Shown: positions 1 through 64,000 of the stretch, one piece after another | Layout of the letters: the number at the start of each line of letters is the position of its first letter | Numbering within the stretch: position 1 is the first letter of the stretch | NCBI RefSeq assembly: GCF_000338295.1 | Contig: NZ_ANMO01000202.1 | Coordinates: 1 to 64,000, forward strand | Source: Rhodopirellula europaea 6C | GTDB lineage: Bacteria > Planctomycetota > Planctomycetia > Pirellulales > Pirellulaceae | DNA length: 64,000 nt | Direction: 5' to 3' | Made by a program: the position numbers and the translations under genes | Notes under the pieces: model-generated | What the model saw: only the letters and a program-made list of their open reading frames with translations | What the model was told of the DNA's origin: nothing | Databases searched by the model: none

Positions 1-14
1 CCCCTGGGAATCCT

Positions 15-1319
15 TTAGGTTCGCCCCGTGGCCGTTTCGGCTCGTTCGATTTCGGCTCGGCAGCGACTGATCATGTTCTGCAGGATGACAAATGAATGGT
101 CTGCATCGAGTCGCTCTTCGATCAGTTCTTGGCACGTGGTCGACTCGATTTCTTCCAGATCTAGCAGTGCGGCGCCAAAATCGGAAACCCGTTGGTGTCC
201 AATCGAATCGAGGATTTGTTGGACTCGGCCGTAGTAAACATCGACTCGGTTTTTGCGTCTCTGATCAATCCATTTCTTGGTCCCATGCAAGCCACTGGCA
301 AGCAGCAACGCGACCGTGATCAACACCCCGATCGACTCGGCGTTCTCGGCCAGGAACCCGGGCTCGTTCCTGCGAAAGTAAGCCTCCGCTCCGCGATGAA
401 GTGGGAACTGCAATTGGGTCTGACTGGATTGTTCGTCGAGTCCACTGAGAAGTGAGATCTTCCTCCCGAGGACCGCGCGATGAGCAAAAATGGTCTGAAC
501 CAAATCGTTGGCAAGTTCTTCATCCCAGTCGGCACGGCAAGCCAAAACGGCACCGATGCCGACAGAAGGCATTGGACCGGTTGGGCTCCCTTCGTATGAC
601 ATCAACGGGATTTCGGCCACTTTCGCGTGAGGGTAGTGCGTGCGGAATCCGTCGATGAATGCCCGCTCTGAAACGAAGGTTCCTTCGCTTCCCACAGCGC
701 GGATTTGAATCGGTACCAGTTCAAATTCAGGACTCGCGATCAAGTCCTCGATGATTTCGGATCCGAGGCCCACCAAAAAGAAAGCCGCGTCGAGGTCGCC
801 CGAACGCAATGCTTCGGCTGATTGAGAAAACCCCAGGTTCCGCTGGTGCTCCGCCGGAATTTCGACCCGGGAGAATCGGAGCAATTCTTCTACTAAAGAA
901 TAGGTCCCTCCCGACCGCGAACCGAGACTTGTCGAATGTCCTGTCAGGTCATTCAGGCATTCGACGTCCGCATCCTTCCGGCAAACCAAGTGCAGCACTT
1001 CGGTGTAAAGAATCGCCAAGCTGCGAACTCGTTCATCGGCAACGGCATCGTTCTGCACGATCGCAACGTCCGCCGTCCCATCTTGCAGGCGGGCGACGTT
1101 TTGGTGGCTTCCCTCGCTCGGGATCACTTCACAGCGGATCGCCTGGTGGCGATTCATGTACGAGTCGCCGATCTCCTTTCCGACTTGGAAGTAGATGCCC
1201 TGCTCAGAGCCCGTCGAGATCACCACCGGATCGGTCCGAGTGGCATCGGCCAAAACAATCCATACCACCCAGCAAAGGATGCCTCCGATGAGAGCCAGCA
1301 GAAAATTTGTCCAGCTCAT
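15..1319 (-). CDS. TAXI-family substrate-binding protein with a C-terminal membrane anchor
   Basis: This 434-residue protein belongs to the TAXI branch of TRAP transporter solute-binding proteins, recognised by the early GSEQGIYFQVG segment (about 37-47), the GSHQNVARLQDG segment near 70-81 and the GSRSGGT motif near 132-138. The N-terminal hydrophobic stretch (6-24) is a signal anchor. Unlike ordinary TAXI proteins of about 320 residues, it has a second hydrophobic segment (about 330-345) followed by a charged tail of about 85 residues, so the binding domain would sit outside the membrane between two anchors. No TRAP permease (DctM-like) gene is adjacent, so a sensory or receptor role is as likely as transport. 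It lies 33 bases downstream of the TPR lipoprotein gene on the same strand and probably shares its transcript. The family call is firm; substrate and function are unknown. Confidence 0.85.
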   Translation of the reverse strand: MSWTNFLLALIGGILCWVVWIVLADATRTDPVVISTGSEQGIYFQVGKEIGDSYMNRHQAIRCEVIPSEGSHQNVARLQDGTADVAIVQNDAVADERVRSLAILYTEVLHLVCRKDADVECLNDLTGHSTSLGSRSGGTYSLVEELLRFSRVEIPAEHQRNLGFSQSAEALRSGDLDAAFFLVGLGSEIIEDLIASPEFELVPIQIRAVGSEGTFVSERAFIDGFRTHYPHAKVAEIPLMSYEGSPTGPMPSVGIGAVLACRADWDEELANDLVQTIFAHRAVLGRKISLLSGLDEQSSQTQLQFPLHRGAEAYFRRNEPGFLAENAESIGVLITVALLLASGLHGTKKWIDQRRKNRVDVYYGRVQQILDSIGHQRVSDFGAALLDLEEIESTTCQELIEERLDADHSFVILQNMISRCRAEIERAETATGRT

Positions 1320-1352
1320 TCTTCAACACCCAGTTCAGTCCCTTCGCACGGA

Positions 1353-2825
1353 TTACTTTCGCGGCAGTGTATCAATTGGTGAGTCGGTCTGCTCAAGAGA
1401 ATCCAGGTCGATCCCACAAGTCACAAATTGGCGGTCTGGGATCCAACCCTCACTGTTGAGTTTGATGCTGCGTTCTTTAATCTGGGATGCGAGGCGATCA
1501 AGTTCGTTTTCAGTCAGTGAGTTGTTTGTTTTTGCATAGGCCAGACGCACACTGCTCCAATGCAAGGATTCCCAGGGACGCTGCAACTCGTCGAGACTGT
1601 CGATCAGGCTTTGAAACTTGCTGTCGTCGCGGTCTTCGGTCAAAGACATCTCGCGACCGATACGCTTTGTTTCAGAAATTAGCTTAAATCGCTTGGCGGC
1701 GTCTTTCGATTCGTTTGGTCGATCGACCGCCAACAAGGAGTGGCTGAGCAGACGGTAGGCATCGCTGTCTGTCTGATCGAACAACACCGCCTTGCATAGT
1801 AGCCGAACCGCAGTAGCGTGAGTTTCCTGTCCTGCAAGGATTGCTCCCTTAGGAAAAGACGATTCAGAGTCAGGCAATTCACTTTGGGTCGCTTCTTCCC
1901 TCCAGTTGTTCAGCGAATCATTGTCATCGAGGTGGACGTAGACGCGTCCCAGGATCGATAGCGTTTCAGCGGAACGTGATTCAAGTGCTTCGAGTTCAGT
2001 TCTAGCCAGTTCCCACTCCTCTCGACTGATAGCGTACATGGCTTTTCCTCGATGCCCGATTGGAGAAAGCTCATCGAGCGAAGTGTCACCATGAAGCGGT
2101 TGTCCTCCAGCAAGCAAATGACGAAGTTCGATTTCTTCTATGTCGCCGAGCCTGCAAAGTGTTTTTAAATGCTCGGTTGCTTCGGAAGCTCTCCCTTGCC
2201 GGACAAACAACTCGGCAAGCTTGCGGTGAACCAATGTCGCGTCGGGAGCTTCCTGCAAAAGAGTCTGAAAACGCTGCTCGGCTTCCTTCCACATTCCAAA
2301 TTGAACCATCCACTGGGCAGTCTGCCCCAACACAGGAAGTCTCGCGTCCGGAGTGGTTAGTGCCAGCTTGTCTAGCATTTGGATTGCTTCCGGAAAGCGG
2401 TTGCGTCTCCCTAGGACTCGAGCCATCAGAAAGACGGAGGTCGGGTCGCTTGGTGCGATACGCATGGCTTGACGTGCGAGCTGATAGGCTTTGTCGTGAT
2501 CGTCTGCCTGCAACGCTACCGCAGCGTCATTGTGCAACGTGAACACGTCGATCTCGGGTGTTTCTTCTTTATCAACTTGTGACGTGGAAGGCTGAGTCTT
2601 TGATTCTGGATTTGGTTCTTTGGTAGCTCCTGCGATTTCGGGAGACGCCCCGTTCCGGTGACTGTCTGTTTTGGTAGAGGCCGCTCGCTTTGAAGCAGAT
2701 TCAGAGTTCTCTGTATGGCAGCCTGTAATGAAGAATATTGGTGCTAAAACGAAGCAAGCCTTCATCAAACCGACAGCGTTAAGCGCGATTGCGTTTCCAA
2801 TTCGAAGGATCAAACTCCGATACAT
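1353..2825 (-). CDS. TPR-repeat lipoprotein
   Basis: This is a tetratricopeptide-repeat protein with a lipoprotein signal: a hydrophobic stretch ends in the lipobox ITGC, followed by a Ser/Thr/Glu-rich linker and then helical repeats. At least four TPR-like units run through the middle of the protein (motifs such as AYQLARQAMRIAPSDP and EAEQRFQTLLQEAPDA). It is probably lipid-anchored, facing the periplasm, and acts as a protein-binding scaffold. Three starts are possible: GTG at 2846, ATG at 2825 (used here) and ATG at 2765; the last gives the most typical short lipoprotein leader beginning MKACFVLAP. No start has a clear ribosome binding site. The TAXI-type gene follows 33 bases downstream, suggesting a two-gene operon, and the seven-heme cytochrome gene diverges on the other strand. 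Binding partner unknown. Confidence 0.8.
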   Translation of the reverse strand: MYRSLILRIGNAIALNAVGLMKACFVLAPIFFITGCHTENSESASKRAASTKTDSHRNGASPEIAGATKEPNPESKTQPSTSQVDKEETPEIDVFTLHNDAAVALQADDHDKAYQLARQAMRIAPSDPTSVFLMARVLGRRNRFPEAIQMLDKLALTTPDARLPVLGQTAQWMVQFGMWKEAEQRFQTLLQEAPDATLVHRKLAELFVRQGRASEATEHLKTLCRLGDIEEIELRHLLAGGQPLHGDTSLDELSPIGHRGKAMYAISREEWELARTELEALESRSAETLSILGRVYVHLDDNDSLNNWREEATQSELPDSESSFPKGAILAGQETHATAVRLLCKAVLFDQTDSDAYRLLSHSLLAVDRPNESKDAAKRFKLISETKRIGREMSLTEDRDDSKFQSLIDSLDELQRPWESLHWSSVRLAYAKTNNSLTENELDRLASQIKERSIKLNSEGWIPDRQFVTCGIDLDSLEQTDSPIDTLPRK

Positions 2826-3088
2826 ATTTGGTTGAGACGACAGCACCTTCGTTGCACCTACTTGTCAGTTGTATTTTTCAATCGAGACTTAGCGAGACGA
2901 GATGCGTTGGTCTCGTTGTTCTCGGCGTTTCTGCTGAACCCTGGTTTCGATTGTACACTTCTCGCTTTCACGCGGACCAAAGTCTTGTGGTTGCGACTTG
3001 AACGACAAGTCGTCAAACCGTTGGTGGGATCAGTGTTAGAATCTTTTTAAAGGTCAGCTAGCAGAGGCTAGGCTTTGCAAAGACGTTC

Positions 3089-4267
3089 ATGCGATTCGAG
3101 TTAATTGTGGTTGCCAAATTGAACATCCGAGTGATTGGAATGGGAGTCGCTGGTTTGGTTGTGGCTTCAGCGACGTTGATTTCAAGCAATGAGCCGGGTA
3201 TCGGTACATTCGATTTGCAACATCCGGAGGTCTCGTTGACCCAATTCGGTGACGCGAAGCGATCGGATCAAACCGGTGCGGATGCCAAGTTCGTGGGACG
3301 GAAGGTCTGTCGCGAATGCCATGAGACCAACTTTGATTTGCATGCCAATCATGGTCATGCATCGACGTTTCACCAGGTTTCTCAAACAGACCTGCCCGAA
3401 ATTTTTGCCGACACGAAGTTCGACGGCGGGGCAAATCACGGGATTTACGAATACTTCGCCGATGACCAACAGGCGTTGTATGTGCGTCTTCCCGCAGAGT
3501 TTGGCCAACAGGCGTTTCCGCTTCAGTACGCCCTAGGATCAGGACAGCATGCACAAACGATGTTGACGCTGACAACATCAGCCGATGGACAGACCGAGGG
3601 AATCGAGCATCGGGTCACTTGCTATCACAACGAGAGGGTCGGCATCACTCCTGGGCATTCCAAGAAGATCCCGAGCAATGCCCTTGAGTTATTTGGTGAT
3701 ATGCAGCGTGGTGAACCACTGCAGCGATGTGTTGATTGTCACACCACTCAGGGCGAAGTGGTGGATGCGAGCGTGAAGGGCTTGGTTGCGAATGTGAATT
3801 GCGAGAAATGCCATGGGCCTGGTAGCGAACACGTTCGCGTTGCCCGGAATACGCCCACGCCGCCGAAGTACTCCGTTGGGCGAGAGGATTGGGATGGTGA
3901 ATCAGAAATTCAGCTTTGTGGGGATTGCCATCGGTTGCCCAAGAATCTTTCCGAACGCGAAGTTCGAGAGTATCCGGATCTTCTGGCTCGTTTTCAGCCC
4001 GTCGGGATGCTTCGAAGCCGTTGCTATCTGGAATCCAATGGGCAGATGAGATGCACAACCTGTCACAACCCCCACCAAACTATACAAGCGGTGGCGAAAG
4101 ACCAGCACATTCACGCCTGCATCCAATGCCACGACAATCAGAACACCGAGCATGTGGTTTGCAGCGTTTCTACTGACAGCGGCTGCATCGGATGCCATAT
4201 GCCGCCGCTCGAGATGGATGAGGGCCTTCGCTTTCACGATCACTGGATTCGCGTCCGTGAAGAATGA
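3089..4267 (+). CDS. seven-heme c-type cytochrome
   Basis: This 392-residue protein has an N-terminal hydrophobic segment (about 12-32) and seven CxxCH heme-binding motifs, with first cysteines near residues 74, 214, 238, 277, 322, 344 and 366. It should be exported, anchored to or released from the membrane, and carry seven covalently bound hemes. The pattern of one motif, a long gap of about 140 residues, then six closely spaced motifs, together with a CHGPGSEH segment, resembles the cytochrome c554-like multiheme proteins common in planctomycetes. A role in electron transfer is sound; a specific redox reaction is not assignable, and no obvious oxidoreductase partner lies next to it. It is transcribed alone, divergent from the TPR lipoprotein, and ends before a strong bidirectional terminator. 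Confidence 0.88.
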   Translation: MRFELIVVAKLNIRVIGMGVAGLVVASATLISSNEPGIGTFDLQHPEVSLTQFGDAKRSDQTGADAKFVGRKVCRECHETNFDLHANHGHASTFHQVSQTDLPEIFADTKFDGGANHGIYEYFADDQQALYVRLPAEFGQQAFPLQYALGSGQHAQTMLTLTTSADGQTEGIEHRVTCYHNERVGITPGHSKKIPSNALELFGDMQRGEPLQRCVDCHTTQGEVVDASVKGLVANVNCEKCHGPGSEHVRVARNTPTPPKYSVGREDWDGESEIQLCGDCHRLPKNLSEREVREYPDLLARFQPVGMLRSRCYLESNGQMRCTTCHNPHQTIQAVAKDQHIHACIQCHDNQNTEHVVCSVSTDSGCIGCHMPPLEMDEGLRFHDHWIRVREE

Positions 4268-4308
4268 GACGATGTTGCTTGCAAACGCGACTGAACAATC
4301 TGAAACGA

Positions 4309-4346
4309 AAAGGAGCCTTCCCGAAAGTGTTCGAGAAGGCTCCTTT
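4309..4346. terminator. bidirectional rho-independent terminator
   Basis: A perfect 12-base inverted repeat (AAAGGAGCCTTC and GAAGGCTCCTTT, 14-base loop) sits between the convergent ends of the seven-heme cytochrome gene and the DUF1559 gene. A-rich and T-rich arm ends would give a U-tract in either direction. Confidence 0.85.
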
Positions 4347-4382
4347 GAAAACTGGTTGTGAAATAGATCAGAGTCTTAAAAG

Positions 4383-5642
4383 CTAAAACTCCATTTCGAT
4401 CGTCTCGCGAGACGCTTTCGTCCCGAGTGCTCCCCAAAGACCGTATGGGCTAGCGGAACCCGGTGCACGTGGACCAGGCTGGTTGCGACGAACCGCTCCA
4501 GCACTCTGGTTGCCAGCGTCAACCGATTCAGTGATGAACTTCACTGCTCCGTCGGTCAGCAAGACGTGAACTCCGCCTTGGTGTCGGCTACTTGCAGTGT
4601 GAGTGCCACTGCTGTCAATCCACGTGCCCACGCAGAGTTCTGCATTGGGTGGACGGACTGTGAACATTTGAGTGCACATCGCACGGAAGTTGGCCCAGTT
4701 GGCACCACGAGCCTCGTGGTTGTTGGAACTCAGTACCGCAGGGTCCGTGCAGTTGGGGCCGCCGTTGCACCAGAACAGTGGTCGGTCAGGATCAATTTCA
4801 TTGTTGTCAACGCAGAACAATGGGTTGTCGTTCACCGCGTTGGAACCTTGACGGCGCCATGAGGCAGCCGACCGTTTGTCTCGATCGCCTAGGTCGGTGA
4901 TGATTTCGCCCATTGCGATTGTGTTGGATAAGCCATCCAAAATATCACGGAAACGGGCCGATCGGCGAATCATGAACACTCCTCGCGAAACGGAGTTGTA
5001 GTTTCCAATGGCCCAGTTTTGCGTACGTGGTGTGAGATTTCCGTTTCGGCTTTGGTGGTGCTGTTGACCAGGTGAGTCGCCTAGGCACAGTGCGTAGTTG
5101 GTTCGTCCGAGAGCAGGCAGACCCTTGCCCGGGTCGCTGGGGCAGCGCAACGTCGGAATATCGGTTGCCCACGGGATATATCCTGGATTACGAGCGTAGT
5201 TCCGCGGGTTGGGGCCCATCGCGGGCCAGCGCGGTGGATTGGTCAGTCCCGTGTTTCCGGGAGGTGCCGCACCGGTAACCGTCAATGTGCTGGGATTTGC
5301 GATCATCTCCCAAAGCCCCTGCTGTTCGAAGAACGATGTCAGTCCAACCAATGCACTCAAGCATTCATGGTTAGCATCGTGGCCTCTCTGCCACCATCGA
5401 TTATTTTGCAGCCCAATTCCCGTGCCACCACCCTGAACCGGCAACTGGTTGAATGCGGAATGGTAGTTGTGCAGGGCCAAACCCAGCTGTTTAAAATTGT
5501 TGCTGCAACTCATGCGGCGTGCAGCTTCTCGGGCCGCTTGCACGGCAGGCAGTAGCAGTCCAACCAGGACTCCAATGATCGCAATGACGACCAGGAGTTC
5601 CACCAGTGTGAACCCAGCGGACTTCTGCGTTTGGGATTTCAT
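4383..5642 (-). CDS. DUF1559 pseudopilin-like protein
   Basis: This 419-residue protein begins with a type IV prepilin-like leader: a short basic segment, then [17 protein letters not shown], with the expected Gly before Phe and Glu at position 5 of the mature protein. The following [24 protein letters not shown] block and the C-terminal H-x9-DG motif ([12 protein letters not shown]) identify the DUF1559 family, hugely expanded in Planctomycetes. It should be cleaved and methylated by a prepilin peptidase and either assemble into a pseudopilus or remain membrane anchored. The start at 5642 is chosen because GGAG lies a suitable distance upstream and because the 36 residues that a further upstream start would add do not look like a prepilin leader. 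No pilus assembly genes are near. Function of the family is unknown. Confidence 0.92.
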
Positions 5643-5895
5643 GCGGTATCTCCACTCAGAAAAGTAACGAAAAAGAAGAACGGGCTTGCCAAGCCCCTTT
5701 ACGCCTCTGTAGGGGATGTAATCGTACCCCGCGAGAAAAGAGCGTCGCAACGATGCAAATTACGCATCTTTGTTGTTGATTTGCGTGTTGCCATGACGTT
5801 TGGTTTCAGGTCATTTTCAACAAGACGGCGAACAACTTTCTGTTGAAGTTCCGTTTGGTCGAACGTTGTCTCTTTACTCAAGCGAATCCATTGTC

Positions 5896-6069
5896 ATGCA
5901 AAAGCTCGCACTCGCGGCAGTCGCTGCCCTGTTGTTTTCCATTCCAGTTGGTTGTGAAAAAGAAAGTAGCGTTGTTGAAGCGCCTCCCGTCAGTGAAGAA
6001 TCATCCATGGATGGGATGACGGAAGACGAATACAACGATGCGATGGAAGAAGCTTTGAATCAGCAATAG
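5896..6069 (+). CDS. small lipoprotein (57 residues)
   Basis: A short reading frame starting at ATG 5896 encodes a 57-residue peptide with a textbook lipoprotein leader (basic n-region, AAVAALLFSIP core and lipobox VGC at about residue 18), followed by an acidic mature part of about 40 residues rich in Glu, Asp and Met. It is divergent from the DUF1559 gene. The ORF could be extended upstream in frame, but the signal sequence fixes the likely start here. Function unknown; small acidic lipoproteins of this kind are common in planctomycetes. Confidence 0.65.
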   Translation: MQKLALAAVAALLFSIPVGCEKESSVVEAPPVSEESSMDGMTEDEYNDAMEEALNQQ

Positions 6070-6688
6070 CTTTGTTCCTGCTGATTTCTCGCAACGTCGA
6101 CGACGAACTTGAGTTCGAAATTGCTTGACGTCACTCCAGCTAGAACCGAGTTTGCCAGAAGAAATTGTTCATACAAAGAAGCGGGTGTCAGCATTTGCGG
6201 ACCTCCGCTTTTTAGTTTCTCAGGTTGGAAAATGCGAACCAAGTTGGTTGACGGATTGATCGAGTTCGTCACGCGGTTCGAAACAGAAGAAGCGTGCGTG
6301 ACGTTTGGACCCGTTCCAACTCAATTCAGATGGTGGCGTGTTGCTTCCAAACCCCTACCAGCAAACAAGTGAGATCGAATCATAGCAGCCAAGAAAAGTC
6401 TTCTTTGTGCTTCGCTTTCCCGTCGCCATTTTGTTGGCGTCGATGACATTGTGTGCGGTGGGAATGTCCGTGACGTGGACCATCGATCCCATCACCGTGT
6501 TCTTGATGGCATTGGGGTGGGGATGGGTTTGCTGGCCAGTTCTTTCGTTGTTGGGGAAGAAGCTGGCCAGTCTGTTTCGCGTTCAGTTGTGAGAATCCAA
6601 AATGCGATTAAGTATCGGGTTTGGTACCACTGCCTCGGCTCCCAGTGTGTTGATCCAGTGACTGGAAGCCTCGGCCGCACTGAGCGTG
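6070..6688. other. gene-poor stretch with one weak candidate ORF
   Basis: About 620 bases between the small lipoprotein and the SGNH hydrolase. The only plausible coding content is the small hydrophobic ORF listed separately at 6407-6592; other short frames here have no recognisable signal or domain. Short GC-rich inverted repeats occur around 6630-6690 but none has a convincing T-tract. Confidence 0.5.
6407..6592 (+). CDS. possible small membrane protein (61 residues)
   Basis: A GTG-initiated frame encodes 61 residues with two hydrophobic stretches (about 5-20 and 30-50) separated by TIDP, ending in a basic tail (GKKLASLFRVQL). That is the pattern of a small two-helix membrane protein. There is no clear ribosome binding site, no homolog that I recognise and no functional context, so it may be a chance frame. 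Confidence 0.35.
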   Translation: MLRFPVAILLASMTLCAVGMSVTWTIDPITVFLMALGWGWVCWPVLSLLGKKLASLFRVQL

Positions 6689-7441
6689 TTATTTTGCGAT
6701 CGCCTTTGCGACGACTTCGGCGACGTGTTCGCCGAGCAGTTGGGAGCCGGCTTGCGTGTAGTGCACGTTGGCTTTTCGCTGTGTGGACGCGTGCTCCATC
6801 GCGAAGTCGTAAAATGGATCGGTTTGGATGCGACCGACCGATTCCATGACTTTGGCGGCGGCTTCGTTGTAGCGTGGTCCGTCCTCGGGCAATCGGCCGC
6901 TGGCTCCCTCGGGAACCGGAGTGGTTTCTCGCCAGATCACGGTCGCGCCGGTGGCTTTCAACTTTTTCGCGATCGTTTCTAGGTTGGCGACGTACTCGTC
7001 GAGTGGGACTTGTCGTTTGCTGGTCGGTAGCTTCGGATCGGCTAAGTTCTTCCCGTTGGGCCCCATGAATTTCAGGTCGTGCAAACCAAAGTTGAAGTGA
7101 ATCACATCCCACTTGCGGTCACCCAGCCATGAGTCGAGTTGCTCGAGACCACGCGTGGTGGGGCCGCAGTTTGTGCCGGGGCGAAATACGTTTGCTTTGC
7201 CTTCAAGGGCTCGTCGGGCGTCCAGCATGTAACCGATCGAAATGGAGTCACCGATCAGCAGAACGTTGGGAAGGGCTGGGTCGACTTTGGGTGAGGCAAA
7301 TGGATCGTTCGCACGTGCTTGACGTGGCGGCGCCTTTTGGGTCGGTTGATCGGCATGTCCGACTTTCAATAAACCGGATGGGGCGAAAGCTGCCATCGAC
7401 AAGACGGCGGCGGTGAGGATGCTGAAACGACGGAGGGTCAT
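6689..7441 (-). CDS. secreted SGNH/GDSL-family hydrolase
   Basis: A 250-residue protein with a signal peptide (MTLRRFSILTAAVLSMAAFA) and the SGNH hydrolase blocks: block I NVLLIGDSISIGYM carrying the nucleophilic Ser, an INFGLHDLK segment matching the Asn-containing block, and a C-terminal VHYTQAG segment carrying the catalytic His. Such enzymes cleave esters, often acetyl groups on polysaccharides, and planctomycetes encode many; the substrate here is unknown. The start at 7441 was chosen because it places the signal peptide at the N-terminus; a longer frame to 7507 would add a proline-rich stretch with no signal character and would overlap the divergent thiamine gene region. It is transcribed away from thiE, with which it shares a 74-base intergenic space. 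Confidence 0.85.
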   Translation of the reverse strand: MTLRRFSILTAAVLSMAAFAPSGLLKVGHADQPTQKAPPRQARANDPFASPKVDPALPNVLLIGDSISIGYMLDARRALEGKANVFRPGTNCGPTTRGLEQLDSWLGDRKWDVIHFNFGLHDLKFMGPNGKNLADPKLPTSKRQVPLDEYVANLETIAKKLKATGATVIWRETTPVPEGASGRLPEDGPRYNEAAAKVMESVGRIQTDPFYDFAMEHASTQRKANVHYTQAGSQLLGEHVAEVVAKAIAK

Positions 7442-7515
7442 GGTGGGGCGGTCAGGTGGATGGAGGGACGGGAGGTGAGATTCAAGTGGAACAAACAGAG
7501 CGAGCAACGAGACGA

Positions 7516-8643
7516 ATGACGCATGCCGAATCCAGAACCGTGTTGCGAATCTTGGATGCCAATGCGAATCGTGCAGGCGAAGGGCTTCGGACGCTCGAGG
7601 AGTTCGCTCGCTTTATCTTAGACGATCGTAATCTGACGGATTGTCTGAAGACGCATCGCCATGATTTGGCGGCCGCAATGGGACGCTGGAACCGGTTGCA
7701 ATTGATCGAATCCCGCGACACACCGGGGGACGTGGGTACGGGGGTGACGACTGCAGGTGAGCAGTCGCGAGCAGATCTGTCTGCGGTGCTTGCTGCCGCA
7801 GCGACTCGGACCCAGCAAGCGTTGCGATGCTTGGAAGAGTACGGAAAGACAACGAATCCCGGATTCGCGGCCATTATCGAGTCCATTCGCTACCAGTGCT
7901 ACGCCACGTTCCGCGATTTGGAATTAAAGGTCGCAAGTGTGAACGTTCGTTCGCGAAAAATTCGCGAGGCGAGGTTATATGCCTTGATCGCTTGTGAGCC
8001 CGACGCGGAATGTTTGGAAGCACGGATTGGTGAGTTGGTCGATGCCGGAGTTGATGTGATTCAGCTTCGTGATTCGAGCGTTGATGATCGGGCTTTGTAT
8101 CAGCAGGCCAGTCTGGGAGCGGTCATTGCGAAACGACATGGCATTTTGTGGATCATCAACGACCGAGCCGACATCGCGGTGGCGGCGGATGCCGATGGGG
8201 TTCATGTGGGACAGGAAGAAGTGCCCGTGGATGCAGTACGTCGCGTGGTGGGGCGGGATCGTTTGATCGGTTTGTCGACTCATGACATCGAGCAGGTTCG
8301 AGAGGCCACTCGAACCAGTGCGGACTACATCGGCTGTGGGCCGACGTTCCCTGGAAAGACGAAGTCGTTCGATCACTTTCCAGGTTGTGAATTTTTGAAG
8401 CAGGTTAGCGAGGCGGAACGAACGGGCGATCACATTCTACCGGCCTTTGCGATTGGCGGCATTGGACTGAAAAACGTCGAGGAGGTCGTGCAGTCGGGGA
8501 TCGGACGAGTTGCGGTCACCGGAGCTTTGGCATCTCATGATGGATTGCATCAGACAGCATCGGGCATTCGGGAATGCTTGGAGCGTGTACCGCTTCGAAT
8601 AACGCCTAACTCCGGTGAAGTCTTTTCTGTTCCGGACTGTTGA
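7516..8643 (+). CDS. thiE: thiamine-phosphate synthase with an extra N-terminal helical domain
   Basis: This 375-residue protein joins 4-amino-2-methyl-5-hydroxymethylpyrimidine diphosphate to hydroxyethylthiazole phosphate to form thiamine phosphate in the cytoplasm. The C-terminal half (about 155-360) is the ThiE TIM barrel with VIQLRD, IINDRADIA, GVHVGQ, GLSTH, YIGCGPTFPGKTK and FAIGGI motifs. The N-terminal 150 residues, starting RILDANANRAGEGLRTLEEFARF, form a helical domain known from cyanobacterial and planctomycete ThiE proteins and absent from the usual ThiE of about 210 residues. ATG 7516 is preferred over an upstream in-frame start because it begins right at this domain. The barrel has Asp-Ser where most relatives have Glu-Lys or Asp-Lys after QLR. 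A secreted protein gene follows after 18 bases. Confidence 0.92.
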   Translation: MTHAESRTVLRILDANANRAGEGLRTLEEFARFILDDRNLTDCLKTHRHDLAAAMGRWNRLQLIESRDTPGDVGTGVTTAGEQSRADLSAVLAAAATRTQQALRCLEEYGKTTNPGFAAIIESIRYQCYATFRDLELKVASVNVRSRKIREARLYALIACEPDAECLEARIGELVDAGVDVIQLRDSSVDDRALYQQASLGAVIAKRHGILWIINDRADIAVAADADGVHVGQEEVPVDAVRRVVGRDRLIGLSTHDIEQVREATRTSADYIGCGPTFPGKTKSFDHFPGCEFLKQVSEAERTGDHILPAFAIGGIGLKNVEEVVQSGIGRVAVTGALASHDGLHQTASGIRECLERVPLRITPNSGEVFSVPDC

Positions 8644-8661
8644 GCCAAGGAAACGTTTGTG

Positions 8662-9546
8662 ATGATTCGTCGATTCCACTTCCGTTCAGCGTTGTTTGTA
8701 TGGTTGCTGGTCGCCATCGCGACGCAGGCCAATCTGTTGGCGGAAGAACCTGCGGTTGCCTCGGTTGAGTTGGCTGACAAAGACTTAACCGAAAGCAGTG
8801 GAATGGTCTTTTCGACGAAAGATTCAAGCTGCATTTGGTCGCATAATGATTCGGGTGATCGAGCTAGGTTGTTTGCGTTTGATGCGAAGACCGGAGAGGC
8901 AACGGGGCAATGGCATTTGCAGGGCGTCACTGCGGTCGACTGGGAAGACCTCGCAATGCTTCCAGCTGCCAATGTCGGTGGGCCAGCGAGGCTGGTAATC
9001 GCTGATTCAGGTGACAATCAACAACGGCGCGATCACATTGAATTGCTGGTGATAGATGAGATGGATCCCAGAAAGTCGGGCGTTGTGAATCGCGAAGAAA
9101 TCCAGGTCCTTCGCGTTAGATACCCAGACGGGGCTCACGATTGCGAAGCAATCTGGTTTGATGAGTCCTCTCGAGGATTGATGTTTTTGTGCAAGCGATT
9201 CACGCCTTGGGTGGGGCTTTATCGAGTTGCTTTGGCGAATGGTTCCAGCGGAAGATCGAACGATGATCTCGTTGCAGAGTTGATTCAGCGGGTGCCACTC
9301 GCATTGGCCACCGCCGCGGATCGCGATCCGGTCACAGGTGATGTTTGGGTTTCGACCTATTGGCAAGCCATCAAGTTTGCCAAGGCGGATCACGAAACGT
9401 TGAAGACTCAGATGTCACAAACTCCCGTGGCGTTTGATTTACCAAAGCTGAAACAAATTGAAGCGATCGCGGTCGATTCAAATTCAAACGTCTGGGTTAC
9501 CAGCGAAGGCAGCCCCGCTCTCTTGGTACGTTTGAATGTTCGATGA
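8662..9546 (+). CDS. secreted beta-propeller-like protein of unknown function
   Basis: A 294-residue protein with an N-terminal signal peptide ending near ANLLAEE. The mature part contains repeating short motifs of propeller type: SSGMVFS, IWSHNDSGDRARLFAF, VDWEDLA, LVIADSGDN, CEAIWFD, GDVWVSTYW and IEAIAVDSNSNVWVTSEG. Alternating Trp/Asp strands of this sort occur in extracytoplasmic propellers that bind or hydrolyse small molecules. It starts 18 bases after the thiE stop and may be cotranscribed, but a link to thiamine is not evident. A GTG three bases upstream is an equally possible start. Confidence 0.7.
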   Translation: MIRRFHFRSALFVWLLVAIATQANLLAEEPAVASVELADKDLTESSGMVFSTKDSSCIWSHNDSGDRARLFAFDAKTGEATGQWHLQGVTAVDWEDLAMLPAANVGGPARLVIADSGDNQQRRDHIELLVIDEMDPRKSGVVNREEIQVLRVRYPDGAHDCEAIWFDESSRGLMFLCKRFTPWVGLYRVALANGSSGRSNDDLVAELIQRVPLALATAADRDPVTGDVWVSTYWQAIKFAKADHETLKTQMSQTPVAFDLPKLKQIEAIAVDSNSNVWVTSEGSPALLVRLNVR

Positions 9547-9611
9547 ATGCTGAATGTAAACCCCGGAAACGATTTTAAAATTGAACTTTCACCGAAAGCA
9601 AAATTGTACGG

Positions 9612-10178
9612 ATGTTTGAAATCGAACTGAAATTTCGCGTCGCCAATGTTAGTGAACTGCGAGAACGATTGGCGGAGAATGACGCGGTGTTGGTCTCGAA
9701 AAATGAAAACCAAGACACGTATTACAACCATCCGTCACGTGACTTCGCCGAGTCCGGGGAAGCGTTGCGGGTTCGCCGAATTGATGGAACGCCGCTGGTG
9801 ACCTACAAGGGCTCCAAGCGTCCGGGGGCGGTGAAGGCACGCGAAGAATTGGAGTGGCGTTTGGATCCCGGTGATCCAACTGGCGAGTCGATGGAAACGC
9901 TGTTTGATCGACTCGGTTTTCGCAAGGTCGCGACGGTGACCAAGCAGAGGGAAACGTTTCACTTAGGATCCACCAACCCGATGACCGTCACGATCGACCA
10001 GGTCGAAGGCTTGGGCGAATTTGCAGAGATCGAACGAGTCTTGCATGAACGTTCACCAAGCGACGAGGCGGTCGAAAAGGCTCGCGGGGAAGTCATGGAT
10101 TTGGCTTCGGAGTTAGGCTTGAAATCGCCCGAGTCGCGAAGTTATTTGCGGATGCAGCTCGAGTTAGCGAGTGGCTGA
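9612..10178 (+). CDS. CYTH-domain protein (class IV adenylate cyclase/triphosphatase family)
   Basis: A 188-residue CYTH protein. The N-terminal EIELKF is the ExExK signature that binds triphosphate through divalent metals; further conserved acidic and basic strands follow (DTYYNHP, EALRVRR, TYKG, REELEWRL, VTIDQVEGLGEFAEIE). Members hydrolyse inorganic triphosphate, thiamine triphosphate or convert ATP to cAMP (CyaB type); GLGEFAEIE and the overall length fit the CyaB-like subgroup, but the reaction cannot be fixed from sequence. The neighbouring thiE two genes upstream makes a thiamine triphosphatase role tempting but unproven. Its 3' end overlaps the convergent SDR gene by 15 bases. Confidence 0.85.
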   Translation: MFEIELKFRVANVSELRERLAENDAVLVSKNENQDTYYNHPSRDFAESGEALRVRRIDGTPLVTYKGSKRPGAVKAREELEWRLDPGDPTGESMETLFDRLGFRKVATVTKQRETFHLGSTNPMTVTIDQVEGLGEFAEIERVLHERSPSDEAVEKARGEVMDLASELGLKSPESRSYLRMQLELASG

Positions 10179-10907
10179 TTTGATCGAGCTTAGTCCGCCG
10201 TCGACCGCGATGTCCTGCCCGGTGATCCAAGAGTTCTCAGGAGCCAGGAGCCACGCGATCATCGATGCGATGTCTTCTGGTTTACCAAGCCGACCCATCG
10301 GATGCATGGCTCGACTCGCATCAGCGGAACGTTCGTTCTGCCAAATCCTCGTGGTCAATTCGGTTTCGACCAATCCCGGTGCAACCGTGTTGATGCGAAC
10401 GTTGCTAGCTCCATAAGTTGCCGCAGCGGCTCGCGCCATGGCGGCAACGCCAGCCTTCGCGGCGGCGATGGCTTCGTGACTGGTCAGCCCGATCGCTGCA
10501 CCACCGCTGGACATTAAAACGATCGAACCGCCACCTTGTTTTTTCAAGCGTGGGGCGATCGTACGAACCAAACCGAATGCGGTGATTAAATTGGCTTCGA
10601 TCACTGATTGCAGTTCGTCTTTGCTAGTCAGGTGAGCTGGTTTCAAAAGGATCGATCCAGCCAAATTGACCGCGCCGTCGAGTCCGCCGAAGTGTTCGAG
10701 CGTGTGGTCCGCGACTCCGGCCAGTCCGTCCCAATCAGTTGCATCGCACACCTGAAACGGTTGTTGGAGTTCGTCGGCGAGTGCTTGCAGCTTTGCTTCG
10801 TTCCTACCAACCAGCATCACTTGATGGTCAGCCGCGACAAGCTGCTTGCAAAGTGCGGTGCCGATGCCGCCACCGGCGCCGACGACGATGTATTTCGAGT
10901 TGGGCAT
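10164..10907 (-). CDS. short-chain dehydrogenase/reductase
   Basis: A 247-residue SDR. It has the NAD(P)-binding GAGGGIG motif near the N-terminus, NLAGS in place of the usual NNAG, the catalytic serine in IVLMSSGGAAIGL, a C-terminal PENSWITGQDIAVDGG segment, and a typical SDR length. The active-site Tyr-x3-Lys is not standard: where YxxSK is expected the protein reads THEAIAAAKAG, with His-Glu in place of Tyr but Lys conserved, so catalysis may be altered. The start at ATG 10907 begins directly at the Rossmann strand (MPNSKYIVVGAGG). The substrate is unknown. It is convergent with the CYTH gene and divergent from the small basic protein gene. Confidence 0.85.
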   Translation of the reverse strand: MPNSKYIVVGAGGGIGTALCKQLVAADHQVMLVGRNEAKLQALADELQQPFQVCDATDWDGLAGVADHTLEHFGGLDGAVNLAGSILLKPAHLTSKDELQSVIEANLITAFGLVRTIAPRLKKQGGGSIVLMSSGGAAIGLTSHEAIAAAKAGVAAMARAAAATYGASNVRINTVAPGLVETELTTRIWQNERSADASRAMHPMGRLGKPEDIASMIAWLLAPENSWITGQDIAVDGGLSSIKSATR

Positions 10908-11254
10908 AAGATTAGGTCGCGTCTGTCGTTGAGGATTGTTGAAACAGGGCACGGTAGGGCAATGGCAAATCCTGATGTGTGAGGGCTTCGCAAGCGTTGT
11001 CAACGGTAGCGAAACACGGTCGACCGATGGAATCAAATGCGAGGATTGTTCGGAGGGGGCCTGTTCGAACGGTCACGCGTGACAAAGCGGCGATTCCATG
11101 TGCATCGGGCAATCACCAGTTCTTTGGGTTTGCATCATCGATGGTCGATAGAAGTTTCATGGCACCGATGAAATCAGCTTCGCGGCGGTGACCTCCCAAT
11201 TTTCGCCGCCATCGGATTGATTTGCTTTCACCTCTCCAACGGAATGATTCCGCC
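10908..11254. other. intergenic region between divergent genes
   Basis: About 350 bases between the divergently transcribed SDR and small basic protein genes, so both promoters should lie here. I see no convincing -35/-10 pair, RNA gene or repeat. Short frames present have no recognisable content. Confidence 0.4.
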
Positions 11255-11590
11255 ATGACCAAAAAAGATACTTTTCGCGTTGTCGCTCGCGGCCGAGATG
11301 GTTCTCTTCAAATTCGTGACTACACATCGCTCGATCCTTTGACGGATCATCACGAGCAAGTCGGGATCGATGACTGCAGCACGGACCTCGCGCTTCGAGG
11401 GATGCCGGTTTTCCGTGGCCTGATTGGACCGATGCCGGAAGGCAAAAATATCGTTCGCTATGAAACGCCGGAAGTGTTTGAAATGCTGACGAAGGAATGG
11501 GGTATCACGAAGCCAAAGAAGCGTCGCCGTCGAACGAGTGAAAAGAAGGCCGCCGAAGCTTCCACGGACTCCGCCGAATTGGTTTCCTAG
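11255..11590 (+). CDS. small protein with a basic C-terminal tail, function unknown
   Basis: A 111-residue soluble protein that I do not recognise as a named family. It begins MTKKDTFRVVARGRDGSLQIRD, has a compact mixed middle part (GLIGPMPEGKNIVRYETPEVFEML) and ends in a Lys/Arg-rich stretch (KPKKRRRRTSEKK) followed by an acidic Ser/Thr tail. No signal peptide or membrane segment. The basic patch suggests nucleic acid binding, but that is only inference. The ATG at 11255 is chosen over an in-frame upstream start because the residues before it look non-coding. Confidence 0.6.
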   Translation: MTKKDTFRVVARGRDGSLQIRDYTSLDPLTDHHEQVGIDDCSTDLALRGMPVFRGLIGPMPEGKNIVRYETPEVFEMLTKEWGITKPKKRRRRTSEKKAAEASTDSAELVS

Positions 11591-12277
11591 GCCAATGTTT
11601 GTCGATTCGTCGATCGAGATTCGCTGAATCGGATGATGAAATTTGACGCAACACGCCGTGATATTGCTGGTGATGGTGATACCACTGGCGGCGAAGTTTG
11701 CTCGCGGGATCGATGGACCGCGAGGATCGCTTTCTCGCTCTTCGCCTAGTCGGTGGCGTATTCGGTGAAGAATGTCGGCGGGCGGCGGACGTGTAATTGA
11801 CTGGTGTTCTCGGCAGTCGCGCGCCCGCGTTGTTCAGTGCGCATGACGCCACCGCAATCAGGTGCGGGCGATCGTCTCAATTGTCCTGCGGTTTCTTCCG
11901 GTCGCAATGGATGGGCTACGTCCACCTCGGTCGTCCTGAATTTGCCTCAAGTCAGACGGGCTGCTGCGTACGCACCGATGCTTCTCTCAATGAGCACTCA
12001 TTTGAGGCTTCATGGTGAGTCGAAGATCAAAACCAGGCGGACTAGCTTTCTAACCCTGGTGGTGTACACGCGTGCATTTCTGGGCGTGAGGAACTTTCGG
12101 ATGTCGCTGTCGAAGTGCGATAATGCGCACTTTGTTGCGCGATAAGCATCCGTTACGCAAGCCTAGCGAGGTGTTAGCCTTGAGTATTCAGCGCTGCCGC
12201 GTACTCGTGAGTGGGGAGGTGGCGTTTTTCGATATTTTCCTGGGCTTTGATATCCCAGCATTGGGAAAGGGCTGACC
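11591..12277. other. long intergenic stretch without a supported gene
   Basis: Nearly 690 bases lie between the small basic protein and the FixJ-like regulator. Short frames exist on both strands but their translations are Arg/Ser/Pro-rich and lack any domain or signal. A 7-base hairpin extendable to 9 with one wobble pair (12111-12134, arms AAGTGCG and CGCACTT) is the only structure I see; it has no T-tract. Confidence 0.5.
12111..12134. repeat. short inverted repeat upstream of the FixJ-like regulator gene
   Basis: AAGTGCG and CGCACTT flank a 6-base loop; two more pairs (one G-T wobble) extend it to 9. It lies about 145 bases upstream of the regulator start and could be an operator or a weak terminator. 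Confidence 0.35.
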
Positions 12278-13051
12278 GTGATTGATTCTGCGGACGAGAG
12301 TGCAGCAGTTTTCTTATTGGCTCGACCAACAAACGGAGAGACCGGAGCGATCGACCTGAGGTCGACGATTGAGAATGACGCAGATTGGTCGGTCATAACG
12401 TGTTCTTCGAGCGATCAACTGATGGAATGGATCTCAGAAGATCGGTTGGAACGGCCTGGCTGTTTGGTCGTGGACGTTGAGTTAATCGGAAACGGATTTC
12501 AGCGGGTTCAAAAGACACTTTCAGAAGCGGATTGCAGTGCTCCGCTTATTTTGGTTGCTGGCGAATTGCCGATCGAAACCGTTGTTCACGCATTTGAAAA
12601 TGGTGCCTGGACAGTTGTGCTGAAGTCAGCGGACAACTTGCAAAAGTTCACCGGTTCGCTACGCGACCACATTCGCCAAGCGATTGACTGGGACCGATTC
12701 CAAGTGGGAATGGAAAAGGCATATCGCAAACGCAATCGAATCATCGATGGTTTGACCGAACGCCAACGCAAGGTGCTTAACTGCGTAATGGAAGGGATGC
12801 CAACCAAAGCGATTGCAGCGAATTACAAGGTTTCAAAACGACTGATCGAATTTGAACGAAGCCATCTGCTGTCCGCTTTTGGCGTTAACGGGACCGCTGA
12901 GTTGACCGCCGTGGTAGGGGAGCATCGCATCGTCGAGAAACTTTTGGACCGCTATCACCGGTTTGACTCGGCGGAAGTCGGCCGTTCCTTCCAACGCCCA
13001 ATGGCCCTGCGTGGTTCCGTATCAAGATCAACGGTCCAGGTTGACGAGTAA
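12278..13051 (+). CDS. FixJ/LuxR-type regulator with a degenerate receiver domain
   Basis: A 257-residue two-domain regulator. Residues 10-135 have the receiver fold order, with a retained central Asp (CLVVDVELIG) and Lys (VVLKSAD), but the paired N-terminal acidic residues of the phosphorylation pocket are replaced (VFLLARPT) and the switch Thr/Ser position reads LVAGE. Residues about 155-215 are a LuxR-type helix-turn-helix (LTERQRKVLNCVMEGMPTKAIA...SKRLIEFERSHLLSAFGV). It should bind DNA, while phosphorylation control is doubtful. The start is GTG, with GGAAAGG eight bases upstream. No sensor kinase is adjacent. The family is common in Rhodopirellula-like genomes; the target genes are unknown. 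Confidence 0.85.
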   Translation: MIDSADESAAVFLLARPTNGETGAIDLRSTIENDADWSVITCSSSDQLMEWISEDRLERPGCLVVDVELIGNGFQRVQKTLSEADCSAPLILVAGELPIETVVHAFENGAWTVVLKSADNLQKFTGSLRDHIRQAIDWDRFQVGMEKAYRKRNRIIDGLTERQRKVLNCVMEGMPTKAIAANYKVSKRLIEFERSHLLSAFGVNGTAELTAVVGEHRIVEKLLDRYHRFDSAEVGRSFQRPMALRGSVSRSTVQVDE

Positions 13052-13057
13052 CCGAAT

Positions 13058-13146
13058 ATCCTTCCAATGCTCGATCAGAAATTTCCGGGGCAGGTCGAAG
13101 AGAAGTTCTCGATGATCGGACGGATTTGGTCGAGTGTTGGAAGGAT
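13058..13146. repeat. long imperfect inverted repeat between convergent genes
   Basis: The 16-base arms at 13058-13073 (ATCCTTCCAATGCTCG) and 13131-13146 (CGAGTGTTGGAAGGAT) pair fully apart from two G-T wobbles. The 57-base interior contains further partial complementarity (AAATTTCCG with CGGATTT), so transcript from either strand could fold into one extended hairpin. It lies just 3' of the regulator gene and 74 bases from the AsmA-like gene end, where a terminator would be expected, but there is no T-tract. Confidence 0.6.
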
Positions 13147-13219
13147 CGCCATGCTCCTGGAACGACTGTGCGAGTTGCGCAGTTGCACCTCATCTCGATG
13201 GTCGAATGGTCAGCGGAAG

Positions 13220-16200
13220 CTATCGGTTAACGTTTCCGCCATTCGCTGTGGTGGAACGGACCATACCAGGGAACCAATCTTCCATGGTCTGTGTAATCCC
13301 ACTGAGCGATTTTCTGCGGATCGTGGGAGCTTCGATTGGTCCGTCAACCTCGATTGTCCACAGCGTGTAGCGATTGTCTCGCAGCGGGTTGATGACTTTG
13401 CTGAACAAGTTCTGCGGACTCACTCGCGTGTTGAATGACATGTCGAGGTGTTCGCGACGACTCAGCGTGCCACCACCTTCGAGTGCCACCAGATCGCCCC
13501 AGAGCACCAAGCGGTTGAAGTTCAAGTCTTCACCAAAGATCGAAAATTCGGTCTCCCCATTCGTGAAGGCAACGTCTTCGGTGGCTTTGATGCGAAGCAA
13601 GTTCAACACCTGAACAAGGTATGGCAACTGGTACAAGTTAGCGCCGCTGACACTGCCGCGGCCGTTGCCTTTCAGCAGATCCAGATCACCCAAGCGTCCC
13701 TCCAAATGAGAGTCGCCATCGAAGCGTCCGGTGATGCCGGTGCGATGCTGACCGATTTCGGCGAGGCAAGTCGCGATTTGTGCGTTGGCCAAAGCGGCAT
13801 CGATTTCGAAGTCACCTGAAGAAAGCAGCACGCCACCGCTAAGACTGACCTTGCCTCCGAACAAAGCACCCACGATCGGCACACCACTGCCGTTTGGATC
13901 GGGGTTTGGAGAAGGCAGTCGTGCGTTTTCACCCAGGCGAAGTTGTTCGTTGGTGATCGAGAACGGGCCACGCAACGACGTGATCTGCAATCCATACGCA
14001 TGCATGGAATCCAAAGCGATGTTTCCGACCGCCTGCAGCACTTCTGCATCGCGGACGCCCTGCACTTGGATCTCGCCTCGTAACGAATGGACCGGGCCAA
14101 CGTCCGCGATTCGGTTGCCTTCCAGTTGAAGCAATAGGTCCCAATCGATCACGGGTGTTGATGTGTCATCGTTCGCCATCAGCAGATTGGTTTTACCGCG
14201 GAGGCTGATCGGACCACGCAGGTCGAGAGCTCGCATCGCACGGCCGACTTGTTCCGGCATCGCTGCGATCAATTCCTCGTCGGGAACCAAGCGACAGCCA
14301 CTGTGCAGATCCATCGCCAACAACCAACGACCTGATGGATGTTGAGTGCATGTTCCGTCTGCAACCATTCTCGAACCGTCATGTCGACCACGAAGGTTGC
14401 TAATACGGACTTCGTCGTCTCGGTACACGACACGACCACCGACGATGTCGATGCGGTAAGGGACCGCCACGGGACGAAGGCTGAGCGAGTCGGGGGTGAC
14501 TTGACCGGAATCGTTTTGATCGGCAACCAACGTCAAGTCCAGCGGATTGGTGCCGGACTGATGGATGTGGACATCCAATTGGTCCAGTGTTCCGCCTGGT
14601 GAGAGTGAGTCCCAAATATGTCGTGTTGATTCGGGCAGTGACACGCGGAGCGATTGGTCCATCGACAAATCCGCGATTTGAAAACGAAGGTTCAATTCCG
14701 AATCCGCATTGGTCGCTGTGGTTGGATTTGGAATCCGGTACAGGCCATTGCAATCGACCTTTGCCGAACCAGCGTTGTTGGCGGTGAAACCGATCATTCG
14801 CACCAGATCGTCTTTGATCTGTACTCGGCCTTCGACGTTGTAGAGAGGATAGGGGAACTTGTCGTAGCGAAGCGTTCCACCAGAGACCCGAAAATCAAAC
14901 TGACGGGATGAGTTTCCGTTGGCGTCAGTTTCCAGTGTTGCTGTGGCCCACTCGATCACGCCGCGTGGACGCAACGAACGAACAAACTGCTCAACCTTGG
15001 ATACCGAACGGGACGTGCTGGTTTCGATCAACTCACCTGTGGTCGCGGATACGCTGCCTTGGTCGCTCGATTGGGCTTCGCGAGGTGTCAGCGATGTGAT
15101 CAGGGCATCGTCGATCAGGACCGATCCTTCCGTTTGGATCGTGACTTGTTTGGTATGAACTTTGGGAGCGTCGGGATCGAGTCGAACTGGAACACGAAAG
15201 CCGCAATTGACTCGTTGTCCACCGGCGCGTCCGGTGAGTTGTTCGGCAGTGGCGAACCCGTTGTCGATTCGGATCGTGCCAACGAGTTGTTCGACCGGGT
15301 AGGGAAACTTGTCGAACTGCACATCGATTCCACGGATGTCGACTTCTGATTGCAAAGTCCATGCTTTGGATCGAAGTGGAGCAGGATTGGTCGCGTGGGC
15401 ACGCAGGTTCAATCGTCCGTGAGCTTGGAATTTCTGCCAAAGGTCATGCAGCTTTTCGGGCATTGCTTCCGCGAAGGGGCGATCAAGTGTCAGGCCTTCT
15501 CCTGTGAAGTGGAAGTCCGTCGGTCCAAGGTCAAAGCTGGTGCGAGATTGACGAACCAGGGCCGCGGTGCCGCGGAGCGTGCAATGGGCGTCGCCAAAAT
15601 TGGCTTGCGTTGGAAAGAGTTTGATTTGTTCAGGCGTGATTTGAATTCGTCCGCGAGCTTGGCGAATTTTGGATGGCAAGCGAGGGTCGTCTAAGTTGCC
15701 ATCGTGCACCACCAAGTCGAGTTCGAATTGGTCTGTCTCGTTTTGTTTGGTGTATTCGGCGGAGAGGTCACCATGCAAGCGAACGCGCGCTTTCGCCGGC
15801 AGCCATTTGGAGATTCGCGAACGGACTCTCGCGATGATCGCATCATCGATGTGGCAGTCCTTGATCGTCGTCTTCAGTCGCAGTTGTTCGTTGGTTCCTT
15901 CCAGCAACTTGTCGTACGCCAATTCGATTGGGCCGCTGAAGTTGCTGTCGCCGCGAGCGAACACCATTTTGCGTTCGCGAGATGTTCCTGCAATCAGTGC
16001 CGCACCGTCGTTTGTTGTCTCGGTTGAGATGGCGATGTCCGACCATCGAAGTTGGATCGGCTGCATTGCCGCCGAAGTGCTTCCCGGTTCAACGTTGCCG
16101 TCTGAGGATCCGCGAGAAGCGGCCGCTTCGAAGGTCACGTTTGTTACCACGCCATACAGATCGATCTGCGGGCAGGCCGGTCCCATTTGCGGTAACGGGT

Positions 16201-16660
16201 AGAGGGTCTCCAACGAAATCGCATTGTCCTTGGCAACTTGCACGTTCGCGACGACACCCTCAATCGCGATGCGTCGCGTCGAAAGAGGGCTGTCTCCTGA
16301 CATCCACTTTTGCGGATCCAGGTCAGCGAAAACGGTGAGGCGTTCGATCTTGACCGCGGGCTGTTGCGACCACCATTTCGAAACCAAGTTGGCTCGGCTG
16401 GTTTTGGGGCTGATCTCGATCGACTCAAAGATCAATCCGGTTCCGGCTTGGAACGTGCCCCGCTGGATCGTTACATCCCAATCCGCGTAGTGTTCGGCGA
16501 GCGATTTTTCGAAGTAACGCCGGGCTTGTTCACCGACGGTTTGAGGCAGCAATGATTGAATCAGGAAACCTGTCAGGGCGCACGTTATCACCAATACCAC
16601 TGCCGTTTTGAAACGGCCGGCTTTGCGGCGAGGCGGATTTTCCTGACCCGGTTCGGTCAA
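13220..16660 (-). CDS. giant AsmA-like membrane-anchored protein
   Basis: A protein of about 1146 residues with a single N-terminal membrane helix (about 16-38, TAVVLVITCALTGFLIQSLL) followed by a long beta-rich extracytoplasmic region. Repeated motifs of the type GTFQAGTGLIFESIEIS, LRGRHDGSRMVADGT and LLKGNGRGSVSGANLYQLP, and a C-terminal block with VDGPIEAPTIRR, match the AsmA/YhdP/TamB superfamily of bridge-like lipid transport proteins between inner and outer membranes. The start is taken as TTG 16660, which has a perfect AAGGAGGA nine bases upstream; a GTG at 16684 would place this Shine-Dalgarno inside the gene. It is the last gene of a three-gene operon with a GT2 glycosyltransferase and a polytopic protein, pointing to envelope lipid or glycan assembly. 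Family assignment is good, cargo unknown. Confidence 0.8.
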   Translation of the reverse strand: MTEPGQENPPRRKAGRFKTAVVLVITCALTGFLIQSLLPQTVGEQARRYFEKSLAEHYADWDVTIQRGTFQAGTGLIFESIEISPKTSRANLVSKWWSQQPAVKIERLTVFADLDPQKWMSGDSPLSTRRIAIEGVVANVQVAKDNAISLETLYPLPQMGPACPQIDLYGVVTNVTFEAAASRGSSDGNVEPGSTSAAMQPIQLRWSDIAISTETTNDGAALIAGTSRERKMVFARGDSNFSGPIELAYDKLLEGTNEQLRLKTTIKDCHIDDAIIARVRSRISKWLPAKARVRLHGDLSAEYTKQNETDQFELDLVVHDGNLDDPRLPSKIRQARGRIQITPEQIKLFPTQANFGDAHCTLRGTAALVRQSRTSFDLGPTDFHFTGEGLTLDRPFAEAMPEKLHDLWQKFQAHGRLNLRAHATNPAPLRSKAWTLQSEVDIRGIDVQFDKFPYPVEQLVGTIRIDNGFATAEQLTGRAGGQRVNCGFRVPVRLDPDAPKVHTKQVTIQTEGSVLIDDALITSLTPREAQSSDQGSVSATTGELIETSTSRSVSKVEQFVRSLRPRGVIEWATATLETDANGNSSRQFDFRVSGGTLRYDKFPYPLYNVEGRVQIKDDLVRMIGFTANNAGSAKVDCNGLYRIPNPTTATNADSELNLRFQIADLSMDQSLRVSLPESTRHIWDSLSPGGTLDQLDVHIHQSGTNPLDLTLVADQNDSGQVTPDSLSLRPVAVPYRIDIVGGRVVYRDDEVRISNLRGRHDGSRMVADGTCTQHPSGRWLLAMDLHSGCRLVPDEELIAAMPEQVGRAMRALDLRGPISLRGKTNLLMANDDTSTPVIDWDLLLQLEGNRIADVGPVHSLRGEIQVQGVRDAEVLQAVGNIALDSMHAYGLQITSLRGPFSITNEQLRLGENARLPSPNPDPNGSGVPIVGALFGGKVSLSGGVLLSSGDFEIDAALANAQIATCLAEIGQHRTGITGRFDGDSHLEGRLGDLDLLKGNGRGSVSGANLYQLPYLVQVLNLLRIKATEDVAFTNGETEFSIFGEDLNFNRLVLWGDLVALEGGGTLSRREHLDMSFNTRVSPQNLFSKVINPLRDNRYTLWTIEVDGPIEAPTIRRKSLSGITQTMEDWFPGMVRSTTANGGNVNR

Positions 16661-16668
16661 AGGCCTGT

Positions 16669-16677
16669 CTCCTCCTT
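16669..16677 (-). promoter_or_regulatory. strong Shine-Dalgarno site setting a TTG start
   Basis: On the minus strand AAGGAGGA ends nine bases before TTG 16660, in frame with the AsmA-like gene. Strong ribosome binding sites are rare in this window, so this is good evidence for TTG initiation. Confidence 0.65.
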
Positions 16678-16705
16678 GAGACACGGATGAGCGTTGGGCT
16701 CGATC

Positions 16706-18337
16706 CTACCGGGTCATTTCGTCGCCCAACCACCCCAAAAAGCTCGCAAAACGGTAGATCCAGGGGCTCTGCCAGGGGGAGGACAGGCTGGTCGAAACCG
16801 AAAATGCACTGGCGGCCAGCAGCACGAGCGTGAAATACCGGCCTTGGATCTTTTCACTCAGCGAACTCAGCTCCGGAACCAGACTGTACAGCCATAGGGG
16901 AGCAAACCAGAGCATCCAGCGGAAGCAAACACTGACCCCACCATAGTTTCGGTCGATTTCGGGACGTGCAACGTAAAAGAGCAGACACACGACGCTCGCC
17001 AGTGCGATCGCAGCGGAAAGTCGACGCATGTAGCCGGGACCGTGACGGCATCCCGCGACCATGCCAACGGGAACGAGGAACCAAAGCGGTGTGATGGAGA
17101 AAATACCGTAGTAACCAAGAGTCGCGTGAAACAGGTACGCGATCCGGCTGGGTTCACCCAAATCGACCCCGCGACGTTTGTCTGTCCGCCAGTAACTTCC
17201 GGGGTAGTCGTACCAGTCGTCCCAAACGAACAAGGACCATCCAGAACCGGATCGAGCCAGTTTGTATTGGGTCTGGACTGGATTCCCTTTCGCGTCTTTC
17301 TGCTCAGCGATGACCTCGTAACCGCCTTCGTTGAGTTCACGGAGGTCGATTTGAGTCGCGGTCCGAAGCGTTTCGCTGTGCGACAACGACACATCGATTT
17401 GATTGATCGACGGTGTGGAGGGAAGTTCGATCACCTCGATCTGTTCGCCTGCACTTCGGTGGGCGTATGGTGTACGCAGGCTGCCGTGAGCCCACATGTT
17501 GGTTGCGAAGATTCCGATCAAGACAACGCTGGCACCCAAAGCAAAACCCGGAATCGATCGAGGATTCATCCAGCCAAACAACACCGCCCAAAGAGCCAAC
17601 ATGGAAAGGGCGGGCAGTTCGCAGGCAACCGCGAAAGCGGCTGAGGCTCCCGCGACAACCCAAGGGGCGAGCTTGGGGTGGTAGGTGATTCCAGAGAACG
17701 AATCGCTCATCTTGTCGGCAGCTCGGAGGTACAACCAAAGCGTCAACGAAGTCGCCGCTGCGGCGAATAAATGATTGTTCAACGAGATTGCAAAGGGAAC
17801 CATCATCGTGCCAAAGCAGGCGGCAGCAACTCCCATTCGTCTCGCATAGTCCGATGCGCCGATCAGTTCGACGATCAACGCCATCGTCACCAAGAATACC
17901 GCGAGCACTGGCAGGTTGATCAGCATCAAAAGCAACCGAGGCACATAGATCGGTTGCTCGGTCATCGTCAGACCGGTCGTGTGGTGCACCACGCCGTAAA
18001 CGCCCGCGACCATCGTGACCAACAAAGTTGGCTTGCTGCTGTAGTAATGCAGTTGGCCGTCAGAGCCGACATGACGCACCTTATCGATCGTGTTCCAAGG
18101 CCGACGTTTGCCGTCTTCGGATCGAATCGAAATGGGGCCATCGATCGCGAAAGTGTGTTCTTCCACCAGCGAAGCGACCGTGCACCAACGGCTGCGATCG
18201 TTTGCACTCAGGAACGCCGTGTCGCCTTCTTTGCTGGAGACGACGGCGATACGTCCGGCAACAATCGCCAGCGTCGCGACGATCATGATCGCGTAGGTGT
18301 TGCGACGATGTTGTCGCGGTATCTCGTGTTTACGCAT
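16706..18337 (-). CDS. polytopic membrane protein, possible GT-C type glycosyltransferase
   Basis: A 543-residue protein with about ten hydrophobic segments. An N-terminal helix is followed by an extracytoplasmic loop (about 35-90) containing DRSRWCTVASLVEEHTFAID and YYSSKP, a block typical of planctomycete membrane proteins resembling GT-C glycosyltransferases, then helix clusters, a second large loop (about 275-380, rich in Asp/Glu/Tyr) and C-terminal helices. No catalytic motif can be named with confidence. Its ATG 18337 overlaps the stop of the upstream GT2 gene by eight bases (ATGCGTAA), indicating translational coupling, and the AsmA-like gene follows 45 bases later. A role in transferring lipid-linked sugars made by the GT2 enzyme is a reasonable inference. 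Confidence 0.7.
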   Translation of the reverse strand: MRKHEIPRQHRRNTYAIMIVATLAIVAGRIAVVSSKEGDTAFLSANDRSRWCTVASLVEEHTFAIDGPISIRSEDGKRRPWNTIDKVRHVGSDGQLHYYSSKPTLLVTMVAGVYGVVHHTTGLTMTEQPIYVPRLLLMLINLPVLAVFLVTMALIVELIGASDYARRMGVAAACFGTMMVPFAISLNNHLFAAAATSLTLWLYLRAADKMSDSFSGITYHPKLAPWVVAGASAAFAVACELPALSMLALWAVLFGWMNPRSIPGFALGASVVLIGIFATNMWAHGSLRTPYAHRSAGEQIEVIELPSTPSINQIDVSLSHSETLRTATQIDLRELNEGGYEVIAEQKDAKGNPVQTQYKLARSGSGWSLFVWDDWYDYPGSYWRTDKRRGVDLGEPSRIAYLFHATLGYYGIFSITPLWFLVPVGMVAGCRHGPGYMRRLSAAIALASVVCLLFYVARPEIDRNYGGVSVCFRWMLWFAPLWLYSLVPELSSLSEKIQGRYFTLVLLAASAFSVSTSLSSPWQSPWIYRFASFLGWLGDEMTR

Positions 18338-19571
18338 CGTGAATTGGCCCCGTCGAATCCACATCACGCGACCAAGTCGACTGATGGTTGGGTTCGCCTA
18401 AGCCGGCCCAATCCGAAACGCTGTATCCCGATGCATTGGGGAGAAGACGAGAATGATCGTCAGTGTTCAATATGGAATTTGTTTGAGCGTCGCTCATGTT
18501 CATCATTTCTCTGCGGTCGCGAGCCGCGGCGACGGAAATCACCAGCTCGGCCAGCAATCCAGCCAGTACGCATTGGGCACCAAGCAGGACGGCCAGGATG
18601 CAGTAATAGAAGATTGCGGTTGAATGGAGGTGCAGGACGTCGCCCTCGCCCATGCGGGACCAAACCCATTTGATGCTCAGGTAGGTAATTCCCACCGAGC
18701 CCACCGCGAAGCACAGCAAACCAGCGGTGCCAATCAGGTGAAGCGGTCGACGACCGTATCCGGTCACGAGATGGATGCTGAGCAAATCCAAAAATCCTTT
18801 GACCAGTCGCGAAACGCCGTATTTCGACACGCCGTGTTGTCGAGCGTGATGCTGAACAACAATCTCGCCCACTCGAAAACCACGGGCGGATGCGAGCACT
18901 GGGATGAACCGATGACGTTCGCCGTACAGGTCGACTTCGGCCAAGACTTCTCGGCGATAGGCTTTGAAGCCGCAGTTGTGATCGTGCAACCGAACACCAG
19001 TCAGCGAACTGACCAGCGCGTTGAAGACTCGGCTGGGCAGTACTTTGTGCCAAGGATCATGGCGAGTTTGCTTCCAACCGCTGACGACATCGAGTCCGCC
19101 TTGGATCTTTTCTAAGAAGCGAGGGATCTCGGTTGGGTCGTCCTGCAGATCCGCATCCATCGTGAAGACGATCGACCCGCGAGCGACGGAGAAGCCGGCA
19201 CTCAGGGCAGCCGCCTTTCCAAAGTTGCGACGCAAACGCAACGCACTGGTTGAATGGGATTGGTCCGATGCGGTGCCGCAAAGCGAGACCATCTTCTGCC
19301 ATGTTTTGTCGGTCGATCCGTCATCAACGAAGACGATTTGAACGCGAACGTTTTGTTGTTCACAAACATCGAGGATGCGCCCGTGAAGTTCGGCCAATGA
19401 CGCCTCCTCGTTCATCGCAGGTATCACCACCGAAATTTCTTCGAGGCGGTCGGGACCGGAGGCCGGCCGGCTCGGTTGCGGTTCAGGTGTCTGGATTCCA
19501 GCCGACAAACCTGGCGTGACCGGCGCTGGCGAGCCAAGCGGAGACGAGATCGGAGAGGATGAAGTGTTCAT
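18330..19571 (-). CDS. GT2 glycosyltransferase of the dolichol-phosphate-mannose synthase type
   Basis: A 413-residue protein. The GT2 domain (about residues 45-270) shows EISVVIPAMNEEASLAELH, the VFVDDGSTD motif, MDADLQDDP with the metal-binding DxD-like site, and HNCGFKAYRREVL, as in DPM1/ArnC-type enzymes that move a nucleotide-activated sugar onto polyprenyl phosphate. Two membrane helices follow (about 270-345), as in GtrB-like members. A Pro/Ser-rich N-terminal stretch precedes the domain. The ATG at 19571 is chosen; an upstream frame to 19643 is possible. It heads a probable operon with the polytopic protein and the AsmA-like giant, fitting lipid-linked sugar supply for envelope glycan synthesis. 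Confidence 0.88.
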   Translation of the reverse strand: MNTSSSPISSPLGSPAPVTPGLSAGIQTPEPQPSRPASGPDRLEEISVVIPAMNEEASLAELHGRILDVCEQQNVRVQIVFVDDGSTDKTWQKMVSLCGTASDQSHSTSALRLRRNFGKAAALSAGFSVARGSIVFTMDADLQDDPTEIPRFLEKIQGGLDVVSGWKQTRHDPWHKVLPSRVFNALVSSLTGVRLHDHNCGFKAYRREVLAEVDLYGERHRFIPVLASARGFRVGEIVVQHHARQHGVSKYGVSRLVKGFLDLLSIHLVTGYGRRPLHLIGTAGLLCFAVGSVGITYLSIKWVWSRMGEGDVLHLHSTAIFYYCILAVLLGAQCVLAGLLAELVISVAAARDRREMMNMSDAQTNSILNTDDHSRLLPNASGYSVSDWAGLGEPNHQSTWSRDVDSTGPIHDA

Positions 19572-19783
19572 TCGCGTATAATACTCAGGTTGAAGCCCCT
19601 CGCCACCTCTGGGGGGATTGATCTTCGTTTTCTGGAGTTTCAATCCGCCAATTCGCTTCGTTGCGAATTGTTGGTTGGCTGCCTATTGTTTCGATCGACG
19701 TCACCAAGATCGTCTTTCTCGATGGTGATATTCTAAGTTTGTTTCGATCACGATGAATCAATTCCGCCTTGGAGGCTGTCGCC

Positions 19784-20299
19784 ATGTCAAAACCTGAAAT
19801 TCTGCTGCGAGGTAGTCGTTTTGACGTCATTGCTTTGGACTTACCGGGGCGTGATGGTCAGTCACATCGACGCGAATTCATCCAGCATCCCGGCGCCGTG
19901 GTGTTGCTGCCTTTGGTCGACGAAGACACCGTGGTGATGATCGAGAATGAACGTCCGGCGGTGGGCGAAACTTTGCTGGAATTGCCTGCGGGAACACGCG
20001 ATCCCGGTGAAGAGGTGCTGGTGACAGCGGCCCGCGAATTGACGGAAGAAACCGGCTATCAAGCTGGTGATTTGAGCGTCGCCTGCGAGTTCTATTCGGC
20101 ACCCGGGTTGGGCAACGAGCTGATGCATTTGGTCGTTGCCAAAGACCTCACCGCGGGGGAGCAACAGCTTGAGACGACCGAGCGGATTGAGACCAAATTG
20201 ATGCACCGAGAAGAGCTCTTGAAGCTCGTGCAGACGTGTCAAATTCGCGACGCAAAGACGCTGATTGGATTGCAGGCGTTCCTGTTCCAGAAAATCTAA
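19784..20299 (+). CDS. Nudix hydrolase (ADP-ribose pyrophosphatase-like)
   Basis: A 171-residue cytoplasmic Nudix hydrolase. The Nudix box is complete: G-x5-E-x7-REL-x-EE-x-G spanning GTRDPGEEVLVTAARELTEE and the following TG, with the metal-binding glutamates intact. The preceding ENERPAVGETLLELPAG segment fits the ADP-ribose/nucleoside-diphosphate-sugar pyrophosphatase subgroup. The ATG at 19784 has GGAGG eight bases upstream, which decides the start over an ATG fifteen bases earlier. Transcribed alone, convergent with the amidotransferase gene. Confidence 0.9.
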   Translation: MSKPEILLRGSRFDVIALDLPGRDGQSHRREFIQHPGAVVLLPLVDEDTVVMIENERPAVGETLLELPAGTRDPGEEVLVTAARELTEETGYQAGDLSVACEFYSAPGLGNELMHLVVAKDLTAGEQQLETTERIETKLMHREELLKLVQTCQIRDAKTLIGLQAFLFQKI

Positions 20300-20347
20300 A
20301 TACCGACGAGAGCCAACCGGTTGACGGGATTCGCCCAAATTTTCATA

Positions 20348-20375
20348 CGGCTGAAATTGCGTTTTCCTTCAGCCG
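20348..20375. terminator. possible terminator hairpin between convergent genes
   Basis: A perfect 8-base inverted repeat (CGGCTGAA and TTCAGCCG, 12-base loop) lies between the Nudix and amidotransferase gene ends. There is no clear T-tract after either arm, so function is uncertain. Confidence 0.4.
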
Positions 20376-20384
20376 GACGTCAGT

Positions 20385-20963
20385 TCACCAAGCCAGAAAA
20401 CGTTTGATCAGTTCGATGCCTGGCTCGGTCAAAAAACTTTCTGGATGAAACTGCCAACCTTCCAATTTATGTTGGCGGTGTCGGACTCCCATGATTTGAC
20501 GATTTCCTCCCGTGTCCGTCCACGCTCCGACGACCAAGTCATCGGGAACGGTATCGGGATCAATCACAAGCGAATGATATCGCGTCGCGGTGAACGGATT
20601 CGTCAGCCCCGCAAACAAGCCCCCATCGTCGTGATGAATGCCGTCCGTTTTGCCATGCATCAACTCGGGAGCCCGAATGATTGTCGCACCAAAGGCTTCG
20701 CCAATTGATTGATGCCCGAGGCAAACTCCCAAAATCGGAAACTTGCCCGCAAAGCGTCGCACGCATTCGACGCTGACCCCGGCTTCGGTGGGAGTGCACG
20801 GTCCCGGAGAGATGAGTAACCGTTCAGGGGATAGGGATTCAATTTCGTCCGGAGACAGATCGTCATTGCGATGGACTCGGATTTCCGCCGACGGATCAAT
20901 TTCACCCATTCGCTGAACTAGGTTGTAGGTGAATGAGTCGTAGTTATCGATGACCAAAATCAT
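20385..20963 (-). CDS. pabA: glutamine amidotransferase subunit of anthranilate/aminodeoxychorismate synthase
   Basis: A 192-residue class I glutamine amidotransferase (TrpG/PabA family) that supplies ammonia to a chorismate-using partner for tryptophan or p-aminobenzoate synthesis. MILVIDNYDSFTYNLVQ at the start, ISPGPCTP oxyanion region, catalytic Cys in GVCLGHQSIG, and His/Glu in WQFHPES are all present. The start at ATG 20963 coincides with the family N-terminus. TrpG and PabA cannot be separated by sequence here, and no trpE/pabB neighbour is present; the protein may serve both pathways. Symbol given as the commoner label for stand-alone copies. Confidence 0.88.
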   Translation of the reverse strand: MILVIDNYDSFTYNLVQRMGEIDPSAEIRVHRNDDLSPDEIESLSPERLLISPGPCTPTEAGVSVECVRRFAGKFPILGVCLGHQSIGEAFGATIIRAPELMHGKTDGIHHDDGGLFAGLTNPFTATRYHSLVIDPDTVPDDLVVGAWTDTGGNRQIMGVRHRQHKLEGWQFHPESFLTEPGIELIKRFLAW

Positions 20964-21141
20964 GGCGGCAAATCCGAGTGGCAACCGATTGGGTTGCGGA
21001 AGTGGTGGCAAGGCGGATTCTGTCGGAGCGACAAATCAGGCGGAACGGCAATGTCAAGATGAATTCGTGACATTCAAAAGGAAAGGATATTCTTGCCGAG
21101 TCAAGACGTAAACGCTCTTTAGAAGGTTCAGCCGGACAGCG

Positions 21142-21147
21142 TATAAT
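21142..21147 (+). promoter_or_regulatory. candidate -10 element upstream of the DUF2617 gene
   Basis: TATAAT, perfect to the sigma-70 consensus, lies 72 bases before the preferred GTG start at 21219. The -35 position (TTAGAA, 17-base spacer) is weak. Transcription from here would begin near 21154, which argues against the GTG at 21150 as the start codon. Confidence 0.45.
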
Positions 21148-21218
21148 GGGTGACTGACCGCGACGCGAAGGCATCTTCGCGACGAGATAGATACGAACTC
21201 TTCTTTGGACTCTTCATC

Positions 21219-21794
21219 GTGCTTTCGGTTCGCCCAAAAGTTGCTGAACTTGCGTTTCACTTGTTCAGTCGATCGCTGCACCCGGAACTTCTCGTTGTGC
21301 ATCAAACGCGAAGGATCGAACGAGATGGCTACGATGCCAAGATCGAGGTGACCAACTGCGGTCACGTGGTCACGTTCAATTCAGCATCCAACGCTGAGTC
21401 CGCGGCGACCACGCTTTGTGAGGTTGCCACCAGCGCTCACCAGCCCTTGCCATCGCGTCGTTGTTTGATTCGGCAATCGCTGAAGGGAAGCCGAACGGAA
21501 GAAGCGACTTGCCGATCCGGATTGTCTTACCGGTCCCACTTCCAGCTCGAAACGGTCGATCCCAAAATGTTCTGGATGGTTGGCCAGCAATTGGGAACCG
21601 GGCCGACCGAAGGTTTGCTGCACCGTTTTGATTCAAGCGGTCGGATGGCACTCGGAGCAATCAGTTACGTCAACATCGAAACACGCCGACGTTCCATGCT
21701 GATTCAGGCGATCCACACTTTTCCTGATGACTACGCGATCGTCAAAGTGGAGTCGCTGTTCACTCTGCCAGAAGCCGACGCAACTTCCGCTTGA
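21219..21794 (+). CDS. DUF2617-family protein
   Basis: A 191-residue protein that I match to DUF2617 from its N-terminus (LSVRPKVAELAFHLFSRSLHPELL) and the HVVTFNS and GLLHRFDSSGRMALGAISY segments. It has no signal peptide or membrane helix. A longer frame starts at GTG 21150, but GTG 21219 begins at the conserved block and lies downstream of a good -10 sequence. Its stop overlaps the TTG start of the HisA-like gene by four bases (TTGA), so the two are translationally coupled. No biochemical function is known to me for the family. Confidence 0.7.
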   Translation: MLSVRPKVAELAFHLFSRSLHPELLVVHQTRRIERDGYDAKIEVTNCGHVVTFNSASNAESAATTLCEVATSAHQPLPSRRCLIRQSLKGSRTEEATCRSGLSYRSHFQLETVDPKMFWMVGQQLGTGPTEGLLHRFDSSGRMALGAISYVNIETRRRSMLIQAIHTFPDDYAIVKVESLFTLPEADATSA

Positions 21795-22588
21795 GCACGA
21801 CGCGAGCTTTTCTTTCTCAGCAACTGCACCGGCAATGGAAGTTGGTCCTCGATCGCTTGATCGGCGTCATCGATCTCATGGATGGCATCGCGGTGCACGG
21901 CATCGCGGGAAAACGTTCGCAGTATCAGCCAATCGGTGAACTGTCCGACAACGAATGTTCGTTGCTGCATTGGTATCGATCGATTGGAATTCGACGTTTT
22001 TATGTCGCGGATCTGAATGGCTTGATGGGAACAGACCGCCAGCGAGACGCGTTGCTCACCTTGGCGAGAGAAGTTCGTCGCGATGAAATCCTTTGGATCG
22101 ACTGCGGATGGGCCGGTTCGGTTTCGCAAGTCGACCAGGATTGGTTGAAGCAAATGAACCGCTCGATCGCGAATGGTGCGAGTTTGCGTTGGATCATCGC
22201 CACAGAAACCGCGGACTCGATCGACGTGATGAACCGAATGTTGGAGTTTGTTGACGCTTCCAATCTGACTCTCAGTTTGGATTTTCGAGCCGGGCTGTTT
22301 CTCGGTCCCAAAACTGCCGCCGATTGGGCCGTGGCCGCTCGCGAAAGAAATATTCGGGAAGGAATTCTGTTGGATGTCGCCTCGGTTGGCAGCGAATCCG
22401 GCCCAGGAAATGGCGACGTGTTTTCTGACATCGTTTCGCGGTTTGGCGACATGAGTTGGATCACCGGTGGCGGGATTCGCGATGCGAAGGACGTTCGCGG
22501 ACTCGTTTCAGGAGGCTATTCGGCGTTTCTGATCGCTACCGCGTTGCTGCCGGGAATGGGTGCTGGTCGCACCTCGGAAAGCTCGTGA
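21791..22588 (+). CDS. HisA-related TIM-barrel protein
   Basis: A 265-residue protein related to phosphoribosylformimino-AICAR ribotide isomerase (HisA). The barrel opens with LIGVIDLMDGIAVHGIAGKRSQYQPIG, has FYVADLNGLMG in place of the HisA HxVDLDGA strand, and ends with WITGGGIRDAKDV and SAFLIATALLPG, the phosphate-binding strands. Histidine enzymes are normally encoded elsewhere and key HisA residues are altered, so it is more like the archaeal-type HisA-like group (COG1411) also found in bacteria with tetrahydromethanopterin-linked C1 metabolism; that link is inference. Start is TTG, overlapping the DUF2617 stop by four bases. Confidence 0.75.
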   Translation: MSTTRAFLSQQLHRQWKLVLDRLIGVIDLMDGIAVHGIAGKRSQYQPIGELSDNECSLLHWYRSIGIRRFYVADLNGLMGTDRQRDALLTLAREVRRDEILWIDCGWAGSVSQVDQDWLKQMNRSIANGASLRWIIATETADSIDVMNRMLEFVDASNLTLSLDFRAGLFLGPKTAADWAVAARERNIREGILLDVASVGSESGPGNGDVFSDIVSRFGDMSWITGGGIRDAKDVRGLVSGGYSAFLIATALLPGMGAGRTSESS

Positions 22589-22719
22589 GACCGGGCGAAA
22601 TCGTGTTTTGCCGCGGCTTCGCTTGCCCATAGGCAAACTGCTATCATTAGAACGCCTGCCGTCATCAAACTTTTGATGGAACGTCAGGTTTTTGAATTGA
22701 CTCACCAAGTGAAAACAAC

Positions 22720-23757
22720 ATGGCGATGATTGATCTGACTCACGATTGGCGGTTGCTTGCCCAGAACCCGCCGGGCGGATTGAATTCCAGTTCGTTGCTG
22801 CTGCTCGTCGGCGTTTTTTTGGCACTGTTCTTCGCCGCGGTATTGGGATTTTTTTTCCTTCGCTACGGGAAGCTTTGGTTTCAGGCATTCATGTCGGACG
22901 CCGATGTGCAATTGCTGAATTTGATTCGCATGCACTTCACCAAGGTCAATCCAAACGTGATCGTGCAAGCGAAGGTGATGGTCGCGCAAGCCGGATTGAA
23001 CATCGGGCGCCGCGATGGAATCAGCACGCATCGGTTGGAGGCTCACTATCTGGCCGGTGGCAATGTGATGAATGTTATTCATGCGATCATCGCTGCTCAT
23101 CGAGCTCAGATTCCTTTGGAGTTCGATCAGGCGGCGGCGATCGATTTGGCTGGTCGCGATGTGTTGGACGCGGTTCAAACCAGTGTGTATCCAAAGGTGA
23201 TCGATTGCCCCGATCCGAAACGCAGTGGAAAAACGACACTGAGCGCGATCACCAAGAACGGTGTCGAACTGCGGGTTCGCACTCGCGTCACGGTTCGAAC
23301 GAACATCGAGCAATTGATTGGTGGGGCAACCGAAGACACTGTGATCGCTCGAGTGGGTGAAGCGATCATTAGCTCGATCGGATCCGCTGAGACGCATTTC
23401 AAGGTTCTGGAAAACCCAGACATGATCACCCGCGTGGTTCTCTCGCGTGGGCTCGACGCTCAAACCGCGTTCGAAATTGTTTCGATTGATATTGCTGACA
23501 TTGATGTTGGAGAAAACATCGGTGCTCGTTTGCAGAACGATCAAGCGGAAGCGGATACTCGAGTCGCTCGTGCCCAGGCAGAACGCCGCCGAGCAGAGGC
23601 CATTGCTGCTGAGCAACAAATGAACGCTCGCGTGTCCGAAAACCGTTCGCGTTTGGTACTGGCGGAAGCCGATGTTCCGCGTGCACTCGCCGAAGCATTC
23701 AAAGCCGGCCGTATCGGAAACGTGGTCAACGGTGCGGCGGCGGAAGGCTCGGCGTGA
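22720..23757 (+). CDS. floA: flotillin-like protein FloA
   Basis: A 345-residue SPFH protein of the FloA/YqfA (UPF0365) family, which forms lipid microdomains at the cytoplasmic membrane. After a membrane hairpin-like segment (about 24-48) come the family blocks NLIRMHFTKVNPNVIVQAKVM, LEAHYLAGGNVMNVIHAII, DLAGRDVLDAVQTSVYPKVI, RTRVTVRTNIEQLIGGA and the C-terminal Ala/Glu/Arg coiled coil with AEADTRVARAQAERRRAEA. Length is close to the family norm of about 330. Its TGA stop overlaps the GTG of the alpha/beta hydrolase gene by four bases, implying coupled translation. Confidence 0.93.
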   Translation: MAMIDLTHDWRLLAQNPPGGLNSSSLLLLVGVFLALFFAAVLGFFFLRYGKLWFQAFMSDADVQLLNLIRMHFTKVNPNVIVQAKVMVAQAGLNIGRRDGISTHRLEAHYLAGGNVMNVIHAIIAAHRAQIPLEFDQAAAIDLAGRDVLDAVQTSVYPKVIDCPDPKRSGKTTLSAITKNGVELRVRTRVTVRTNIEQLIGGATEDTVIARVGEAIISSIGSAETHFKVLENPDMITRVVLSRGLDAQTAFEIVSIDIADIDVGENIGARLQNDQAEADTRVARAQAERRRAEAIAAEQQMNARVSENRSRLVLAEADVPRALAEAFKAGRIGNVVNGAAAEGSA

Positions 23758-24614
23758 GTTCGGACATTCGATCTTTGGCCGGTGAACCGGTTGAGGGACC
23801 TTTTGAACGTCATTCTTATCGAGTGCGTTTCAGTGGCGGCAACGGTTTTGAGTTGGCAGGAATTGTCGATCGACCTCGAGAGCGATCGACGAGCGAATTG
23901 CTTGCGGATGCTCCCGTGGCCGTGTTCAGTCATTGCTTCACCTGCAGCAAAGATCTAAAGGCCATCGCACGAATTTCGCGACGTTTGGCGGAACTGGGCG
24001 TCAGCGTTCTGCGATTTGACATGACTGGATTGGGCGGAAGTGACGGCGATTTTTCTCGCACGCATTTCACATCGAACCAAGCTGATTTGAGGGCTGCGAT
24101 TCAGTTTGCCGGAACCGAGTTGGGTGCGGTGACGGGGCTCATTGGACACAGTTTTGGTGGCGCCGCGTCGCTGGCGGTTGCTTCGGATGAATCGGCTCGA
24201 CCGGAAACGTTGAAAGCCGTCGTTGCCATCGCGGCACCCAGTGACACGGTTCATTTGGCCAATTTGCTGGACCGAATGAATCCAAAGATCCAAGAAGAAG
24301 GACTGGGTGAAGTTGAGATCGGCGGTCGTCGCTGGACGATACGCCGCGAGATGCTGGATGATTTCCGAACCCATCAACTCGCCGACCAATTGCCGAAGGT
24401 GCGTGCTCAGGTCATCGCGTTTCATTCACCCGCTGACGAGACCGTTGGATACGATCACGCTTTGCGGATCTCGAGTTTGATCAGCTGCGAAAACGGGCAA
24501 CCCGGATGCAGCGTGGTCACGCTCTCCGGGGCCGATCATCTTTTGATCCGGCATCCCGGGGACGCGATCTTGGTGGCTGATACAGCAGCGGCCTTTTTAA
24601 ATCGTCACCGTTAG
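23754..24614 (+). CDS. alpha/beta hydrolase
   Basis: A 286-residue alpha/beta hydrolase of the group that is elsewhere fused to OsmC domains (FSHCFTCSKDLKAIARISRRL and VLRFDMTGLGGSDGDF are hallmarks). The nucleophile elbow is GHSFGG, the acid is probably the Asp in HSPADETV and the base the His in GADHLL. No signal peptide: it is cytoplasmic. The GTG start overlaps the floA stop by four bases, a tight coupling that suggests a functional link to the membrane-microdomain protein. The 3' end overlaps the convergent DUF1553 gene by four bases. Substrate unknown. Confidence 0.85.
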   Translation: MSSDIRSLAGEPVEGPFERHSYRVRFSGGNGFELAGIVDRPRERSTSELLADAPVAVFSHCFTCSKDLKAIARISRRLAELGVSVLRFDMTGLGGSDGDFSRTHFTSNQADLRAAIQFAGTELGAVTGLIGHSFGGAASLAVASDESARPETLKAVVAIAAPSDTVHLANLLDRMNPKIQEEGLGEVEIGGRRWTIRREMLDDFRTHQLADQLPKVRAQVIAFHSPADETVGYDHALRISSLISCENGQPGCSVVTLSGADHLLIRHPGDAILVADTAAAFLNRHR

Positions 24615-27163
24615 AAAACGAAGACGAATTCGTTCCAGTTCATTACGCTCAGTGCGTACAACGCGTTGGCTCGCTCCGGGCCAACTTCGTACTTGGCAAT
24701 CAGCTCATTGATCAGTTCGACACCTTCTTCAATTTCGATGTCGAGTGCCGGACGCATGAGGACTTGTTCGATCACCGCCGAAACGAATGCCGTTGAGTCC
24801 GCGTCGGCAGGCAACCGCGAGCGGACTGATTTGGCCAGCTTGTCGGCTTCTTCGTGGATGAAGTCGCTGTTCAAAAGCGACATGGCTTGACCTGGTTGAA
24901 GCGTCGCAAAACGAGCCTCGCAGGTTGTGTCAGGTTCTGGGAAGTCGAACGCGGACAACAGTGGAGTCAGCAACGATCGTTTGACGTGAATGTAAACGCT
25001 GCGTCGGTTGCGTTCCGCTTCACTGGAGTTGCCCCAGCCTTGACCCGGTTTGGATTGGCCGGCCAGGACTTCGGCCGAAAGACTTGGATAAAAACTCGGT
25101 CCATAGCTTTCGCGATTAAGTGATTCGTTGACGGCCAAGATTGAATCGCGAACTTCTTCGGCACTCAATCTGCGGGAATCGAATCTCCAGAACAAATCGT
25201 TCGCCGGATCGATCGAGCTGGATGACTCGTTGATCTCGGAAGACATTTGGTACGCCTTGCTGGTGCAGATCAAGCGATGCAGATCTTTCAATTTCCAGCC
25301 TCCGTCCACAAGACGATTGGCAAGGTAGTCGAGCAATTCTGGATGGGTCGGAGGAACGCCAAGTCCGCCGAAGTTGTTTGGCGATCGGACAATGCCTCGC
25401 CCGAAGTGGTGCTGCCAAACTCGGTTCGCCATCACTCGTGAGGACAACCGGTTGTCGGAACTAGTCACCCAGTCGGCGAAGACGCGGCGGCGTTCGTCTG
25501 GCGTCATTTCAGGTGGAGTCTCTTTGAAGATCTCCGGGAACCGAGGTGTGACGGGATCGGTCGGCGAATGAGGATTTCCGCGGAACAACACAAACGTTTC
25601 TTCGATCGGACGCAGCTTACCGAGTCCGAGGACTTGGGCGCGATCAGGAAGATCGTTGTGCTTTTCTGCGACGAGTTTGAGTGCCGCTTTGATTTCGTCG
25701 TATCGTTTGCGTTGTTCCTTTGAGAGCAACGGACGCAGTTTCTTTTTCAAGATGCGTTCGCGTTGTCGCTTGGGGCCTTCGGTTGCGCGTTGATCGGGGG
25801 CCGACATTTTGGTGATGCCGTCCTGCTCGATCTTTGTCGCTTCTTCTTCGAGCTCGCGTCGTTCGGCATCGAGTTTCGCGTAGGCTTCGTTCAGCCCAGG
25901 TTCGGAGACATCAATTTGGTTGTTCGATGTTTGGTCGCCTCGGGTTCCGTAACGACTGACGTCGGCGAAGAATGCCAGCATGCCGTAGTAGTCTGTCTGC
26001 GGAATTGGATCGATCTTGTGATCGTGACAGCGAGCGCAGTTGATCGTCAGACCGAGGAACGTCTGACCTGTTACCGCGACCAAATCGTCCAGCTCGTCGT
26101 AACGAGCTTGCAACGGATCGGCGGGCTCATCGTCCCAGATACCGAGTCGGTAGTAGCCGGTTGCGGTGAGCGATTCGGTGGTGACTTCATCAAGCAAGTC
26201 ACCCGCAAGTTGCTCTCGAACAAATTGATCGTACGGTTTGTCTTCATTGAATGACCGAATGACGTAGTCGCGATACTTCCATGCATTGGGTTTGGGGTTA
26301 TCGCGTTCGAACGAATTGGTTTCGGCATAGCGGACCAAGTCCAACCAGTGACGTCCCCAGCGTTCACCGTAGTGAGGTGACTGCAGCAAGCGTTCGATCA
26401 GATTCTCGTAGGCGTCGGGGGCGGTGTCGCTGAGGAAGTCGGCAACCTCTTCTGGTGTTGGTGGCAATCCAGTCAGGTCGAGTGTCACCCGGCGAATCAA
26501 TGTTCGGCGATCTGCGGGTGCGTTTGGTGTCAGTCCCGCGGCGAGCAGCGAGTCCAGTAGAAACGCATCGACGGGATGGCCGGACTTTTTCCAGTCCTGA
26601 ACCACGGGATCAATTTTCGCTTGTTCGTCATTTGATTTGGCTTGGGCGACGATGTGCTTTTGGATTGCATCGGACATGTCTGGCGGCGACACATCCTGCA
26701 CTGGCTCATACGCCCAGTGCTTGGTGAACGTGGCACCTTCTTCAATCCAACGTCGAATGAGTTCCACTTCTGCTTCGTCGAGCGGTTCGCCCTCCGGTGG
26801 CATCAATTCGTAGTCATCATTGGCAACAATGCGTTCCAGCAAGTGGCTGGCATCTGCGTCGCCCGGCACGATCAGCCGCTCGCCCGAGTCGCCTTCGATG
26901 ATGGCTGTTTCAGCGTTGTGAAGTCCCAAGCCGCTTTCAGCCTGATCGGGGCCGTGGCAGGAATAGCATCGCTTTGCCAGCAGCGGTTTGATCTCCGTCG
27001 CGTAGTCGACTTCCGCTTGAGCAGTTGTGCTGAAACAGAAGCAGCTCGCTACGGCGACGGCAAATCGCAGTATCCGTTTCGCCGCCGGGGCTTTGTTCAG
27101 GTTTTGCAGGTGAACTGGCATCGGTTTGGTGAGCATGAGGGTGGGACCGCACATCGCGTTCAT
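24611..27163 (-). CDS. PSCyt1/DUF1549/DUF1553 planctomycete cytochrome-type protein
   Basis: An 850-residue exported protein with the family order: signal peptide ending near TTAQA, PSCyt1 domain with a single heme motif KRCYSCHG (about residues 65-70) and LMPPEGEPL, DUF1549 (about 195-400, with FLLDSLLAAGLTP, RVTLDLTGLPPTPEE, NFERDNPKPNAW and NCARCHDHKIDPI, which holds a second CxxCH), and DUF1553 (about 550-810, with RVMANRVWQHHFGRGIV). Planctomycetes encode dozens of these, usually paired with a DUF1501 protein, and they are often linked to polysaccharide utilisation, but the activity is not established. No DUF1501 gene lies beside it here. The annotated ATG 27163 could be replaced by ATG 27121. 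It overlaps the hydrolase gene by four bases tail to tail. Confidence 0.93.
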   Translation of the reverse strand: MNAMCGPTLMLTKPMPVHLQNLNKAPAAKRILRFAVAVASCFCFSTTAQAEVDYATEIKPLLAKRCYSCHGPDQAESGLGLHNAETAIIEGDSGERLIVPGDADASHLLERIVANDDYELMPPEGEPLDEAEVELIRRWIEEGATFTKHWAYEPVQDVSPPDMSDAIQKHIVAQAKSNDEQAKIDPVVQDWKKSGHPVDAFLLDSLLAAGLTPNAPADRRTLIRRVTLDLTGLPPTPEEVADFLSDTAPDAYENLIERLLQSPHYGERWGRHWLDLVRYAETNSFERDNPKPNAWKYRDYVIRSFNEDKPYDQFVREQLAGDLLDEVTTESLTATGYYRLGIWDDEPADPLQARYDELDDLVAVTGQTFLGLTINCARCHDHKIDPIPQTDYYGMLAFFADVSRYGTRGDQTSNNQIDVSEPGLNEAYAKLDAERRELEEEATKIEQDGITKMSAPDQRATEGPKRQRERILKKKLRPLLSKEQRKRYDEIKAALKLVAEKHNDLPDRAQVLGLGKLRPIEETFVLFRGNPHSPTDPVTPRFPEIFKETPPEMTPDERRRVFADWVTSSDNRLSSRVMANRVWQHHFGRGIVRSPNNFGGLGVPPTHPELLDYLANRLVDGGWKLKDLHRLICTSKAYQMSSEINESSSSIDPANDLFWRFDSRRLSAEEVRDSILAVNESLNRESYGPSFYPSLSAEVLAGQSKPGQGWGNSSEAERNRRSVYIHVKRSLLTPLLSAFDFPEPDTTCEARFATLQPGQAMSLLNSDFIHEEADKLAKSVRSRLPADADSTAFVSAVIEQVLMRPALDIEIEEGVELINELIAKYEVGPERANALYALSVMNWNEFVFVF

Positions 27164-27517
27164 GCGTGACTCGTGAGGGCGAGATAGGTGGGAAAACAGG
27201 CGGTGACGCTATTTCTTAGAGTTTTAGGTGTCTTCGGTGAGTCAGTATAGCCTATCGACTCGCATTTGCGAAACGAAAGATCTGAATCTGAACTCTCAAA
27301 TGGGGATGGCAAAAAAACTGGTTCGTCTATACTTTGCGCGCTTTCGAAGCCAGCCGATCGGGCGTTTTCCCGATCAGCCCACCAAGACGACGCTGCGTGC
27401 GGCGGATTGTGGACCAGCAGGAGTCCCTGTGATCGGTCCCCAACCCCTCTGACGCCCGTCGTTTGAGGGCTGTTTTCAATGCGCTGGCTTTTCCACGACA
27501 TTTGAGAGACAGAAGTA
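27164..27517. other. intergenic region between divergent genes
   Basis: About 355 bases separate the DUF1553 gene from ahcY, which diverge, so it should contain both promoters. No SAH or SAM riboswitch consensus, RNA gene or convincing ORF was seen. Confidence 0.4.
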
Positions 27518-28864
27518 GTGTCCCAAGCAGAAACGACAAAATTGCCTTACAAGGTCAAAGACATTTCGCTGGCCGATTACGGTCGCAAAGAAATCGAGTT
27601 GGCTGAGAACGAGATGCCAGGTTTGATGGCACTTCGCAGCAAGTACGGAGCGGAGAAGCCTTTGAAAGGGGCTCGAATCGCTGGTTGCTTGCACATGACC
27701 ATCCAAACCGCCGTTTTGATTGAAACGTTGGTTGAGCTTGGTGCCGAAGTGACTTGGAGCAGCTGCAATATCTTCAGCACCCAAGACCACGCGGCGGCTG
27801 CCATCGCAGCGGCTGGGATTCCCGTCTACGCCTGGAAGGGCATGACCGAGGAAGAATTCGATTGGTGCATCGAGCAAACGCTGGATTTCCCATCGGGCGA
27901 AAAACTCAACATGATCTTGGACGATGGTGGTGACTTGACCGCCATGGTTCACGATCGATTCCCTGAATTGCTGGACAACATCTACGGCATCAGCGAAGAA
28001 ACCACCGCTGGCGTTCACCGTTTAGAAGTGTTGAACAAATCGGGCAAGTTGCGTGTTCCTTCGATCAACGTCAACGACTCGGCCACCAAGAGCAAGTTCG
28101 ACAACCTGTACGGTTGCCGCGAATCTTTGGCGGACGGTGTCAAGCGAGCGACCGACGTCATGTTGGCAGGTAAAGTAGCCGTCGTTTGCGGTTACGGCGA
28201 CGTTGGAAAGGGCTGTGCACACAGCCTGAAAAGCTATGGCTGCCGCGTTTTGGTTACCGAGATCGATCCCATCAACGCGCTTCAAGCTGCGATGGAAGGC
28301 TTCGAAGTCACCACGATGGAAGAAGCTTGCAAAGAAGGTCGTTTGTACGTCACCACGACGGGCAACAAAGACATCATCTTGGGCGAGCACATGAAGCAAA
28401 TGCCCAACGATGCAATTCTTTGCAACATCGGGCACTTCGACACCGAAATCGACATCGCATGGGCCGAGCAACAAGTTGCTGATGGCAAAGCGACCGTCAG
28501 TGAAATCAAACCATCGGACATCGGTGCGGTGGATCGTTTCACTTTCAGTGACACCGGCCGAAGCATCATCATCTTGGCCAAGGGCCGTTTGGTGAACCTC
28601 GGATGTGCAACCGGGCACCCAAGCTTTGTCATGAGCAGCTCGTTCACCAACCAAGTGCTCGCTCAAATGGAGCTGTACCAGAACCGTGACAATGACAAGT
28701 ACGGCGTTCAGGTTTACTTGTTGCCAAAAGAATTGGACGAAGAAGTTGCTCGTCTGCACTTGGAAGCAATCGGCGTGAAGCTGACCAAGCTGACTCAAGA
28801 GCAAGCCGATTACATCGGTGTGCCAGTCGAAGGCCCATACAAGCCAGACCACTACCGCTACTAG
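27518..28864 (+). CDS. ahcY: adenosylhomocysteinase
   Basis: A 448-residue S-adenosylhomocysteine hydrolase, which reversibly splits S-adenosylhomocysteine into adenosine and homocysteine in the activated methyl cycle. It is full length, with [15 protein letters not shown] near the N-terminus, the [16 protein letters not shown] block, the substrate-site [11 protein letters not shown], the NAD-binding [12 protein letters not shown] and the invariant C-terminal KPDHYRY. Start is GTG with a purine-rich GAGAGACAGAAG upstream. It has a strong bidirectional terminator behind it and is transcribed alone. Confidence 0.97.
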
Positions 28865-28968
28865 GCCGCTGCTGCGGACGACGTGGGCTCTCGAAAGAAA
28901 GCTACGTTTGCCAAAACGTGGGCCACCATCCGATGAGTGTGCCCACGGCTGAAACAGGCAGGCAAAAA

Positions 28969-28986
28969 GCCACAACGATTTGTGGC
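28969..28986. terminator. small hairpin downstream of ahcY
   Basis: A 7-base perfect stem (GCCACAA and TTGTGGC, 4-base loop) preceded by an A-tract, 10 bases before the stronger terminator. It may add to termination of the minus-strand gene. Confidence 0.45.
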
Positions 28987-28996
28987 TCTATCACAT

Positions 28997-29034
28997 AAAA
29001 ACAGCCGGCCGGGAAAGTCCCGGTCGGCTGTTTT
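28997..29034. terminator. bidirectional rho-independent terminator
   Basis: Long GC-rich inverted repeat (arms AACAGCCGGCCGGGA and TCCCGGTCGGCTGTT with one mismatch or wobble) flanked by A- and T-tracts, between the convergent ends of ahcY and the YbjN-like gene. Works in both directions. Confidence 0.9.
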
Positions 29035-29065
29035 CGTAGGTTGGCGGCGTGTGTCGCAAGCGGGT

Positions 29066-29512
29066 TTACATTTCCGCCGCTTCGATTGCCAATTTTACGT
29101 CTTCGTTGCCGTAGATGATGGACAGGAATGCGGGTACGTAACGATCGACCATGGCTCCACCGACATAGAGGATGTGGTCCAGGACATCGTCGTCTGGGAA
29201 GTCATCGCCCAGAGGAATGGAGGTTTGGTAACGCAGTTCGCCGTCTTCCATGTCGAGTTCGAAGCTTCCGACCTTCAGCCCGTAGTTGGCGCGGCAAACC
29301 GCTTCGGCGATCGCCCGTCGGCTGTTTTCGGGGATTTTGTTGGCCGGGTGAGAGAAGACTTGGATGAGAGAGTCTTCGACCACGATCAAAACGCGAATGT
29401 CACCGTGTTTTCCGTCGAACATCATCCGGAAGAAGCTGTTTTCGCTGTCTTGTTCGTATTTGATCTCTCCACGGTCCAAATAAGCAGAAAACTGGTCGAC
29501 TTGGGCAGACAT
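29066..29512 (-). CDS. YbjN-domain-like protein
   Basis: A 148-residue protein resembling YbjN-type (bacterial sensory transduction regulator) domains: residues about 2-140 alternate short strands and helices with RVLIVVEDSLIQVFSHP, AIAEAVCRANYGLKVGSFELDMEDGE as a characteristic block (only part quoted: RANYGLKVGSFELD) and LGDDFPDDDVLDHIL. The fold is related to the CesT/type III chaperone-like proteins. The start at 29512 is set by GAGGAG eight bases upstream. No signal peptide. Function unknown. Confidence 0.65.
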   Translation of the reverse strand: MSAQVDQFSAYLDRGEIKYEQDSENSFFRMMFDGKHGDIRVLIVVEDSLIQVFSHPANKIPENSRRAIAEAVCRANYGLKVGSFELDMEDGELRYQTSIPLGDDFPDDDVLDHILYVGGAMVDRYVPAFLSIIYGNEDVKLAIEAAEM

Positions 29513-30160
29513 CCCGGCGGCTCCTCGGTGGATGTGGTTCTGGCAATAAACGGGCGAGATTGGCCTGGCCCCAATCTTTCGACGTCGATCTTCCGTGGAT
29601 GGTTCGCGGCCAGGACGGCTTCGCCACTGTTTCATCATGACTGCCAACGGTGGTCGAGTCGACCCGCATCGGCCAGCTGGGCCCCTCGGAGGAACTGGGC
29701 GTCCCTGGGGAAGCATCGCGAGGGTGATCCGAGGGATTTCCCGTAGACCAGCCTGCCTGATCGGCAAGAATTGCCTGAGCGTCCAGATCAATTGGAACCA
29801 ATCTGCGACGGAAAACGTCGTATTGAGGACGTGAAAGTCCCCCTTTTCAATAGAGCGTGTCGTCATTGCTGCGGCAGGCGTGCGCTCGGCAAGCCTCAAA
29901 ATCGAAACATTCCACACGGGTTTGGCTGAGAAATTGGTTGAAGTGCTGGTTGGGTTTGGATCCTCCTGCGTGCCGGCTTTAACCTGAAACGGTGCGTTAA
30001 ACCGTACCGATTAGCTTGACCGGCGCGGCTGTGCCGAAAAAGCTTGTCACAACGACTCCGCGTCGTCGAATAACCACCGATATCCCCCGGATTTTGGGCC
30101 CTGAGCTTTCAGGGGCAGCGACCAAAACTGGAACTCCTTCAGCTGAAGAAAATTCCGCCG
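29513..30160. other. long divergent intergenic region upstream of the giant surface protein
   Basis: About 650 bases between the YbjN-like gene and the 1539-residue protein. It is unusually long for this window and should hold both promoters. Frames present on either strand are not supported by domain or signal content. No RNA gene or clear repeat was found. Confidence 0.45.
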
Positions 30161-33100
30161 ATGAACTTCGACAATTCTTCCCGCCGTCCATCTGCTTCCA
30201 AACGCTCGTTCCAAGGTCAGGTTCGACGACGTTTGATGTCTTGGATCCAAGGAACGTCCGCTGCACCGTCTGGTGAACCAGTCCAGCGAGGGCGCTTGCA
30301 GTTGGAGTCATTGGAAAAACGTCAGATGATGGCTGGCGACGTGGATCTTTTCGCGACGGAAGGCTTCTTTGGTTCAGCTGGCGAATCTTCGGCGGCGGTG
30401 GAAAGTTCTTCGACCGATCGTGGAACGTCTGACCGTGCTGCGGAAGGCGAGCCGGGGCAGGACCTGGTGCAGTTCGCGAAAGATCTGGATGCGGCCGGCG
30501 TGACGTTTTATGGTGCCCACTGGTGCCCGGCTTGTACCCAGCAAAAACAATTATTCGATGATGGACGCGATGATCTTCCATTTGTCGAGGTCACGTTGCC
30601 TGATCGAACGCAGGATCCTCAGTTTTCGTCGTTGAATATCAGCGAGTATCCAACTTGGGTCTTCCCTGATGGAACTCGATTGACTGGAGTTCAATCGCTC
30701 CAAACCCTGAGCACGCGAAGCGGCGTTGCGATCCCAACTTCGGACAACGAAAATCCTTCGTTTGAAACGATCGATGCCCAAACCGTCGAACTTGGTTCGC
30801 CGCTGCACATTCCAATCGACGGTTACGACGCGGAAGGTGGTCCGCTGACCGTGACCGTGTCGGTGGCCAATCCGAACTTGGTGGAAGCCACTGTTCTGAG
30901 CGGAAATCGTTCGCTCCGTTTGGACATGGACGGCTTTGGCGACATGGTGTTCGAGTTGTTCGAGCAGCGCGCTGAGCGTCCGACCGAACGAGTTATCGAC
31001 TTGGCCAATAGCGGCTTTTACGACGGTCTGATTTTTCACAGAGTCGTCAATGGCTTCGTGATTCAAGGTGGTGACCCCACCGGCACCGGAACTGGCGGAT
31101 CAACTCTGGGTGACTTCGACGACGAGTTCCATCCCGATCTGCAGCACAACCGAACGGGCGTCCTGTCATTCGCGAAGTCGTCCGATGACACGAACGATTC
31201 GCAGTTCTTCATCACAGAAGTCGAAACGGACTTCCTCGACTTCAACCACTCTGTTTTTGGTCAGTTGGTGGAAGGAGAAGACGTGCGTGAAGCGATCAGC
31301 AACATGCAGGTCAACAACAGCACGTCGAACAAGCCGACCACAGACATCGTGATCAACAACGCGACGATCTTTGACGACACCGAGAACTCGGTGATCATGC
31401 TGAAAGGATTGGGCGGCACGGGTAGCACGACCGTGACGGTGACGATCACGGACTCGGACGGCAATTCGTTCGACCAGGTGGTTCCAGTGACCATCACGGA
31501 TCCTCCGTCCGATCGACGCAATGCTCAGCCCTACCTGGAAGACATCAACGTCCCAGCCTCGTCACCCAAAACGACCCCGGTTGAGCTGCAACTGGAAAGC
31601 TTTGACCTGGAAGGCGACGCGGTTCAGTACTTCGTCAGCGGTGGCGTGACGGGCGGTACCGCCACGGTCAATGCATCGACCGGTTTGTTGCAAGTGACGC
31701 CGGCCGCGAATGTTTCGGGGACGCAAACCGTTTCGCTGACCGTTGGAGTCGCTGCTGCATCCAATGCAGGGTCGAATTCGGACTTGCAAAGCCTGGTCTT
31801 TACGTTCACTGATAGCAATACTCAAGCTCCTGCCGCACCATCGTCGTTGGATCTGCGTTCCTCGTCTGACACGGGCAATAGCAGCGGCGACAATCTGACC
31901 AATGCAGCGTCGTTGACGTTTGATGTTTCCGGTGTCACGACGGGAGCAACGGTTCAAATCATCAACACAGCGGACAACACGGTTGTCGGTGTTGGAACGG
32001 CAACGGGCGGATCGATCGCGATCACAACCAGCAACCTGGCGGCGATTGGTGATGGCACCTACAGCTTGGCGGCTCGGCAAATCGTTGGCGGTGTCACCAG
32101 TGGCACATCGACGGCTTTGTCCGTGACATTGGATCGAACCGATCCTTCATTCACATTGCCTGCCAACTCCACCACGGGCAACGTTGGTGCTGCTTACCAA
32201 GCCAATTTGTCTAGTAGCGAAGAAGGCAGTGGTGCAACTTACAGCCTGACAGTTTTCCCCGCCGGAGCCACGATTGGCTCATCGACCGGGATCATCAATT
32301 GGACACCCACCGCGGCTCAATTGGGGGCGAACGACTTCACGGTCGAGATCAGCGATTTGGCTGGCAACACTTACACGGAATCGTTCTCCGTGACGGTTGC
32401 TGAAGAAGCCTTGGCCCGTCTGGAAGTGCGTCTGACGGACTTGGACGGCAACGTGATCGACTCGGTCGACGTCGGCCAGGAGTTCTTCTTGCAGTTGATT
32501 GGTGTCGACGCTCGGGACCTGAGCGAGCGTGGCGGGATTTACTCCGCGTACGCCGACATCGAATTTGATTCTTCGATCGCTGACTTTGTCCCCGGAACGT
32601 CAATCGAGTACGACAACGATTTCGACTTCCTGCCCCGCGGAACTTTGACCAGCGGTCTGTTCAATGAGATTGGTGCGGCGAGCAGCCGTTTCTCGCCAAC
32701 CAATTTGCAAGATTCGGTGATGGCAACGGTTCGCATGCGTGCGATCTCCGACGGTTCGTTGACCTTCACCACCAACCCAGCTGACGTCAGTGCAAACGAG
32801 ACATTGTTGTTCTTCAACAACGATCGTTTGCCCCCCGGTTCGGTTAACTATGGCAGCACCACGTTGACTGTTGGCGATGTCACCACGAACAATCCACCGG
32901 TTGGTGTCGATGACACATTCACGGTGATTTCGGGTTCGGGCCAGAACACGTTGGATGTCTTGGCCAATGAAGCGTCCACTGCCGATCCTGGTGAAACGCT
33001 GACGGTCACGGCCGTTGGTACGGCCAGCAACGGAGGCACGTTGAGCATCGCGTCCAACGGTTTGTCGATCAACTACACGCCACCAGCCGACTTCATCGGG

Positions 33101-34780
33101 GCAGATACATTTCAATACACCGTCAGCGATGGAACCAGCACTGATACGGTGCAAGTGACCGTCAACATCCAAAGCGATGACAATGCACCAACCGCGGTGA
33201 ATGATGCGTTCCCCGCATCAGGAACGATCTTGGAAGACTCCGACGCGGTAACCTATGACGTTCTCGCGAATGACACGACGGACGCGGACAACGAATCGTT
33301 CACGATCACCGGCGTTGGATCTGCGTCCAACGGAGGCCAGGTCTCGATCGTTAACAGCGGAACGGGAATCTCTTACAAGCCGGCTGCCAACTTCAACGGC
33401 ACCGAAACGGTGACCTACACCATCCGGGATACCGGAGGTGGGTTGTCGACGGCGACGGTGACCTTCACCGTCACTGCGGTGAACGATGCTCCTCTTAGCG
33501 AGAACGTGACGGTCGACACCGTTCGCGGTACGAGCAACGAAGCGGTGATGACGCGTGACGATCTTCCTGCGAACGTCGACGCTGGCGAAGTGTTGCAGTT
33601 TGTTAATCTCAGCACGCCGTCGGCGGGCGGGACCGTGACGGTTAGCTCAGACGGTTCGAGCATCCTGTACACGCCGCCGAGCAGCACTTTCACCGGCACC
33701 GACACATTCACTTACCAAGTGCAAGACGCGGGCGGATTGTCGAGCTCAACCGCTACCATCACGGTGAACATTGCGGACTATCTCGCTCGAGCCTTCAACT
33801 TCGAATTTGATTCGATCGGTGCTTTGTCGAGCAGCTTCTACGACGCGGCGATCTTGACTGGTACCAACGCACGTGGCGAATCGGTTTCGATTCCGTTGTC
33901 GGATTCTTCCGTTGTGGTTTCAGGCGGCACGATCAGTGTTCCGGACATGTTGCCCGGTTCTTACAAACTGACTATCCCAGCGGTTCCTTTCTTTGAAGGT
34001 GGCGAGGAAGCTCGCGAAATTGACATCGAAAGCGATCCCGATGAATCGGACGAAAACCTTTCGTTGAGCTTCGGCCGATTGTTGCCTCAGTACATCCGCG
34101 TGAATGATTGGTTCGGTTCCGCACCGGCTCGCCGAGTGGTCGCTGCGGTTTTGCCAGGCAGCAATGCTTTCTACATGCAGTCCAGCGACGCTGCGGACTC
34201 GCGTTTGAGTGACGTGGAATTGTCGCTCAATGCTGCCGGCACCAGCATCACCGTTAACGCCACGGAATCAACCACGGCTGACGGCGCAACCACAACGGCT
34301 CAGGTCAGTGGTACCGCTAGTCTGGACGACGGAAGTGCACTGGAAGTACGCGGACAAGTTGGCGACTTCCGCTTGTTGATTCTCAACTTCGATGAGACCG
34401 GGATCGAGCTGGAAACACCAGCCTCGAGCTCGACTGCCAGCACGGAATCATCCTCGACCCAAGCTGCTGGTGAACCACTTGCTTCTGCCGTGACGATGGC
34501 TGATGCCACGGTTCCGGTCAGCGAGCTGGGAACCTCTCGAATTCAGAGCAGCGTCGAGCCAACCGGTGAGCCAATCGAGGTCCTTTCAGGGGACTTTGAA
34601 AAGGTCGTGTCCGGGTCGAATGACGCCAGACAAATAGACGCAGCGATGCCAGAAGTCACTGGCAATTTGACCCGAATTTCGGACGCCGAAGACGTGGTTG
34701 CGAGCGGTGTAACGGGCCAGCCTCGATTGCTCGGGGAAGCTGTTGATGAGGTCTTGACAGGCGTTTCTGGGTCGAACTGA
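30161..34780 (+). CDS. giant surface protein: thioredoxin-like, cyclophilin, cohesin-like and cadherin-like domains
   Basis: A 1539-residue extracellular protein. After a basic N-terminus it has LESLEKRQMMAGD (48-60), the motif typical of exported planctomycete giants. A thioredoxin-like domain (about 103-190) carries FYGAHWCPACTQQK with the CPAC redox pair at 122-125 and the cis-Pro segment EYPTWVFPDG, similar to the thioredoxin part of VKOR fusions. A cyclophilin-type peptidyl-prolyl isomerase follows (about 250-405): FHRVVNGFVIQGGDPTGTG, SQFFIT. Then come Ig/Calx-like repeats (about 410-740), a cohesin-like domain (about 747-900, LEVRLTDLDGNVIDSVDVGQ) and three tandem cadherin-like repeats (about 909, 1005 and 1107 onward; LDVLANE, YTPPADFIGADTFQYTVSD). 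The C-terminal 130 residues are Ser/Thr/Glu-rich, without a dockerin. Two protein-folding domains on an adhesin-like chain is unusual. Confidence 0.88.
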   Translation: MNFDNSSRRPSASKRSFQGQVRRRLMSWIQGTSAAPSGEPVQRGRLQLESLEKRQMMAGDVDLFATEGFFGSAGESSAAVESSSTDRGTSDRAAEGEPGQDLVQFAKDLDAAGVTFYGAHWCPACTQQKQLFDDGRDDLPFVEVTLPDRTQDPQFSSLNISEYPTWVFPDGTRLTGVQSLQTLSTRSGVAIPTSDNENPSFETIDAQTVELGSPLHIPIDGYDAEGGPLTVTVSVANPNLVEATVLSGNRSLRLDMDGFGDMVFELFEQRAERPTERVIDLANSGFYDGLIFHRVVNGFVIQGGDPTGTGTGGSTLGDFDDEFHPDLQHNRTGVLSFAKSSDDTNDSQFFITEVETDFLDFNHSVFGQLVEGEDVREAISNMQVNNSTSNKPTTDIVINNATIFDDTENSVIMLKGLGGTGSTTVTVTITDSDGNSFDQVVPVTITDPPSDRRNAQPYLEDINVPASSPKTTPVELQLESFDLEGDAVQYFVSGGVTGGTATVNASTGLLQVTPAANVSGTQTVSLTVGVAAASNAGSNSDLQSLVFTFTDSNTQAPAAPSSLDLRSSSDTGNSSGDNLTNAASLTFDVSGVTTGATVQIINTADNTVVGVGTATGGSIAITTSNLAAIGDGTYSLAARQIVGGVTSGTSTALSVTLDRTDPSFTLPANSTTGNVGAAYQANLSSSEEGSGATYSLTVFPAGATIGSSTGIINWTPTAAQLGANDFTVEISDLAGNTYTESFSVTVAEEALARLEVRLTDLDGNVIDSVDVGQEFFLQLIGVDARDLSERGGIYSAYADIEFDSSIADFVPGTSIEYDNDFDFLPRGTLTSGLFNEIGAASSRFSPTNLQDSVMATVRMRAISDGSLTFTTNPADVSANETLLFFNNDRLPPGSVNYGSTTLTVGDVTTNNPPVGVDDTFTVISGSGQNTLDVLANEASTADPGETLTVTAVGTASNGGTLSIASNGLSINYTPPADFIGADTFQYTVSDGTSTDTVQVTVNIQSDDNAPTAVNDAFPASGTILEDSDAVTYDVLANDTTDADNESFTITGVGSASNGGQVSIVNSGTGISYKPAANFNGTETVTYTIRDTGGGLSTATVTFTVTAVNDAPLSENVTVDTVRGTSNEAVMTRDDLPANVDAGEVLQFVNLSTPSAGGTVTVSSDGSSILYTPPSSTFTGTDTFTYQVQDAGGLSSSTATITVNIADYLARAFNFEFDSIGALSSSFYDAAILTGTNARGESVSIPLSDSSVVVSGGTISVPDMLPGSYKLTIPAVPFFEGGEEAREIDIESDPDESDENLSLSFGRLLPQYIRVNDWFGSAPARRVVAAVLPGSNAFYMQSSDAADSRLSDVELSLNAAGTSITVNATESTTADGATTTAQVSGTASLDDGSALEVRGQVGDFRLLILNFDETGIELETPASSSTASTESSSTQAAGEPLASAVTMADATVPVSELGTSRIQSSVEPTGEPIEVLSGDFEKVVSGSNDARQIDAAMPEVTGNLTRISDAEDVVASGVTGQPRLLGEAVDEVLTGVSGSN

Positions 34781-34806
34781 CCCGATTTCGACCCTCGAAA
34801 TCAAGA

Positions 34807-34838
34807 AAAGGCTGAAAAACACGGGGTTTTCGGCCTTT
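34807..34838 (+). terminator. terminator hairpin after the giant surface protein gene
   Basis: AAAGGCTGAAAA and TTTTCGGCCTTT pair over 12 bases with one wobble and an 8-base loop, 26 bases after the stop codon. The T-rich arm gives a short U-tract. Confidence 0.65.
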
Positions 34839-34953
34839 GGAAGGGTTGCGGAGCGACCACGCGGGACATAACACTTGTGCCGCATCGGAGGGGAATCCCG
34901 ACGTTCTAACTCCTACTCACTATTTAGTTCTCCCATTTTTGCAGGTGCCGCTC

Positions 34954-35271
34954 ATGGCCAAAGTACCGCCCAAACCACCGACGAAGACTCAAATCATCGC
35001 CAACATTGCAGAAGAGACCGAACTGACCAAGAAAGACGTTGCTGCAGTCCTCGACTCGTTGGCCGCTGAGATCGAAAAGTCGCTGCAAAAGGGTGGCCCC
35101 GGACAATTCGCAATCCCAGGTCTTTGCAAGATCGTGTTGAAGGACGTTCCCGCCAAGCCAAAGCGCAAAGGCCGCAACCCTGCCAACGGCGAAGAAATCT
35201 GGTTGGCTCCTAAGCCCGCCAGCAAGAAGCTGACCATCCGCCCACTGAAGGGCCTGAAGGAAATGATCTGA
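34954..35271 (+). CDS. HU-like nucleoid DNA-binding protein
   Basis: A 105-residue member of the HU/IHF family that binds and bends DNA as a dimer. The family layout is clear: KTQIIANIAEETELTKKDVAAVLDSLAAEIEK forms the helical dimer part (quoted only in pieces: IIANIAEETELTKKDVAAVL), followed by GGPGQFAIPGLCKIVLKDVPAKPKRKGRNP and GEEIWLAPKP, then KLTIRPLKGLKEMI. A Pro/Lys-rich N-terminus and the IPGLCKI arm base, in place of the usual IPGFGTF, are typical of planctomycete and verrucomicrobial variants. The ATG at 34954 is chosen because the region before it is non-coding in character. It is monocistronic, ending in a strong terminator. Confidence 0.9.
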   Translation: MAKVPPKPPTKTQIIANIAEETELTKKDVAAVLDSLAAEIEKSLQKGGPGQFAIPGLCKIVLKDVPAKPKRKGRNPANGEEIWLAPKPASKKLTIRPLKGLKEMI

Positions 35272-35305
35272 TCAGTTGATCAGCTTCCTTCGAAGTTCGA
35301 ATTGG

Positions 35306-35338
35306 CTGCCCTGCATCGCGTTTTGCGTTGCGGGGCAG
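35306..35338 (+). terminator. rho-independent terminator of the HU gene
   Basis: CTGCCCTGCA and its partner in TGCGGGGCAG form a long stem with one mismatch, followed directly by TTTTCGTTT. It lies 35 bases after the HU stop. Confidence 0.85.
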
Positions 35339-35472
35339 TTTTCGTTTGTGGGCGGAACGATTGCGCCATGAGGCACCGTTCCGGTAGGCGATCGTCGAAT
35401 CGGGATGCCAGCGAGAGGCAATCCCGCTATACTTCACCCGCTTTTCATCCATGACCTTTTCTCGGCGGCAAC

Positions 35473-36651
35473 ATGATCGAAACATCCTCGAACGTCACCG
35501 CCAATGACTTGGCCGCGAAATCTGTGAACGAAGAATCCACCGCTGAATCGACTGCTGTTCCAACCGAAGCTGCTTCGACAGTGATGCCCGGCGACGCGAC
35601 GACCCGCGGCCGGATGGGAAATTTGAAAGGGGTTCGCATTGCAGGCACGGGATCGTATGTTCCCGAACGCATCGTCACGAATGAAGACTTGGCCGCGCTG
35701 GGGTGCGACAGCGATTGGATCGTTCGCCGAACCGGTATCCTGCAACGTCGACACGCGGAGCCTGGTCAAGCGACCAGCGATCTTTGCTATGAGGCCGCCC
35801 TTCGTTGTCTTGAGAACGCGAATGTTTCGGTCGACGAAATTGATCTGATTCTGGTTGCCACGATCACACCAGATCACCCAACACCATCGACCGCTTGTCA
35901 CTTGCAGCGCCGTCTCGGTGCGGTTGCACCCGCGATGGACATTGGCGCCGCATGTGCCGGGTTCATGTACGCGTTGGTGACTGGTGCCCAATTCGTATCC
36001 AACGGAAACGCTCGCAACGTGTTGGTCATTGGTGCTGACTTGATGAGTCGCACGGTTGATCCTGAGGACAAGAAAACCTACCCGTTGTTTGGTGATGCCG
36101 CCGGTGCTGCTCTGTTGGTTCCATCGATCAAAGACGAATGCCAGTCATCAGATTGCAATGGGGCAGCGGCTGAGTCCACGGTTCAGTCCGATGGACTGTT
36201 GGCTTATCAGTTGGGCAGCGAAGGATGCGGTGGCGAAATGCTGTGCATACCCGCCGGTGGATCCCGATCGCCGATCACCACCGATGGCGAAAACTCTGTC
36301 AGTCGCTATCTGCAGATGGATGGTCGTGGTGTCTTTAAGTGGGCTGTACGAGTCTTCGACGAGAGTGCCAAGGACGTTTTGCGAGCGGCCAACGTTTCAT
36401 CGGATCAACTGAGCTTGGTTGTTTTGCACCAAGCGAACCAGCGGATCATTGATTCAGCGGTTTCCGATCTGAACGTGCCGCCTGAAAAAGTGTTCGTCAA
36501 TCTCGACAAGTACGGCAACACATCCGGAGCCAGCATTCCGCTCGCATTGGACGAAGCCGCACGTGCCGGCCGCTTGACAGAAGGCGACCTGTTGTTGCTA
36601 TGCGGCTTTGGTGCGGGCTTGGCCTGGGGCACCGCTTTGTTGCGTTGGTAG
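35473..36651 (+). CDS. fabH: 3-oxoacyl-ACP synthase III
   Basis: A 392-residue thiolase-fold enzyme that condenses acetyl-CoA with malonyl-ACP to start fatty acid synthesis. The active-site triad is visible: Cys161 in DIGAACAGFMYAL, His319 in VLHQANQRIID and Asn349 in NTSGASIPLAL. It is about 65 residues longer than the usual 320-330: the N-terminal 50 residues are Ser/Thr/Ala/Glu-rich and an extra Ser/Asn/Gly-rich stretch follows VPSIKDE (about 218-245). An internal ATG at 35614 (MGNLKGVRIAGTGSYVPE) would give a conventional N-terminus and may be the true start, as no Shine-Dalgarno supports 35473. No other fab genes are beside it; xerC converges 15 bases downstream. Confidence 0.93.
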   Translation: MIETSSNVTANDLAAKSVNEESTAESTAVPTEAASTVMPGDATTRGRMGNLKGVRIAGTGSYVPERIVTNEDLAALGCDSDWIVRRTGILQRRHAEPGQATSDLCYEAALRCLENANVSVDEIDLILVATITPDHPTPSTACHLQRRLGAVAPAMDIGAACAGFMYALVTGAQFVSNGNARNVLVIGADLMSRTVDPEDKKTYPLFGDAAGAALLVPSIKDECQSSDCNGAAAESTVQSDGLLAYQLGSEGCGGEMLCIPAGGSRSPITTDGENSVSRYLQMDGRGVFKWAVRVFDESAKDVLRAANVSSDQLSLVVLHQANQRIIDSAVSDLNVPPEKVFVNLDKYGNTSGASIPLALDEAARAGRLTEGDLLLLCGFGAGLAWGTALLRW

Positions 36652-36666
36652 CGAACTCAGGGACGC

Positions 36667-37644
36667 TCACGCTCGCGGGTGAAAGTCCCGGTGCACGCGT
36701 TGCAGACGAGAGTGTTCGACGTGTGTGTAGATCTGGGTCGTCTGAATGCTGGCGTGTCCAAGCATCTCTTGGACCTGCCGAAGGTCAGCTCCGCCGGCCA
36801 GCAAGTGAGTTGCGAAACTGTGCCGCAAACTGTGTGGGCTGATCTCGTCAGAGATCCCTGCTCTCTTGGCATAGCGTTTTACGAGACGCCACAACTGAAT
36901 TCGGTCGAGTGCTTTACCGCCTCGCGATAGAAACAGTTCGTCGATCTGCCCCGGATTTCGATCGGCCAAAATGTGGCGGCTTTCTGCGAGGTAGAGCTGA
37001 ATCGCCTGGATCGCTCGGCCACCGATCGGGACCATCCGCTGCTTGTCGCCTTTGCCGTGGCAGCGAAGCGTCTTCTCATCGAGTGTCAGGTCGCGAACGC
37101 GGAGGGTGCAAACTTCCGAAGCTCGGCAGCCGGTGGCGTAGAGCACTTCCAGCAGGGCACGATCTCGTTGCCAGAACGAATCGGACTTTTTGACTGCGGA
37201 AAGAAAGGCCTCGACCTCGTTGGGCGATAGGACGCCCGGCATTCGTTGCCAAGCCTTCTGGGTTGCCAATAGTTCGGCCGGATTGTCGACCGTGATGCCT
37301 TCGAGCTGCAGGTATTTGAAGAACGTCCGGATCGCGACAATTGCTCGCGAGATGGACGCCGGGGCCAGGCCTTCGCCGTGAAGTGATGCGACGAAATCAG
37401 ACAATTCAGTGATTGTCAGGTCCGCGGGGCGGCGTCCGTCCATCCAGGTGACGAAGCGCTTCATGTCGCGTCCGTAGGCGGCAACGGTGTTGTCGGCGAG
37501 ATGACATTCGCGTTTCAGATAAACCAAAAATTCATCACAAACCGCTTGACCGGCCGAAGGAGCCACGGATTCTGTCTGTCCGGACTTCAATTGCTGCAGT
37601 TTTGTGAGTCGTTTAGCCACTCTGGTGTGCTCGACGGCGTTCAA
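36667..37644 (-). CDS. xerC: tyrosine recombinase of the XerC/XerD type
   Basis: A 325-residue site-specific recombinase likely resolving chromosome dimers at dif together with a partner. It has the N-terminal SAM-like core-binding domain (about 33-115) and the catalytic domain with Arg174 (TGCRASEV), His271 and Arg274 (HSLRHSFATHLL), His297 (MLGHASIQTT) and Tyr306 (IYTHVEH), all intact. XerC versus XerD cannot be decided here. Length is slightly above the usual 300 because of about 30 extra N-terminal residues; the start is TTG 37644 or GTG 37620. No flanking attachment sites, integrase-linked genes or composition change suggests a mobile element, so it is a housekeeping gene. Confidence 0.92.
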   Translation of the reverse strand: MNAVEHTRVAKRLTKLQQLKSGQTESVAPSAGQAVCDEFLVYLKRECHLADNTVAAYGRDMKRFVTWMDGRRPADLTITELSDFVASLHGEGLAPASISRAIVAIRTFFKYLQLEGITVDNPAELLATQKAWQRMPGVLSPNEVEAFLSAVKKSDSFWQRDRALLEVLYATGCRASEVCTLRVRDLTLDEKTLRCHGKGDKQRMVPIGGRAIQAIQLYLAESRHILADRNPGQIDELFLSRGGKALDRIQLWRLVKRYAKRAGISDEISPHSLRHSFATHLLAGGADLRQVQEMLGHASIQTTQIYTHVEHSRLQRVHRDFHPRA

Positions 37645-37666
37645 GGACGCACAACGTATGTGCTCT

Positions 37667-37687
37667 TCATTGGATCGATTCCAATGA
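37667..37687. promoter_or_regulatory. perfect inverted repeat in the xerC-galE divergent region
   Basis: TCATTGGA and TCCAATGA, 8-base perfect arms with a 5-base spacer, lie in the 114-base space between the divergent xerC and galE genes. The geometry fits an operator for a dimeric regulator, but no regulator is identified. Confidence 0.45.
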
Positions 37688-37758
37688 GTTATCGTCTTGG
37701 ACGCTCGTCGCCGCCAATGTCAATTCTTCTCGAACCATCTCCTTCTCAAGATTCTTCC

Positions 37759-38745
37759 ATGAAAGTTTTCGTCGTCGGTGGTGCCGGATACATCGGATCA
37801 CACGCGGTCGCCTTGTTGCTTGATGCCGGTCACGAAGTGGTCGTGTTCGACAATCTGTCTCGCGGGCATGCTAAATCGGTTCCGGAGGGTTTGCTGGTCG
37901 AGGGCGACCTGAACGATCAGGCGAAACTGACATCTTTGTTGAAAGAGCACTCGATCGATGCGGTGATGCACTTCGCCGCCTTTGCGGAAGTCGGTGAGTC
38001 CGTTCGAGACCCCGCGATCTACTACCAAAACAATGTTGTCGCGACTTTGTCGTTGCTGGAAGCGATGCGTGCGGCGGACGTCAAGAAGATTGTTTTCAGC
38101 AGCACCACCGCGACGTACGGCCAACCGGATACCGTGCCAATTCCCGAGACCACTCCACAGAATCCGATCAATCCCTACGGATTCTCTAAGTTGGTCATCG
38201 AGAAGGCGTTGGCGGATTACGCTCATGCATACGGTTTCGCTTACGCGGCACTGCGATACTTCAATGCAGCCGGTGCTCGTCCCGATGGAACGATTGGCGA
38301 GCATCACGATCCTGAGTCGCATCTGATCCCAATCGTGTTGCAGGTCGCGTTGGGGCAGCGTGAATCGATCTCGATCTTCGGCGACGATTACCCGACGCCG
38401 GACGGAACTTGCATTCGTGATTACATTCACGTCGACGATTTAGGAGACGCTCACTTGCGAGCCCTCGATCGACTGAAACCGGGAGAAGGCATCGAAGTCA
38501 ATCTTGGCACCGGTAGAGGAACCAGCGTCCGCGAGATTGTCGACGCGTGCCGGACTGTGACTGGACATCCCATCCCTGAAGTCATGGGCCAGCGACGCCC
38601 TGGCGATCCTGCTGAGTTGATTGCTGATGCGACGTTGGCGGGAGAAGTCCTGGGGTGGAAGCCTCGATACACGGACATCCAAGACATCGTGAAGACGGCT
38701 TGGAACTGGCATCAAACGCACCCCCAGGGTTACGACACGGTTTGA
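37759..38745 (+). CDS. galE: UDP-glucose 4-epimerase
   Basis: A 328-residue extended SDR that interconverts UDP-glucose and UDP-galactose for envelope polysaccharide synthesis. The N-terminus MKVFVVGGAGYIGSH carries the NAD-binding GxxGxxG, the active-site pair is YGFSK (Tyr-x3-Lys) preceded by a catalytic Ser in SSTTATYG, and GDDYPTPDGTCIRDYIHV is the GalE family block. Length is normal. The ATG at 37759 matches the family start; an upstream in-frame extension to 37501 has no Rossmann homology and overlaps xerC, so it is excluded. Confidence 0.96.
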   Translation: MKVFVVGGAGYIGSHAVALLLDAGHEVVVFDNLSRGHAKSVPEGLLVEGDLNDQAKLTSLLKEHSIDAVMHFAAFAEVGESVRDPAIYYQNNVVATLSLLEAMRAADVKKIVFSSTTATYGQPDTVPIPETTPQNPINPYGFSKLVIEKALADYAHAYGFAYAALRYFNAAGARPDGTIGEHHDPESHLIPIVLQVALGQRESISIFGDDYPTPDGTCIRDYIHVDDLGDAHLRALDRLKPGEGIEVNLGTGRGTSVREIVDACRTVTGHPIPEVMGQRRPGDPAELIADATLAGEVLGWKPRYTDIQDIVKTAWNWHQTHPQGYDTV

Positions 38746-38956
38746 GCGGCCGCTTCCGCCATCGAGCTGCGGTCAGAATCAAGTTCACCGGGCGATCCTA
38801 ATTCGTCACAATACGTACCAATCGGTGGGGTTGGGTTGCCCCGTGATCTCCTCCGACTGGTTGTCGTTGTCGAATTGAATCATGATGATAGAGGTCACGG
38901 CGGGTTCGGTTCGCCAAGTTCAGTTTCATTGCTAAGTCGTTGGCGTCGAATCGTTC

Positions 38957-41152
38957 ATGTTTCCATTGCGACGTTCCACAAAAGACTCGTCGGTGGATTG
39001 GCCGGCGTTGCTGTCTTTGTTGGAAGACGATGATCGACGGGCAGCGGTTTCGCGTATTGCGCCGAGTGAAGGACGCGAGAGCTTTCTGACGGCGTTGCGG
39101 CGGATTGAAGCCGCACAATCTCAGGCCACCTTGGCGGCGGGGCGACGGCTTCACACCGCATCCAAACTGATTGATCGACCCACGATCGCTGTTTCAGGAA
39201 TGCTTAACAGCGGCAAGACGAGTCTGGTCAGTTCGTTTCTATCGGAAGCTGGCCAACGCCGAACGCTGCGGGGAACGAGCAATCGGCACGGGACCCATCG
39301 TTTTGTTTTGTGGTTGCCACAGAGTTGGCGATCCGATGTCGAGCTTTGGAGTCTGCTGATCACACGGATTGGTGACTCGCTGGGCAACGCTCCCGAGGAA
39401 CTGTCGCTTGATCCGGAGATCGCGGCCGAACAATACAACAATCGGGACGGTGATGCGTCGTTGCTGTCCGTGCCTTTGTTGGGCACCGATCCCGGGCTCG
39501 ACGAAGTTGGTGTCGGTTTGCTGGATTGTCCTGACATCGTTTCGGACGAAGAGTTCGGACTGGGATCTCCTGAACAACGTCGCGAATTGTTGGGGCGCGC
39601 GGCGACGTTGTGTTCCGCGTTCTTGATCGTGACCGGCGCTGAATCATCGCGCGACACGACGCTGGCGGATTTGCTTCGCATCGCATCCGACTTGATGCCC
39701 GGTGTGCCGCGAATGTTGGCGGTCAACAAGGTGCGTCCGCGACAAACACCGGACCAAGTTCACGAAACGTTTGCACCGTTGGTTCAGAAGTACGGTGTCG
39801 GAACGCTCTACGCCGCTTACGATTTTGACGTTCCTTCGAGTCGTCCTTTCATCCCAGTGTTTGGCGATCAGCACCCGCAACGCGATGCGATCTCCGCGTC
39901 AGAATCTGATCTGCAAGGAGAAGACGATCCTGATCCCTTGCCGGTGTTCTTTTCCGTCAGTGAAGATCCCGATAGCAATCCACCCGCAGCGATCGATGAG
40001 GATCGATTGTTGCAGGCGTTGCCGTCCAAGCTCGATCGCGGCGTTCTGTTTTCGCAACTGCATCAAGCGCTTCGCATTAACTTAGAAGATGCGGTTTGGA
40101 ACCAAGGCTTGGAGTCGATTCGGCGGGATTCAGATCAGTCGTTTGAAAAAACGCGTCAGTGCCAACAGGTGTTGTTGGACTCGGCGTTGGAATACTTCGC
40201 TCATCGTAAGATTGGCGGTGAAGTGATCGAGCTGCGTTTGCATCAAAGCGAACGAATCATTCGCCAGCTCAGCGAATCGTTCGCGGCCACCGCACCTTGG
40301 TATGCTCGCTGGGGAGTACGCCTGAATGCGACGCTTCGGCGTGTCGTCGGGGGAGCGGGGGATTTCATTCGCAATCTGACGCCGACGGCTGTGTCTCGTC
40401 GCGCTGCTGATGACATCAAAGGACGATTCCGAAGCGGCGAATATGGTGGGCTGATCGAGCCAACCGGTTTGATCAACGAGATTGAACGTCATGGTGGAAC
40501 GACGGTTTTGTCACATCTTGCCGCGGCTTCGGACGGCGGTTCAGCGTCGGATGACGGTGTCTCTGCGTTTCGTGAACCGGTCGAGCGAGCGGTCTTGCGG
40601 TTTGAACAAGACGATTTCACGACGTTGGACCCGCGACGTTTGGATACCGCGGTTCGGCAGATGTGGTCGGAAGTTCCCATGCACCGAAAAATCGCGACGG
40701 GACTGACTCCACTTGCGGCTCTGTTTGCGACCTTTGGTGCGGTGCTGATGATCCCGGTTGATCTAGGTGCCAATGCGATCCTGGCCGCATCGATTCCAGA
40801 GATGCTGGCGGCCGGCGGTCTGACAATCATGTCGACGATGTGGGCTGCCAATCGGGGCACACAAGACGTCAGCCAACAAGCCGCACGTCAGCAACTTGCC
40901 GACTTCCTCGCCGTGTTGTGTGATGAGTTCGGTGTGGCTCGACCAGATCCGCCGATGGACGTGCGGGTTGGCAACGCTGACGTCACCTTACCGCCGTCGC
41001 GAATTGCAAGTGGTGAACCTCCTGAAAGAATGGTGTCGCTGTATCGGCTTCGGGATGAGTTCATTGCTGAGCTGAAGCGATTGTTGCCTCGGCCAAACGC
41101 AGCGAACAAACGCTCCACTGGCTCGCCCGCTGAATCAGGAGTCACGCGATGA
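38957..41152 (+). CDS. dynamin-like P-loop GTPase family membrane protein (first of a pair)
   Basis: A 731-residue protein with a P-loop GMLNSGKTSL (Walker A at 81-88), a G3-like LLDCPDIVSD (190-193), and a G4-like AVNKVRP (257-260) where Asp expected after NKx is Arg. Between these are long helical stretches (about 390-570) and a hydrophobic pair (about 580-635, LAALFATFGAVLMIPVDLG and MLAAGGLTIMSTMWA), followed by a soluble helical end. This is the plan of dynamin/YfjP-like bacterial GTPases that couple nucleotide hydrolysis to membranes. It heads a four-gene unit: its stop overlaps the ATG of the second P-loop protein by four bases (ATGA), strong coupling. GTP specificity is uncertain because of the altered G4. 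Confidence 0.78.
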   Translation: MFPLRRSTKDSSVDWPALLSLLEDDDRRAAVSRIAPSEGRESFLTALRRIEAAQSQATLAAGRRLHTASKLIDRPTIAVSGMLNSGKTSLVSSFLSEAGQRRTLRGTSNRHGTHRFVLWLPQSWRSDVELWSLLITRIGDSLGNAPEELSLDPEIAAEQYNNRDGDASLLSVPLLGTDPGLDEVGVGLLDCPDIVSDEEFGLGSPEQRRELLGRAATLCSAFLIVTGAESSRDTTLADLLRIASDLMPGVPRMLAVNKVRPRQTPDQVHETFAPLVQKYGVGTLYAAYDFDVPSSRPFIPVFGDQHPQRDAISASESDLQGEDDPDPLPVFFSVSEDPDSNPPAAIDEDRLLQALPSKLDRGVLFSQLHQALRINLEDAVWNQGLESIRRDSDQSFEKTRQCQQVLLDSALEYFAHRKIGGEVIELRLHQSERIIRQLSESFAATAPWYARWGVRLNATLRRVVGGAGDFIRNLTPTAVSRRAADDIKGRFRSGEYGGLIEPTGLINEIERHGGTTVLSHLAAASDGGSASDDGVSAFREPVERAVLRFEQDDFTTLDPRRLDTAVRQMWSEVPMHRKIATGLTPLAALFATFGAVLMIPVDLGANAILAASIPEMLAAGGLTIMSTMWAANRGTQDVSQQAARQQLADFLAVLCDEFGVARPDPPMDVRVGNADVTLPPSRIASGEPPERMVSLYRLRDEFIAELKRLLPRPNAANKRSTGSPAESGVTR

Positions 41153-42966
41153 ACGCAATTGTGATGGATGACTCGGGCGATCGTTTCTTGCAACGTGTTC
41201 ATCGTGCGGCGGACCGGGTGCTGGGCAACAGCCAAACCGGGCGAGAGATTGGCGAGCTATGCCGCGATCATGCGGAAGCTCGCGAAATGATCTTGACCGA
41301 TCGAGCATCCAATTCGGTTGTCGTTGCAGTCGTGGGAGCAACCGGGCAAGGCAAGTCTTGGTTGGTTCGCCAAATGATTCGAGGCGGTCCGGTGGACGCC
41401 ATTCGAAGCGGCAACTCGCTTGACGAGGCGACTGAAAAACTGACTTGGATCGGACCAAAGCCTCCCGCTGATTTGGATGCTCGTCACGAACGTTTTCTGG
41501 CATGCGACGCGGGCAAAATGCGATCGATCGGGTCACCTTATTTGCTGGTCGACGCTCCGGGGGCAACCGATGATCGACGCGCGATCGCGGGAGTCGCCGA
41601 GCGAGCGTTGTCGACCGCATCGGTATTGGTGATGGTCATTCGTCGCGATCAATTGCGCAGTCAGCGTGTATCAGGATTGGCGGCCGCCTCCGAAGGCACT
41701 GTCGTCATTCCCGTCGTGAACATGGCCGACGTCAATGATGATTCGTTGGATGCCGACGTGGAGGCTTTGGTCGCACGTTTGCGATCGACGGCACCACAAA
41801 GCCAGATCGCTCCCGCGGTGATCGTCAGCGATTTTGAAATTGACGAGCGTGGTGAAGACGAGATCGGTATTCGACTGGCTGAAACTTTGGGACGTCGAAT
41901 TGAAGAAGCCATTTGTGAATCGGGCGGAGGTGACCAGCGGCGGAGCACTCGGCTGTCAGCGTTGGACGCACGATTCTCAGCAGCGGTAGCCTCAGTCTTG
42001 CAGACTCAGTTGCCGGAATTGACCAATGCCGTCGATCGATTGAATGCGGAAGCAACGCGTTTGCCATCTGAGGTGGCGGGAACGTTGCTCGGCGGAACAA
42101 CACCGCTGCGAGCCGCGATTCGCAGCCGGCTTCGCCTTTCGCTGATGGCCGACACTGCCGCGATTTGGTTTCCTTATCGAACACTGCTGTCCTTGTTGAA
42201 TTTGACTCACGGTGCATGGGATCGTGTGTTGTTGTCATTGTCGGGATCACTGCCTTCGCTGATTGGCGCTGTCTACGCGGGGGCTCGAAATGTGAGTGAT
42301 CAACGAGCCGCTGACATGGACTTGCGAACCGGATTGCGACAACGAACTGCGGCCTCGGTGGCGGATCGGTTGGGGCCGATGGCAAGGCGTTTTCGAGCCG
42401 AGTTGAACAAGCTTCGTCACGGAACGATCGAAACGGAGATCGAGTCTTCGCCCGATGCACCTGTCGCGTCGTTGGCGGGTATCGAGACGTTGCAAGAGTC
42501 ATCGCAGAAGTCATTCGATACCGCGATCAGCCAAGGTTCCGCGACGACTTGGTTCGCCAATGTTGCGGGGCTTGCTGGAACGCTGCTGTTTTGGCTGTTG
42601 ATGACCGGGCCGCTGGTGGCACTGTACCGGGGCTACTTCGACGCCAGTTATTCGACGATGCGAGATGTGTTGCAAGCGGAAGGAGTGGCGGGTGATCTGG
42701 GCAAGTTTCCTCGGCCGGACGTGTCGATGATGTTGACCAGCTTGCTCTTGTCCGTTTTGCCGGTGGCCATCTTTTCGATGTTGGTGCTATCGTGGGTGCA
42801 AGCGAAGGGGCGAGTTGATCGCATTGAGAATCGGTTGCGAGAAGAACACGAGCAATTGATTCAGCGATTGCAGCGAGATGGTGTGCTGCGTTTGGCATGG
42901 AGCGATCCGTTGCTCGCCGATGCGGAGTTCTTGTTGTCGGTTGGTCGAGCGGTGGATGGAGAATGA
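41149..42966 (+). CDS. second P-loop GTPase-like membrane protein
   Basis: A 605-residue protein with a P-loop GATGQGKSW (63-70), a G3 DAPG (135-138) and a candidate G4 VNMADVND (191-194). It is not a copy of its neighbour but has the same overall plan: N-terminal nucleotide domain, long helical middle (about 270-450), and two C-terminal membrane segments (about 465-490 and 525-550; LAGTLLFWLLMTGPLVALY, LLLSVLPVAIFSMLVLSW) ending in a charged coiled coil (RIENRLREEHEQLIQRL). The two proteins may act as a heteromeric dynamin-like pair. It overlaps the first P-loop gene and the MotA/TolQ/ExbB-family gene by four bases each (ATGA), so stoichiometry is probably set by coupled translation. Function unknown. 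Confidence 0.75.
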   Translation: MNAIVMDDSGDRFLQRVHRAADRVLGNSQTGREIGELCRDHAEAREMILTDRASNSVVVAVVGATGQGKSWLVRQMIRGGPVDAIRSGNSLDEATEKLTWIGPKPPADLDARHERFLACDAGKMRSIGSPYLLVDAPGATDDRRAIAGVAERALSTASVLVMVIRRDQLRSQRVSGLAAASEGTVVIPVVNMADVNDDSLDADVEALVARLRSTAPQSQIAPAVIVSDFEIDERGEDEIGIRLAETLGRRIEEAICESGGGDQRRSTRLSALDARFSAAVASVLQTQLPELTNAVDRLNAEATRLPSEVAGTLLGGTTPLRAAIRSRLRLSLMADTAAIWFPYRTLLSLLNLTHGAWDRVLLSLSGSLPSLIGAVYAGARNVSDQRAADMDLRTGLRQRTAASVADRLGPMARRFRAELNKLRHGTIETEIESSPDAPVASLAGIETLQESSQKSFDTAISQGSATTWFANVAGLAGTLLFWLLMTGPLVALYRGYFDASYSTMRDVLQAEGVAGDLGKFPRPDVSMMLTSLLLSVLPVAIFSMLVLSWVQAKGRVDRIENRLREEHEQLIQRLQRDGVLRLAWSDPLLADAEFLLSVGRAVDGE

Positions 42967-43796
42967 TGATTGCAACCATGCTGCAAGACCTGGCGAGCAA
43001 CATGCTATGGACGCAAATGCTTTCGCAGACAGAAGTACCAGCCGGAAAGCCGGAGTCGATCTGGTCGATCGTGACCAGCGGTGGGATCCCCGGTTTGATG
43101 ATCCTGTTTGTTCTGTTGTCGTTTAGTGTCGCGGCCGTCTACTTGGTGGTGGACCAATCTTTGGCCTTGCGCCGTCAGGATGTGGTTCCTGAGAAACTGA
43201 GTGAAGATGTGGCGGCTGCGTTGCAGTCTTCTCGTGTCACGGAAGCTGAGACGTTGCTGCGTCAGAAGCCCAGCGTATTGGCGGGGATCATCGCGGTTGG
43301 ATTGAATCATCGTGAGTACGGATGGCCGGAAGTTGAAAAGTCGGTCGAAGATGCATTGGTTGACCAATCCTCTCGAATGCTTCGGCGGATCGATTACTTG
43401 GCGATGATCGCGAATTTGGCACCGATGGTCGGGTTGCTCGGAACCGTGACCGGAATGATTTTCGCTTTTCGTCAGGTCGCGGCCACACGCGGAGCCGCCG
43501 GTGCCGGGGATCTCGCGGAGGGTATCTATCAAGCGTTGGTCACGACGGTCGGTGGATTGCTGGTCGCGATTCCCGCTCTCGCCGCATCCGGTGTTTTGCG
43601 AAACCGAGTGGACGCGTTGTTGTCAGACGTCACAATGCACGCGGATCGAGCTTTAGCTCCTCTTCGCCGAAGAGCCGCCGCAACGTCTCGATTGGTTTCG
43701 GCGAGTACGCCCGGCGGTGGACGAATCGTTGCTGTGCCGCCGGCTCAAATGCCAGGCCGTAAAGCACCGCGTCCCGAACAAGATGGAACCCGATGA
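42963..43796 (+). CDS. MotA/TolQ/ExbB proton channel family protein
   Basis: A 277-residue inner membrane protein of the family whose pentamers use ion flow to drive a partner. It shows three hydrophobic segments: about 45-65 (GGIPGLMILFVLLSFSVAAV), about 150-175 with the family signature LAPMVGLLGTVTGMIFAF, and about 195-220 (LVTTVGGLLVAIPALAASGV), plus a cytoplasmic helical part between. The C-terminal 60 residues are basic and proline-rich. The ATG at 42963 overlaps the stop of the second GTPase gene; a longer frame to 42897 is not supported. Its usual partner ExbD/TolR/MotB is not seen nearby, so the energy transducer may be the adjoining GTPase pair or the small exported protein that follows. 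Confidence 0.9.
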   Translation: MMIATMLQDLASNMLWTQMLSQTEVPAGKPESIWSIVTSGGIPGLMILFVLLSFSVAAVYLVVDQSLALRRQDVVPEKLSEDVAAALQSSRVTEAETLLRQKPSVLAGIIAVGLNHREYGWPEVEKSVEDALVDQSSRMLRRIDYLAMIANLAPMVGLLGTVTGMIFAFRQVAATRGAAGAGDLAEGIYQALVTTVGGLLVAIPALAASGVLRNRVDALLSDVTMHADRALAPLRRRAAATSRLVSASTPGGGRIVAVPPAQMPGRKAPRPEQDGTR

Positions 43797-44416
43797 CACT
43801 CCCAACGGATGGACCCATGGATCACTCTGCGAAGAAAAGTCGGTGGTTTGGTGGCCGGATGACTCCCGCCGTGATGTTGATGTCGATTGCCACGGCGGCA
43901 ATCGCTCAGCCGCCAACGGACGATTGGAAAGAAGCTGAGTTGCCGACGGTGAAGACGCCCAGCGGTGCACCTCCCGACAAAGCGGCAGAAAAGATTCAGC
44001 AAGCACTTGATGGTGATCCGCTCAATTCAACCGGTGATGGCATGTTGGACGACGTGCTGAGCGTCATCAAGAGACGTGGCAGCGTGCTGGATGGATCCGT
44101 CTTGGATTCTGAAATCGATCCTCTCGGCGACGTCGCTGGCGAGAATTCAAACGGTCTAGAATCGGGCAAATCTGCCTCCAAACGATCGTCCGGGCCAACC
44201 GAGACCTTCCGTTTGGCTGAACAATTGTTGGCGACCGCACGAAGATTGGAGAAGGCGAGTCAGGTTTCGAAAGCAAATCGCGCCCCGCGAATCGTTAGCG
44301 GCGATGATCTTGCGAAACCTCGCGCGGACATGCTTCCGGTCGAGACGCTTGTTTATCAGATGCGGCTGCGTGCGGTTCTACTGATGCAGAGTGGCCTGAA
44401 CTCCTCCAGAGAGTAA
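43793..44416 (+). CDS. small exported protein closing the GTPase/ExbB unit
   Basis: A 207-residue protein with a basic N-terminus, a hydrophobic segment (about 24-38, TPAVMLMSIATAAIA) that is a signal peptide or short anchor, and an acidic, mostly disordered-looking mature part with Gly/Ser/Asp stretches and a helical end (FRLAEQLLATARRLEKASQV, QMRLRAVLLMQSG). It does not resemble ExbD or TolR. The ATG overlaps the ExbB-like stop by four bases (ATGA), so it is the fourth member of a translationally coupled set. Probably periplasmic; function unknown. Confidence 0.7.
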   Translation: MTLPTDGPMDHSAKKSRWFGGRMTPAVMLMSIATAAIAQPPTDDWKEAELPTVKTPSGAPPDKAAEKIQQALDGDPLNSTGDGMLDDVLSVIKRRGSVLDGSVLDSEIDPLGDVAGENSNGLESGKSASKRSSGPTETFRLAEQLLATARRLEKASQVSKANRAPRIVSGDDLAKPRADMLPVETLVYQMRLRAVLLMQSGLNSSRE

Positions 44417-44496
44417 ACTCGAGGATCCCGCCTCGCCTTGGACCGGATCGCTATCGGTCGTGATCCGTCCTCCCCTCCCTTCCCCGTCTTCTCTTC

Positions 44497-46833
44497 ATGC
44501 TTCTCGCCCTTCGAAATCAACTCAAGCGACCGTTGACGCTGGTCTTCGTCTCTCTGGTCGTGTTGATCACGGGCGTCGTTGCAGCGGACTATTTCACCGG
44601 TCTGCCGAAATCCGCGGTTGCTACTTATGTCGGGCGAGATGCCTGCGTCGAATGCCATCAAACCGAATCGTTGGCATTCAAAGGTTCTCACCATGATTTG
44701 GCCATGGATGTGGCAACCGACGAAAGCGTGATCGGCGATTTCAACGATGTCGTCTTCGAGCATGACGGATTGCAGAACCGGCTGTTTCGAGACGGTGACC
44801 GGTTCATGGTTCATACCGAGGGCCCCGATGGCAAGATGCAAGACTTCGAGGTGAAGTACGTCTTCGGAGTGGATCCACTGCAGCAATACATGGTGGAGTT
44901 CGATCGCGATCCCGAATCGAGCGATGATGAGATCGGACGATTACAAGTCTTGAGGATCAGTTGGGATACCCATCGCAAAGAATGGTTCTATCTGCGTCCG
45001 CCGGATGTGCCTGAGAAGCTTGAGCCGAACGATCCACTGCACTGGACCGGTGTTGCTCAGCGTTGGCAAACCATGTGCGCAGATTGTCACTCGACCAATT
45101 TGAAGACAAACCACGATGTTGAAACACTGACCTATCACACAACGTTTTCAGAGATCGACGTCAGTTGCGAAGCGTGCCACGGCCCCGCGAGTTTGCACAT
45201 CGAGATGGCCCGTGGGAACTCGCTCTTCTGGGATCGGCACCACGGTTACGGGCTGGCTCAGTTGAAAGGCGAAGACGCCACCGGACAATTGGAAGCATGC
45301 GCGCCGTGTCACAGTCGCAGAAGCCTGATGGATGCGGATTACCAAGCGGGCGATCCGTTCTGCAGCCACTTCAACTTGGAACTGCTTCGCGGCGATACCT
45401 ATCACGACGACGGACAAATCAAAGACGAAGTCTACGTGTATGGTTCGTTTGTGCAGAGCAAGATGTTTCACAAAGGCATCCGCTGCACCGACTGTCACGA
45501 TCCGCATTCGCTGGAACTGAAGCATCCAGGCAACGAAACGTGCACGTCTTGCCACCAGCATGCCGCAGGAAAGTACGACGTTCCATCGCACCATCACCAC
45601 GCGGTTGGTTCCGAGGGTGCGAAGTGCGTCAATTGCCACATGCCCCACACGACATACATGGAAGTTGATCCACGCCGCGATCACAGCTTGCGTGTGCCGC
45701 GACCGGATTTGTCGGTTTCGATTGGAACTCCGAATGCATGTAGCAGTTGCCATGTGAAAGATCAGCTCGAGAACATCTCGGCAGACAAGCGTGAGTCGCT
45801 GGACTTGTACCAAGATTGGTTGTTGGCAGCTTCGGAAGGCGACGAAGAGGTTGCGGAGGCGATTTCGAAAACCGACCAATGGTGCGATGAAGCATGTGAT
45901 CGATGGTACGGCGACGACCGGCAAACACCGGCTCACTACGGCGAAATTTTGCACGGCTTGCGAAGTGGTGATTCAGGCTCGATCGCGAAAGCACTTCGAT
46001 ACGTGATGGAGCCGCCGGAGATAGCTCCTGTATTGGCTCGTGCCACCACGCTCGACGAGTTGCTGCAAAGCGGCCGAGGACGTGAGTCAATTTCTGCGGC
46101 AAAAGCAGTGCTCAAAGATTCGAATGAACATCCAATCCTTCGTGCGACTGCGGCACGCGTGATGGGCGCCAGCGGACCGTCGGACGCGGTCAAAACGTTG
46201 CTGCCGTTGTTAACGGACCCGTCCCGTTTGGTTCGCAGTGAAGCGACGAAGGCATTGGTTTCGTCGGGCGGCTATCAGACTCTTTCTGGTACGCGACAAA
46301 AGCAAGCCGACCTGGCGATCGATGCGATCGAAGACGAATTGATGTTGGCCTCTGACCGTGCCGGCGCTCACATGGCGTGGGCGTCACTTAGCGAGCAACG
46401 CGGCGATTATCTGGAAGCTGCAGAAGCCTACCAGAATGCAATCCGGGTCCAGCCGAGTATGTCTGGGCCTCGGACCAATTATGCGTCGATGCTGGATCAA
46501 TTGGTCTCTGCCGCGGCTCAGTCTCGCGAAGCACAGTCAGCGATTGTTCAGTTGTTCGGCGGCAGTGGGGCTCTGAACGAATTGATGATTCAAGCTTCCG
46601 AGAAAGCGGCTCAGCTTCGACGCGATGAATTACCGTTGTTGGGACGCGATGCGAAGTTGGCGTCCAAAAACGCCGACGTTCAATACCGGTATGGATTGGC
46701 GTTGTATTTGTCCGGTGATTTGCCTGCTGCGGAAAAGCAATTACAACGGGCGGCAGAGCTCGCTCCCGACGTTGAGATTTTCTCCACCGCATTGCAATTG
46801 TTGCGTGAGCGGATCAATCAATCGGAAAAGTAG
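44497..46833 (+). CDS. eight-heme c-type cytochrome with HEAT/TPR-like tail
   Basis: A 778-residue exported protein. An N-terminal membrane segment (about 12-30) is followed by eight CxxCH motifs with first cysteines near 50, 194, 224, 268, 330, 349, 377 and 415. After the heme part, residues about 500-590 contain HEAT-like helical repeats (ILRATAARVMGASGPSDAV, LVRSEATKALV) and 610-770 contain TPR-like repeats (AHMAWASLSEQRGDYLEAAEAYQ is one, quoted in part). Segments CEACHGPASLH, KGIRCTDCHDPHSL and CVNCHMPHTTYME resemble nitrite reductase/hydroxylamine oxidoreductase-like multiheme proteins, but no specific reaction can be assigned. Its layout of one heme, a gap of about 140 residues, then clustered hemes mirrors the seven-heme protein at 3.1 kb. 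Transcribed behind the GTPase unit with an 80-base gap. Confidence 0.88.
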   Translation: MLLALRNQLKRPLTLVFVSLVVLITGVVAADYFTGLPKSAVATYVGRDACVECHQTESLAFKGSHHDLAMDVATDESVIGDFNDVVFEHDGLQNRLFRDGDRFMVHTEGPDGKMQDFEVKYVFGVDPLQQYMVEFDRDPESSDDEIGRLQVLRISWDTHRKEWFYLRPPDVPEKLEPNDPLHWTGVAQRWQTMCADCHSTNLKTNHDVETLTYHTTFSEIDVSCEACHGPASLHIEMARGNSLFWDRHHGYGLAQLKGEDATGQLEACAPCHSRRSLMDADYQAGDPFCSHFNLELLRGDTYHDDGQIKDEVYVYGSFVQSKMFHKGIRCTDCHDPHSLELKHPGNETCTSCHQHAAGKYDVPSHHHHAVGSEGAKCVNCHMPHTTYMEVDPRRDHSLRVPRPDLSVSIGTPNACSSCHVKDQLENISADKRESLDLYQDWLLAASEGDEEVAEAISKTDQWCDEACDRWYGDDRQTPAHYGEILHGLRSGDSGSIAKALRYVMEPPEIAPVLARATTLDELLQSGRGRESISAAKAVLKDSNEHPILRATAARVMGASGPSDAVKTLLPLLTDPSRLVRSEATKALVSSGGYQTLSGTRQKQADLAIDAIEDELMLASDRAGAHMAWASLSEQRGDYLEAAEAYQNAIRVQPSMSGPRTNYASMLDQLVSAAAQSREAQSAIVQLFGGSGALNELMIQASEKAAQLRRDELPLLGRDAKLASKNADVQYRYGLALYLSGDLPAAEKQLQRAAELAPDVEIFSTALQLLRERINQSEK

Positions 46834-46884
46834 CCGCAGAATTCTTTTCTCCATTCGACTCGACTTTCAACACGGATTCGATTC

Positions 46885-47955
46885 ATGCTTCACGCAATCA
46901 TCATGGCAGGTGGCAGCGGAACTCGCTTTTGGCCCGCTTCTCGGAAGGCCAAGCCAAAGCAGTTGCTCTCGCTCGCCGGCGAACGCACGATGATTCAGGC
47001 CACGCGAGATCGGCTCAGTTCAGTGATTCCGGCGGAGCGAACACACGTGTTGACGTCGGTCGCATTGGTCGAGCCTATCGCGGAGCAGTTGCCCGAACTT
47101 CGTCGCGAAACGATCGTTGGCGAACCATGTCGACGCGACACCGCACCATGCGTCGGTTTGGCCGCGGCCTTGGTGGCTCACGAAGATCCCGATGCGGTGA
47201 TGTTGGTTTGCCCCTCCGATCACGTGATTTTGCGTCATGACAAATTCGCTGAGGGTGTCCGTCGTGGCGAAGCGATTTTGGCCGAGCATCCCGATGCGAT
47301 TGTGACTTTTGGGATCAAGCCTTCTTATCCGGCGGAATCCTTTGGCTACATCCAACGCGGCGACGTGATTGAGGGGCATGAGGCGTACAAAGTCAAAACG
47401 TTCCGAGAGAAACCGGATTCGGAGACTGCGAAGAAGTATCTGGACGAGGGAACGTTTTCGTGGAACAGCGGCATTTTCCTTTGGAAGGCCCAAACGATTT
47501 TGGATGCGCTCAAGCAACACGAACCTAAAATGTATTCGCACATCCAAGCGATCTCAGATGCGATTGGCACCGACGAATACGATGAGGTGCTGCAAAAAGA
47601 ATTCGCCGCCATCGAAGGCAAGTCGATCGACTACGCCGTGATGGAACGACACTCACCGGTCGTCGTCATCGAGGCACCGTTCGACTGGGACGATGTTGGA
47701 AGCTGGCAAGCCGTTTCTCGTCTTCACCCGGCCGATGAATTCGGCAATGCGGTCGTCGGATCGCATGTGAATGTTGATTCGAGTGGTTGTATTATTCATG
47801 GGAACCCCGGGCACACGATCGCGACGATTGACGTTCACGATCTGATTGTCGTGCAAACCGCGGACGCGACTTTGGTGGCGCCAAAGACTTCCGAGGAACG
47901 GGTTCGCGAAGTCGTCGCGGCCCTCCAAGCGAGCGGATCCGAAGACCGGATCTGA
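46885..47955 (+). CDS. manC: mannose-1-phosphate guanylyltransferase
   Basis: A 356-residue sugar nucleotidyltransferase that makes GDP-mannose from mannose 1-phosphate and GTP. The N-terminus MLHAIIMAGGSGTRFWPASR is the activator loop, with KAKPKQLLSL just after; PSDHVI, VKTFREKPD, FSWNSGIFLWKA and VIEAPFDWDDVGSW are the family blocks. There is no C-terminal isomerase domain, so it is the single-function type of about 360 residues. GDP-mannose would feed glycan and lipid-linked sugar pathways such as those at 13-20 kb and 53-56 kb. It follows the eight-heme gene by about 50 bases. Confidence 0.95.
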   Translation: MLHAIIMAGGSGTRFWPASRKAKPKQLLSLAGERTMIQATRDRLSSVIPAERTHVLTSVALVEPIAEQLPELRRETIVGEPCRRDTAPCVGLAAALVAHEDPDAVMLVCPSDHVILRHDKFAEGVRRGEAILAEHPDAIVTFGIKPSYPAESFGYIQRGDVIEGHEAYKVKTFREKPDSETAKKYLDEGTFSWNSGIFLWKAQTILDALKQHEPKMYSHIQAISDAIGTDEYDEVLQKEFAAIEGKSIDYAVMERHSPVVVIEAPFDWDDVGSWQAVSRLHPADEFGNAVVGSHVNVDSSGCIIHGNPGHTIATIDVHDLIVVQTADATLVAPKTSEERVREVVAALQASGSEDRI

Positions 47956-48230
47956 CGAGAATTTCAGGACGCTCACGCCGAAGTTCGATGCTCTCCTCCG
48001 TGCGAGATTCGCGTCAGTTAGCGGCTAGAGTGGAGGGCCAAACCTGGGAAATTCGCCCGGGCGTTTGAAATCGGCGTCTCAGTGGTGCTTCGCGAATGAT
48101 TGATCTTGTCGCGGAGGGCGGAATCTAGCTATCGATCGGTGTGATGCCCTGGTTTGAGGTGCATCGCCGTCTCATCAGGCTGGTCTGGGGACGGCACCAT
48201 CCGGTTTTCCGCGCCATACGCAGTGTTTTG

Positions 48231-50252
48231 ATGAACGAACACACCGCCAACCCTTCGCTGCACGCGGGGATGTTGTCATCCCTCGCTCTGAAATTCGTTT
48301 TGGGCGGTCTAGCCTTTGTTGCGACCGTCGCTGGTTCTGCGAATGGCCAAGACAATTCCGCCAACACGGTCAGCCAGCCCTACCTGGTGTTTGTATCCGA
48401 TGAAGGAGCCCATCTTCGGTGCGGACCATCGGGCGAGTACTACAAAACCGAAGCGGTTCGACACGGACAGGAACTCGAGGTCTACGTCGAAACAGGTGAT
48501 GGATGGTTGGGCGTGCGTCCCGTCGAGCAAAGCTTTTGCTGGGTTGCTGCCGATGCAGTCGAACTCAGCCAACAAGCCCAGCCAAAGCGACAAAGCGGTG
48601 GTGATGTCCTGGGATCTGCCACGGTGACGGAAGACAAAACGGTTGCGTGGATCGGAACCAATCTTGGCCGTGCGCGTCGCTACCGCTGGCAGGTTCAGTT
48701 GGCGAAAGGCGAAGAAGTCACAATCGTTGGAAGCAGCGAACGGGAAGGACCCGATGGGCCACAAACCTGGTACCGAGTCGTGCCACCTTCCGGTGAGTTT
48801 CGCTGGATTCATCGCGACCAAACCGCAGCGACCGCGGAAGCTTTGGTTGCGAGTTTGAAGCGACCCGAACCCGCCCAGCACATGTTTTTGCCGGATGGAA
48901 ATACCGAGCCCACTCCTGCTGCCAAGCAGCCTCGCGTGGCGATGTCGCAGTTTGAAGCTGACGTGGCAAACGAAGATTGGGACTTGGACACCGACACGCA
49001 TCTCAGCGAAACAGATGCCGAACGATCGCATCCTCGTCGCGAATTGGCCGAACGTGTTGCTCGTTTGAGTCGCAGCGAAGAACAAGCTCATCCCGGAGCG
49101 GAGATCGAAGAAAAAGAGGATCACCACCCACGAAGTTTGTCCGATCGAATTGCTCGAGGCCTGGAATCGTTGGTTGGCGGCGGTTTGAAAGAGGCAGCTG
49201 ATCTCGAACCCATCACGCGGTCGAGTCGTCGTATTCCCGATTTGGTGCCGATCGAAGACCATCGCGTTGCACGTACGGAAACGATCACCAACGACGTCGC
49301 CACGGTGGCGCATGAAGAAGCAATGCCCGCTACACCGAGAGCTGCCGTTCCTGCCGCCGCGCCGGTTGTTGGCAGTGGTGTGTTGCCAATCGGTTCGAGT
49401 GTGGCATCGACAACTGCATCGCCCACGACGGTTCCGGCATCACAGGCACCGCAAGATTCAACCATGACGATCACGTCGCGCCCGCGAATGGTGGACGGGA
49501 GCGGGAGCGTTGCAACGATGGGCGGTTCGGTCAATCCAGGTCAGCCTTCGGGCATCCAGCAGGTCTCGGCAGTCTTTCCGCCGGCGACGCCTAAGTTGCG
49601 AACCATCGCGGCGGCTCAAATGGAACAAGTGCAGCGTGACGTTGCCCAATCCGATGTGGCGACGCTGCCAGTGTTGTTTTCTAAGTTGATGGCTCGTGGA
49701 GCATCCGCACCCGAGATCGGTTTGGTCGCGGAAGCGGCTGAACGCTTGCAACTTCACGCCTTGGCGACTCGTTGCCGCGAATACCAGGTTGTTGCTCAAC
49801 GAAGAGATGGTGAAACGGTGGTCCAGACGTTGGGATTGCCCACGCCGATCACGCCTGTTCCCACCATTCACTCCAATGTCGCGCCGATTTCGTCGGTTGT
49901 CACAACGGGTTCGCAAATCAACTACGGTTCGCAATCATCGTCCATGAATCAGACTCCGGCGAACTTGCCAGTTCAAAACACGGCGACCGTCGCTCACGAA
50001 GTTCCGGCACCGGCGGCATTGCCCGTTCATGAGGGAACTTTGGTGGAGGTTTATTCAGCCGATCCAACTCGACCGCCCTATGCGATCACCGATCGTGGCG
50101 GACGAACGCTCGCATACATCACTCCCGCGCCCGGTGTCGATGTGCACTCGCACTTAGGAGCAACCATTCGGGTGACCGGCGAGAGTGGGTATCTGAAAGG
50201 AATCGATACGCCGCACGTGATGGCGACATCCGCTGCTCGCATCGTTCGCTAA
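48231..50252 (+). CDS. secreted SH3-domain protein with a long disordered linker
   Basis: A 673-residue exported protein. After a signal peptide (about 10-45, ending near GSANGQ) there are two SH3-like domains (about 50-110 and 125-200) with motifs such as VFVSDEGAHLRCGPSGEYYKTE, GWLGVRP (bacterial SH3, quoted in part) and RYRWQVQLAKGEEVTIV. A long low-complexity region rich in Ala, Pro, Thr and Val follows (about 220-480), then a helical piece and a final small domain (about 600-660; GTLVEVYSADPTRPPYAITD, ATIRVTGESGYL) that also looks SH3/OB-like. Bacterial SH3 domains often bind peptidoglycan, which is noteworthy in planctomycetes. The start at 48231 sets the signal peptide; no partner is adjacent. 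Function inferred only as envelope binding. Confidence 0.75.
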   Translation: MNEHTANPSLHAGMLSSLALKFVLGGLAFVATVAGSANGQDNSANTVSQPYLVFVSDEGAHLRCGPSGEYYKTEAVRHGQELEVYVETGDGWLGVRPVEQSFCWVAADAVELSQQAQPKRQSGGDVLGSATVTEDKTVAWIGTNLGRARRYRWQVQLAKGEEVTIVGSSEREGPDGPQTWYRVVPPSGEFRWIHRDQTAATAEALVASLKRPEPAQHMFLPDGNTEPTPAAKQPRVAMSQFEADVANEDWDLDTDTHLSETDAERSHPRRELAERVARLSRSEEQAHPGAEIEEKEDHHPRSLSDRIARGLESLVGGGLKEAADLEPITRSSRRIPDLVPIEDHRVARTETITNDVATVAHEEAMPATPRAAVPAAAPVVGSGVLPIGSSVASTTASPTTVPASQAPQDSTMTITSRPRMVDGSGSVATMGGSVNPGQPSGIQQVSAVFPPATPKLRTIAAAQMEQVQRDVAQSDVATLPVLFSKLMARGASAPEIGLVAEAAERLQLHALATRCREYQVVAQRRDGETVVQTLGLPTPITPVPTIHSNVAPISSVVTTGSQINYGSQSSSMNQTPANLPVQNTATVAHEVPAPAALPVHEGTLVEVYSADPTRPPYAITDRGGRTLAYITPAPGVDVHSHLGATIRVTGESGYLKGIDTPHVMATSAARIVR

Positions 50253-50284
50253 AAAGCAGCGACATGGCGATACAACGTTCAGCA

Positions 50285-50316
50285 AAAAAGGCTCGGTGAT
50301 TTCACCGAGCCTTTTT
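50285..50316. terminator. bidirectional rho-independent terminator
   Basis: Perfect 15-base inverted repeat (AAAAAGGCTCGGTGA and TCACCGAGCCTTTTT) between the convergent SH3-protein and serA genes, with A- and T-tracts on both sides. Confidence 0.92.
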
Positions 50317-50387
50317 CGATTCATGCGGTCATGTTTGCCGCGATTGGGCATCGTCCGAAAAGGATTTGACCTTTCGGAGGGCAATGT

Positions 50388-52010
50388 CTAGCTGAGCCAG
50401 CTTGGCAATTGGCCTGCACCGGGCATGTCGATGACTTGGCACTCCGTGATCGCATCGATGGCGAGCAAGTCGTCCAGTGCAGCTTGGGGGACGTCGCCAT
50501 CGAGGCTGAGGACGCCGATGGCTGCACCGCCGGGAGCATCGCCTTCGCGGCCGACCGCCATTTGAGCGATGTTGACGCCGTGGCTGCCGAACGTGGTTCC
50601 GACACGACCAATGATTCCGGGCACGTCCTTGTGGACAAAGACCAACAGTTTGCCGTCCAAGAACGATTCCAAACGATAACCGTTGACGAGAATCAATCGT
50701 GGCATTTCGTGGCCGAGGATTGCGGCACCGGCTTGGACCGTTTTGCCGTTGCCACTGACCTCAGCGGTGATGCTGCTGGTGAAGGCACCTTTGTCGCCGA
50801 CGCGTTCGCAGGTGAGTTCAATGCCACGTTCGCGAAGCAGCATTTCGGAGTTGATCACATTGGCATCTTCAACGACACGTTCCAGCAACCCGGCGCAGAA
50901 CGCGTTGTTGAGAACTCGAGTGTCTTTGCCGGAGACTTCGCCGCGGAAAGTCAGGCGAGCGTGGTCGATGCCACCACCGTGCAGTTGGCTGAGGAACAAT
51001 CCCAGTCGGTGAGCCACGTTGAGGTGGCCACGAAGTTCGGCCAGGGTTTTAGGATCAAGCGACGCGACGTTGACGCTGTGACGAATTTCGCCGGTTCGCA
51101 AGTAGCTCAGCAGCAAGTGGATGCCTTCGACGGCGACTTGCGTTTGTGCCTCTTCGGTGCTGGCACCCAAGTGAGGCGTGCAGACGACGCCGGGCATTCC
51201 GAACAGCGGGCTGTCTGTGCAAGGTTCGTTCTCGTAAACGTCGAGTGCGACACCACCGAGTTTGCCAGACTTCAGACCTTCGACCATCGCTTCGGCGTCG
51301 TAGATTCCACCACGAGCCACGTTGATGATCCGAAGGCCGGGTTTGACCTTCTCGAGTTGCTCCATGCCGATCAAACCGCGAGTTTCTGGGGTCAGCGGCG
51401 TATGGACGGTCAAGTAATCGATTTGCGGAAGCATCTCGTCGACCGTTGCCACTCGGCGGACCTTCAGCGATTCGGCCTGGTCATCGGTCAGGAACGGATC
51501 AAACGCGACCACGTCCATGTCGAATGCTTGAGCACGCGAGGCGACTTCGCGACCGATGCGGCCCATGCCGACGATGCCCAAGGTCTTGCCAGCGACCTGG
51601 GTGCCCATGAATTTCTTCCGGTCCCAGCGGCCTTCGACCAAGCTTTGATTGGCCGCGGCGATGTTGCGGCTCATCGCGAGCAGCATGGCGAACGTGTGTT
51701 CGGCGGTGCTGACCGTGTTGCCAGCGGGAGTGTTCATTACAACGATTCCGCGACGCGTGGCGGCGGGTTTGTCGATGTTGTCGGTGCCCACGCCGGCGCG
51801 AACCAAGGCTCGCAAACGGGTGTTGCCTTCCAAGGACTCGGGCGTGATGGTCACGCCGCTGCGAAGGATCGCCGCGTCGAACTCGTTGAGTGATTGGCGA
51901 AGTTCTTCGCCTTTGAGTTTGGTGCGAACTTCATATTCGATGCCTTCGGAGGCTTCGAGTAGGTCGATGCCTTCTTGGGCGATGTCGTCCAGAACGAGAA
52001 TGCGATGCAT
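50388..52010 (-). CDS. serA: D-3-phosphoglycerate dehydrogenase
   Basis: A 540-residue enzyme that oxidises 3-phosphoglycerate to 3-phosphohydroxypyruvate, the first step of serine synthesis. It has the NAD-binding GMGRIGREVA, RAGVGTDNID, the catalytic Arg in NVARGGIYD, the Glu in YENEP and His in TPHLGASTEEAQ. An intervening domain (about 315-450) is followed by a C-terminal ACT domain (about 455-530; LVFVHKDVPGIIGRVGTTFG) that usually binds serine for feedback inhibition. Length fits the long, type I SerA. It lies 47 bases downstream of serC on the same strand, so both form an operon for serine synthesis. Confidence 0.97.
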   Translation of the reverse strand: MHRILVLDDIAQEGIDLLEASEGIEYEVRTKLKGEELRQSLNEFDAAILRSGVTITPESLEGNTRLRALVRAGVGTDNIDKPAATRRGIVVMNTPAGNTVSTAEHTFAMLLAMSRNIAAANQSLVEGRWDRKKFMGTQVAGKTLGIVGMGRIGREVASRAQAFDMDVVAFDPFLTDDQAESLKVRRVATVDEMLPQIDYLTVHTPLTPETRGLIGMEQLEKVKPGLRIINVARGGIYDAEAMVEGLKSGKLGGVALDVYENEPCTDSPLFGMPGVVCTPHLGASTEEAQTQVAVEGIHLLLSYLRTGEIRHSVNVASLDPKTLAELRGHLNVAHRLGLFLSQLHGGGIDHARLTFRGEVSGKDTRVLNNAFCAGLLERVVEDANVINSEMLLRERGIELTCERVGDKGAFTSSITAEVSGNGKTVQAGAAILGHEMPRLILVNGYRLESFLDGKLLVFVHKDVPGIIGRVGTTFGSHGVNIAQMAVGREGDAPGGAAIGVLSLDGDVPQAALDDLLAIDAITECQVIDMPGAGQLPSWLS

Positions 52011-52057
52011 GTTGGGGACTGAGATTGAAGGGGGATGGATGGTTTGTGGGATGCCGT

Positions 52058-53209
52058 CTAGCTGTTCTTGCTGGCAAAGTCGTTCATGAACGACGCCAAT
52101 GCGTTGACGCCTTCGCGAGGCATCGCGTTGTAGATACTCGCTCGGATGCCGCCGACACTGCGGTGGCCCTTGAGGGCGGCGAGCTTATGCTCAGCAGCTT
52201 CCGCGATGAATTTGGCGGTCAGTTCGTCGCTGGGCAGATTGAACGTCACGTTCATCAGGCTGCGGCAATCGGTTTTCGCGTGACCACGGTAAAAACCGTT
52301 GCTGGAATCGATTGCGGAATACAACTGCTGCGATTTTTCACGGTTGATGGATTCCATCTTTTCCAGTCCGCCCATGTCATCGCGAAGCCAACGAGCGACT
52401 TTGCCGAGCACGTAGATGGCGAACGTCGGTGGAGTGTTCCATTCCGAGTCGTTGTCGTGATGGTTCTTGAAGTGCAAGTAGCCGGGGATGTTCGGATCGG
52501 CTTGGTCGAGCAAGTCCTTCCGCATGATCACGACGGACACGCCAGCGGGACCAGCGTTCTTTTGAGCACAGGCGTAGAGCAGACCGTATTGGTCGATCGG
52601 AAGTGGGCGACAAAGGAAATCGCTGGACGCGTCGCTGACTAACGGTACCGAGTCAGGGCAGTTTGGTTCCGTTGGAAACTGAACGCCCTGGATGGTTTCG
52701 TTGCTGCAGTAGTACATGTAGGCAGCATCGTCGGGGCAAGCCAAATCAGACGCCGATGGAATGTGGTCGTAGTTGGAGTCCGCCGCGTCAAAGAGGACAT
52801 CCACGTCGCCCTCTTTCTTGGCTTCCTTGATCGCTTTTTTGCCCCAGGATCCCGTCAGCACGTACTGGGCTCGTTTGCCGCTGCCGCGAAGCAGGTTGGC
52901 TGGGATCGCGGAGAATTGCAGTGTTGCTCCGCCTTGCATGAACATGACCGAGTAATCGTCGCTGACATTCAGCAATTCGCGAATGGTGGATTCGGCGTCA
53001 TGAAGCACGTCGACAAACAATTTGTCGCGGTGGCTGATTTCCATGATCGACGCGCCCGCGCCGGGGTAGCACAGCATCTCATCTTGAACTTCCCGCAGCA
53101 CCGATTCGGGCATGGTGGCTGGTCCCGCCGAAAAATTGAACACCCGCTCGGGGTGGCTCGCGGAAGATTGGGCGGAAGTGGTTTGCACACCTTGGGCTGA
53201 TGCAGTCAT
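52058..53209 (-). CDS. serC: phosphoserine aminotransferase
   Basis: A 383-residue PLP enzyme converting 3-phosphohydroxypyruvate and glutamate to phosphoserine. Family blocks are RVFNFSAGPATMPESVL near the start, MFMQGGATLQFSAIP, VSDASSDFLCRP, the PLP-lysine segment ACAQKNAGPAGVSVV, and GGIRASIYNAMP at the C-terminus. ATG 53209 is preferred; a longer frame adds a Pro/His-rich stretch without homology. Order serC then serA suggests cotranscription. It is divergent from the O-antigen-ligase-like gene. Confidence 0.96.
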   Translation of the reverse strand: MTASAQGVQTTSAQSSASHPERVFNFSAGPATMPESVLREVQDEMLCYPGAGASIMEISHRDKLFVDVLHDAESTIRELLNVSDDYSVMFMQGGATLQFSAIPANLLRGSGKRAQYVLTGSWGKKAIKEAKKEGDVDVLFDAADSNYDHIPSASDLACPDDAAYMYYCSNETIQGVQFPTEPNCPDSVPLVSDASSDFLCRPLPIDQYGLLYACAQKNAGPAGVSVVIMRKDLLDQADPNIPGYLHFKNHHDNDSEWNTPPTFAIYVLGKVARWLRDDMGGLEKMESINREKSQQLYSAIDSSNGFYRGHAKTDCRSLMNVTFNLPSDELTAKFIAEAAEHKLAALKGHRSVGGIRASIYNAMPREGVNALASFMNDFASKNS

Positions 53210-53621
53210 TCGAGGCGGCTCGGTTGCATAGGGGTGATGGGGAGGATGTCCCGGGGGTAAAGGCCTGATTCCGGAACAAGTTTTGGCGAATTCTAAACGT
53301 CCATGCCCAGATGCGGAAGGCAACCCGAACGCGGGCGGGAGGCCGATTTGACGCAGGCCGATCGATCAACCGATTGCACGGTTCGGGGCACAAATTCATT
53401 GCGAACAGACGCTTGGGAGCTACTGAGGACAACGTCGCGTTAGCCTATACGGCGGCCACGCGAGTGGTCTGGTCCGAAAATCGGACCGAATCGGCGTGAA
53501 ATCAGTGCCACCAGGACTTCGGAATCAAAACACGCCTTCGAAAAAACGCCAGCCCAATTAAGCTGGAGTGCGATCGCCGTCTGATCTCCGCTAGCTTTTT
53601 CTGAGTCGATTCCACCTCGCC
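53210..53621. other. divergent intergenic region
   Basis: About 410 bases between serC and the O-antigen-ligase-like gene, transcribed in opposite directions. I see no confident ORF, RNA gene or terminator; both promoters should lie here but no clear consensus was found. Confidence 0.4.
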
Positions 53622-54956
53622 ATGCTGCAACTCGCCCAGCAAATTCGAACGGCATGGAACGAATCTTCGTGGCTGGCGGTCACGACGTGGTGCTTGGTTG
53701 CTCTGTCTACTTTTTTCGGGCCGCTCGATATTGGTTCGGACGCAACGGCCATGACCGTTGGTTTGGACATCCGAGTCGCATGCAAGTTAGTTGTCGCAGG
53801 CCTAGCATTTTTGGTCGGCATGTATGGTTTGCTGACCTCTTCGGACGTGCGTCAAACTCTGACAACAATCCCACCCGTCGTTTTGTTGACAATTTTGATG
53901 TTGGTCGGTTTGGCAACACCGATCGCAATTAGCAGTTCATCGTTGCCTGCGGTTTTGATCAACGTTGCCTACGTTTTGTTTATCGTTGTTGCATTGTTCA
54001 GCATCAGGCTGCGTGGGGTGGTCACCGCTGTTTTGGTGGGCGTGACCGCGACAATGGGAGTGGCACTGTTTTTGTACTTTTTTGTGCCGAAGTTTGGTTC
54101 GTTTCCTGAATTGCTGGCCGATGGCTTGGTCGTCAATCGAATGTCAGGAACGGCTCATCCCAATGCAGTGGGAAGAGCGATGGTGCTAGGCCTGATCGCA
54201 ACGTTGTACTTACGGCGAAGTGACGTGTTGCGATTGAAGGTGACTTTGCTACTAACGGCATGTTTTGCACTGGGGGCGTACCTGGCCTGGAGTCGGACGG
54301 CGTTGCTGGCCGGTGCGTTTGGGGTAGGCATCTTGTACTTAGATCAGCTCCGAGGACGATTCGGAGTTTCCGCCGTTGCGTTGCTTGCCTTGCTAAGCAT
54401 TTTGGGAGTCACATTCATCTATGCGACTGGGCGAGAGGACCAATTAGTTGGGAAGGTGCTCGAAAAACTTTCCAAATCTGGCGATGCAGAGGAGATCATG
54501 AGCGGGACGGGGCGTTCCGAAATTTGGGCCGAAGCGACTAATCTAATCATGCAGCGTCCTATCATTGGGCATGGTTTCAACGCCGCTCCTATCTTGATGC
54601 TCGACTATTCCCAAGCGACACACAACGCGGTTCTTCATGCATCGTTGGCGGGAGGATTGATCGCAGGGGCATTGATGGCTGGATTGTTGCTTTGGAATCT
54701 TTACCTCGTGTTTTTCGCTGAGAATTTGTTGATTCGAGCGTTCTCTGCTTTCACGATTCTTTCGTGCTTGACTGAAGACACCGTACTGGAGATTTTCCCT
54801 GGACCATGCACCATTGTATGGATGGTGTGCGTCTTTTATCCCGCGTTAGTGAATGTGCACCAGTCAGAATCGTTTGACGGCTTTGATTACCATCTCGACG
54901 AAGCTGAAACGAAGGCGGATGACCGTGGACTCATTGGAGTCTTACGGACATCATGA
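53622..54956 (+). CDS. O-antigen ligase/polymerase-like membrane protein
   Basis: A 444-residue protein with about ten to twelve hydrophobic segments and the Wzy_C-type core: SGTAHPNAVGRAMVLGLI, YLAWSRTALLAGAFG, a loop with GTGRSEIWAEATNLIMQRPIIGHGFN, and THNAVLHASLAGGLIAG. These are the periplasmic loop residues (Arg, His, Gly) of the O-antigen ligase/WaaL and Wzy superfamily. It should add or polymerise lipid-linked glycan at the outer face of the cytoplasmic membrane. Its stop overlaps the ATG of a GT4 glycosyltransferase by four bases (ATGA). Confidence 0.85.
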   Translation: MLQLAQQIRTAWNESSWLAVTTWCLVALSTFFGPLDIGSDATAMTVGLDIRVACKLVVAGLAFLVGMYGLLTSSDVRQTLTTIPPVVLLTILMLVGLATPIAISSSSLPAVLINVAYVLFIVVALFSIRLRGVVTAVLVGVTATMGVALFLYFFVPKFGSFPELLADGLVVNRMSGTAHPNAVGRAMVLGLIATLYLRRSDVLRLKVTLLLTACFALGAYLAWSRTALLAGAFGVGILYLDQLRGRFGVSAVALLALLSILGVTFIYATGREDQLVGKVLEKLSKSGDAEEIMSGTGRSEIWAEATNLIMQRPIIGHGFNAAPILMLDYSQATHNAVLHASLAGGLIAGALMAGLLLWNLYLVFFAENLLIRAFSAFTILSCLTEDTVLEIFPGPCTIVWMVCVFYPALVNVHQSESFDGFDYHLDEAETKADDRGLIGVLRTS

Positions 54957-56149
54957 AGCGAGCCTCTAACGCGACGGTCGTCTACCTACGCAACTTTTTC
55001 GCGCCTGATTCCATTGCCATCGCCCAGGCGTGGGATCGCCGTGTTGGAAAATTGATTGTATTGATTTCCGTCTCGATGGAGGGCAATCGAAGTTGGAAGC
55101 CCGATGATGGTGGGCTCGATGTGAGGCGGCAGAAAACTTGGACTCGAACTCGGGTCGATCACCATCCGAGTGGATATTCTGATATTAACTATGTCCACTT
55201 TCCGATCGATACGACGCGGCAATTGAAGCGAGCAAAGGCTGATGTCGTGGTGTCGAACGAACTGGGACTGCGGTCCATCTTGTCTGCTTTCCACTGTTCG
55301 CGATCTGGATGGTTTGGATTGCGAAAACGTCGGTGCCAGTTAGTCATCGCCGTCAGCACTTCGCCGTGGATCGAGGCCAGTCGATCGGGTTGGTTGCGAA
55401 AAAAACAGCGTTCGTTGTTGCTCGCCCGAGCGGACCGAGTGACGTTTAACGGCCCCGAGTGCAAGCAATGGTTGCTTGGACTCGGCGTCCCGGAAGATCG
55501 ATTGGCCCCGTTTGACTATTCGGCGGATCCAACCAAGATCTACAGAGGTGAACTCCAAAGCCAAACAGCCGATTGTGTTCGTGTGTTGACCGTTGGTCAG
55601 TTGATTGATCGCAAGGGCGTTCGCGAAGGATTGGCGAACATGATAGAGGTGACGCGTCAATCTCCGGACCTGCTCATTGAATGGACACTGATCGGTGGCG
55701 GCCCACTGCTGGCCGAACTGAAAGAGGTGGCGATGCCGGACAACTTGAGGATCGATTGGCGAGGCAATTGCAATGCCGAACAGATTCGTGATGCCTATCG
55801 TGATCACGAGATCATGTTCTTCCCGACCCGTGGCGACGAATGGGGATTGGTCGTCGACGAGGCTCTTCACAGCGGGTTGGTCGTGATTGGGAATGAGCGA
55901 GCCCAAGCAGTGGCAGCCTTGATTCGTGATGGGCACAATGGTTGGATCGTCGAAATTGATCGAGCGGACTCATTGGCTCATGCCATCAGCGCCTACGCCA
56001 AACTCGACGCGACGGAAAGAATGAAGATGCGTCAGCAGGCGAGAGAATCGGTTGTCGATCGAACGCCCGAAAACTCAGCAGATCAGATCACGAGTCTGAT
56101 CGATCAGATGTTGGCGGAGCCTCGAAGCGACGATTCCAGCCACCGTTGA
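54953..56149 (+). CDS. GT4-family glycosyltransferase
   Basis: A 398-residue GT-B glycosyltransferase. The C-terminal Rossmann half (about 195-380) has VLTVGQLIDRKGV, TLIGGGPLLAELK, RGNCNAEQIRDAYRDHEIMF (quoted in part) and the donor-binding E-x7-E block in FFPTRGDEWGLVVDEALHSG. The N-terminal half contains VVSNELGLRSIL and a Trp/Arg-rich loop. It is coupled to the O-antigen-ligase-like gene by an ATGA overlap, so it likely makes or extends the same surface polysaccharide. The 3' end overlaps the convergent SDR gene by 62 bases. Confidence 0.85.
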   Translation: MKRASNATVVYLRNFFAPDSIAIAQAWDRRVGKLIVLISVSMEGNRSWKPDDGGLDVRRQKTWTRTRVDHHPSGYSDINYVHFPIDTTRQLKRAKADVVVSNELGLRSILSAFHCSRSGWFGLRKRRCQLVIAVSTSPWIEASRSGWLRKKQRSLLLARADRVTFNGPECKQWLLGLGVPEDRLAPFDYSADPTKIYRGELQSQTADCVRVLTVGQLIDRKGVREGLANMIEVTRQSPDLLIEWTLIGGGPLLAELKEVAMPDNLRIDWRGNCNAEQIRDAYRDHEIMFFPTRGDEWGLVVDEALHSGLVVIGNERAQAVAALIRDGHNGWIVEIDRADSLAHAISAYAKLDATERMKMRQQARESVVDRTPENSADQITSLIDQMLAEPRSDDSSHR

Positions 56150-56930
56150 CGTTGATGTTTTGGCCGGTGACGAAACTGTTCTCGGGTGCGGCCAAGTAAG
56201 CGACCGCCTCGGCGATGTCTTTCGGTTTCCCCCAGCGGTGCATCAGCGATTGATGCTTCGCTCGGTCGTCCCAGTAACCCGACGTGGTTTCGCCCCAAGC
56301 CGTTTGCGTCCATCCGGGTGAGACCGTGTTGACTCGCACGTGCGGTGCCAACGTTTGTGCGAGCGAAGCTGAGAACGCCATCACCGCGGCTTTGACCGGA
56401 CCGAACATCATTCCCGCATCGCCTTCCATTCCAAGCGGGGCTTGGTCCCATCCGATGAAGGTCATCGACGGCACGATCGAGTCATTCCGTTTCTGTGTGC
56501 AGACTTGCTGCTTCAGCCGTTCGCCGACCAATCGCGAAAGTGTGATGGTGCCTTGGACGTCGACGGCCAGCAGTCTTTGGAGCTTTTCGTCAAACGACCA
56601 TTCTGCCGCGGCACCGGTCAGCACATCCAGACCCGCATTGTTGACCCAGGTTTGGATGCCGCCGGAAAACTTGAACGCTTCCTCTGCCAATCGCCGCACG
56701 TCGTTCGAGTCAGCTAGGTCCGCCGCGATGATTTCGGCGTCTTGGTCTTGTTCTCGAATCGCTGCCGCGGTCGATTCGGCCCCCTCTCGATTTCGACGGT
56801 AGTGGATGAGGAATCGAGAATGTCTGCCCAAGGAATTTTCGTATTCTGCCAGCCGGATCGCAATTGCCTGGCCGATGCCGCTGGAGGCACCGGTGACGAC
56901 GATGCCGGATGGGATCGGTTTTGCAGGCAT
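56088..56930 (-). CDS. short-chain dehydrogenase/reductase (FabG-like)
   Basis: A 280-residue SDR with GIVVTGASSGIGQAIA, NNAGLDVL and PENSFVTGQNINVNGG. Where the standard enzyme has Tyr-x3-Lys, it reads MMFGPVKAAVMAFS, keeping Lys but with Phe at the Tyr position, so catalysis may differ. The start at ATG 56930 begins immediately before the Rossmann motif. The last about 20 residues, rich in charged/Ser, are encoded in the 62-base antisense overlap with the GT4 gene. Substrate unknown. Confidence 0.85.
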   Translation of the reverse strand: MPAKPIPSGIVVTGASSGIGQAIAIRLAEYENSLGRHSRFLIHYRRNREGAESTAAAIREQDQDAEIIAADLADSNDVRRLAEEAFKFSGGIQTWVNNAGLDVLTGAAAEWSFDEKLQRLLAVDVQGTITLSRLVGERLKQQVCTQKRNDSIVPSMTFIGWDQAPLGMEGDAGMMFGPVKAAVMAFSASLAQTLAPHVRVNTVSPGWTQTAWGETTSGYWDDRAKHQSLMHRWGKPKDIAEAVAYLAAPENSFVTGQNINVNGGWNRRFEAPPTSDRSDS

Positions 56931-57052
56931 GACAAAGCTCGAGCGGCAAGGAGCGGTTGGCCAGGATGCGATTGGCCGTTGAACCATGGGAACGACGTGA
57001 TGAAGCTTAGCAATCCCGGCGGAGCGAGGAACCGGTCGGTGCCGATGCGGAG

Positions 57053-57066
57053 GGACGCGAGCGTCC
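57053..57066. repeat. GGACGC-GA-GCGTCC palindrome
   Basis: A 6-base inverted repeat with two-base centre in the divergent space between the SDR and CNNM/CorC-like genes. It may be an operator or part of a dispersed intergenic repeat; a genome-wide count would decide. Confidence 0.3.
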
Positions 57067-57171
57067 GGCCCAACGTCGATTCGATAGAATCAGAGGGCGG
57101 TTACACGATTTGCGTGTGCTGTATGATGGGCACGCCCGAGCTCCGGTTCCTTCTCATTGAATTCGACTTCC

Positions 57172-58365
57172 ATGCTTCTGCTAGTTTATCTCGTCGCGGC
57201 CATCGGCTTCTCTTTTTACTGCAGTGTTGCCGAGGCGGTGTTGCTGTCGATCACGCCTTCGTTCGTCGCAACGCTGGAAAAGACCAAGCCGCTCGCGGCG
57301 AAACGTTTGAGCCGGTTGAAGGCCAACATTGATCGCCCGCTGGCAGCAATTTTGAGTTTGAACACGATCGCCCACACGATTGGTGCGGCCGGGGTGGGGG
57401 CCGAAGCGTCCAAGTTGTATGGCGACACCGCCTACGGTGGTCACGCGGTTGGTATCGCCAGTGCGTTGATGACGCTTTTGGTGTTGGTTTTCAGTGAGAT
57501 CATTCCGAAAACCATCGGTGCGTTGCACTGGCGAACACTTGGCCCGATGGTGGCAGCCTCGGTGGGCTATTTGATTGTCTTGTTGTATCCGTTGGTCTGG
57601 ATGAGCGAGCAGTTGACCAAGGTTTTGTCAGGCGGCAAGAGTCACCACACACTGACTCGAGATGAGCTGTCCGCGATGGCCGAAATCGGAGCCCAACAAG
57701 GTGTTTTGGAAGATCACGAATCGCGAGTGTTTCAGTCGTTGATGAGACTGCCCGATTTGACCGCTCAAGACATCATGACTCCGCGGGTCGTCATCATCGC
57801 CTATCCCGAAACGATGACCGTGGGAGAATTGCTCGAGAAAGCGTCGCCCAACCAATCGGCCGATCGCGAATCGAATAGCTACGGTTCGGGCAACACGGAG
57901 CCATCGACTCTCAGCGGCGAGGTGGCGGATCTGCCGGTCTCACGTATTCCGATTTACGATCAGCAACTCGATCGCATCACCGGGTTCGTATTGAAGGTCG
58001 ACTTGCTGCTCGCTCATACACGCGGCCAATCGGACCGTCAGCTAAAAGAATTCCTGCGTCCCGTCGCTGTGGTTCGGCACAATCGGCCGTTGCCCAAGTT
58101 GTTGGAAATCCTTCTCGAAGGACGCCACCATTTGGCGATGGTCAGCGATGATTATGGCAGCATCGTCGGCTTGGTAACGTTGGAAGACCTGGTGGAAACG
58201 CTACTCGGCCTGGAAATTGTCGACGAGTCGGACAAACAGGTCGATTTGCAGCAATACGCCCGAAAACGTTGGGAAGAACGAGCCGCTCGGATCGGCATTC
58301 AGCCGCTCGATGAGCCGCCTGGAGGCGTCGAAGTCGTCGAGACCGGCGACGAACCGCAGCATTGA
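57172..58365 (+). CDS. CNNM/CorC-type transporter-like protein (DUF21 + CBS domains)
   Basis: A 397-residue integral membrane protein with an N-terminal DUF21 (CNNM) domain of three to four hydrophobic segments (about 2-25, 60-80, 90-115, 125-145; FSEIIPKTIGALHW is the hallmark), followed by RDELSAMAEIGAQQGVLEDHE and a CBS pair (about 195-350; DIMTPRVVII, SRIPIYDQQLDRITGFV, MVSDDYGSIVGLVTLEDLVETLLG). Relatives move Mg2+ or Co2+ across the membrane. A Ser/Asn/Gly-rich insertion interrupts the first CBS domain (about 225-250). A TTG at 57157 is an alternative start. The short C-terminal tail lacks a CorC_HlyC domain. Its end overlaps folC by 67 bases. Confidence 0.88.
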   Translation: MLLLVYLVAAIGFSFYCSVAEAVLLSITPSFVATLEKTKPLAAKRLSRLKANIDRPLAAILSLNTIAHTIGAAGVGAEASKLYGDTAYGGHAVGIASALMTLLVLVFSEIIPKTIGALHWRTLGPMVAASVGYLIVLLYPLVWMSEQLTKVLSGGKSHHTLTRDELSAMAEIGAQQGVLEDHESRVFQSLMRLPDLTAQDIMTPRVVIIAYPETMTVGELLEKASPNQSADRESNSYGSGNTEPSTLSGEVADLPVSRIPIYDQQLDRITGFVLKVDLLLAHTRGQSDRQLKEFLRPVAVVRHNRPLPKLLEILLEGRHHLAMVSDDYGSIVGLVTLEDLVETLLGLEIVDESDKQVDLQQYARKRWEERAARIGIQPLDEPPGGVEVVETGDEPQH

Positions 58366-59927
58366 ATCAACCATGGTCGGAGCTCCGCTGCAAGGAAGAA
58401 TGAGCCGCAGATGACCAGGACGCCGCCGACGTTGAGGGAGTCGACCGCGTTCTGAACCGCCTCCATGGGACGCTCGAATGAGGTGATGTGATCGGGGGAC
58501 AATCCGGCTTGCAGTGCCGTGCGATGCAAATCGTCGACTGGAACGAACCGTGGATTGCCTTCGTACCGGGTGAGGGTCCATCGGTCGAAGTGTGGCTGCA
58601 TTCTTTGCAGCATCGCCAGCACATTCTTATCGGCGCTGGTGCCGAACAAGCACGATCGTTGTCGTTTCGGCATACGTTGATTCAACACGTTCAGCATCGC
58701 CTCGATCGAGTCGGCATTGTGAGCCGTGTCCAGCAACACCACTCGATCGTCCGGCAAATCGAATCGTTCCAGTCGAGCTTCCATTTGTAGTGACGACAGA
58801 CACTGATGGATGCGTTGTTCGGGACGAAGCTTTCGTGTGACATCGGGCAACGCATCCACCAACGCCAACGCGATCGCCGCGTTGCGAACTTGGTGGGCTC
58901 CTTCGAGCTTCAAATCCACGACCGTGTCTGCTGGCAACCAATCGCCGAGCCCGCTGATTTGGAAGCTGCTGCCCCAGCATTTTTGGGATGCCGTGTCGGG
59001 TGTGATTTGAATATCGTCACCGAGGTGTGTCAGCGGTGCGCTAATTTGGTCGGCGATTCGAACGATCACGTCTCGTACTGGACCGCTGGGAACGCCGTTG
59101 ATAGCCGGCGTATCTCGTTTGAAAATGCCCGCTTTCTCGGCTGCGATCAATTCCTTCGTCTCACCGAGCACATGTTGGTGGTCCAACCCTATGCTGGTAA
59201 TCGCGGTGGCGTGACTTTGGAACACATTCGTGCTGTCGAGCCGTCCACCCAACCCGGTTTCTAAAACCCAAACATCACATTGCCGCCGATGGAAGTGTTC
59301 AATCGCCATCGCCGTGGTTAGTTCAAAGAACGACGGGCCGCCGATGGGAGCGGCCGCCATCGCCTCGACGATCGGTCGCATGGAATCGATCAGTCCGATC
59401 ATTTCCTCGGGAGTCGCGTTCTCGCCATCGACTCGAAACCGTTCTTCCAGGTGCACCAGGTGCGGCGACGTGTAAAGACCAACACGGTATCCGGCCTGGT
59501 GAAGCAGTGCAGCGACCATGGTGGCGGCGCTGCCTTTTCCTTTTGTGCCCGCCAGGTGAACGATTTGAACGCCGGTCGATTCGCCGGGCTGGATGATGGA
59601 GTCTGGTTTCGCCGATTCATCCGCGGCGGAATTCGTCTCACTGGATGGGGGGATTTGGCCGAGTTCATTGGAATCGACCGTGAGATGCTGACCATGCCCT
59701 AGTCGCTGGATCAAATCCCGCATTCGATCCAGTGTAAAACGATAACGCGAACCGGATGATGCCAGCTTTTCGTAGTCAATTCGGTCGACCAACCAACCCA
59801 GTGCGGCTTGATAGGCATCACTTTTTCGCGAGATCACGGTCGATCTGCTTTCGATCTCTGAATCATCGTGATCGGGGTGAAATAGTCGGTGACGCCGGGA
59901 CATGGATCGCCCGCGCGGCGTTAGCAT
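58299..59927 (-). CDS. folC: folylpolyglutamate synthase / dihydrofolate synthase
   Basis: A 542-residue Mur-ligase-family enzyme adding glutamate to folates and, in bacteria, glutamate to dihydropteroate. The ATP loop is HLAGTKGKGSAATM, followed by YTSPHLVHLEERFRVDG, WVLETGLGGRLDSTNV, TSIGLDHQHVLGET and the C-terminal LLDTAHNADSIEA. It is about 100 residues longer than the usual 430 because of an N-terminal extension and an insertion (about 80-115) rich in Ser, Glu and Asp before the P-loop. ATG 59903 is an alternative start. The 3' end overlaps the CNNM gene by 67 bases. Confidence 0.93.
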   Translation of the reverse strand: MLTPRGRSMSRRHRLFHPDHDDSEIESRSTVISRKSDAYQAALGWLVDRIDYEKLASSGSRYRFTLDRMRDLIQRLGHGQHLTVDSNELGQIPPSSETNSAADESAKPDSIIQPGESTGVQIVHLAGTKGKGSAATMVAALLHQAGYRVGLYTSPHLVHLEERFRVDGENATPEEMIGLIDSMRPIVEAMAAAPIGGPSFFELTTAMAIEHFHRRQCDVWVLETGLGGRLDSTNVFQSHATAITSIGLDHQHVLGETKELIAAEKAGIFKRDTPAINGVPSGPVRDVIVRIADQISAPLTHLGDDIQITPDTASQKCWGSSFQISGLGDWLPADTVVDLKLEGAHQVRNAAIALALVDALPDVTRKLRPEQRIHQCLSSLQMEARLERFDLPDDRVVLLDTAHNADSIEAMLNVLNQRMPKRQRSCLFGTSADKNVLAMLQRMQPHFDRWTLTRYEGNPRFVPVDDLHRTALQAGLSPDHITSFERPMEAVQNAVDSLNVGGVLVICGSFFLAAELRPWLIQCCGSSPVSTTSTPPGGSSSG

Positions 59928-60097
59928 GCGGGAATCGAACAGTCGCAGTGATAAAAATAGAAACCATGGCTGACAACCCCGAACCGTCTGGGAGAATGCC
60001 TCGTAGCGTAGGGGACTTCTCCGTAGGCTCGGATTTTTGATGAGTCTCCTTCATCCATTTTATTCGTCTTTTCTCTTTGAGTCGGGATCCTTCATCC

Positions 60098-61102
60098 GTG
60101 AGTACCGAACCCAATGCGGCTGTGGCTGACGCGCCACAAACCGCGACACCGGATTCTGCCGACGCCTCCAGCTCGGTCGTCATCGAGACCCGCAACCTGA
60201 GCAAGATTTACCGTGACTTTTGGGGCCGGAAAAAGGTTCACGCGTTGAAGTCCTTGGACATCGAAGTCCGCCCGGGAGAAATCTTTGGCTTGCTGGGCCC
60301 CAACGGAAGCGGCAAATCCACCACCATCAAGCTGATCCTCGGGCTGCTGTTTCCAACCAGTGGACGTGTTTTGGTGTTTGACCAAGACGCCAGCGAAACT
60401 CGCAAGAACGAGCGAATCGGGTATCTGCCCGAAGAATCGTACCTGTACAAATTTCTGACCGCGGACGAAACACTCGACTTCTATGGCCGACTGTTCGACT
60501 TGTCCGCCTCCGAGCGGCGTGACCGTGTGTCGCAATTGATCGAAATGGTCGGTCTTCAAGGTGCCAAGCACCGCCAGTTGAAGGAATACAGTAAGGGAAT
60601 GACCCGCCGAGTCGGTTTGGCTCAGGCGTTGATCAACGACCCCGACCTGATCCTATTGGACGAACCGACTACCGGTTTGGACCCGATTGGTACTCGCGAA
60701 ATGAAGGACTTGATCCTCGGCCTTCGCGACCAAGGCAAAACCGTCTTGTTGTGCAGCCACCAGCTCGCCGACGTCCAAGACGTTTGTGACCGGGTCGCAA
60801 TTCTGCACCAAGGTGAACTGAAAGAGCTTGGCCGAGTCAGCGACCTGTTGAAGGTTCAAGACGTGACCGAAGTTCACGCGACGGGATTGTCCGACGCGGC
60901 CAAAACCGAAATCGCAGACGTCATCGCTCGGCATGGTGGCACGGTTCAGTCGATCGACAACCCAACCGCAACGATGGAAGACTTGTTCCTCAACATCGTT
61001 CGTGAGAGCGAGGCTCGACCGGGGGCTCGCCGAGTTTCTCAAGGTTCCGACGCGGCTTCCGCCAATGATGGCAGCAGCGACAGCGACGGAGGACAGGCAT
61101 GA
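60098..61102 (+). CDS. ABC transporter ATP-binding protein
   Basis: A 334-residue ATPase of an ABC-2 type exporter. Walker [11 protein letters not shown]-loop region [15 protein letters not shown], signature [15 protein letters not shown], Walker [14 protein letters not shown] and switch His in [11 protein letters not shown] are all intact. A Thr/Ala-rich stretch of about 30 residues precedes the domain and a Ser/Gly/Asp-rich tail follows. GTG 60098 is taken as the start; TTG 60077 is possible. It is coupled to the permease gene by an ATGA overlap and heads a three-gene unit. Confidence 0.93.
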
Positions 61103-62988
61103 ACCTACAACCGGAAGATTTCTGGTCGTATTCAGAATGGTTCTTTCGAGACGGTGCGTTTCTAGAAAGTGCCGCGTTGAAGGGTATCGTGTTGTTAGTC
61201 TTGGCCATCGTGCTGGGATTGATCGCGGGATACGTGATCTCGTCGTCCCGTTACGGTTCAGGCGAAGGCTTTTTTGCCGTCGCTCGAGCTGTTCGTGACT
61301 TCTTTCGATTCGACCTGCCTGGAACCAGCCTGCGACGCATCTTTGCTCTCGCGAGGCTCTCGTTCAAAGAAGCTCTTCGACGAAAAGTCCTCTACATCGT
61401 CGGCTTGTTTGTCGTGTTGTTGTTGCTGGCAGGTTGGTATCTCAACCCGCAAAGCGATGACCCCGCTCGACTTTATGTCAGCTTCGTGCTGACGATGACA
61501 AACTACTTGGTCTTGGCATTGGCACTATTTATCAGTGCGTTCTCCTTGCCCGAAGACATCAAAAACAAAACGATCTACACCATTGTCACCAAACCGGTCC
61601 GAGCGACTGAAATCATCGCTGGTCGAATGCTGGGTTTTGTTGGCGTCGGCACGATGATCCTCGTCCCGATGGGGTTACTCAGTTGGTTGTTTGTGGTCCG
61701 TGGTTTGGATCACACCCACCAAGAAGTCGTCGAAGTTCGCGAATTGCCGGGTGGTGGATACGAAGGTGAGACGGACTACGTCCAGTTCCACTCCCACACG
61801 TTCAAGTTGGACGAAACCGGCGAAGGGCTCACGAACATTGTTCGTGGTCACCGTCACGTCGTTCGTCGAAGCGAAGACGGAACGTTCCAGATCGGCCCGC
61901 CCCAAGGTGCACTGCGAGCACGGATCCCATCTTATGGTTCGATTCGTTTCCGAGACCGATCGGGTAACTTGCAAGAGGAAGGCATCGACGTCGGGAATGA
62001 GCGTTTGGCAGGTGGATACAGCAGCACTGGGATTGCCCGTCTGATTGGTGTCGCCAAAGGCAACCGCAAGATCGAGCACGGCTACGTCGAAGGCGGCTCG
62101 CTCGGTACCGCCGAGTTCACGTTTGATAACGTGACGCAAGAACGCTACCCCGATGGCATTCCGGTTGACCTCTCGTTGCGAGCCTATCGTTCCTACAAGG
62201 GCGACATCGAAACTGGCATCCGTGGTTCGGTCACGATGAAGCACCCCGACAAAGCCATCGAAAGCAATCCGGTTGCTTTCATCGTCGACGAGTACGAAGT
62301 CGACGAAAAGATTTTGCCGCTCGAGATCGAGGGCACTGACGGCAGCGAAACCCGCATGCTCAACGTGTTTGAAGATTTGGTCAACGAAAAAGGCCAAATC
62401 ATGATCATCGTTCGCTGCCTCGATCGCGCTCAGTACTTGGGTGTGACAAAGAGCGGTGTTTACCTGCACCCTGCCGACAATTCGTTTGGTTGGAACCTCA
62501 CCAAAGCTTACGGATCGATTTGGTTGCAGATGACGATGGTGATCGCTTTCGGCGTCATGTTCAGTACGTTTTTGACTGGACCCGTCGCGATGATCTCGAC
62601 CTTCGTCTGCGTGCTGCTTGGTTTCTCTGCGGAGCAAGTGTTCGATACCCGTCACTACATCGACAGTGGAATCGAGCGTGGAGGCGGACCAATTGAATCG
62701 ATGGTTCGTCTGCTTCGACAAGACGCCATGACGACTCAGTTGGACGTCGACACGGTCGCGGCAAAGGTGATCAAAACCGTCGACGCGGCCATTGTTTACG
62801 GCCTCGATGCGATCGCCACGGCACTGCCCAACCTTCCCAAAATGGTCGAGACGGCGGAGTACGCCGCATCGGGCTTTGATATTTTCGGTGCGTTGCTCGC
62901 GCGGCACGCCACGGCAACGTTCGGGTATGTCCTGCTTGCCTTTATCGTTAGTTATTTCATCCTGAAATCGCGTGAGATCGCGGCATGA
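61099..62988 (+). CDS. ABC-2 type permease with large extracytoplasmic insertion
   Basis: A 629-residue membrane protein. Hydrophobic segments appear at about 22-50, 95-115, 130-150, 175-200 ([19 protein letters not shown] precedes the fourth), then a soluble region of about 250 residues (215-470) with beta-rich character, then at about 475-515 and 605-625. The early [24 protein letters not shown] block and the [21 protein letters not shown] motif are typical of GldF/ABC-2 permeases. The large insertion lies outside the cytoplasm. It overlaps both the ATPase and the following gene by four bases. Substrate unknown. Confidence 0.85.
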
Positions 62989-64000
62989 ATCGCACTACTG
63001 TTCTGCGACGTAAATTGGTCTATCTGATGATCCTCGTGGTCATGCTGATTCCCTTGTACCTGTTGGGGCAACCCAGCGGTGGTGGCGGGGAAGGCGGCGG
63101 CCGCTTGGCTCAGTTGCGAGGCAAGTATGACATTGCCGAGAGCGATCTCGGTGAAATCAGCCCTGCCAGTGAAACGATGAAGCTCGCTTCATTGGGGCTT
63201 CGTGGGGTGGCGGCTTCGCTGCTCTGGAAGAAGTCGCACGATTATCGTGTTCTGCACGAGTGGGACCGTTTGAAAGCAACGCTCAACAACATCGCATTGT
63301 TGCAGCCTCACTTTGACAAGGTCTGGGAATTCCAGGCTCACAACTTGGCGTACAACGTTTCGACCGAGTTCGACGATTATCGTCAACGATACGAAATGGT
63401 CCGCGAGGGGACTGAGTTCCTGACCAAAGGTGTGAACCAAAACCGCAAAGCACCACGCTTGGTTTGGTACACCGGTTGGTTCTATGGCCAGAAGATGGGC
63501 ATGTCGGATGAGAAGGAACAGTTTCGTCGACTGTTCTCCGAAGACGACAAGCTTCACGAAGACCTCTTGGAAGAAGACATTGCCGTCGACAGCCCAGAAG
63601 CTCGTGGTCCGACGAACAAACCGGACAATTGGTTGGTCGGTCGTCTGTGGCTCAACCGAGGTTACGACTTGGTCGAATCCGGTGTCCAGATTCGTCGTCA
63701 GACACCACTGAACTTCTACGAAACCGGACCAAAGTGGCGTCTGAAACACGCCGAAGCGATCGAATCAGAAGGCATCTTGGACGAGCGAGCTCAGAATGCT
63801 TGGCAGTTGGCGTCAACTGATTGGAAAGCCTTTGGTAATCGATCGGTTCCCACCACGGCTGCTTTCACAATCAAGCTCGGTCAGTTGGATGAATTGATTC
63901 GCCAACGAGAAGACAAGATCAATTTGCTAGAGGAAGTCGCTGGTGATGCTTACCTCGATGCTCGAGCGGAGGCGATTGAGAAGCTTGCTCCAGTTCAACG
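62985..64000 (+). CDS. membrane-anchored protein of the ABC unit, partial at the right edge
   Basis: The reading frame opens at ATG 62985, overlapping the permease stop by four bases, and runs open for at least 338 codons to the window end. The N-terminus has one membrane helix (about 9-28, LVYLMILVVMLIPLYLLGQP), then a Gly-rich linker, then a soluble region with LGLRGVAASLLWKKSHDYR, LQPHFDKVWEFQAHNLAYNVS and LVWYTGWFYGQKMGMS, suggesting TPR-like helices. The 3' end is outside the window. It is likely the accessory subunit of the exporter. Confidence 0.75.
   Translation, partial: MNRTTVLRRKLVYLMILVVMLIPLYLLGQPSGGGGEGGGRLAQLRGKYDIAESDLGEISPASETMKLASLGLRGVAASLLWKKSHDYRVLHEWDRLKATLNNIALLQPHFDKVWEFQAHNLAYNVSTEFDDYRQRYEMVREGTEFLTKGVNQNRKAPRLVWYTGWFYGQKMGMSDEKEQFRRLFSEDDKLHEDLLEEDIAVDSPEARGPTNKPDNWLVGRLWLNRGYDLVESGVQIRRQTPLNFYETGPKWRLKHAEAIESEGILDERAQNAWQLASTDWKAFGNRSVPTTAAFTIKLGQLDELIRQREDKINLLEEVAGDAYLDARAEAIEKLAPVQ

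Follow-up and report, generated by a model that had tools for sequence, protein, structure and literature searches.

Four genes chained on the forward strand of a planctomycete contig raise the question of whether a tightly packed operon necessarily encodes a single machine. They lie in a stretch of 64,000 nucleotides from Rhodopirellula europaea 6C, referred to here as the window, and as read from the sequence consist of gene A (38957..41152, 731 amino acids), gene B (41149..42966, 605 amino acids), gene C (42963..43796, 277 amino acids), and gene D (43793..44416, 207 amino acids). Three 4-base ATGA overlaps join A to B (41149..41152), B to C (42963..42966), and C to D (43793..43796). An earlier note had described these four reading frames and three junctions, all of which are present in the sequence. 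Close junctions recur in relatives, where 4-base overlaps are found at 30/72 A-B, 26/43 B-C, and 14/17 C-D junctions, or at 24/66, 23/38, and 11/13 after the removal by hand of six places that were fetched twice; this recurrence indicates that the A-B-C-D arrangement exceeds chance. We consider it likely that A and B form a divergent heteromeric pair of bacterial dynamin-like proteins, and that C belongs, as its ExbB, to an ExbB/ExbD motor encoded apart from the pair, and is co-expressed behind it. The four genes are thus probably not one ancient device.

Retention of A and B and probable relocation of C

Among 199 Pirellulaceae genomes, B occurs in 91 and A in 92, with both present in 90; the unpaired cases are a single B in an incomplete genome, a fragment of A, and a marginal A match. 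These genomes are related and the counts are therefore not independent, with B found in 17 of 68 genera and A in 18. In 69 of the genomes with both, the two genes lie side by side, and in the other 21 they are separate; A is present elsewhere in 16 of the 17 genomes where it does not adjoin B. Retention of both genes, even when apart, argues that A and B are an obligate pair, and supports the view in the earlier note of two non-identical P-loop proteins that belong together. A mirror-tree comparison of the two proteins (r = 0.95 over 45 loci) was set aside as evidence because shared ancestry alone yields such values. A phylum-wide search, in which 3 candidates were scored per genome, matched at least 5 of 392 genomes including the window's own, and at least 3 once 2 matches spanning just 55 to 62 positions around the P-loop (G052 and G100) were discounted. 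In Verrucomicrobiota, where scoring was limited to 3 or fewer candidates in each genome, the search matched at least 1 of 387 genomes, this being the search centre itself, and a contig scan located further loci in this phylum (L112 to L114 and L116). Pairing of bacterial dynamin-like proteins in operons is described as the usual arrangement in the part of PMC6104087 consulted.

The identity of C as a MotA/TolQ/ExbB-family channel subunit, proposed earlier, agrees with its Pfam match (E = 1.5e-25; MotA_ExbB domain at 43317..43631) and with its matches to PDB chains of TolQ (1.5e-10 over residues 46 to 241) and ExbB (5.4e-8). The domain carries GTV..G and the TT/AT transmembrane threonines that mark the ExbB/TolQ family. 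The glutamate of the TolQ “AEAL” motif is a glutamine in C, and is not glutamate in six other aligned MotA/ExbB paralogs of the genome either.

No ExbD or TolR gene lies beside C. Orthologs of C adjoin ExbD genes in many relatives, including families in which no B was found, and the window genome itself contains an ExbD pair on another contig (C97) with no ExbB beside it. The best-matching ExbD locus of this type lacks an ExbB in 26/26 examined genomes with C behind B (15 and 11 in two surveys). Where C is not beside B, a C-family ExbB adjoins ExbD in 14 of 15 genomes in the first survey and in 4 of 13 in the second, as well as in G035. In a tree, C is nested among ExbBs that adjoin ExbD, and a single change (1 to 2 over bootstraps) accounts for the label “beside B” on it. 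The ExbD-side orthologs and the ExbD loci without ExbB together indicate that C relocated, once or twice, to its position behind B. C would then be the stator of a separate ExbB/ExbD system, most likely still paired with the ExbDs on C97, with the caveat that two weak MotA_ExbB matches occur on contigs C90 and C140 of the same genome. At one locus (L095), a non-orthologous ExbB-family gene lies 0.8 kb upstream of A, which we take as chance because there are about nine ExbB-family genes per genome.

The earlier note had judged it almost certain that all four genes act in a single complex, conceivably a membrane remodeling or transport machine linked to the proton motive force. In such a machine, the ExbB ring would be physically coupled to the dynamin-like pair. 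We regard this as improbable. It draws support from the tight A-B-C-D junctions in the Rhodopirellula group and from signs of a tie between C and B, as C is the next gene in 28 of the 29 loci of its group whose contig continues past B (the grouping being our own, with L070 the exception and L069 cut by a contig end), including lineages in which A is elsewhere (C lies behind B in L034, L043, L052, L054, and L073). In a separate lineage, B has the block containing C (L082) or the companion gene of C, X (L080), no more than 3 kb away; these are 2 of the 44 loci in which C does not directly follow B. Against a single machine stand those 44 of 72 loci themselves, some on contigs that end near B, and the ExbD-adjoining orthologs of C in relatives without a detected B. 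In addition, two genomes keep A and B with no C ortholog found (G480 of Verrucomicrobiota and G450, whose 5.2-Mb assembly is of unknown completeness), and D is very restricted among the fetched loci. The note had named failure of the genes to stay together in other genomes as grounds for rejection; A and B do stay together, and C and D do not stay with them.

A narrower version, which we think improbable as well, confines the coupling to the Rhodopirellula-Rubripirellula-Stieleria lineage. There, a dynamin-like heteropair may have captured an ExbB/ExbD motor, with the C ring docking on B, ExbD supplied from the old locus, and proton flow coupled to membrane bending or to uptake across the envelope. 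If this were true, an ExbB-type motor would be powering or gating a dynamin system.

D has a signal-like N-terminal segment, read by eye from the translation, in keeping with the small exported protein described in the earlier note. Among the fetched loci it is limited to the Rhodopirellula group and strain K23_9, and it is probably a lineage-limited exported add-on. The exported protein X, which precedes ExbB in relatives, is unrelated to D, as its profile matches no open reading frame in the window. Immediately upstream of A, a sensor kinase gene is found in 12 of 52 loci, in L037, and in 4 of the 14 listed loci with A apart from B (15 such regions were fetched); in the window it does not adjoin A. 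The window genome has relatives of the sensor part at other places, with 34% to 35% identity, and the kinase adjoining A in G023 is likewise 35% identical. We left this kinase out as a fifth part, since it is absent beside A here and identity cannot single out an ortholog. Other neighbors of A and B, read by eye, differ between lineages and include MoxR-type, obg, mnmE, and coaX genes.

Fold and motifs of the two P-loop proteins

Comparison of predicted structures favors the guess in the earlier note that both P-loop proteins are dynamin-like. With the AlphaFold model of B (pLDDT 86.2), the matches ranked 1 to 44 by Foldseek against the PDB all belong to the dynamin superfamily, judged by their titles, the best being BDLP (2j68 and 2j69, E = 8e-9), with the Campylobacter jejuni pair at 1.1e-6. 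The model of A (pLDDT 81.8, low in the hairpin region) likewise retrieves dynamin-superfamily titles throughout ranks 1 to 25, with IniA (6j72 and 6j73, 1.6e-6) as the best match and dynamin also among the best. TM-scores of both models to solved dynamin-like proteins are low, about 0.2 to 0.3 by query length, so that the match lies mainly in the G domain; hinged proteins may give such scores. A profile alignment with hhalign relates the G domain of A to that of B (E = 1.1e-5, probability 82).

The order of parts in the models, N-terminal helices followed by the G domain, long helices, and hydrophobic segments, fits that of dynamin-like proteins. In B, the model and hydropathy place two predicted membrane helices behind the helical trunk near the C-terminus, at residues of about 470 to 490 (42556..42618) and 530 to 550 (42736..42798). 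A has a shorter hydrophobic hairpin by hydropathy, at about residues 583 to 625 (40703..40831), a possible membrane-binding tip in a region of low pLDDT. C-terminal membrane segments had been noted previously for both proteins; the predictions agree for B, and for A they give the shorter hairpin.

The nucleotide-binding motifs are conserved in part. In the family alignments, the G1 P-loop GxxxxGK[ST] is present in 48/48 A and 61/61 B proteins. In A it reads GMLNSGKTS (residues 81 to 89, 39197..39223), with G81, G86, and K87 invariant in all 48 members, and in B (residues 63 to 70, 41335..41358) the glycine and lysine are invariant in all 61. The P-loop is lost in a more divergent B from G033 (locus L041), which lies outside the 61-member alignment. 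A putative G2 threonine, by our own assignment, is T113 in A (48/48) and T95 in B (56/61, with serine in 4 and alanine in 1). G3 is an invariant DxPG in B (residues 135 to 138, 61/61); the corresponding position in A is DxPD rather than DxPG, with D193 in 48/48. The canonical G4 motif [TN]KxD is missing from both families, which weighs against a dynamin-like reading. At this position A has N257 in 48/48, mostly followed by K or R, and no D at 260, while the window B reads NMAD and its family has N191 in 28/61 and D194 in 4/61. Outside the G domain, B contains a highly conserved motif, FPYRT..LTHGAWDR (residues 341 to 359, 42169..42225).

The missing G4 could instead mean that A and B fall outside the dynamins and represent some other class of membrane-anchored P-loop NTPase, either Era/Der/HflX-like or an ATPase, sharing nothing beyond a common G-domain core. 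Sequence searches of the PDB gave no useful guide to A or B, with profiles matching the P-loops of Der, EngA, and HflX ahead of any dynamin. The best Pfam match of B is MMR_HSR1, below threshold. Pfam Dynamin_N (PF00350) leaves the window A and B unmatched at E = 1 and weakly matches 3/48 A (best 0.0027) and 3/61 B (best 0.00096) proteins. Pfam, NCBIfam, and PADLOC scans gave no family above cut-off for A, B, or D. We nevertheless hold this alternative to be unlikely, as whole-model searches place the dynamin superfamily first for both proteins and the order of helices, G domain, long helices, and hydrophobic segments suits dynamins. DUF3482, DUF2868, and YcjX-type families, considered as candidates, were dropped, as none was among the family-scan matches.

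A proposed role at the membrane

Taking A and B as a dynamin-like pair, we infer that their assembly would take place at the cytoplasmic membrane, on its inner face, with B anchored through its two C-terminal helices and A inserting its hydrophobic hairpin. By analogy, nucleotide-driven pairing of G domains may tether, curve, or stabilize the membrane, as is reported in vitro for the Campylobacter DLP1/DLP2 tetramer. The C gene would have left its ExbD operon and settled behind B in the common ancestor of Rhodopirellula, Rubripirellula, and Stieleria; judging from the overlaps, its expression and translation are now probably coupled to those of the pair. The most likely partners of its product are still the two ExbDs on C97.

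A and B represent a two-gene dynamin-like family with defined motifs that Pfam misses. Slightly fewer than half of the sampled Pirellulaceae keep them, as an obligate pair, and this pairing predicts a joint function of both proteins. Planctomycetes have unusually folded membranes. They also bud without FtsZ, by unknown means, as stated in the part of PMC4164004 consulted. Participation of the pair in this division is very improbable: dynamin-like proteins are natural candidates, but the patchy distribution of A and B is not that of a core division factor. The case of C illustrates that a tight operon, even one with three 4-base overlaps, can unite parts of different machines, and the analysis names candidate ExbD partners for it.

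Comparison with known systems

In the literature listings and abstract openings consulted, no described system joins these parts, and none links Planctomycetes, ExbD, and dynamin. C is similar in sequence to TolQ and ExbB of the Tol and Ton systems, yet lacks a neighboring ExbD or TolR. To ZorA, the stator of the anti-phage system Zorya, it is weakly similar at the MotA/ExbB level (PADLOC, 0.012); no other Zorya component is found among the four genes, with A, B, and D lacking any Zorya match. The sole other PADLOC match is a weak one of HerA to the B P-loop (0.055).

Nostoc BDLP and Mycobacterium IniA, the closest folds to B and A, respectively, are absent from the sequence matches, and the planctomycete proteins are instead an obligate two-gene pair. 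Campylobacter jejuni DLP1/DLP2 (5owv and 5oxf) differ from A and B in that the G4 of the latter is non-canonical and the neighboring genes are different. Two membrane helices are predicted for B, in contrast to the Campylobacter tetramer, for which the part of PMC6104087 consulted gives a cytosolic location. Sequence searches give no significant match to the Campylobacter proteins (best 0.18, for A), but at the level of predicted structure B matches 5owv_C (E = 1.1e-6), and A matches 5oxf_A (3.7e-4) and 5owv_A (6.2e-4), the latter 732 residues long compared with 731 for A. Hydrophobic tip regions are common to both pairs, and in Campylobacter too, two non-identical dynamin-like proteins are encoded by adjacent genes.

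Predicted fold of the two P-loop proteins

A Pfam scan of A, the first of the two P-loop proteins (731 aa), returned no family, and B (605 aa) matched MMR_HSR1 alone, below threshold (0.0016); neither is filed under Pfam Dynamin_N. AlphaFold2 models were built for B from an alignment of 61 sequences (mean pLDDT 86.2) and for A from one of 48 (mean pLDDT 81.8). When the B model was compared with the PDB, ranks 1 to 44 were all members of the dynamin superfamily, judged from their titles, including BDLP (8e-9), the Cj-DLP pair (1.1e-6), Fzo1, IniA, SynDLP, OPA1, mitofusins, EHD, and Mx, and rank 45 was an eIF5B complex. The A model likewise matched dynamin-superfamily titles at ranks 1 to 25, with IniA (1.6e-6) followed by dynamin, SynDLP, Fzo1, the Cj-DLPs, LeoA, and EHD4, and an eIF5B complex at rank 26. 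By predicted fold A and B are therefore dynamin-like, a claim limited to the superfamily level because TM-scores were low.

The G domains of A and B are mutually related (hhalign E 1.1e-5, probability 82), and neither alignment shows any variation in G1. A carries T113, DCPD, and N257 and lacks the G4 aspartate, and B has DxPG in all 61 aligned sequences, with an unconserved G4 region that reads NMAD in the window sequence (D194 in 4/61). Because of the state of G4 in both proteins, GTP specificity is unproven for either.

Co-occurrence of A and B

Among 199 Pirellulaceae genomes B was present in 91 and A in 92, with both in 90 and neither in 106; these 90 co-occurrences are not independent, since the genomes are related (68 genera, of which 17 contain B and 18 contain A). 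B without A was seen only in G624 (86% complete, a partial match). A without B was seen in G635 (85% complete, a 300-residue fragment) and in G517, where a P-loop-length match at 3.5e-4 was counted as chance. In 69 of the 90 genomes with both, the genes are neighbours, and in 21 they are separated, five of the 21 having them on one contig. As both are kept although apart in these 21, the pairing is obligate and independent of adjacency. In a sample partly overlapping the 199, A was found elsewhere in 16 of 17 genomes without A beside B, the exception being a 2.5-Mb genome.

A contig scan for B yielded 72 loci, 67 from planctomycetes and five from Verrucomicrobiota. Four of the Verrucomicrobiota loci have A adjoining B; the remaining one is on a 3.5-kb contig. 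The pair also stands side by side in one genome of another planctomycete family (G401, L044), and a 387-genome sample of the phylum of locus L111 held none except the centre genome. In G033 the pair is tandemly duplicated (L041, 7306-9030 and 14161-15885), with B having lost the P-loop and the G3 motif and A retaining its P-loop; this B is possibly a pseudo-GTPase half.

An ExbB moved behind B

The earlier note had A, B, C, and D chained by three ATGA overlaps, and the ORF coordinates bear this out: on the forward strand of the window A spans 38957-41152, B 41149-42966, C 42963-43796, and D 43793-44416, the B-C overlap being obtained with a start at 42963 in place of the mechanical ORF start of C at 42897. 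B is 99% identical in G004, the closest relative searched; the window genome belongs to the Rhodopirellula group. Across fetched loci, with mechanical starts and six places fetched and counted twice, 4-base overlaps were found at 30/72 A-B, 26/43 B-C, and 14/17 C-D junctions, and spacings of −20 to +30 bases at 67/72, 35/43, and 16/17. The B-C gap is 45 to 444 bases in seven Stieleria/Roseiconus-type loci (L065-L068, L071, L086, L110) and 755 bases in L076, a value due to the reading frame of B being in two pieces there.

C matches TolQ/ExbB in Pfam and other sequence searches. In the window genome there are nine matches to MotA_ExbB and eight to ExbD, and none of the eight ExbDs lies next to C. 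Two lie on contig C97 without a neighbouring ExbB, in a locus (L166, 2847-5892) made up of ExbD-ExbD and an exported-looking protein of 702 aa that matches TPR weakly, and we propose that this locus encodes the partners of C.

Two surveys used the first C97 ExbD as query and viewed regions of about 3.4 kb around the best ExbD matches; orthology of the compared ExbDs, with identities down to about 40%, was assumed. Where C lies beside B, ExbB was absent from the best ExbD locus in 15/15 genomes of the first survey (30 loci, from 60 genomes searched) and 11/11 of the second; the second-best loci of five such genomes (L227-L229, L231, L232) do hold ExbBs, but these are paralogous, with scores no higher than 109 bits against the profile of C. 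Where C is not beside B, a C-family ExbB adjoins ExbD in 14 of 15 first-survey genomes (exception G050), and B was not found in 13 of the 15. The second survey gave 4/13, with G035 a further case outside the 13. Five of the other nine second-survey genomes have the orthologue behind X, an exported protein of about 340-410 aa: X-linked orthologue and ExbD are on different contigs in G454, G475, G476, and G477, and adjacency cannot be told in G478, where each of the two loci runs to a contig edge. The orthologue is solitary in G460, and none was found in G450 and G480 (best 9.5e-34 and 2.6e-22); the search covered all of these nine genomes but G481. Against the profile of C, orthologues reach 235 bits or more, and other ExbBs 150 at most.

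An ExbB tree of 90 rows, 39 labelled as beside B (L043 by hand), places this label at one change, with one to two across bootstraps. The node of these rows is weak (33/3); those joining them with ExbD-linked rows have support of 89/87, 100/92, and 100/92. ExbD-linked orthologues of C are also present in further families of the order, ones where B was not found (G041, G042, G057, G059). From the ExbD linkage in relatives and the tree it follows that C was part of an ExbB/ExbD system before its arrival behind B; C is a moved ExbB.

Some observations nonetheless favour a link of C to B. Within the group in which C lies behind B, as delimited by us, it comes next in 28 of the 29 loci of the 72-locus scan whose contig continues past B (exception L070 of G450; the L069 contig is cut), and it lies behind B even with A elsewhere (L034, L043, L052, L054, L073). 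Of the 44 loci where C does not directly follow B, two have a C block or X nearby, both from one separate Pirellula-type lineage: an X-C block 2.8 kb upstream of B in L082, and X without C 0.7 kb downstream in L080. The two loci share their other neighbours and may represent one event. This proximity hints at shared regulation or function. Read together with the overlaps, it could be extended to one proton-driven machine of A, B, C, and D, which we regard as improbable, with C derived from another system and relatives of D confined, among fetched loci, to the Rhodopirellula group and strain K23_9. D matched no known family in Pfam. In one Pirellula MAG (L095, 3982-4875), A is preceded at 0.8 kb by a non-orthologous ExbB-family gene.

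Neighbouring genes and known dynamin-like pairs

A sensor Ser/Thr kinase (Pkinase 3.9e-48, dCache sub-threshold) adjoins A in 12 of 52 loci, in L037, and in 4 of 14 listed loci with A apart from B; it is not adjacent to A in the window. Several lineages have this gene immediately 5' of A, unlinked A-B cases included (L071, 3516-5795; L037, 3717-6263; L135-L137; L140). In the window, the gene directly 3' of D (44497-46833, +) encodes a multihaem cytochrome c-like protein that carries repeats at its C-terminus; many loci of the Rhodopirellula group retain this gene after D, often with a ManC-like gene next. Upstream of A in the window, by eye, are a 1539-aa exported-looking protein with thioredoxin-like, cyclophilin-like, and repeated Ig/cadherin-like parts (30161-34780, +) and a mechanical GalE ORF (37501-38745, +), which overlaps a tyrosine-recombinase-like ORF (36667-37644, −) and whose core apparently starts further downstream. 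In locus L038 of G018, two small genes just upstream of B (7967-8559) form a cassette that by eye looks like a toxin-antitoxin pair of the RelE/ParE type.

By analogy with the Campylobacter pair (PMC6104087), A and B may form a heteromeric assembly, their hydrolysis would be stimulated, and the pair could tether or tubulate membranes. The trunk tip of Cj-DLP2 comprises residues 348-401 and 509-542 in that source, and B's conserved FPYRT..GAWDR and two C-terminal helices are similarly placed, a likeness of position only. Literature searched by title and abstract opening gave no published description of such a pair with ExbB capture. Paired bacterial DLPs are already known; what is new here is a divergent variant of the pair together with the lineage-specific capture of an ExbB.
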